A program made the position numbers and the translations under genes. DNA of 23,027 nt from a virus: the IMG/VR virus record IMGVR_UViG_3300025840_000261, positions 1-23,027 of that record. One strand, 5' to 3'. The first letter of the stretch is position 1. Each line of letters begins with the position of its first letter. Shown in pieces: positions 1 to 23,027 of the stretch. Below the pieces are notes generated by a model. It made no database searches and was not told the origin of the DNA. It saw only the letters and a program-made list of their open reading frames with translations.

Positions 1-107
1 CAATCTGCTGTAGCATCAATTACTGCCTGTGCTTCTGCTTCTTCATTAGGTGGTGCTGTTTGGAGAGCATTCTCCACCATCTTGAGTAGTTTAGTTTTGT
101 CAGTCAT
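1..107 (-). CDS. Hypothetical protein, 3' end outside window
   Basis: The first 35 codons of a gene that continues past the left edge. It opens at an ATG at 107-105 that overlaps the stop of the previous gene (ATGA), so it is the fourth gene of the operon that starts at 642. The visible part is rich in Lys, Glu and Ala (MTDKTKLLKMVENALQ...) and is predicted helical. No family is recognised. Confidence 0.6.
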   Translation of the reverse strand, partial: MTDKTKLLKMVENALQTAPPNEEAEAQAVIDATAD

Positions 108-310
108 GCTCCAATCTCATCAAGTTTTTCAGCCACAAAACCATTCATGTCAAGTGTGCGTGGATCAATACCAGCATCAGTACAATCCATGATAAACTCC
201 ATGAATGCTCCCAGAATGAGACAGGCACGGCGTTTATCGTGCTTTGTGATGGCAGTATGTGGCATAGCAACATACTTTACCACATGATCGTAGAGTTCAT
301 CGTAGGTCAT
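104..310 (-). CDS. Small hypothetical phage protein (68 aa)
   Basis: The ATG at 310-308 overlaps the stop of the preceding gene in an ATGA junction, and its own stop overlaps the next start in the same way, which suggests coupled translation. The protein looks mostly helical, with a Tyr/His-rich N-terminus and an acidic C-terminus (...EKLDEIGA). There is no signal peptide, membrane segment or recognisable motif. Function unknown. Confidence 0.65.
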   Translation of the reverse strand: MTYDELYDHVVKYVAMPHTAITKHDKRRACLILGAFMEFIMDCTDAGIDPRTLDMNGFVAEKLDEIGA

Positions 311-492
311 TTGAATTGCTCCAGAACATCAATTACATGTTGAATACAATCTTTGGGAATGTGAATGGTTTCAACTTCTGGACCATTACCATCCTGCATA
401 CTCACAGTTCCATACTCATCGGATGAGAAATGATAACTAAAACCATCTTCATCGTTGATGATTTTGATTTCTTTGGTGATAGTGTAAGTCAT
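307..492 (-). CDS. Small hypothetical phage protein (61 aa)
   Basis: Second gene of the 642-1 operon, starting at an ATG three bases after the stop of the first. It is an acidic protein with alternating hydrophobic and polar residues (TITKEIKII, FSYHF), which suggests a small beta sheet followed by a C-terminal helix (HVIDVLEQF). No family recognised. Confidence 0.65.
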   Translation of the reverse strand: MTYTITKEIKIINDEDGFSYHFSSDEYGTVSMQDGNGPEVETIHIPKDCIQHVIDVLEQFK

Positions 493-495
493 ATT

Positions 496-642
496 TCAGT
501 TGGCGAGTCGGGCTACTTCAGCATCAAATTCAGCATTATTCTTCTCAACCTGGGCAATGAACTCGGGATCACTTGCGATCTCATCAATCCACTGGTCAAA
601 ATCAAAGATCTCACCAGGCATGTCTTGAATCTCGTCCCACAT
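496..642 (-). CDS. Acidic micro-protein (48 aa)
   Basis: A short ORF read directly from the sequence: ATG at 642-640, stop TGA at 498-496, product beginning MWDEIQDMPGEIFDFDQW and ending EVARLAN. The purine stretch AAGGGAA lies about 9 bases before the ATG and a TATAAT box lies 31 bases upstream, so it is the first gene of its operon. It is strongly acidic with no known domain. Its place behind a promoter argues that it is real despite its size. Confidence 0.6.
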   Translation of the reverse strand: MWDEIQDMPGEIFDFDQWIDEIASDPEFIAQVEKNNAEFDAEVARLAN

Positions 643-673
643 GAGCGGTTCCCTTGACTACCTTTGTATTATA
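642..673 (-). promoter_or_regulatory. Promoter A with conserved leader
   Basis: On the minus strand a GCCC-TATAAT box (-10 at 673-668) is followed by ACAAAGGTAGTCAAGGGAAC and then the ATG at 642. No good -35 box is present at 16-18 bases. The leader closely matches that of promoter C (AAGGTAGTCAAGGGAAC in both). Confidence 0.6.
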
Positions 674-679
674 GGGCAA

Positions 680-708
680 AGCACACCCCCCACAACAGGA
701 AGTGTGCT
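680..708 (-). terminator. Hairpin after the ten-gene operon
   Basis: A 7-bp inverted repeat (AGCACAC 680-686 with GTGTGCT 702-708, loop of 15) sits just after the stop at 715 and just upstream of promoter A. No clear U-run follows, so it may be a weak terminator or an RNA-end stabiliser. Confidence 0.35.
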
Positions 709-714
709 AGTTCA

Positions 715-1092
715 TCAGGTGTCCTCATCCAGGTTGACATCTGCTGTAAGATCTTTCAATCTGTTCATCTGAGCTTCATCCATAGGGATGAGTTTCTCTT
801 TACCACTCTCAATATCTTCAACCATTTGTTGTAGATGTTCTAGAAACTCTTTTGGTAGAGTGTCATCATCACCCAAGTAAGACCAGAAGCAATCATAACA
901 CTCTTCATATGGATTGTCATAGAACATGAGACCATAATCATCCCAGTTACCAGTCATCAGATCTGCCCAGTTTTGGAATGAACATTTGATACTCTGCCAA
1001 CCAGTCATCCAGCAGTGATTGATCCAATAGTCCCACCAACTGAGTTTGGTCTTTTTATTGCCTGTGCCAAGCACTGCTCTGCTAAAAATCAT
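715..1092 (-). CDS. Trp/Tyr-rich hypothetical protein (125 aa)
   Basis: Last gene of the operon from 3986. The ATG at 1092-1090 overlaps the preceding stop (ATGA). The N-terminal two thirds is rich in Trp, Tyr and Asp (WWDYWINHCWMTGW near residues 19-32) and the C-terminus is acidic and helical. No signal peptide, no metal motif and no recognised family. The aromatic-rich stretch suggests a compact globular protein. Confidence 0.65.
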   Translation of the reverse strand: MIFSRAVLGTGNKKTKLSWWDYWINHCWMTGWQSIKCSFQNWADLMTGNWDDYGLMFYDNPYEECYDCFWSYLGDDDTLPKEFLEHLQQMVEDIESGKEKLIPMDEAQMNRLKDLTADVNLDEDT

Positions 1093-1361
1093 GCTACTTG
1101 ACTCTTAGTATCATAGAACGATGTGTCACGCCAGTTGCGTCCACAGATGTCAAAAGTAAATCCTATCTTACCAAGAGAGAATAGGAATGAGAACAATCTA
1201 CCATATCCCATAGTGATTTGGAGATAAGGCCATTCAATCCATCCACCATACTCACCGATATCAAAAGACACCTGAAGTAGGGAATAACTTTTAGTTGTGA
1301 GCACAGTCATGTAGTATTCTGTGCCATAGTCTTGGCGAGTGCCGAATTGAATTAGTTTCAT
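1089..1361 (-). CDS. Hypothetical aromatic-rich protein (90 aa)
   Basis: Start set at the ATG 1361-1359, which overlaps the upstream TGA as TGATG; a GTG one codon earlier is possible. The protein has many Tyr, Phe and Gly residues and probably beta strands (YMTVLTTKSYSLLQVSF). A hydrophobic stretch near residues 57-70 (LFSFLFSLGKIGFTF) is too polar-flanked to call a membrane helix with confidence. Function unknown. Confidence 0.6.
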   Translation of the reverse strand: MKLIQFGTRQDYGTEYYMTVLTTKSYSLLQVSFDIGEYGGWIEWPYLQITMGYGRLFSFLFSLGKIGFTFDICGRNWRDTSFYDTKSQVA

Positions 1362-1945
1362 CACTTATCTCCCTTAGAAAGGAGTTTCTCTCCCATTTCT
1401 GCCAGTTCTTCTAATTGATCATCAGTAAACTGGGCAAAGCGACGATAACGACGAACCACACTCCACCAACGCTCTTCCCAGGATTGATGATTACTGGTAT
1501 CTTTGTTTGTTACAAATGTGCCATGAGGATCAGTGAACTCAAACTGAGGTTCATCATCTTCAAGAACTGTGCCCATAGGACCTTTCTTCAGTCGTGCCCA
1601 TTCTTCATCTGCTTTCTTGAAGTCTTCATACTTACTACGAAGATCTTCATCCATAGTCAGTTCATACTCATCACAGACCTTGCGCTGGTCTGCTTCACTA
1701 GTATAATCATTAAAGACCAGTGACATAGCACCACTACGAATATTGTGGTGACACATGCCTACACACAGCATAAACTTCTCAAAGAGTTTGAAGTATTGGC
1801 GGCAGTTGAGATCAGCAGCAGGTGCAGTGATTACATAATGCTCTTCAGGGAGCATATCATCGTCAACCGTAGATCCAAACCCAGTCTTGTAGGTAGGAGT
1901 CCAGGTAGCATCAAACTTGAATTCAACAGTTGCTTCGTAAGTCAT
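1361..1945 (-). CDS. Hypothetical phage protein (194 aa)
   Basis: The ATG at 1945-1943 overlaps the stop of the metzincin gene (ATGA). The first 40 residues look like beta structure. The middle has a His/Cys cluster (CVGMCHHNI, residues about 61-69). The C-terminal half is charged and helical with an Arg/Trp-rich stretch (WEERWWSVVRRYRRF). The HH and Cys residues could bind metal but match no motif I can name. Confidence 0.65.
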   Translation of the reverse strand: MTYEATVEFKFDATWTPTYKTGFGSTVDDDMLPEEHYVITAPAADLNCRQYFKLFEKFMLCVGMCHHNIRSGAMSLVFNDYTSEADQRKVCDEYELTMDEDLRSKYEDFKKADEEWARLKKGPMGTVLEDDEPQFEFTDPHGTFVTNKDTSNHQSWEERWWSVVRRYRRFAQFTDDQLEELAEMGEKLLSKGDK

Positions 1946-2412
1946 GAATAAAGTCCAGTAATGGTGTCAACGTCAGTAGGAGTGAACGCTCTCACGGGAG
2001 AGATCCAGTTGTACGACATAACGGTGTCGTTGGTGTCCGTATCATACCATATATCACCGTCTCTGTCGTCGTGTGGGTGTTCAAGTCCTAACGCATGACC
2101 CCACTCATGCAAATACACATACTTCTTATCATCAGAACGTTTCTTGATTAGGATAGTATATCCTTTCTCTGTTGGTATGCACAGACCAGAAGCATACCCA
2201 TATGGTTCTGGCATGGCATTCAGTTCATAGAATGCAACCTCAGCATGTTTTGGTTTCTTCAACACCTTAATGTCAAAGGATACCATCTCATCTGTGGTTG
2301 CAAGCATGTTGCGAGTGAATCTCGTTGGGTTGTCCACATAAACTTTCAGCACATTATCATCAAGAAGACTCATGGTGTGCTGAAAACGTGTCTCACTTAT
2401 CAACGTATCCAT
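1942..2412 (-). CDS. Metzincin-type zinc metallopeptidase
   Basis: A 156-aa protein with the full metzincin zinc site HEWGHALGLEH (residues 102-112; three His ligands, catalytic Glu103, Gly109) and a Met-turn (VMSYNW, Met132) at the right distance. This is the signature of M10/M12-type peptidases such as matrixins and serralysins, which cut peptide bonds with one zinc ion. It is a minimal catalytic domain with no signal peptide or pro-domain. It overlaps the upstream secreted HExxH gene by 20 bases. The ATG at 2412 is used here; Met14 (2373) is an alternative, and neither has a clear ribosome site. Possible roles are host protein turnover or virion maturation; the substrate is unknown. Confidence 0.85.
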   Translation of the reverse strand: MDTLISETRFQHTMSLLDDNVLKVYVDNPTRFTRNMLATTDEMVSFDIKVLKKPKHAEVAFYELNAMPEPYGYASGLCIPTEKGYTILIKKRSDDKKYVYLHEWGHALGLEHPHDDRDGDIWYDTDTNDTVMSYNWISPVRAFTPTDVDTITGLYS

Positions 2413-3073
2413 TTTTAACTAACCATTCACGGGTCAAAGGGGTCAGAGCATAATCAGTCCACATGGTGCCAGCAGCACACGACTCAAGGGCATCCATGGT
2501 CATCTGGGAGGTCTTGCCCGCCCAGATCGCCTCTGCCTCCCAGGGCACAGCAGATGCAGGATAGGTTTTTTCTGCAATTTCACGCCACAGGGGTGGAACG
2601 TCCTCCTCTGCATTAATAATCGCAATAAATGAATTGTAGATGCTTCCAGCCATGCAATCCTGTGCTGCGTGCCACCCTTCATGACGCATCACACTCATCA
2701 AAACACCAGGACGACTCATGTATGCTTTGTTGAGGTAGAAGTTGTTGCTCACAGTATGGTAGACACCACGATGACCAACAGGGAAATACTTCTCATCAGC
2801 AAGGAAAACATCAACACCAATTACGGTGAGTGCGTTGAGGATTCTAGCAAACTCAGTAGCAACAGAATCCCAATCAGAATCTGGATAAACCTCTCTGAGA
2901 TAATCAACACCCCATACAGGTTCAACACCTTCCTTACACTCACGTAGCATCATGCATCCTAGTGAGTCGTTGGTGTAAAAACCTTTGGTGATTTTCCCTT
3001 CATTTGCTAGTGCAAAGTTACTGAGTCCCAAACTCAATATCGTCAGGGTTACGGGGATTAGCGAACGTACCAT
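2393..3073 (-). CDS. Secreted HExxH (gluzincin-like) protein
   Basis: From the ATG at 3073 the product (226 aa) begins with a clear signal peptide: short basic start MVRS, hydrophobic core to residue 20 and an ALA cleavage site near 23. A zinc motif HEGWH lies at residues 131-135, and a WEAEA segment at 178-182 can supply the glutamate third ligand, the gluzincin pattern. Four or more Cys residues after the signal fit export to an oxidising compartment. A TTG at 3115 would add 14 residues but spoil the short n-region. Either start overlaps the 58-aa gene upstream. Likely an exported metallopeptidase acting in the periplasm or envelope; its target is unknown. Confidence 0.8.
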   Translation of the reverse strand: MVRSLIPVTLTILSLGLSNFALANEGKITKGFYTNDSLGCMMLRECKEGVEPVWGVDYLREVYPDSDWDSVATEFARILNALTVIGVDVFLADEKYFPVGHRGVYHTVSNNFYLNKAYMSRPGVLMSVMRHEGWHAAQDCMAGSIYNSFIAIINAEEDVPPLWREIAEKTYPASAVPWEAEAIWAGKTSQMTMDALESCAAGTMWTDYALTPLTREWLVKNGYVDK

Positions 3074-3194
3074 AGTTGTAGGTGTAGTAAAGGAAACTGT
3101 TGATGCTTTTTTCAATACCCAAAGACTCTTTCACGTCCAACCAAGATTGGTATTCAAGTTGAAGGTCTTCACTCAATTGGATTGTTACATTCAT
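3018..3194 (-). CDS. Small hypothetical protein (58 aa)
   Basis: Start set at the ATG 3194-3192. The product begins MNVTIQLSEDLQLEYQSWLD; the pattern of a short strand followed by two helices loosely recalls ribbon-helix-helix proteins, but this is not firm. It overlaps the upstream 39-aa gene by 26 bases and the signal-peptide gene downstream by 56 bases. Those overlaps are long for this genome, which lowers confidence. Confidence 0.5.
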   Translation of the reverse strand: MNVTIQLSEDLQLEYQSWLDVKESLGIEKSINSFLYYTYNYGTFANPRNPDDIEFGTQ

Positions 3195-3288
3195 AGTCAA
3201 TTTGTCCTTGCTCCTTGATTTGTTGTAAGATTTCTTCTGCCTTAGCGTATTCAGAAGAGTTACATGCTACCATGTAACTCAGAATCAT
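3169..3288 (-). CDS. Helical micro-protein (39 aa)
   Basis: Chosen start is the ATG at 3288, one base after the previous stop, with GGAG about 8 bases upstream. In-frame ATGs at 3297 and 3339 would lengthen it but overlap the upstream gene more. The product (MILSYMVACNSSEYAKAEEI...) looks like one or two amphipathic helices. Function unknown. Confidence 0.5.
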   Translation of the reverse strand: MILSYMVACNSSEYAKAEEILQQIKEQGQIDYECNNPIE

Positions 3289-3289
3289 C

Positions 3290-3517
3290 TCACGCATCTC
3301 CGCAGAGATTTTTGTAGAGTTGTTGGAGTTCTGTTTCATTATAGTAGAGGGTTTCTTCTTCTTCCAGTTGCTCAGGGTCCAACCACTCATAGAACTCATC
3401 AGCAAGGGCGAGAGCATCGTCATGGCGTTCTTCAGAGATCAAGTCTTTGAAACGATCACACATGTAATCATACACGAGATCACGCTGATAGGAAAGACGC
3501 TGGGTGTCGGTGCTCAT
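3290..3517 (-). CDS. Acidic helical hypothetical protein (75 aa)
   Basis: The ATG at 3517-3515 overlaps the upstream stop (ATGA). The product is predicted helical, with a very acidic stretch (LDPEQLEEEETLYYNETE, residues about 46-63). No family recognised. Co-transcribed with its neighbours from the promoter at 4038-4010. Confidence 0.65.
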   Translation of the reverse strand: MSTDTQRLSYQRDLVYDYMCDRFKDLISEERHDDALALADEFYEWLDPEQLEEEETLYYNETELQQLYKNLCGDA

Positions 3518-3762
3518 AGTTTGTTCAGAAAAAGGACGTTGTGCAGGTGATCGTACTGGATGAATTCTACATCCTTAGGAAGCAAACTGACGGCAGCAGC
3601 AGCAAAGTCGTTAGGAAACTTAGCAAACAGACGCCAGAACTTCTTTGTCTGATCGTAGTCTAACGTGCTCTTAGGAAGAACACGCATCTCATACTCGCCT
3701 CGTGTGTAACGATTTGGGTATGGTTCTATAAACTCACGGATGTAATCTTGTAGGAGGTTCAT
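3514..3762 (-). CDS. Hypothetical protein (82 aa)
   Basis: Start set at the ATG 3762-3760 (MNLLQDYIREFIEPYPNRY), which overlaps the previous stop at 3759 in an ATGA junction; the longer open frame to 3822 has no supporting site. A basic middle (KSTLDYDQTKKFWRLFAKF) is followed by a hydrophobic C-terminal half. No known domain. Confidence 0.65.
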   Translation of the reverse strand: MNLLQDYIREFIEPYPNRYTRGEYEMRVLPKSTLDYDQTKKFWRLFAKFPNDFAAAAVSLLPKDVEFIQYDHLHNVLFLNKL

Positions 3763-3986
3763 TTGACAAATACCTGATTTTGCTCGTTGTGCAGTTGTTC
3801 TGCTTGCTTCAGATAATAGCACATGTGTGCCACATATTCAACGTCTTCTTCACATGGTTGGAAATCATACGCATCTTCCCAATCAACAGTACCATCACGA
3901 TTGACTGGAGCACCAAATGGAGTGCCATCGTCATCAAGTGCGAAGGCACAACCAGCAGCAACAAGGTAGAACTCGGGAGCAGGCAT
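3759..3986 (-). CDS. Hypothetical protein (75 aa), first gene of operon
   Basis: The ATG at 3986 lies 29 bases downstream of a -10 box with an excellent -35 (see promoter). The product starts MPAPEFYLVAAGCAFALDDDG and contains a short hydrophobic strand and a C-terminal helix. It opens a ten-gene operon that includes both metallopeptidase-like genes. No family recognised. Confidence 0.65.
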   Translation of the reverse strand: MPAPEFYLVAAGCAFALDDDGTPFGAPVNRDGTVDWEDAYDFQPCEEDVEYVAHMCYYLKQAEQLHNEQNQVFVK

Positions 3987-4009
3987 TAGAGGAAAAGCGA
4001 AGGAACTCT

Positions 4010-4038
4010 AGTATACTATGTATTGAGCAGCGTGTCAA
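4010..4038 (-). promoter_or_regulatory. Sigma70-type promoter TTGACA-N17-TATACT
   Basis: Minus strand -35 TTGACA (4038-4033), a spacer of exactly 17, and -10 TATACT (4015-4010). It lies across the 3' end of the HNH gene and its stop, and 29 bases before the ATG at 3986. Near-consensus for a host housekeeping sigma factor, so probably an early promoter. Confidence 0.75.
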
Positions 4039-4441
4039 ATGTCTCGACTTTCACAATGCCCTTGTGGGACTTCCTCTTGCCACTACGAATGGCACGAAGA
4101 TGTGATGGGTTGTGCTTGTTGTCATAAGCCCATGTGTCAAGTGAATATACTTCAATGGATGAACCATCTTTGTATGTCAATCTATGAACTTTAGCACTGT
4201 TAGTGTAGTCACGATTCTCTATTGACTTGTTCTTGTGACAAGTAGAGCACAATAACTGACACTTGAGTGCTTCTTCATAGCACTTGCTATAACCTTTGGA
4301 GTTTGCCATATTACCAATGGAATCAACCTTGGTAGATGGGTCGATGTGATCAAAGTGTAGATTCTCAGTTGCTCCACACTTCACACATTTGTTTCCAAAT
4401 GCTTCACGGAGCTTATTCATTCGTGTTTGATATGCTGACAT
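4016..4441 (-). CDS. HNH homing-type endonuclease
   Basis: From the ATG at 4441 the 141-aa product has CVKC (19-22), the HNH core FDHIDP with Asp31 and His32, and CSTCHKNK (65-72) with two Cys plus His69 and Asn71. This makes a zinc-stabilised beta-beta-alpha-metal nuclease. The C-terminal part (SLDTWAYDNKHNPSHL..., then SGKRKSHKG) resembles the modular DNA-binding repeats of phage homing endonucleases. Such enzymes cut a target allele so that their own gene spreads by repair. It has its own late promoter inside a long hairpin, unlike its neighbours. An open frame runs upstream to 4486, but that part is the hairpin and is probably not translated. Confidence 0.88.
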   Translation of the reverse strand: MSAYQTRMNKLREAFGNKCVKCGATENLHFDHIDPSTKVDSIGNMANSKGYSKCYEEALKCQLLCSTCHKNKSIENRDYTNSAKVHRLTYKDGSSIEVYSLDTWAYDNKHNPSHLRAIRSGKRKSHKGIVKVETFDTLLNT

Positions 4442-4443
4442 AA

Positions 4444-4485
4444 TGGGCAGGCGTCTGTTGTATTTATACAAGAAACACCTGCCCA
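4444..4485 (-). promoter_or_regulatory. Late promoter inside a 42-base hairpin
   Basis: TATAAATA, the T4-type late box, lies at 4468-4461 on the minus strand. It sits in the tip of an inverted repeat covering 4485-4444: two 19-base arms around a UAAA loop, with 18 of 19 positions pairable (two G-U pairs, one C-C mismatch). The 3' arm ends two bases before the ATG at 4441. Read-through RNA would fold the whole hairpin, while RNA started at the late box would lack most of the 5' arm. Confidence 0.75.
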
Positions 4486-4491
4486 ATCACA

Positions 4492-4914
4492 TCACTTATA
4501 CAAATACGATCCAGCCCAATCAGCATTCTCCAGCAACCACTCACGATCCTTGATCAGAAGCAGGTTGAAGCGCACATGCTTGGCAGGTGCTTTGAACGAT
4601 GCAGGTTTGTAGACTTCACCAGTCTTCTTATCTACAAAAGCATGGACAGAGCGAGAACCAGCACCAGTCTCCATAATCAGTTTGTGATACTTGCGACCAG
4701 ACTCAATATAGAACTTGTAGTCGCTGGTGTTGTTGCTAGTCTTGAAGTTGTCCACCAGAGCATCACACAGCATCAGGCAATACTTGCGGATGTTCAACTC
4801 AATGGTGTTGCGAGCATCAGCAGTAGCAGCAAAGTCAGCGAAGGTGGCAGTCATGTCGTTGTCTGAACTGAAGTCAGTATAAAGGGTCTTGGTGGGGTTT
4901 GGGAGGCAGATCAT
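4492..4914 (-). CDS. Conserved phage hypothetical protein (140 aa)
   Basis: The ATG at 4914-4912 overlaps the previous stop in an ATGA junction; a GTG at 4974 would extend the frame inside the upstream gene. The product has a helical N-terminal half and a C-terminal half with YHKLIMETGAGSRSVHAFV then DKKTGEVYKP. I recall this second part from other phage hypothetical proteins of unknown role; this is memory, not a search. No catalytic motif is visible. Confidence 0.75.
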   Translation of the reverse strand: MICLPNPTKTLYTDFSSDNDMTATFADFAATADARNTIELNIRKYCLMLCDALVDNFKTSNNTSDYKFYIESGRKYHKLIMETGAGSRSVHAFVDKKTGEVYKPASFKAPAKHVRFNLLLIKDREWLLENADWAGSYLYK

Positions 4915-5135
4915 GCCACTTCGCTCGCTGGCACACGGGTCACGGTGAGACGACTGAAGTTGTACTGACGCCACGCATCACATGCCTCGTTCACCATACG
5001 ATTGTGCTGACGATCCATGCCCTTAGCAGTCTTGCACTTGCCTTCCTTGCGGAAATACACGATAGGGTGAGCAGGAGACTCAGCGAATTCGATCTCGATG
5101 CGGTAGAAGGAGTGCTTGACGACTTGGACGGTCAT
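4911..5135 (-). CDS. Hypothetical protein (74 aa)
   Basis: First gene after promoter B, with AAGGGAA upstream of the ATG at 5135-5133. The product is basic with alternating strands (VVKHSFYRIEIEF) and a central KEGKCKTAKG stretch. It is followed by, and coupled to, the 140-aa gene. No family recognised. Confidence 0.65.
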   Translation of the reverse strand: MTVQVVKHSFYRIEIEFAESPAHPIVYFRKEGKCKTAKGMDRQHNRMVNEACDAWRQYNFSRLTVTRVPASEVA

Positions 5136-5166
5136 GTGGTGTTCCCTTGACGACTTCTATAGTATA
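5135..5166 (-). promoter_or_regulatory. Promoter B
   Basis: GCCC-TATACT (-10 at 5166-5161), then GTCGTCAAGGGAACACCAC and the ATG at 5135. The box begins 31 bases before the ATG and directly follows the stop of the upstream micro-gene at 5171. No clear -35 box. Confidence 0.55.
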
Positions 5167-5170
5167 GGGC

Positions 5171-5299
5171 TCAGGAGAGCAGTTCCAGCACCTCTTGGGA
5201 CAGGTCCTCAACTGGCATATCGTGGTCGATCTCAATCACGTCATACTCATTCTCAATTTGATCCAGGAGCCAGCGGTCAAGCATTACTTCATTCAGCAT
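5171..5299 (-). CDS. Acidic micro-protein (42 aa)
   Basis: A short ORF read directly from the sequence: ATG at 5299-5297, TGA at 5173-5171, product MLNEVMLDRWLLDQIENEYD... ending EVLELLS. It overlaps the upstream membrane-protein gene by 11 bases in another frame. Strongly acidic, probably helical, no known family. Confidence 0.5.
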   Translation of the reverse strand: MLNEVMLDRWLLDQIENEYDVIEIDHDMPVEDLSQEVLELLS

Positions 5300-5465
5300 C
5301 GGTAGTTTCCTCAGTAGTGATTTGGTTTACGTTGTAGCGAGTGTTATAAGGGGAGTTGAAAAAGCGACGAAAAGCAGTAACAACAATAATAAACGCTGAT
5401 ACCACACCAACAAGACCAAGGAAGGTGGTAACATCGCCAGTAAAAGTGTAAGTGTCAGGAGTCAT
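5289..5465 (-). CDS. Tiny single-pass membrane protein (58 aa)
   Basis: ATG at 5465-5463 overlapping the previous stop (ATGA), TGA at 5291-5289. Residues about 13-33 (TTFLGLVGVVSAFIIVVTAF) form one strong membrane helix, followed by RRFF and a polar tail, so the positive-inside rule puts the C-terminus in the cytoplasm. It lies in tandem with a 28-aa membrane micro-protein. Candidate roles are a holin or antiholin, or a modulator of a host membrane complex; the sequence does not decide. Confidence 0.6.
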   Translation of the reverse strand: MTPDTYTFTGDVTTFLGLVGVVSAFIIVVTAFRRFFNSPYNTRYNVNQITTEETTDAE

Positions 5466-5548
5466 CGGTAAATTGCTTTGAAAAAGAGTAGAAGACCAGC
5501 AGCAGTAATAATGCCAGTCAGGAGAAGAGAAGTGCTAGTTACATCCAT
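5462..5548 (-). CDS. 28-aa membrane micro-protein
   Basis: ATG at 5548-5546 joined to the previous stop as TGATG; TGA at 5464-5462 overlaps the next ATG. The product, MDVTSTSLLLTGIITAAG then LLLFFKAIYR, is almost entirely one membrane helix with a basic end. The tight overlaps on both sides support it as a gene. Its size is like that of small photosystem or cytochrome subunits, but I cannot match it to one. Confidence 0.5.
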   Translation of the reverse strand: MDVTSTSLLLTGIITAAGLLLFFKAIYR

Positions 5549-5787
5549 CAGTAGTGTGCTTCAGACCAGTCCAGTTTATCAGAGTATTTGGCGATTCCAT
5601 CATAGCATTTCTTTGTCATTTCTTGATCACCATCAGAGATGTAGGACTTGAGGAACTCAAAGCAATACTTGATGCGGTTCTCTGGTTGTGCCAGCACACG
5701 CTCAAGTTTTGCTTTGGACTCAGCAACACGCTTGTTGTGTGCGAACATCTCACGATCAGCAAAGGACATGGTGTGGATGGGGTGCAT
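5548..5787 (-). CDS. Hypothetical helical protein (79 aa)
   Basis: First gene behind promoter C, ATG at 5787-5785 with AAGGGAA upstream; Met7 is a possible alternative start. Charged, helical protein with coiled-coil-like spacing around residues 17-32. No known domain. It heads an operon that continues with two membrane micro-proteins. Confidence 0.65.
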   Translation of the reverse strand: MHPIHTMSFADREMFAHNKRVAESKAKLERVLAQPENRIKYCFEFLKSYISDGDQEMTKKCYDGIAKYSDKLDWSEAHY

Positions 5788-5819
5788 GGCGTCGTTCCCT
5801 TGACTACCTTAGTAGTATA
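5787..5819 (-). promoter_or_regulatory. Promoter C
   Basis: TATACT (5819-5814) after GCGC, followed by ACTAAGGTAGTCAAGGGAAC and the ATG at 5787. The leader shares AAGGTAGTCAAGGGAAC with promoter A. No -35 box. A perfect 10-bp palindrome CACCTAGGTG (5839-5848) lies just upstream and contains the stop codon of the methyltransferase gene. Confidence 0.6.
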
Positions 5820-5841
5820 GCGCAGGAAGAGACCCATACAC

Positions 5842-6582
5842 CTAGGTGATTGCCACCTCGTCAACTGGCACAGTAGTGGAATTGATACGCTGCTGAGCGA
5901 TGCTGTAATAGTCTGGATCACTCTCAATACCAATGAAATTTCTACCAGTACGCACACATGCAACGCCTGTTGTACCACTACCCATGGTATTATCCAGCAC
6001 TGTATCACCTTCATTGCTGTATGTCTTGACCAAATACTCCATTAGATCCACAGGTTTCTGAGTTGGATGTAAACCCTTCTCTTGCTTGAATTTTAAAATG
6101 GTCTTGGGGTAGCGAGACCCTTCTGGGTTGTCGCGGTGCTTAGATTGCTGTTTACCATAAACCTCGCCAATCTTTGCTGTGTCAGATGAGAACCCACTGT
6201 ATGGTGTTGAGTACCACATCTGGGGATTGTATGTTGGTTTCTTACGATAGAACACCAGTATATTCTCATGGGATTTGAGTGGCATTACTTTTGCATTCAT
6301 GGGATTAGTTCCTTGTGGTTTCTCCCATATCCACTCATACTTAAAGTTCTTGATGTTAGATGCTGCTAGAATAGTTGTGAATGGTTGTGCAGCAGTGAAT
6401 ACCATAGCAGCATCTTGCTTGCATACTCGGTTATACTGCTCCCACAATTTATCAAGAGGAATAATACTGTCCCATTTGCAAGCAGTTGTACCATACGGCA
6501 AATCTACCAACAACATGTCTACACTATTATCTGCAATTGTAGGAAGCAGATCTAGACAATTACCCAACAGTAAGTTTACCAT
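5842..6582 (-). CDS. DNA methyltransferase 1 (beta-class, probably N6-adenine)
   Basis: A 246-aa S-adenosylmethionine-dependent DNA methyltransferase. The catalytic motif IV is DLPYGTT (27-33) near the N-terminus, and the cofactor-binding motif I is DNTMGSGTTG (about 197-206) near the C-terminus. That order defines the beta class. HPTQKPV precedes motif I, as is usual. The (D)LPY form favours adenine N6 as target, though N4-cytosine cannot be excluded. The start overlaps the stop of the upstream nuclease gene by 7 bases, so the two are translated together. It is closely similar to methyltransferase 2 along its length but lacks that protein's extra middle segment. It presumably protects sites cut by its partner or by host enzymes. 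Confidence 0.93.
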   Translation of the reverse strand: MVNLLLGNCLDLLPTIADNSVDMLLVDLPYGTTACKWDSIIPLDKLWEQYNRVCKQDAAMVFTAAQPFTTILAASNIKNFKYEWIWEKPQGTNPMNAKVMPLKSHENILVFYRKKPTYNPQMWYSTPYSGFSSDTAKIGEVYGKQQSKHRDNPEGSRYPKTILKFKQEKGLHPTQKPVDLMEYLVKTYSNEGDTVLDNTMGSGTTGVACVRTGRNFIGIESDPDYYSIAQQRINSTTVPVDEVAIT

Positions 6583-7112
6583 TCAGAAATATCTCTCACG
6601 AAATTGCATTCTAGCAGAGCAGCAACGTTTGTGCAAATATAATCATCGTTGCCACCACCTTTGCCACCCTGTTGGATGTTAAAGTAGCATTTGTCGCTAT
6701 TCAAGTGCTCAACAAAATCTTCTTTGGTGAACCACATAATACGAGCATCATTCTCATCTTCATTAATGCCACAGAAAATAAGACGCTCCCAATCTTTACA
6801 GACAGAAACGTGATTGATGATAAACTTGTCCTTTACTATACCACCGCTTTTGTCACGGGTAGAGAGAGCAAATTTGATCTCAGTCGGAATATCGTCAATC
6901 ACACGATCATGACCAGCAGTAGAAGTCTTTGCTCGCTTAACATTACGTCCAGCAAGTGTCATAAACTTAGACACAAAACGCTCACCAAACTCACCTTTCT
7001 GTTTGGGAGACATGAACACATAACTATCAAAAGGTGTGTCCTTCCAAGGATCTTTTAGATTATCGGTAATATACTGACGAAGAGTGCCATCAGCAAAAAT
7101 AAAATCAAACAT
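6576..7112 (-). CDS. PD-(D/E)xK nuclease 1, putative restriction endonuclease
   Basis: A 178-aa protein with a visible PD-(D/E)xK site: helix Glu in GEFGERF (40-46), Asp69 in HDR (68-70) and E78-I-K80. This fold is common to type II restriction enzymes, which cleave DNA with Mg2+. It lies directly upstream of, and overlaps, a DNA methyltransferase, the usual arrangement of a restriction-modification pair. Nuclease 3 has the HDR and EIK motifs at the same residue numbers and a similar K-x-K-G-x-F-x-E helix, so the two look homologous. The recognition site cannot be read from sequence. A role as a replication or repair nuclease is the alternative. Confidence 0.75.
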   Translation of the reverse strand: MFDFIFADGTLRQYITDNLKDPWKDTPFDSYVFMSPKQKGEFGERFVSKFMTLAGRNVKRAKTSTAGHDRVIDDIPTEIKFALSTRDKSGGIVKDKFIINHVSVCKDWERLIFCGINEDENDARIMWFTKEDFVEHLNSDKCYFNIQQGGKGGGNDDYICTNVAALLECNFVRDISEW

Positions 7113-7130
7113 GCTTGAAATAATAAAGAA

Positions 7131-7295
7131 CTAAAAAATTTCCGCAAGGGCATCGTTGAGACACTTGCTCAGTTGGCACAGCAGGTCAGTCTCGTCCACG
7201 CCATGCTGCTGCGCCAGTCTCTGGGTGTCTTTGGGGTCGTGCCCCCACATCAGATCGATCAGGAACTGGAGCTGCTGGGTGTCTAGAGTCGCCAT
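7131..7295 (-). CDS. Small protein at head of nuclease-methyltransferase operon 1
   Basis: Start set at the ATG 7295 (54 aa), because a CCCC-TATGAC box lies 31 bases upstream, the same geometry as the other promoters; an ATG at 7325 would then lie inside the promoter. The product is helical and acidic, and DTQRLAQQHGVDETDLLCQL (about 24-43) could be a helix-turn-helix. It precedes nuclease 1 by 18 bases. Its position recalls control proteins of restriction-modification systems, but the sequence does not prove this. Confidence 0.55.
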   Translation of the reverse strand: MATLDTQQLQFLIDLMWGHDPKDTQRLAQQHGVDETDLLCQLSKCLNDALAEIF

Positions 7296-7326
7296 GGTGA
7301 CGACAGATGGGCAGGGATAGGTCATA
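7295..7326 (-). promoter_or_regulatory. Probable promoter K for cassette 1
   Basis: CCCC-TATGAC at 7326-7321 on the minus strand, 31 bases before the ATG at 7295. It matches the GCCC-TATAnT class in spacing but is weaker. It follows the hairpin at 7337-7354. Confidence 0.4.
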
Positions 7327-7336
7327 GGGGCATTAC

Positions 7337-7354
7337 AGGCGCTCCTAGGCGCCT
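7337..7354 (-). terminator. GC-rich hairpin after the 93-aa gene
   Basis: AGGCGC (7337-7342) pairs with GCGCCT (7349-7354) around a 6-base loop, touching the stop codon at 7354. No U-run follows. Probably ends or stabilises the transcript from promoter D. Confidence 0.4.
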
Positions 7355-7635
7355 CAGAGGAAGGACAGGACGTTAGGCGCCAGGGGTTTCAGGATCTGCA
7401 TGGCGCTGTAGGGCGTGGTATTTTCTATGGCAACCACATCTCCTACTTTACTTGAGTTGACTGGAGCGTGGTATTTTTTTGTTTTAGGTTTGTAGAACCC
7501 CCAGACTGATCTAACTTGCTCGGAAGTGTAACTAAATTGATAATGGTTAACAATCCAAATACGAACAACACCACGGTTGGGAGTGTCAAATTCATACGAA
7601 TAACCTTCTGGTGGTACATGTGGAAATTCAATCAT
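7354..7635 (-). CDS. Conserved-looking hypothetical phage protein (93 aa)
   Basis: ATG at 7635-7633, two bases after the previous stop. The protein has a beta-rich core (RGVVRIWIVNHYQFSY) and a central basic segment (FYKPKTKKYHAP) followed by NSSKVGDVV. No catalytic motif seen. Second gene of a two-gene operon between cassettes 1 and 2. Confidence 0.7.
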   Translation of the reverse strand: MIEFPHVPPEGYSYEFDTPNRGVVRIWIVNHYQFSYTSEQVRSVWGFYKPKTKKYHAPVNSSKVGDVVAIENTTPYSAMQILKPLAPNVLSFL

Positions 7636-7637
7636 AA

Positions 7638-7880
7638 TCAGCAGGCACCTGCCATAGGGTTGTAATCAGAACCAGAATATGCTTCAGTGTTGAAGTCAGT
7701 CACCTCAGCACCGTTAGCAATCAGGTTGCGGATAGAATAGAGAGCATCACTCTTGACAACGGTGGAGAAGGAAATCATCTCGCTCTCAGCACCAGGATGC
7801 CAGATGACACGCTTGACAAAACGCTTGCCACCAGCGACAGGAAAGAAATCGACTTGAGTGGCAGAGTTCAGGAGTTGCAT
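7638..7880 (-). CDS. Hypothetical protein (80 aa)
   Basis: First gene behind promoter D (ATG 7880-7878, 29 bases from the -10 box). The product starts MQLLNSATQVDFFPVAGGKRF and has a short basic stretch (KRFVKRVIWHPG). No family recognised. Confidence 0.65.
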   Translation of the reverse strand: MQLLNSATQVDFFPVAGGKRFVKRVIWHPGAESEMISFSTVVKSDALYSIRNLIANGAEVTDFNTEAYSGSDYNPMAGAC

Positions 7881-7909
7881 GGGTGTCTCTCGATTACCTT
7901 GTAATCATA
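7880..7909 (-). promoter_or_regulatory. Promoter D, overlapping the stop of methyltransferase 2
   Basis: CCTG-TATGAT (7909-7904), whose TGA is also the stop codon of methyltransferase 2, then TACAAGGTAATCGAGAGACA and the ATG at 7880. The leader is nearly identical to that of promoter E. Confidence 0.55.
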
Positions 7910-8768
7910 CAGGGTCTAGGTGCTCTGTAACGGTTGAGTGTGCAGGTTGTTGAGGTGGCACAGTCTGGTGGATGCGGTCACATGCCATAGAATAATATTT
8001 CTCGTCAATCTCGATGCCAATAAAGTTACGATTAGTATTCACACATGCAACGCCAGTAGTACCAGAACCCATGCAGTTATCAAGTACAGTCTCACCTTCG
8101 TTACTATATGTACGAATAAGATATTCCATTAGAGCAACTGGTTTTTGCGTAGGATGGAATGCGTTTTTATCCAATCCAAACTCAATAATCTCTGAAGGAT
8201 AATTTGTAAACTTTTGCTCATATTCAGTTTCATGCAAAAGTTTGTTTCCAGCACCCATATGCTCTGGATTATGCAAAAAATTACCCAGACGCTTAGCGCT
8301 ATTCTTCTTCTTTACGTTCTTCTCAACCAAACCTTGAGGGTTATATGTCATATTACCACCGTTGCGAGATGCAGCTGCTGCACCACCAGCAGAGAACACA
8401 ACCACGTCCTCAGTCTGTTTCATAGGGCGATAATTTGCCAGCAAGAATCCAGTAGTCTTTTGCTTCTTCCAAATCCACTCATACTTGAACCAATCTAGAT
8501 TGCTCATGATAAGCATACTGGTAAATGGTTGATCTGCTGTTAGTGCAGCAACCCCAAGAGGTTTGAGTACACGCTTATATTGTTCCCACAATTTATCAAG
8601 TGGGATAACAGTATCCCACGACAACAAACGATTATCTCCTTTTTTCTTGATGCCCTGACGGTCTGTAGTGCCATAGGGCAAGTCGCACAGGATAAGATCG
8701 ACGGAATTGTCCTCAATCTTATCCATTTCAATCAAACAATCGCCATTATAGAAAGTGAGATCAGGCAA
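7905..8768 (-). CDS. DNA methyltransferase 2 (beta-class, probably N6-adenine)
   Basis: No ATG fits the start. The best is the TTG at 8768, with a strong GGAGG nine bases upstream and an 8-base overlap with the candidate nuclease gene; the product is then 287 aa. Motif IV DLPYGTT is at 29-35 and motif I DNCMGSGTTG at about 230-239, with HPTQKPV just before it. It aligns well with methyltransferase 1 (LDKLWEQY, QPFT, YEWIW and TYSNEG are shared) but has an extra middle segment of about 35-40 residues with Lys- and Asn-rich stretches, which may set a different target site. Function: site-specific DNA methylation using S-adenosylmethionine. Confidence 0.92.
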   Translation of the reverse strand: MPDLTFYNGDCLIEMDKIEDNSVDLILCDLPYGTTDRQGIKKKGDNRLLSWDTVIPLDKLWEQYKRVLKPLGVAALTADQPFTSMLIMSNLDWFKYEWIWKKQKTTGFLLANYRPMKQTEDVVVFSAGGAAAASRNGGNMTYNPQGLVEKNVKKKNSAKRLGNFLHNPEHMGAGNKLLHETEYEQKFTNYPSEIIEFGLDKNAFHPTQKPVALMEYLIRTYSNEGETVLDNCMGSGTTGVACVNTNRNFIGIEIDEKYYSMACDRIHQTVPPQQPAHSTVTEHLDPV

Positions 8769-9471
8769 GGATAGCGTCCTCCAGAGTTTTGTACACGTAG
8801 TCAATATATTTTAGCACAGTAGCATCAACAAAACCAGTCTCATACCAGTTAACTTTTTTGCCATTAACTTTTTTATTACGGCGACGACCAGTAATAGAGA
8901 ACATATCAATACGATCACCATATCCCTGACAAAGATCACATGTATTGATAATCTCTTGCTTAATATCAATAGCGTAAGCAACAACGCCAAACTTCACGGC
9001 AGCAGACATTTTCGATTCACATGAAATCATCATGTTACGAATCACAGCACGTTTGAGAGTGTAGAAAGGTTTGTCAATCCAAGCACGATCTTCTTGAAGA
9101 TACGCAAATTTGCCATTCACAAGAATATGCTGGTCAAGACGCTCATCACTACAACCATCATAGTCAGACTGAATGTAACCTTTACCCCATTCAATAGAGG
9201 CATCAGAATATTTGTCACGCAGAGACATGATAACAAGTTTTAGAGTCATCTCAGACCACTTTTCAAGGGCAGGACCAGAATAACGCTTGAGAGCAGTAGA
9301 AGTAAGACCAAGACCTTGCTCAAACTTTTCAGAGAGAATGTTGCGAGAATCGGTAAAAAGATCTAATATGATAGGAGAGAAAGACTTGCAATCAATATCA
9401 GTACCAGAAGTAGAAGGTTCTGCAGAAACATGAAGATCGTTGAGAGCAAAATCGGACCAGTTGGAATTCAT
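8761..9471 (-). CDS. Candidate nuclease 2, partner of methyltransferase 2
   Basis: A 236-aa protein, the first gene behind promoter E, overlapping methyltransferase 2. Position and size fit a type II restriction endonuclease, but no standard PD-(D/E)xK site is seen. The nearest match is Asp109 or Asp113 followed by QEDRAW (126-131), where Arg129 would replace the usual Lys. A CDLC pair (178-181) could bind zinc together with other residues, and a basic stretch (GRRRNKKVNGKKVNW, 195-209) could touch DNA. It shows no visible similarity to nucleases 1 and 3. The nuclease role is inferred from genetic context. Confidence 0.6.
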   Translation of the reverse strand: MNSNWSDFALNDLHVSAEPSTSGTDIDCKSFSPIILDLFTDSRNILSEKFEQGLGLTSTALKRYSGPALEKWSEMTLKLVIMSLRDKYSDASIEWGKGYIQSDYDGCSDERLDQHILVNGKFAYLQEDRAWIDKPFYTLKRAVIRNMMISCESKMSAAVKFGVVAYAIDIKQEIINTCDLCQGYGDRIDMFSITGRRRNKKVNGKKVNWYETGFVDATVLKYIDYVYKTLEDAILA

Positions 9472-9500
9472 CGGTGTCTGTCGATTACCTTGTAATTATA
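9471..9500 (-). promoter_or_regulatory. Promoter E for cassette 2
   Basis: GCCC-TATAAT (9500-9495), then TACAAGGTAATCGACAGACA and the ATG at 9471, 29 bases from the box. No -35 match. Preceded by the hairpin 9503-9527. Confidence 0.65.
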
Positions 9501-9502
9501 GG

Positions 9503-9527
9503 GCATCCTAGAAGGGTCTGAGGATGC
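9503..9527 (-). terminator. Hairpin between operons F and E
   Basis: GCATCCT (9503-9509) pairs with AGGATGC (9521-9527) around an 11-base loop, 39 bases after the stop at 9566 and 2 bases before the GCCC-TATAAT box. No U-run. The rest of 9528-9565 shows nothing further. Confidence 0.4.
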
Positions 9528-9565
9528 TTTGTGCCACTTATCAAACTGGTTCAGAAATAAAAAGA

Positions 9566-9949
9566 TTATGCAATCCCTGCTTTTTCTGCCTGGTGCTGAT
9601 AATACTTGTCTAATGCAATTTTTTCTGCGTGTTCTTTGTCAGTTGCCCAACATTTTACGACGTAATGTGAACTTCCATCAGCATACGAGTATTCTTCCTC
9701 ACTGGGAACTTTATCATCAAATGGATTTGTTTGCCAAGAATCACCAAACCAAATTTCTCCTCTAGTAATTCGAACATGCCAAGCAACCATTCCTGGTGGA
9801 TATTTTGGAATATTATCTAATTGATATTCTTCAATTTCAGCACAATCATGAAGAGATTGTGCTTCCTCCGCAAGTTCTTTTGTGGAATATACTCCGACAA
9901 TATGATAGTCGGAGTAAGAACCTTCTGTTAAAACGTAGATAGTTTTCAT
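9566..9949 (-). CDS. Hypothetical protein (127 aa)
   Basis: Start set at the ATG 9949, 28 bases after a TATAAT box; the longer open frame to 10192 runs antiparallel into methyltransferase 3 and is rejected. The product begins MKTIYVLTEGSYSDYHIVGV then STKELAEEA, a pattern seen in small phage and bacterial proteins with two copies of a strand-helix unit; a second KEHAEKIALDKYY unit lies at the C-terminus. Function unknown. It stands alone between cassettes 2 and 3. Confidence 0.75.
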   Translation of the reverse strand: MKTIYVLTEGSYSDYHIVGVYSTKELAEEAQSLHDCAEIEEYQLDNIPKYPPGMVAWHVRITRGEIWFGDSWQTNPFDDKVPSEEEYSYADGSSHYVVKCWATDKEHAEKIALDKYYQHQAEKAGIA

Positions 9950-9977
9950 GGCGTTGGTTGCTTGTGAGACTATTATA
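9949..9977 (-). promoter_or_regulatory. Promoter F
   Basis: GCCCC-TATAAT (9977-9972) followed by AGTCTCACAAGC and the ATG at 9949. No -35 box. Preceded closely by the hairpin at 9987-10006. Confidence 0.55.
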
Positions 9978-9986
9978 GGGGCATAT

Positions 9987-10006
9987 GGGGGCATTTCAGA
10001 GCCCCC
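9987..10006 (-). terminator. GC hairpin after methyltransferase 3
   Basis: GGGGGC (9987-9992) and GCCCCC (10001-10006) form a 6-bp all-GC stem with an 8-base loop, 20 bases after the stop at 10026. No U-run follows on the minus strand. Probably the end of cassette 3 transcripts. Confidence 0.5.
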
Positions 10007-10025
10007 TCCCCCATGTGACAGATAT

Positions 10026-10850
10026 TCAACTGTCTTCTTCTTTGAGACGAGTGAGCATCTTCTCATAGTATTCTTCGTCACGCTCACAACCAATATACTT
10101 GCGACCAGCACGTTTTGCTGCGATAGCAGTAGAACCAGAACCCATGAAGATGTCGAGCACAGTATCACCTGGGTTAGTATATGCACGAACAATACGCTCC
10201 ATCACCTCAAGATTCTTGGTGGTAGGATGCCAACCACAGTAATCTTTAGACGTGGTGTGGTTGTTCTTCTCCCAAATACAGGTGGGAATAGTGCCTTTAG
10301 CGAACGCAGTCTGAGGATCGATATACTCTGCCTTGTGAGCAGCAATCTCCTCTTTCGTAGCATCTGGGTTGTTAGACTTATACTCCGCGAGGAGTTTCTT
10401 CTCAAGGTTCATATTCTTCTTGACCTTGCGTTCTACGCGCACATCATCAGCATTAAACAGGAAGTTATCACCCTTAGACCAACACCATGCGTACTCATGT
10501 TTGCGAGCAAAGTTAGTCTTAGCGCGTCCACCCCAGTTGTATGCCCAGATGATCTCATTCTGTGGTGTGAGCATCGGAAACTTATCACTAGTCTCTAGTT
10601 TGTATCGTAGAAAAGTTTCTGTCTTGAGAGTACCCCAAACAATAAACATACGATTAGGTTTGAGTACACGAACACACTCATGTGTCCACTTAGCACACCA
10701 CGAGAGATAATCAAACTCATGTGCCCACTGTTTATCCCATCCCTTACCTCCATCAAATCCAATAAAATATGGTGGATCTGTGACTACCAGATCCACACTA
10801 TTGTCCTCAAGCGTCTTGAGGTATTCTAGACAATCTTTATTTTCAATCAT
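10026..10850 (-). CDS. DNA methyltransferase 3 (beta-class N6-adenine type)
   Basis: A 274-aa methyltransferase with a classical DPPY motif IV (TDPPYFIGFDGG, about 24-35) and motif I DIFMGSGSTA (233-242); this order is beta class, and DPPY favours adenine N6. HPTTKNLEVMERIVRAY lies before motif I. It is clearly different from methyltransferases 1 and 2, which use DLPYGTT. It has a Lys-rich middle segment (about 135-175) that may belong to the target recognition region. The ATG at 10850 overlaps the stop of nuclease 3 in an ATGA junction, so the two are coupled. It likely protects DNA from nuclease 3. Confidence 0.93.
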   Translation of the reverse strand: MIENKDCLEYLKTLEDNSVDLVVTDPPYFIGFDGGKGWDKQWAHEFDYLSWCAKWTHECVRVLKPNRMFIVWGTLKTETFLRYKLETSDKFPMLTPQNEIIWAYNWGGRAKTNFARKHEYAWCWSKGDNFLFNADDVRVERKVKKNMNLEKKLLAEYKSNNPDATKEEIAAHKAEYIDPQTAFAKGTIPTCIWEKNNHTTSKDYCGWHPTTKNLEVMERIVRAYTNPGDTVLDIFMGSGSTAIAAKRAGRKYIGCERDEEYYEKMLTRLKEEDS

Positions 10851-11353
10851 ACTGCTTGCATCCAGGAGAAATCAGAGGGAAAACCATCGAGACAAAATGT
10901 ACCAGAGTTTACACGCTTGCCACCATGCTGATTGTAGATCCAGTTACCTTTCTCGTCTTGAATCTCAACCGCAGCGGTGACAGTTTGCTTATCTGCTTCA
11001 TAGAATTCTACACGATCAGGAAACACACAGACAAACACCATGTCATCATAATCTTGTCCAGGACGAATCTGTTGCCAACGAAAGTGTGTACCAGTTCCCC
11101 ACAGGAAAGAACCTTTGATCTCTTTCTTGACACCGTTGACCTTACGATCATGGTCAGAGTTGTCAGGTTTGGTAACAGTGTTTCCCTGACTCTCCATGTA
11201 TTCTTGATACAGCATCTCAAAGAACTTGCCTTTCTTCTTAGAAGACAGAGATTTGAATTGCTTGAAAGCAGAGTCAGTGTAGGGATCAACTGCTTCCTCT
11301 TTGAGGATGCTCTTGTGAGTGCTACTGTTGAGATAATCTTGAGCGGTAAGCAT
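10847..11353 (-). CDS. PD-(D/E)xK nuclease 3, putative restriction endonuclease
   Basis: Start set at the ATG 11353 (168 aa), 28 bases after the promoter; the longer open frame to 11413 would translate the terminator hairpin. Visible site: KKKGKFFE with Glu46, then HDR (68-70, Asp69) and E78-I-K80. The same residues occur at the same numbers in nuclease 1. After the site, WQQIRPGQDYDDMVFVCVFP (about 92-111) resembles the core strand that follows the catalytic motif in type II restriction enzymes. Together with the coupled methyltransferase this makes a restriction-modification pair likely. The cleavage site is unknown. Confidence 0.8.
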   Translation of the reverse strand: MLTAQDYLNSSTHKSILKEEAVDPYTDSAFKQFKSLSSKKKGKFFEMLYQEYMESQGNTVTKPDNSDHDRKVNGVKKEIKGSFLWGTGTHFRWQQIRPGQDYDDMVFVCVFPDRVEFYEADKQTVTAAVEIQDEKGNWIYNQHGGKRVNSGTFCLDGFPSDFSWMQAV

Positions 11354-11375
11354 GATGCGTTTCTTTGATACAGAT

Positions 11376-11404
11376 AGTATGGCATGAAAAAGGGGTGCTG
11401 TCAA
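11376..11404 (-). promoter_or_regulatory. Promoter G: TTGACA-N17-CATACT for cassette 3
   Basis: -35 TTGACA (11404-11399) and -10 CATACT (11381-11376) with a spacer of exactly 17, 28 bases before the ATG at 11353. The -35 box is formed largely by the loop of the terminator hairpin at 11387-11411, so stop and start signals overlap. Confidence 0.65.
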
Positions 11405-11411
11405 GCACCCC
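11387..11411 (-). terminator. Rho-independent terminator
   Basis: On the minus strand GGGGTGCT-TGAC-AGCACCCC is followed by TTTTT: an 8-bp perfect stem, 4-base loop and U-run. It ends the five-gene operon that starts at 12366, 11 bases after its last stop. Confidence 0.85.
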
Positions 11412-11422
11412 AAACCAGTTCT

Positions 11423-11581
11423 TCAACCGTCACCCCAGATCGGATGCAACTCCGTTTTGGCGTGCTCAGTCTTATTAATGTGCTGTTCCCATAGAATCGC
11501 ATCCTCTAGATTGTAGAAAATAGCTTGTTGTTTCGTCTGCTTTTTCTTCTTGTCTTTCATCCACACAACGGCATACTTCAT
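11423..11581 (-). CDS. Small basic hypothetical protein (52 aa)
   Basis: Start set at the ATG 11581. The product MKYAVVWMKDKKKKQTKQQA then IFYNLEDAILWEQHI looks like a compact strand-strand-helix protein. It overlaps the C-terminal end of the upstream gene by 107 bases in another frame, which is unusually long here. Last gene before a strong terminator. Function unknown. Confidence 0.55.
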   Translation of the reverse strand: MKYAVVWMKDKKKKQTKQQAIFYNLEDAILWEQHINKTEHAKTELHPIWGDG

Positions 11582-11744
11582 TCCAATACTCACGAAAAAC
11601 GATAAGATTTGCTTGATAACGACCATTACGCTTTTGCTTATCTGGTCTGTCAATAAAACAGATTGTGATATACTCATCACAAATGAAATTTACCCACCCT
11701 TTTGTGTGGTGGTACTGAACCACTTCTCCATAGTCAAATTTCAT
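11475..11744 (-). CDS. Hypothetical protein (89 aa), long 3' overlap
   Basis: ATG at 11744-11742, overlapping the previous stop by 11 bases. The first 57 residues (MKFDYGEVVQYHHTKGWVNF..., to about FREYWNEV) look like a small beta-rich domain. The remaining 32 residues are Cys-, Asp- and Glu-rich and run through the next gene in another frame, so they may be a recent extension or the result of an indel. No known family. Confidence 0.6.
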   Translation of the reverse strand: MKFDYGEVVQYHHTKGWVNFICDEYITICFIDRPDKQKRNGRYQANLIVFREYWNEVCRCVDERQEEKADETTSYFLQSRGCDSMGTAH

Positions 11745-11886
11745 AGTGACTCAGTTGTCTTTCAATTTCCACTTTAGCAGGAACCAGATGGGAAAGCAAG
11801 TGCTTTTCCCATTCATTACCACCAACGAGTGCGATGGCAGTATTTACCTGCTCTAGAGCAAGGACAAGTTTAGATTTTTCTTGCAT
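11734..11886 (-). CDS. Helical micro-protein (50 aa)
   Basis: Start set at the ATG 11886, which forms a TAATG junction with the upstream stop; an ATG at 11916 would add 10 residues and a 31-base overlap. The product MQEKSKLVLALEQVNTAIAL is amphipathic and helical, possibly a short coiled coil. Function unknown. Confidence 0.55.
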   Translation of the reverse strand: MQEKSKLVLALEQVNTAIALVGGNEWEKHLLSHLVPAKVEIERQLSHYEI

Positions 11887-12185
11887 TAGTAGCGAGAGGG
11901 AATTTTCAGATGCCATTTTTTGGCGATTTCGTCATCAATATCCAATTCATCCACGATGCGGTGGCCTAGAACCAACTGGAGGGCACCATCCGCTTTTTCT
12001 TTTTGGTTTTTATGATAAGTGATGATTTCTCCGATACAATCCTTCAAATCGTTATAGAATGTTTGAATAGATACGTCACTATCTTGTAGGTATTCGTCAA
12101 CGCTGTCTTGCAAACGATCTTTACGCTGTCGTTCGTACTCAGATTTCCAATCCATGTCAATTTCAGGGCGATTTTCAATAGTCAT
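11886..12185 (-). CDS. Acidic hypothetical protein (99 aa)
   Basis: ATG at 12185-12183, overlapping the stop of the operon's first gene by 11 bases; the longer frame to 12215 is less likely. Charged helical N-terminus (WKSEYERQRKDRLQDSVDEY) and an acidic C-terminus (DELDIDDEIAKKW). No known domain. Confidence 0.65.
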   Translation of the reverse strand: MTIENRPEIDMDWKSEYERQRKDRLQDSVDEYLQDSDVSIQTFYNDLKDCIGEIITYHKNQKEKADGALQLVLGHRIVDELDIDDEIAKKWHLKIPSRY

Positions 12186-12366
12186 AGGTAAATTCCTCAC
12201 AGCGACGGCGATCAAGGTATCCTAGCACCTCTTCACGCCATTCCATCAGTTCGTGGTAACATTTTTGATTGTGGGCACACTGGCGCAGCTCACTATCAGG
12301 CTTCAAAACGCTTTCATAGAATAGTCCAAGAGCATCACGACGTTTTTCGTGCTTTTCGTAGTCCAT
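12175..12366 (-). CDS. Small hypothetical protein (63 aa)
   Basis: First gene of the five-gene operon, ATG at 12366-12364 behind promoter H. Highly charged and helical (MDYEKHEKRRDALGLFYESV), with two Cys residues and an Arg-rich DRRRCEEF near the end. Function unknown. Confidence 0.65.
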   Translation of the reverse strand: MDYEKHEKRRDALGLFYESVLKPDSELRQCAHNQKCYHELMEWREEVLGYLDRRRCEEFTYDY

Positions 12367-12394
12367 GGGTTTGTCTCGTAGTAATACTATTTTA
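12366..12394 (-). promoter_or_regulatory. Promoter H (weak)
   Basis: TAAAAT at 12394-12389 or TAGTAT a few bases further in, 28 bases before the ATG at 12366. No -35 match. The call leans on the same position relative to the ATG as at other operons and on the hairpin just upstream. Confidence 0.4.
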
Positions 12395-12400
12395 GACCAA

Positions 12401-12428
12401 TATGAGGGAAAACTGGTATTCCCTCATA
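12401..12428 (-). terminator. 10-bp hairpin after the helicase gene
   Basis: TATGAGGGAA (12401-12410) and TTCCCTCATA (12419-12428) form a perfect 10-bp stem with an 8-base loop, 13 bases after the helicase stop at 12442. No strong U-run. Likely a terminator or RNA-end stabiliser. Confidence 0.55.
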
Positions 12429-12441
12429 CATTCTTAATGAT

Positions 12442-13692
12442 TCAGGCAAACTCAGTAGCAGCGATGCCCTTGACGAAAATGGCATCAATCACACGCTGCA
12501 GGCGCTTCTCAGTCTGCTTGCCGTAGTTCGTGAACACAGGTACAGTCACGAAACCTGTGCGCTTGCGATAGAACTGCAGTTGACCAGCAGGGATCTTACC
12601 AGAAGCGATGTCAGTAGCGTCATCACGATCAAGACGGATAACACGACCGATGGTTTGTGCCATCTCAATCACGGGAAGATTGCGAAGCAAAATGGTGTGA
12701 GTCAAACCAGGGCAGTTGATACCCTCAGAAAGGATGCTGTAGTGGAACATGATGAACTTGCGGTTAGGATCTTTGCCCCAAGCATCAAGAGTGTCAAAGA
12801 ACTCTTGACGACCAACTTTATCCATATTGACATAGGCACCGTGCTTGCTGGTGATATGCAGCACATCGTAACCTTTGTCAGCAAACTCCTGCATCACGTT
12901 CGTGCCAGTAAGCAGAGCCCACAGAACACGAGTGTTAGGAGCAGCAACCAGGATCTTCTGGGCAGAGTCCTCTTCCAGTTTATCTACGATGTCAACCAAA
13001 ACTTGACGATCGTTCTCAGCAGCAAGCAGAGACTTGTTACGCTCAAAGTCCACAACGTGAGGCAGAATGGTAGGAGGAATGATGCTGCCATTCTCCACCA
13101 GTTCAGGAGCAGGAACGTTGATCAGTTCAGAACCATACACATCAGTATTGTTCATGCTGATAGCACCGCCACGATACTTAGGAGTGGCAGTCAAATAGTA
13201 TGCTTGCTTAGCAGTCAGCGAAGCAGCAGCAACTTCCTTGAAGAAGTCACGACGCACAGAGTTGTGCGCCTCATCATAATAGATGGTATCTACGTCAATA
13301 CCTGCATCGTTGACACGACGAAGAGAATTGTAGGTAGTGAAAATCAGTTGGTGAACACCAGCAGTCTTACAGACAGCATCGTGGCACTTGATCTCTTGAA
13401 TCTTGGTGGTGCGGTTGCAGTCAACCTCACCGCTGTGAACATGCAGGACAGAAACATCTACCTTGCCGTTCAGTTCAGCAAAGAACTCTTCATAGAGTTG
13501 GACCGACAGCAGGATGCGAGGAGAGACCACTACGATGGTCTGAGAGGTCTCTGCCTGCTGCAGGCGACGGAGGCAGTCAAGGATCATCACAAGGGTCTTA
13601 CCGCCGCCTGTGGGGCAGGTAAGACGACCACGTGAGGCACGCTGCAGGGCGTCAAGCATACGCTGCTGGTGTGGGCGGAGGGTCAGGGTCAT
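12442..13692 (-). CDS. SF2 DEAH-box DNA helicase
   Basis: Start set at the ATG 13692 (416 aa), 28 bases after a TATACT box; the longer frame to 13758 passes through the promoter and terminator. Motifs in order: LRPHQQRMLDAL (5-16), Walker A CPTGGGKT (26-33), Walker B DEAH (140-143), motif III LTATP (167-171), and motif VI QTIGRVIRLDRD in the last quarter. This is a full two-RecA-domain ATPase of the type III restriction subunit/UvsW-like superfamily 2 group. It probably unwinds or remodels branched DNA during phage replication and recombination. It has its own promoter and hairpin end. There is no nuclease domain, so a restriction role is not supported by its sequence. Confidence 0.9.
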   Translation of the reverse strand: MTLTLRPHQQRMLDALQRASRGRLTCPTGGGKTLVMILDCLRRLQQAETSQTIVVVSPRILLSVQLYEEFFAELNGKVDVSVLHVHSGEVDCNRTTKIQEIKCHDAVCKTAGVHQLIFTTYNSLRRVNDAGIDVDTIYYDEAHNSVRRDFFKEVAAASLTAKQAYYLTATPKYRGGAISMNNTDVYGSELINVPAPELVENGSIIPPTILPHVVDFERNKSLLAAENDRQVLVDIVDKLEEDSAQKILVAAPNTRVLWALLTGTNVMQEFADKGYDVLHITSKHGAYVNMDKVGRQEFFDTLDAWGKDPNRKFIMFHYSILSEGINCPGLTHTILLRNLPVIEMAQTIGRVIRLDRDDATDIASGKIPAGQLQFYRKRTGFVTVPVFTNYGKQTEKRLQRVIDAIFVKGIAATEFA

Positions 13693-13720
13693 GTGGTGCG
13701 TCGTTGATGAGATAAGTATA
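13692..13720 (-). promoter_or_regulatory. Promoter I for helicase
   Basis: GCCC-TATACT (13720-13715), 28 bases before the ATG at 13692, starting just after the U-run of the terminator. No -35 match at 16-18 bases. Same GCCC-TATAnT class as A, B and E. Confidence 0.6.
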
Positions 13721-13726
13721 GGGCAC

Positions 13727-13749
13727 AAAAAAGGGGTCTTGCGACCCCT
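13727..13749 (-). terminator. Rho-independent terminator
   Basis: On the minus strand AGGGGTC-GCAA-GACCCCT is followed by a T-run (A-tract 13727-13732 on the plus strand): a 7-bp stem, 4-base loop and U-run, 13 bases after the stop at 13762. Confidence 0.85.
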
Positions 13750-13761
13750 GTGTGACACTTA

Positions 13762-13989
13762 TTAATCGTCCACTCGGTCAACCGATGCAATATCACATAC
13801 TGGCACCTCATGTTCGTTTGCAATTAGATACCAAGGCATGACTTGACCGTGATACTCAGGGTGTGCCTGAAAATTATCAGGGTAAATGCGATCACCCAGA
13901 TACTTTACTTCGCTTTCTGGAATATTGTGCTCTCGTAACATTGCTTGCAGCTGCAAGTGAATCAACTCTGGTTGCGTAGGCACTTTCAT
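13762..13989 (-). CDS. Hypothetical protein (75 aa)
   Basis: ATG at 13989 with a strong purine-rich ribosome site (AAGGAGTGGAGAAAGA). The product has a helical first third (MKVPTQPELIHLQLQAML) and a Pro/His-containing middle (NFQAHPEYHGQVMPWYL). It overlaps the 3' end of the DUF4385 gene by 98 bases in another frame. Last gene before the terminator. Function unknown. Confidence 0.65.
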   Translation of the reverse strand: MKVPTQPELIHLQLQAMLREHNIPESEVKYLGDRIYPDNFQAHPEYHGQVMPWYLIANEHEVPVCDIASVDRVDD

Positions 13990-14443
13990 TCTTTCTCCAC
14001 TCCTTTCTCATGATTTGATATGTTGAATTGTAAGCAGCAAGATCTCTAACTTTCTTGAATACTTGTGCTGCTTTTGCTTTTTCGTTTACTTTCCAGTCTT
14101 TTTCTTGGGGTCGCACTTCTCCAAGCGAATCGTATTTGCGTCCACTTGAATGATTCGCATATCGTCTAGCTCTTGTGAAACCCATCTCAAGGAATTTCCT
14201 CGCCATGTCCATTCCAATAAAATCACCTTGCGAGAGATAATTCTGGAACATCTCGTATATCTTAGCAGAAGATTTATGAGCAGTATCTTCATCTACGAAT
14301 CTCCAGTTAGAACAAATGTCGTTTGTATAAGGGCGAACCAATAGAACCCCTTGCTCGCCTCTTCCAATACGATAAAGTTTGCGAGTTTCTGGATCTGTAA
14401 AGTCCAAATCTTCATAAGGGAGTTCATAACAAAACTCAAGCAT
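13892..14443 (-). CDS. DUF4385 family protein
   Basis: A 183-aa protein recognised by its conserved block: IGRGEQGVLLVRPYTNDIC, then WRF, an acidic helix, GDFIGMDMARKFLEMGFTRA and RRYANHSSGRKYD. These features match DUF4385, a family I know from cyanobacteria, other bacteria and phages, with no known function. The family core ends around MRKEWRK (about residue 150); the last 30 residues run through the next gene in another frame and may be an extension peculiar to this phage. The promoter in front is near-consensus. Confidence 0.85.
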   Translation of the reverse strand: MLEFCYELPYEDLDFTDPETRKLYRIGRGEQGVLLVRPYTNDICSNWRFVDEDTAHKSSAKIYEMFQNYLSQGDFIGMDMARKFLEMGFTRARRYANHSSGRKYDSLGEVRPQEKDWKVNEKAKAAQVFKKVRDLAAYNSTYQIMRKEWRKNESAYATRVDSLAAASNVTRAQYSRKRSKVSG

Positions 14444-14465
14444 GGGTTTTCGCTAGTGCCCGACA

Positions 14466-14494
14466 AGGATAGCATGGCGTCAGGCAGTTGTCAA
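14466..14494 (-). promoter_or_regulatory. Sigma70-type promoter TTGACA-N17-TATCCT
   Basis: -35 TTGACA (14494-14489), a 17-base spacer, and -10 TATCCT (14471-14466), 28 bases before the ATG at 14443. It separates the tail module from the accessory operons and is likely an early promoter. Confidence 0.75.
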
Positions 14495-14497
14495 GGA

Positions 14498-14836
14498 TTA
14501 TTTGTTCGTCCAGCAAATTCCACCTTGAGTATCAACTATAAAGCAATCAATTCTATAGTTTGGATTGATATCTTCAATCTCTGCAACATTAGGAAAATAA
14601 GAAGATGCATCTCCAAGAGCAAGATCAAAATTACGATACTTGATAATTCTCATCTGACCAGTAACAAGAGAATTGACAATCTCCACAGGCATCTTATCCC
14701 TATAGAAATCAACTGCTTCTTGCTTCAACTCATCAGTAGAATCTTCCCAACATGGTTGAAAGACCAATAGAACATTTTTAGTTACTTTTGTGTAATCTTC
14801 CAATATTTCAGATAATCTTAAACAATCTAGTTCCAT
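14498..14836 (-). CDS. Hypothetical protein (112 aa), end of tail module
   Basis: ATG at 14836-14834, one base after the stop of the PKHD-type oxygenase. The protein mixes helices with a C-terminal strand region (NYRIDCFIVDTQGGICWTNK); the CFIVD and GGICW ends suggest a small alpha/beta domain. No motif recognised. Last gene of the structural operon. Confidence 0.7.
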   Translation of the reverse strand: MELDCLRLSEILEDYTKVTKNVLLVFQPCWEDSTDELKQEAVDFYRDKMPVEIVNSLVTGQMRIIKYRNFDLALGDASSYFPNVAEIEDINPNYRIDCFIVDTQGGICWTNK

Positions 14837-14837
14837 T

Positions 14838-15524
14838 TTAGTTACGTTTGGTAGCGATTCCAGAAAAATTGCCGTATTTTCTCATCAAATTAAATTTCAC
14901 ATTTAATAATTCATTATAAAAATTTCTACCCATTTTTTCAAGGGCTTCATCAGAATATTTAGACCACATACAATTAAAATCTGAAATTATTGATCTAATA
15001 TCCTTGTCCTGAATACAAGATTCTGACCAGAATACGCATACTTTTCTCACTCCAGACTTAACTTCTTTTACTTCATGCATGAGTCCTGTAGGATAAACCA
15101 AACATTTTCCAGCATCTAACTTATAAAGAAGATCTTGATTTCCAACTTTTAAACAAAGCTCACCTCCCTCGTATTCATCAGGAGAATTTAGAAATACAGT
15201 AGTACTATAATCAGTACGAAATTGACCAGAAGAATAATCATCTAAGTGAGAATGATAATACATTCCCTTTTCATATTTACAAAACAACATGCCATTAAAA
15301 GACTTACATAATGTTATTTGTCTATAATCATTTGATCTATTTAAGATATCACACATATAATAAATCAATTCTGTATGTTCATATCCTTCTAATTGTAAGT
15401 TATTTTTTATTTTATCACTACTATAAGAAGCGGATACAGATCCATCACTAAAATCGGAAATATCAAATATTTTGTTTATGTGGTCTATTTGGGTTTTATC
15501 AAGCAAATCAATAGTGTAAATCAT
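14838..15524 (-). CDS. PKHD-type 2-oxoglutarate/Fe(II) oxygenase
   Basis: A 228-aa protein with the iron-binding triad His93-x-Asp95 (in YHSHLDD) and His150 (GLMHEV), and Arg160 to bind 2-oxoglutarate. The stretches TTVFLNSPDEYEGGELCL and LVYPTGLMHEVKEVKSGVRK match PKHD-type (PiuC-like) hydroxylases. These enzymes use O2 and 2-oxoglutarate to hydroxylate a protein or small-molecule substrate. It lies in the tail gene operon, so hydroxylation of a virion protein is plausible but unproven. The first 80 residues form a family-typical helical N-terminus. Confidence 0.88.
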   Translation of the reverse strand: MIYTIDLLDKTQIDHINKIFDISDFSDGSVSASYSSDKIKNNLQLEGYEHTELIYYMCDILNRSNDYRQITLCKSFNGMLFCKYEKGMYYHSHLDDYSSGQFRTDYSTTVFLNSPDEYEGGELCLKVGNQDLLYKLDAGKCLVYPTGLMHEVKEVKSGVRKVCVFWSESCIQDKDIRSIISDFNCMWSKYSDEALEKMGRNFYNELLNVKFNLMRKYGNFSGIATKRN

Positions 15525-15530
15525 ATTATT

Positions 15531-16382
15531 TTACATATCGGAAGATGTTACATTCAACTCTACTCTAAGATTTGGATCCACCAGAGAAAGTTTAGAATTA
15601 ATTACATCTATTGCTTCCGTCATATCAGTTTGATTGGAAAGATCGTCCAACAACCCATCCAGATTGACATCAAGAGATGGCAATCTAAGAGATTTTACAA
15701 GATTATACACAGATTGTTTTGCAGAAAGAGTTGCAATATTTACAAAGTGCTTTGGAGAACTTAAATATTCCTCTCCTGGATATAGTTTCAAAAAATTATC
15801 AGGAGCAATTGGGAAAAGAATATCAACGTAATTATTGTTTACCCATGGATCACTTTGCGGCATGTCTCTCAAAAACTGCCTATATTGTCTCCACAAATTT
15901 GCTTCTTCTTCACTTTTTTGAGAAATAACATCAGGGAGCATTACCCAATCAGAAATTTTTAACAGTTGATCTCTATGTGTCCTATACCTCACTACAAACA
16001 TATTGAAATTTTTTTCAATTTCACTTCTCACATAATCATGCTGTACTCTAAGTTGTTCTAATCTTTTAGTCTCAAAATATGAAGTGAAGTAAAATAATAG
16101 ATTTTTAGCATCTTCCAAGGACAAATCATTATAATCATATACTCTTGAACAATTAGCTTTTAAGGTGTAATCATAATAATCCTTTTCTCTTTCACAAAAA
16201 TAAGATCCATCACTAAAATAAGTAAAATAAACAATTCTATCTTTTGGGTGCCACCACTCCTGCGGCAAAGTTTTTGAAAAAGATTCATAGTCTGCGCTAT
16301 TAAAAGGCACAACTTTATCTTTATAAAGCATTTGACCAGACTTTACAATTATCTGGAATATAGCAGTGATGTTGGTTTCCAT
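15531..16382 (-). CDS. Tail-fibre assembly chaperone-like protein
   Basis: A 283-aa protein. Residues about 137-176 read RDQLLKISDWVMLPD, then WRQYRQFLRDMPQ, the pattern of the phage tail assembly chaperone family (R-x-x-LL-x-x-SDW...PD...W-x-x-YRQ-x-LRD-P). The N-terminal third is Tyr/Asp-rich, and the C-terminal 90 residues look like a separate acidic helical domain. It lies between two oxygenase genes and just after the tail-collar genes, as expected for a fibre assembly factor. The motif is good; the functional role is inferred from the family. Confidence 0.7.
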   Translation of the reverse strand: METNITAIFQIIVKSGQMLYKDKVVPFNSADYESFSKTLPQEWWHPKDRIVYFTYFSDGSYFCEREKDYYDYTLKANCSRVYDYNDLSLEDAKNLLFYFTSYFETKRLEQLRVQHDYVRSEIEKNFNMFVVRYRTHRDQLLKISDWVMLPDVISQKSEEEANLWRQYRQFLRDMPQSDPWVNNNYVDILFPIAPDNFLKLYPGEEYLSSPKHFVNIATLSAKQSVYNLVKSLRLPSLDVNLDGLLDDLSNQTDMTEAIDVINSKLSLVDPNLRVELNVTSSDM

Positions 16383-16387
16383 TTTTA

Positions 16388-17023
16388 CTAAGATACGTTA
16401 ACGTTAATATACCACCCAGTCAAAATATATTTATTTTGAGAATAAACTGTCAATCCACGATGAACGTGAGTAAATCCAGCAGGCCAGATAACACAAGTTC
16501 CTGCTTTTGGTTTAATTCTTCTTTTTTGATACAAGAATTCGGTTTCACCTTCTTCCTCTGGCATATCATTTAAATAAATTGCCCACACAAGAACTCTCTG
16601 TGCCATATTAGATCCAGCATTTTCATAATGCCAAACATGATATCCTCCTTCTGGAGGAGTTCTTTGCATTTTAACGTCGGTTGAAATCAATCCAATATTA
16701 GCTATTTGACCATAATTTTGAATATAATCAAGAAAACATGATTGAAGATACTGATTTGCTGTAGATGTTAAACTAACACTACAATGATTTAGCATCAACC
16801 CAACATCTTTTCTACCAATATTTTTATCGGGAAACTGTCCCACACCATTCATTACCGAATTTAAATTATTAGATGAAGCTTCTGTAGAAACTTGCTCTTC
16901 AAAAAAATCTATAAATTTTTTGCAAACTGACTTTGGCATATGATTATGCCAAACTCCAATAAAATCATCAAACTCACCATCCATCAATTCAACAGGTTTG
17001 ATGGGAACAATCTGTCTACTCAT
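16388..17023 (-). CDS. 2-oxoglutarate/Fe(II) oxygenase
   Basis: A 211-aa protein with His132-x-Glu134 (VWHYENAG) and a distal His in PAGFTHVHRG (His186 or His188), a 2OG-Fe(II) oxygenase pattern in which Glu replaces the usual Asp. LVWAIYLNDMPEEEGETEFL and RIKPKAGTCVIWPAGFTHV are typical core strands. It differs from the PKHD-type enzyme downstream in length and motif. Genes like this are common in T4-like cyanophage tail regions. Substrate unknown; a structural protein is possible. Confidence 0.87.
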   Translation of the reverse strand: MSRQIVPIKPVELMDGEFDDFIGVWHNHMPKSVCKKFIDFFEEQVSTEASSNNLNSVMNGVGQFPDKNIGRKDVGLMLNHCSVSLTSTANQYLQSCFLDYIQNYGQIANIGLISTDVKMQRTPPEGGYHVWHYENAGSNMAQRVLVWAIYLNDMPEEEGETEFLYQKRRIKPKAGTCVIWPAGFTHVHRGLTVYSQNKYILTGWYINVNVS

Positions 17024-17037
17024 AATATCCTCAATTT

Positions 17038-19203
17038 TTAATATGCTTTTATGAGATATTTAGTCCTAAAGAAATCGGTGAGTAAATTAAACTCTTCCGC
17101 TGCTTGTAAACGCACAGATATGGCACTATCAAATGATAATCTAGAAGTATCAGATAATCTAACAACAGCAGGTCTTATAGTAATTGCAATATCATTTAAA
17201 ACAGAAATAGTTTTTTCAATTTGACTTCCTATGCTTCGATTTTCAGGCCAAGATGGAAGTGGTCCCACATCAGCTGCTGCTCCAGAATATAATCCATTTG
17301 GTGTTTGTGTTGCTCCTTCATCAACAAAAGTAAGATCCACACCCCCACCAGTTCCGAAAGTAGTAGGATTTCCTGGAACAGTTTCAACAACTCCACCAAT
17401 TATATTTGGTTCATCCCAAAAAATCATATGAGAATGCTTTTGTAATGGTGCTGGTTCGTCACCAGCACCAAAAGAAAATGATCCTCCAGTACCACTAACG
17501 ACTACTCTGCCGATTCCGTAATTATCCCATATTCCAACCCCACCACCATCAAATTCTATTGTTGTCGGTGTTGTGGTGTCCTGAGGAGTATCTATAATTT
17601 GCCCTGAATTAGATCCTGGCCTAGAAGTATTTTGATCTGGATCGTCTCTATCCACTTCAGCAGCAGCATATGCAAACACTTCTATTGTAAAGTTGCTGCC
17701 CCTAAGATTTGATGCAACTGGTATTGATTGGACAAACCAATTGGCATACTCAGCATCCCACCTATCAAAATTGGTTACGGTATTTCCATCTGCATCAGTT
17801 TTTGTATCACCAGCAAATGAACTATTTCTGAAACTAGGTATAAGTAGTATGTTTCCAGAACTAACAGAGACTCCACCAACTATAGAACTAAATCGTATAA
17901 ATAAACTCTCATCTTGCTCTGTTATAGTTGTTCCAATAGGACCTGGATAGAACTCTGCTGGGACAGGAGCGAGTGGATCAGGACTATCAGAACCTGTTCC
18001 TGGTACAAGACCATTAACTGGATTGCCATCACTATTTAGAGCTATGCCCGATCCATTGAATCTAAAGACAGAACCAGCACCATTTGGTCTTTCACCGCCA
18101 TTTTGATCATTACCAGCTATGAATTCAATCTGCACAGATTCAATCTGAGATCCATCAGGAATAACTCTAGAAACACTTCTTGTTAGTTGATTTGAACTTC
18201 CATCTTTAAACCAAACGTACTGCGTTGTAGGTGTAAATTCACTACTTGGAGGAAATCCAAATCCACTAAATGATCCGCTAGGACTACTTTGAAAAGTTCC
18301 GATCGCAACTCCATCTGGAAGAGACCCACCACCAGAAAGACCAAAAAATACAGGTCCAGATTCAATAATACTAATTCCAGATTCAACGGGTGTTGCGTCT
18401 CCTATAAGCGGCCATCTTCTCAACCTACGATTAAAATTTCTAATACTTCCAGTAGTCTCACTAAAAATTCTAAACAAAGCATTTGGCGATTCTCCAATTG
18501 GAATCGCACCACCCGTTGCCGCTTTTGCAGTAGTATTTCCAATTGCTACTCCAGAAATAAAATGAAAGTGTGGAGGTATAGCAGCTACTGTTCTCTCTGA
18601 TATTGGTCCAACACCAAATGTAATGTCTCCACTAAGTTCACAATCAAATATATCAACAACACTCTCAAATCCCTGCGAACGATAAGATCCCAAGGAAAAA
18701 GTATCAACAGAATTTCCTCCAATAACACCAGGATCAGAAGGAGATCCAGGAGTTATTTCACTACCTTCAGGCAATTGACGCAATGTATTTATAGTATAAA
18801 ATCCCCCAGTAGATCCTGAAATATCAAGACCTCCGCCACCAGGATTGCCATCGGGACCAGAATTGAATGGTAAAAAAAGACTGGATCCAGAATTTCCATT
18901 TAATCTACCAGTTCCACATATCTTCTTTGATCTATAATCTGGTAATTTAAAATTAACATTAGGAGTTCCTCCATATGTGTTACCAATAACACTATAAAGA
19001 GCACGATATTCTGCAACATTTAATGTTCTACCATCACACTCCAACCACCCAGGATAAGTAGAATCGATATTCCAAGCTTGCGCTTCTGCTGGTTCATTAC
19101 TCGCAAAAGAAGAATTTGGATAACTTCTTGGTCGAACAATAGAAACAACAGATCCTATTGCAGCGCCGTTCTTTTCAGTTTCTTTGTTATATTTTACTGG
19201 CAT
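17038..19203 (-). CDS. Large tail-collar domain protein (721 aa)
   Basis: A Phage Tail Collar domain lies at about residues 44-102 (YPGWLECDGRTLNVAEYRAL..., NFKLPDYRSKKICGTG). A very long Gly/Ser/Pro/Asn-rich middle (about 110-640) has few Cys or charged clusters. The C-terminus ends KYLIKAY. The N-terminus (MPVKYNKETEKNGAAIGSVV) resembles those of the two smaller collar proteins encoded just upstream. Collar proteins sit at the baseplate or fibre end of the virion and often take part in host binding. The long middle part is probably surface exposed and variable. More than twice as long as its 292-aa paralogue. Confidence 0.88.
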   Translation of the reverse strand: MPVKYNKETEKNGAAIGSVVSIVRPRSYPNSSFASNEPAEAQAWNIDSTYPGWLECDGRTLNVAEYRALYSVIGNTYGGTPNVNFKLPDYRSKKICGTGRLNGNSGSSLFLPFNSGPDGNPGGGGLDISGSTGGFYTINTLRQLPEGSEITPGSPSDPGVIGGNSVDTFSLGSYRSQGFESVVDIFDCELSGDITFGVGPISERTVAAIPPHFHFISGVAIGNTTAKAATGGAIPIGESPNALFRIFSETTGSIRNFNRRLRRWPLIGDATPVESGISIIESGPVFFGLSGGGSLPDGVAIGTFQSSPSGSFSGFGFPPSSEFTPTTQYVWFKDGSSNQLTRSVSRVIPDGSQIESVQIEFIAGNDQNGGERPNGAGSVFRFNGSGIALNSDGNPVNGLVPGTGSDSPDPLAPVPAEFYPGPIGTTITEQDESLFIRFSSIVGGVSVSSGNILLIPSFRNSSFAGDTKTDADGNTVTNFDRWDAEYANWFVQSIPVASNLRGSNFTIEVFAYAAAEVDRDDPDQNTSRPGSNSGQIIDTPQDTTTPTTIEFDGGGVGIWDNYGIGRVVVSGTGGSFSFGAGDEPAPLQKHSHMIFWDEPNIIGGVVETVPGNPTTFGTGGGVDLTFVDEGATQTPNGLYSGAAADVGPLPSWPENRSIGSQIEKTISVLNDIAITIRPAVVRLSDTSRLSFDSAISVRLQAAEEFNLLTDFFRTKYLIKAY

Positions 19204-19207
19204 GACT

Positions 19208-20086
19208 CTAAAACTTTATTAAATATTCAACTAAAATAAACTTTTGGGTAATATCATTAAAAGCAGTTGTATCAGAAACTCCAACATTAACCGTTGTGGT
19301 TATTGCACTAGCGTCAATCTCAACAGAGTTTAACTGCGCAGCAATATTAGTAGTTGGATTAGTTCTTTGTACACCATGTTCGTGCTGTGTAGATATAACG
19401 CTTCCAGAGGTTCCAACTGGAAATTCTTCATATGGAGCAACTGTTGGAGATACAGTACCTGAAGCGCCTCCATTATCCCACTCTCTGGTATTAACATTTT
19501 GAGTAGCTAGCCTAGCAACAGTTGAATAATGTCCATGTGTCAATATTTGATCCGCTGTTATCTGCGAAACCGCACTCTGAAATGGAACATTCATAACAAA
19601 ATTTCCAGAAATTGGTATATCAGTCGTAGGAATGACAAAATTACCACTATAATTAACAGTTATTTCTTCTCCCTGATTTGAAGTTATATCAACACCAACT
19701 CCAACACGTTCAACTGTTGCTCCAGTAGTTTGCTGTATTGCTGTTGCATCAGAAACTAAAGCAGTATTAGAAGTCGATGCGGACAAATATTTACTTCCAA
19801 AATCTGGTAGTTGTATTTGACCTCCAGTTCCATTTTCATCTCTATTTTCGAGAATTATATTATCCTTTTTGTATATACAATCATCTCCAACACCAATAAC
19901 TTCTGCTAAAGCAATATACTCATCCGCATTCAAAATAGATCCATCACATCGTAAATACCCAGCAGGAGCATATGTCTTCCAATCAGCACCATCTGGTCTA
20001 TCTCCCTCCAGAGTTCTAGTAAATGGGAATATTGTTCCTACTACCCCACCAAATTTTCCTTTTTGAAATGAATAGTATGATGCCAT
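19208..20086 (-). CDS. Tail-collar domain protein (292 aa)
   Basis: The collar motif is at about residues 38-105: APAGYLRCDGSILNADEYIA, then QIQLPDFGSKYLSAS. The N-terminus (YYSFQKGKFGGVVGTIFPF) and C-terminus (LVEYLIKF) parallel those of the other two collar proteins. The middle is a Thr/Val/Asn-rich beta region that includes a TDQILTHGHY-type His segment. Likely a virion tip or fibre component. Four bases separate it from the next gene. Confidence 0.87.
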   Translation of the reverse strand: MASYYSFQKGKFGGVVGTIFPFTRTLEGDRPDGADWKTYAPAGYLRCDGSILNADEYIALAEVIGVGDDCIYKKDNIILENRDENGTGGQIQLPDFGSKYLSASTSNTALVSDATAIQQTTGATVERVGVGVDITSNQGEEITVNYSGNFVIPTTDIPISGNFVMNVPFQSAVSQITADQILTHGHYSTVARLATQNVNTREWDNGGASGTVSPTVAPYEEFPVGTSGSVISTQHEHGVQRTNPTTNIAAQLNSVEIDASAITTTVNVGVSDTTAFNDITQKFILVEYLIKF

Positions 20087-20087
20087 A

Positions 20088-21200
20088 TTAGTAAGCCTTT
20101 ATTATAAAAAGCATTTGAATTGAAGGGGTATTGACGTTAGCAGTTATCGATAAAACTTCTGCGGTATCAGCATCTACAGGAGCAATATTTCCAGAACTTA
20201 TTGTATTTATCCTAACGGTTTCTTTTGTAAAAACTCCAGAAGACTCAATACTCAAAGACTGAGTAACATGATCATGTCCAGTCATGTTGGGAACTTGAAA
20301 ATTAACGTTATCAGTCATCAAAGTAGTTCCATATATACCAGCCCAAGGGGCATCATCTCCCACATTTACATCTGGATCAATATCTATAAGATCTGCAGAC
20401 CTCTCATTATATAAAACACAGTCATCACTTTTTCTAATATAATTTTTACTTCCAGGAGTATCAACTCTTTGCATTTCCCCCGCATTAGTTCCATAAGGAT
20501 TTTGACCTCTACCGACATGTCTTCCACCATCCCACGCTGGTCTGCAGAAATCATCATCTCCAGTATTTACGTTCGAACATTTATAAATTTCTTGTTCTGT
20601 ACAAGTATCAGGAACAAATCCAATTCCACCAGTATCTTGACACTCTTCAATCTCACTATCAGTTACGCTAATAGATGGCAATTCCACGGTATTATGACCA
20701 TGAGTACCAAAGTGCGCATCTCCAAGTCTCCTAGGGACATAACTAAAAGTTGTCGAATAACTAGGAGATGAAAGATTCATTCCAGTCATATTTGCTCGTA
20801 AATTTGATACCAAATTTAAACTAACTTTAAGATCAACATTAGATGATTGAACTCCAGTAACTTCAGCTGGACTATCCGAAGTTGTTGGGAGAGAGGAGGC
20901 AAAGTTTCCAGTATATCCACAATCAGTAGCATGAGAAGGATGATAATCACCTAAAGATTTTCCAGGAAGATTGGGAAGATTAAAAGTAATCGTGGGACTA
21001 GTTTCAGAGGCACCTGCTGTATAACGATAACCAATGATTTCAAATAATTCTGGATATCTATCCACAGGATATCCACTACCATTACAAGCTAACCATCCTT
21101 TTGGTATTCCAGAAGGACCAGATAGAGAACCAGACCAGGGGACAATTGTCCCCACAGCCAGTCCCTTTAGTGATTTTGTTCTATTGTAGTTTACTGCCAT
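20088..21200 (-). CDS. Tail-collar domain protein (370 aa)
   Basis: The collar motif is at about residues 33-82: IPKGWLACNGSGYPVDRYPE, then ITFNLPNLPGKSLGDY. It also has several Cys residues in the middle (ECQDTGG, DTCTEQEIYKCSN) and His-containing beta segments (GTHGHNTVELP and NMTGHDHVTQSL). GHxH repeats are usual in such fibre proteins and may bind metal. The C-terminus FIIKAY matches its paralogues. One base separates it from the fibre protein gene upstream. Confidence 0.87.
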   Translation of the reverse strand: MAVNYNRTKSLKGLAVGTIVPWSGSLSGPSGIPKGWLACNGSGYPVDRYPELFEIIGYRYTAGASETSPTITFNLPNLPGKSLGDYHPSHATDCGYTGNFASSLPTTSDSPAEVTGVQSSNVDLKVSLNLVSNLRANMTGMNLSSPSYSTTFSYVPRRLGDAHFGTHGHNTVELPSISVTDSEIEECQDTGGIGFVPDTCTEQEIYKCSNVNTGDDDFCRPAWDGGRHVGRGQNPYGTNAGEMQRVDTPGSKNYIRKSDDCVLYNERSADLIDIDPDVNVGDDAPWAGIYGTTLMTDNVNFQVPNMTGHDHVTQSLSIESSGVFTKETVRINTISSGNIAPVDADTAEVLSITANVNTPSIQMLFIIKAY

Positions 21201-21201
21201 T

Positions 21202-23027
21202 TTAGATCTCCATTAACCACCATCCTTGTGCTTGCGGTGGAGCGCTAGTTTCTCCGTTATAAACTAATCCAAATGCTGCATTAGGAGTATTGATAATCAA
21301 CTCTCCCCCATCAAATACTTGAGGAACACCTGCTACTACTGGCATTCCAATAGTTGTGCCAGTTGCATCTCCCTGAATATTTCCATCAGATGCTCTTATT
21401 ACTAGTTGAGAAAGGTTAGAAGTATTTCCCGAAACATCAACAAATCTAATAGTATCTCCAGTTTTTGGATTTGCTGGCAAAAGAAGAATTAATTGATCAG
21501 GGGAAGAAGCTCCAGAAGTCCCAACAAAATAATTTACATTTGAAATTAAGTTGAATTGAGGATCAGATTGAGCCGAAGTTTGATTATTACTTCTAGTTCC
21601 AATATATACCCACTTTCTACCACCACTGCTACTGTAGAAGTTTTCAATTCCACCAAGATCTAAACTTCCATCAGTTTTAATTTTTGATGAAGTTTTTCCA
21701 ACTGTATTACTATTTACTGTGAAATCTCCATTTATTGTTAGATTTCCAGTACTACCTAAGAATTGTAAAGTATCTACTCCACCAGATCTAAGTGTAAGAT
21801 CAGAATTTAAACCACTAAAATCAAAAATTGAATCTCCATCCGCAGATGCTATAGATAAATCACGAGTGCTTCCATTGTATTCCAGAGATGTATTTCCTTC
21901 AAAAGAAATAGTGAGATTGGAATTGGAGGTAGTAAATTGTAAAGTTGGAGTACCAGCAAAGTTGATTCCAGTAGAACCAGTATAAACTCTAATATTACCA
22001 TCTAGATCAATACCACCAGCAATATCAAGATCTCCACTAGACTGAGTTAGTTTCAGTCTGCCATTATCAAGAGTAGTATCATTTGCATTTGTGCTAGTGA
22101 TTAGAAGATCACCAGTAAATGCTGCAGATCCTGCTCCTCCAAGAACTGCTGCAGGAGTTGAAAGTGCTCCATCTCCAACAATAGTTAGAGTTCCATCTCT
22201 AGAAATTGTGAGTTCTGGAGTTGAGGAAGTATTGCTAGCAACAATAAACTGATTGTTATTAGTTGTCAATTGAACTGTAAAGTCACAAACATCTGTAAGA
22301 GTAGATGTTACTGCTCCACAAACACTATCAACAACGAATCTATCATTACCATCACCATCGTTGATTCTAAAGTCTTTAGCGTCAGATAGACTGATATCAA
22401 AGATTTTTACAAATTCTCCAGATGGGCAAGTTTCACCAGCACTAAATCTCAGATAGTCACCAATTTCAAAAGCACCACCAAATTCACCTAGAGTTACACT
22501 CTGTTGAGAATTGTTGATATTTTCTGTTAGGAAAGTAGCATTAGTGGTCTTTTCAAGTTTGGTGATAATTGTATTATCGGTATGTGCTGCAGCAGTAGTA
22601 CACTCAGCACCCCTTGCTACTGGAATTTCATAAGCACCAGTAGAAGGATTTTGTCCAGGACCAGGAGCAACAACTTCAACAATTTCACTATCAATTAGAA
22701 GGAAATCACCAATACTAATTCCTGTAAGAGGACTTTGACCATTTACAGAATCCTGTAAAGTACCATCTACGGTTCCAGTTCCATTCTGACTAGTTTGTAG
22801 GAACAATAGAGTATCAGTAGATGACCATACTCCAGTACCAGCAGTATCAACACGGGTTTCAATTCCAACAACTTCAGTAATTTCTTCAATTGCTCTATAA
22901 TAATCAACATTTAGAGAGTTGATATCACCGATAAAGTGAGAAGTTGCTGTACTTCCTAGTTGACCTCTAGAGACCTGAAGTTGACCAGTATTGTTTCCTC
23001 CGTTGATAGTAAAGTCACCATCAAACT
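21202..23027 (-). CDS. Long tail-fibre/structural protein, 5' part outside window
   Basis: The frame is open to the right edge, so 607 codons are visible and the true start lies outside. The sequence is built of short Gly/Asn/Asp/Ser-rich beta repeats (for example FDGDFTINGG at the edge, GNLTINGDFTVNSNTVG later, DLDGNIRVYTGSTGINF and GNTSLEYNGSTRDLSI). The C-terminal 130 residues are different (WVYIG..., ending GWWLMEI) and look like a separate tip domain. This is typical of long repetitive fibre or virion proteins of T4-like cyanophages. It heads the visible tail module, and the collar genes follow at 1-4 base spacing. Confidence 0.82.
   Translation of the reverse strand, partial: FDGDFTINGGNNTGQLQVSRGQLGSTATSHFIGDINSLNVDYYRAIEEITEVVGIETRVDTAGTGVWSSTDTLLFLQTSQNGTGTVDGTLQDSVNGQSPLTGISIGDFLLIDSEIVEVVAPGPGQNPSTGAYEIPVARGAECTTAAAHTDNTIITKLEKTTNATFLTENINNSQQSVTLGEFGGAFEIGDYLRFSAGETCPSGEFVKIFDISLSDAKDFRINDGDGNDRFVVDSVCGAVTSTLTDVCDFTVQLTTNNNQFIVASNTSSTPELTISRDGTLTIVGDGALSTPAAVLGGAGSAAFTGDLLITSTNANDTTLDNGRLKLTQSSGDLDIAGGIDLDGNIRVYTGSTGINFAGTPTLQFTTSNSNLTISFEGNTSLEYNGSTRDLSIASADGDSIFDFSGLNSDLTLRSGGVDTLQFLGSTGNLTINGDFTVNSNTVGKTSSKIKTDGSLDLGGIENFYSSSGGRKWVYIGTRSNNQTSAQSDPQFNLISNVNYFVGTSGASSPDQLILLLPANPKTGDTIRFVDVSGNTSNLSQLVIRASDGNIQGDATGTTIGMPVVAGVPQVFDGGELIINTPNAAFGLVYNGETSAPPQAQGWWLMEI

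Follow-up and report, generated by a model that had tools for sequence, protein, structure and literature searches.

We find that the HNH endonuclease gene in a 23,027-nucleotide stretch of viral DNA (the window, meaning the whole stretch analysed) is preceded by a strong RNA hairpin that carries a late-promoter octamer at its tip. We propose, with a probability of about 0.78, that this hairpin restricts translation of the endonuclease to the late phase of infection, as in T4 I-TevI and Aeh1 mobE. The features of the locus, in the order in which they are transcribed, are:

4492..4974, minus strand: upstream gene DUF7717, start uncertain (Pfam DUF7717, E 2.5e-56)
4467..4485, minus strand: hairpin 5′ arm, TGGGCAGGTGTTTCTTGTA (from sequence and fold; complementarity kept with changed sequence in seven relatives)
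4461..4468, minus strand: late-promoter octamer TATAAATA, an exact match of the NATAAATA class of T4-like cyanophages, starting at -27 from the ATG
4444..4462, minus strand: hairpin 3′ arm, TACAACAGACGCCTGCCCA (from sequence and fold); its final part is the short leader of the predicted late mRNA
4455, minus strand: predicted late transcription start, G4455, the sixth base past the octamer being taken as +1 from T4 late-promoter geometry
4016..4441, minus strand: HNH endonuclease gene, 141 aa (PHROG HNH families, E 1.9e-21; Pfam HNH, E 0.0019)
4010..4038, minus strand: sigma-70-type promoter of the next gene, TTGACA-17-TATACT, near-consensus with 11/12 matches
3759..3986, minus strand: next gene downstream (PHROG 9109, E 1e-34), whose homologue lies directly behind DUF7717 at empty sites

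Read along the minus strand from 4485 to 4439, the region is TGGGCAGGTGTTTCTTGTA-TAAA-TACAACAGACGCCTGCCCA-TT-ATG or, with its arms split and written 5′ to 3′, T GGGCAGGTGTTTCTTGTA TAAA TACAACAGACGCCTGCCC A TT ATG. Sequence and fold both bear out what a sequence-only reading of this DNA had described and give a 42-nt inverted repeat (4444-4485, minus strand) with 19-nt arms, 18/19 positions paired and a UAAA loop, with TATAAATA at its tip and partly within the loop, and with two bases between its end and the HNH ATG (4441-4439). The minus-strand fold has a free energy of -33.6 kcal/mol (z -5.85), none of 200 shuffles is equally stable, and the plus-strand fold is weaker. The minimum free energy structure prolongs the stem, pairing part of the start codon. 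The internal mismatch causes a repeat search with default settings to miss the hairpin, and an Rfam search of the window matched no family.

What speaks for a chance palindrome or a sequence artefact is that AT-rich octamers are common, NATAAATA occurring 5 times in the window against 4.7 expected. TATAAATA occurs 3 times against 1.0 expected, the remaining two copies lying within ORFs. The octamer count by itself is not significant, as at least 3 copies appear in 8/100 shuffles. However, the enclosing stem has a free energy of -29.5 kcal/mol in the window, compared with a best value of -22.5 kcal/mol among the 824 NATAAATA-plus-ATG cases found in 400 dinucleotide shuffles of the window. The octamer, the hairpin and the start position are significant in combination. 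Contradicted by this shuffle test and by the compensated conservation described below, chance or artefact retains next to no probability.

The assignment of the gene to the HNH endonucleases, already made in the sequence-only reading, is upheld by clear matches to the PHROG HNH families; the Pfam HNH match is weak and falls under the gathering cut-off. A PDB sequence search with the HNH profile found no match. The AlphaFold model of the protein is mediocre (mean pLDDT 68.6), and its best PDB fold match, the HNH homing endonuclease I-HmuI, is weak (E 0.011) and, coming from a low-confidence model, not decisive. In a scan of genome contigs, bacteria and archaea yielded no more than distant HNH domains. 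We place the start at ATG 4441, not at the TTG 4486 of mechanical ORF calling, because this is where the alignment with relatives begins and because they have CCATTATG in common with it. The HNH element sits directly after the DUF7717 TGA stop. At its other end, the sigma-70-type promoter of the next gene overlaps the HNH 3′ end (codons FDTLLNT*), and the HNH proteins of relatives end earlier; similar TTGACA/TATACT-type promoters are also found at the empty site of S-RIM32 and of L017. Promoters embedded in T4 endonuclease genes have been described and are thought to favour retention (PMC2988022).

Megablast of the window matches almost exclusively phages of Synechococcus and Prochlorococcus, with S-H9-1, S-WAM2 and S-RSM4 as the best, and we therefore read the window as a fragment of a T4-like cyanophage, the origin that had been supposed for it. 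For cyanophage S-PM2 the late promoter has been described as NATAAATA, and gp55 homologues are present in all T4-like cyanophages sequenced by 2010 (PMC2984593). The 23-kb window, itself a fragment, showed no gp55 gene; a gp55 homologue is encoded by 7/14 related endonuclease-bearing contigs, mostly the largest ones.

Under the proposed mechanism, a mobile HNH homing endonuclease gene would have inserted just after the DUF7717 stop, bringing its own timing switch. Early or middle read-through RNA would contain both arms and fold into the hairpin, burying the AUG region, and no endonuclease would be made. Late in infection, a T4-type polymerase of the gp55 class would initiate at TATAAATA in the hairpin tip. 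Because the octamer lies inside the inverted repeat, the late RNA would lack the 5′ arm, and its open 14-nt leader (gacgcctgcccatt) would permit translation. Read-through from upstream into the HNH gene is plausible, since no terminator-like site is called within 3700-7200. By analogy with T4 late-promoter geometry, the late transcript would begin where the sequence-only reading had put it, near 4455.

The prediction that read-through RNA buries the start and late RNA exposes it agrees with the modelled cost of opening the start region, 23.8 kcal/mol in the former and 3.0 kcal/mol in the latter; across all eight HNH members (the window and seven relatives), the modelled read-through-minus-late difference is 13.8-20.8 kcal/mol. 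None of the eight has a Shine-Dalgarno sequence in its 14-nt leader. In the modelled read-through RNA, the stem hides the AUG region itself.

The hairpin is conserved. The HNH protein has nine viral relatives with 61-79% identity; relatives in this range are present on ten viral contigs, two of them with identical sequence in the region. All except L009 retain the hairpin together with the octamer and the ending CCATTATG. In all eight members examined the octamer is positioned at exactly -27, with 2/8 carrying NCTAAATA (ACTAAATA) in place of TATAAATA. The conservation that the sequence-only reading had named as a check is found in seven relatives, where changes in the stem are compensated: GGGCAGG/CCTGCCC alternates with GGTCTGG/CCAGACC, a double change, and with GGACAGG/CCTGTCC in L008. 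The covariation score of the eight sequences is 0.171, compared with 0.080 in shuffles (0/500 as high) and at most 0.117 when slid, a score built from both-side changes in nine cells over three pairs and hence from few independent events, mainly between two sequence groups. The members' own arms pair with an average of -22.4 kcal/mol, compared with -16.7 kcal/mol for arms swapped between members. Judging by these substitutions, the base pairing of the hairpin is kept by selection.

The same substitutions bear on whether the inverted repeat is a DNA operator, bound by the HNH protein to repress its own late promoter in the manner of I-TevI. The repeat does surround the promoter, and operators overlie the promoter of I-TevI and probably those of I-TevII and I-TevIII (PMC2988022). 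However, the stem sequence differs while its pairing is kept between members whose proteins are 79% identical, the opposite of what is expected of a sequence-specific site. We consider an operator very unlikely as the explanation of the repeat, while an operator function could coexist with the timing switch.

The hairpin is absent from all 80 DUF7717 loci without the HNH gene that were found on viral contigs, and it therefore belongs to the mobile unit and travels with the HNH gene. Isolates S-H9-1 and S-RIM32 display the empty site, DUF7717 being followed at once by a homologue of the gene that comes after HNH in the window. Hairpin-bearing copies sit behind DUF7717 and empty sites occur elsewhere, as homing predicts. 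These loci also weigh against a terminator or 3′-end stabiliser of the DUF7717 transcript, a role suggested by the presence of a strong stem a few nucleotides past the DUF7717 stop codon: the stem is missing where only DUF7717 is present, it keeps a constant distance from the HNH ATG, and a T-run is found on neither strand, with no terminator called. Such a role is very unlikely. An intrinsic terminator was rejected as a candidate, the GC stem having no T-run and none being called in 3700-7200.

L009, with 61% identity, differs from the other relatives. It has no hairpin, and around 2985-3005 its HNH start forms an ATGA overlap with the DUF7717 stop. From this overlap, the L009 gene should be a natural variant that is translated together with DUF7717; the device is consequently dispensable.

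The layout is already known from T4 I-TevI, I-TevII, I-TevIII and segB and from Aeh1 mobE (PMC2988022, PMC3014915). As these two accounts describe it, mobE of Aeromonas phage Aeh1 resembles the window gene in being a free-standing HNH gene of a T4-like phage with a start-covering RNA hairpin and a late promoter within the arrangement, and its effect on translation was shown experimentally (Gibb and Edgell 2007, 2009, cited in PMC2988022 and PMC3014915). In the same accounts the mobE hairpin hides a Shine-Dalgarno sequence, which the window hairpin lacks, and the neighbouring gene and host phage are different. T4 I-TevI, I-TevII and I-TevIII share with the window a promoter whose position keeps its own transcript from folding into the hairpin that hides the start; I-TevIII, too, is an HNH enzyme, and the I-TevII octamer is at -26. 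Unlike the window gene, these three lie inside group I introns and have a hidden Shine-Dalgarno sequence. T4 segB (a GIY-YIG gene), e and soc likewise combine a late promoter with a start-hiding RNA structure before a late-expressed gene (PMC2988022, PMC3014915); they belong to other protein families than the window gene, and neither e nor soc encodes an endonuclease.

With a measure of the same kind, the stems of I-TevII and I-TevI have free energies of -16.2 and -11.1 kcal/mol, against -29.5 kcal/mol in the window. When T4 serves as a positive control, gene 26, I-TevII and e come out close to the top, and I-TevI, segB and soc are missed, so that the measure underestimates weak cases. The window case should work like the T4 and mobE systems, as a variant without a hidden Shine-Dalgarno sequence. 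It differs from them in having no such sequence, in its stronger stem, in its occurrence in a cyanophage and in being backed directly by covariation. The open-access full text searched contained no description of this layout in cyanophages. The sequence-only reading went too far in speaking of an unrelated endonuclease family, as the layout had been reported for the HNH enzymes I-TevIII and mobE (PMC2988022, PMC3014915). Its suggestion that the layout is widespread is supported by three further endonuclease groups.

These groups emerged from a scan of IMG/VR with the pattern TATAAATA-N8-20-CCATTATG, which is blind to gene function. Strong stems were found mostly before endonucleases, beyond the window's HNH group in a GIY-YIG gene (L129), a GIY-YIG family (L133) with a Shine-Dalgarno sequence within the stem, and a CxxC-type HNH family (L147, L148, L164). 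A control octamer, TAATAATA, also yields strong stems, rarely before ORFs; for ORFs of at least 90 aa with a dG of -12 or lower, TATAAATA has 8 cases and the control 2. The pattern alone is not specific, since one of the top TATAAATA matches (L149, 5440-5482) has the octamer as the tip of a hairpin (CCCCCGTAC...GTACGGGGGTTTT) that is very strong, resembles a terminator and lies before a probable dNMP kinase gene.

Of 37 distinct upstream regions in the CxxC-HNH family, 28 have a late promoter and 18 a stem at -12 kcal/mol or better; in one subgroup the promoter is present without a stem. Several CxxC-HNH genes (L147, L148, L164, L474-L531) lie directly behind tRNA-like 3′ ends, where ARAGORN called no tRNA and intron-like sequence precedes; this may be a tRNA interrupted by a group I intron. 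For the L129 GIY-YIG family, complementary arms at z -3 or lower occur in 43/55 distinct late-promoter upstream regions. The genome of Sf-CH5, a cultured cyanophage with Synechococcus WH8102 as host, has a late-promoter-like octamer at 21 ORFs and an enclosing stem at that level only at its GIY-YIG endonuclease, gene SfCH5_200 (z -5.1, next -2.4). No recognisable late promoter precedes several cyanophage GIY-YIG genes, L455, L456, L457 and L461. Rfam searches of the related loci returned only tRNAs and one group I intron (RF00028, 58.7 bits; L274, 800-988), located about 500 nt upstream of a GIY-YIG gene and near two tRNA genes.

Some endonuclease genes appear to be insulated by other means. 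F-CphI, a characterised free-standing homing endonuclease gene of the T4-like cyanophage S-PM2, shares TATAAATA with the window, at -31, but an intrinsic terminator separates it from psbA and, unlike the window gene, it has no start-hiding hairpin. The F-CphI octamer lies right behind that terminator (AJ630128.1, 11545-11690; L632), and a very similar terminator precedes the GIY-YIG genes in L317, L329, L330, L333 and L335; in L317, L329 and L330 the start-hiding hairpin is absent. The absence of the hairpin where a terminator precedes the gene suggests that hairpin and terminator are alternative means of keeping early RNA from expressing the endonuclease.

A different arrangement is found at 37 GIY-YIG loci, where a second NATAAATA or NCTAAATA lies upstream of the first, mostly by 62-73 nt and at most by 84 nt (L261-L334, with isolates B23, L458, MN695335.1, and S-B68, L462, MK016664.1). 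The unit between the two octamers is about 45-60 nt long and contains a small stem-loop and usually an intrinsic terminator. The leader of the GIY-YIG endonuclease mRNA is complementary to the 5′ part of this unit. The match is specific: over 19 distinct covarying arms, own pairs average -22.6 kcal/mol and swapped pairs -9.6 kcal/mol, with 12/332 swapped pairs reaching -18 kcal/mol. This complementarity suggests, as the simplest though unproven reading, a separate late antisense small RNA that would act on the GIY-YIG mRNA, because a cis stem needs no promoter of its own. The window's HNH gene lacks such an arrangement.

The promoter positions also speak against an RNA processing switch, in which the AU-rich loop UGUAUAAAUACA would be an RNase E-type cleavage site, the 5′ arm would be removed from read-through RNA and TATAAATA would be no promoter. 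A nuclease could plausibly cut an AU-rich loop atop a GC stem, and the relatives conserve this loop. However, unrelated endonucleases have the octamer at a nearly fixed place, -26 to -31 relative to the ATG, among them F-CphI, where no start-blocking hairpin surrounds it; the variation of its first base fits the cyanophage late promoter NATAAATA (PMC2984593); and in the GIY-YIG loci the second NATAAATA precedes another RNA unit. Processing is quite unlikely, and late initiation within the hairpin remains our preferred reading.

With somewhat less than an even chance of being right, a broader proposal is that free-standing endonucleases of T4-like cyanophages and their relatives have repeatedly and independently gained a strand that pairs with the leader by the start codon. 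One source of this strand would be a cis hairpin enclosing the late promoter, as in the window's HNH gene, the CxxC-HNH family and two GIY-YIG groups. The other, in one large GIY-YIG family, would be an independent late transcript of about 45-60 nt, made from a NATAAATA promoter and usually provided with a terminator, which would match the 5′ end of the endonuclease mRNA by complementarity and control the homing endonuclease as an antisense RNA. Isolates Sf-CH5, B23 and S-B68 offer the cis and the possible antisense forms. In the window, the switch would act on a start codon that lacks a Shine-Dalgarno sequence. The T4 timing trick is no curiosity of a few coliphage genes: it accompanies several endonuclease families in marine T4-like cyanophages, and it bears on why selfish endonucleases stay silent early in infection.
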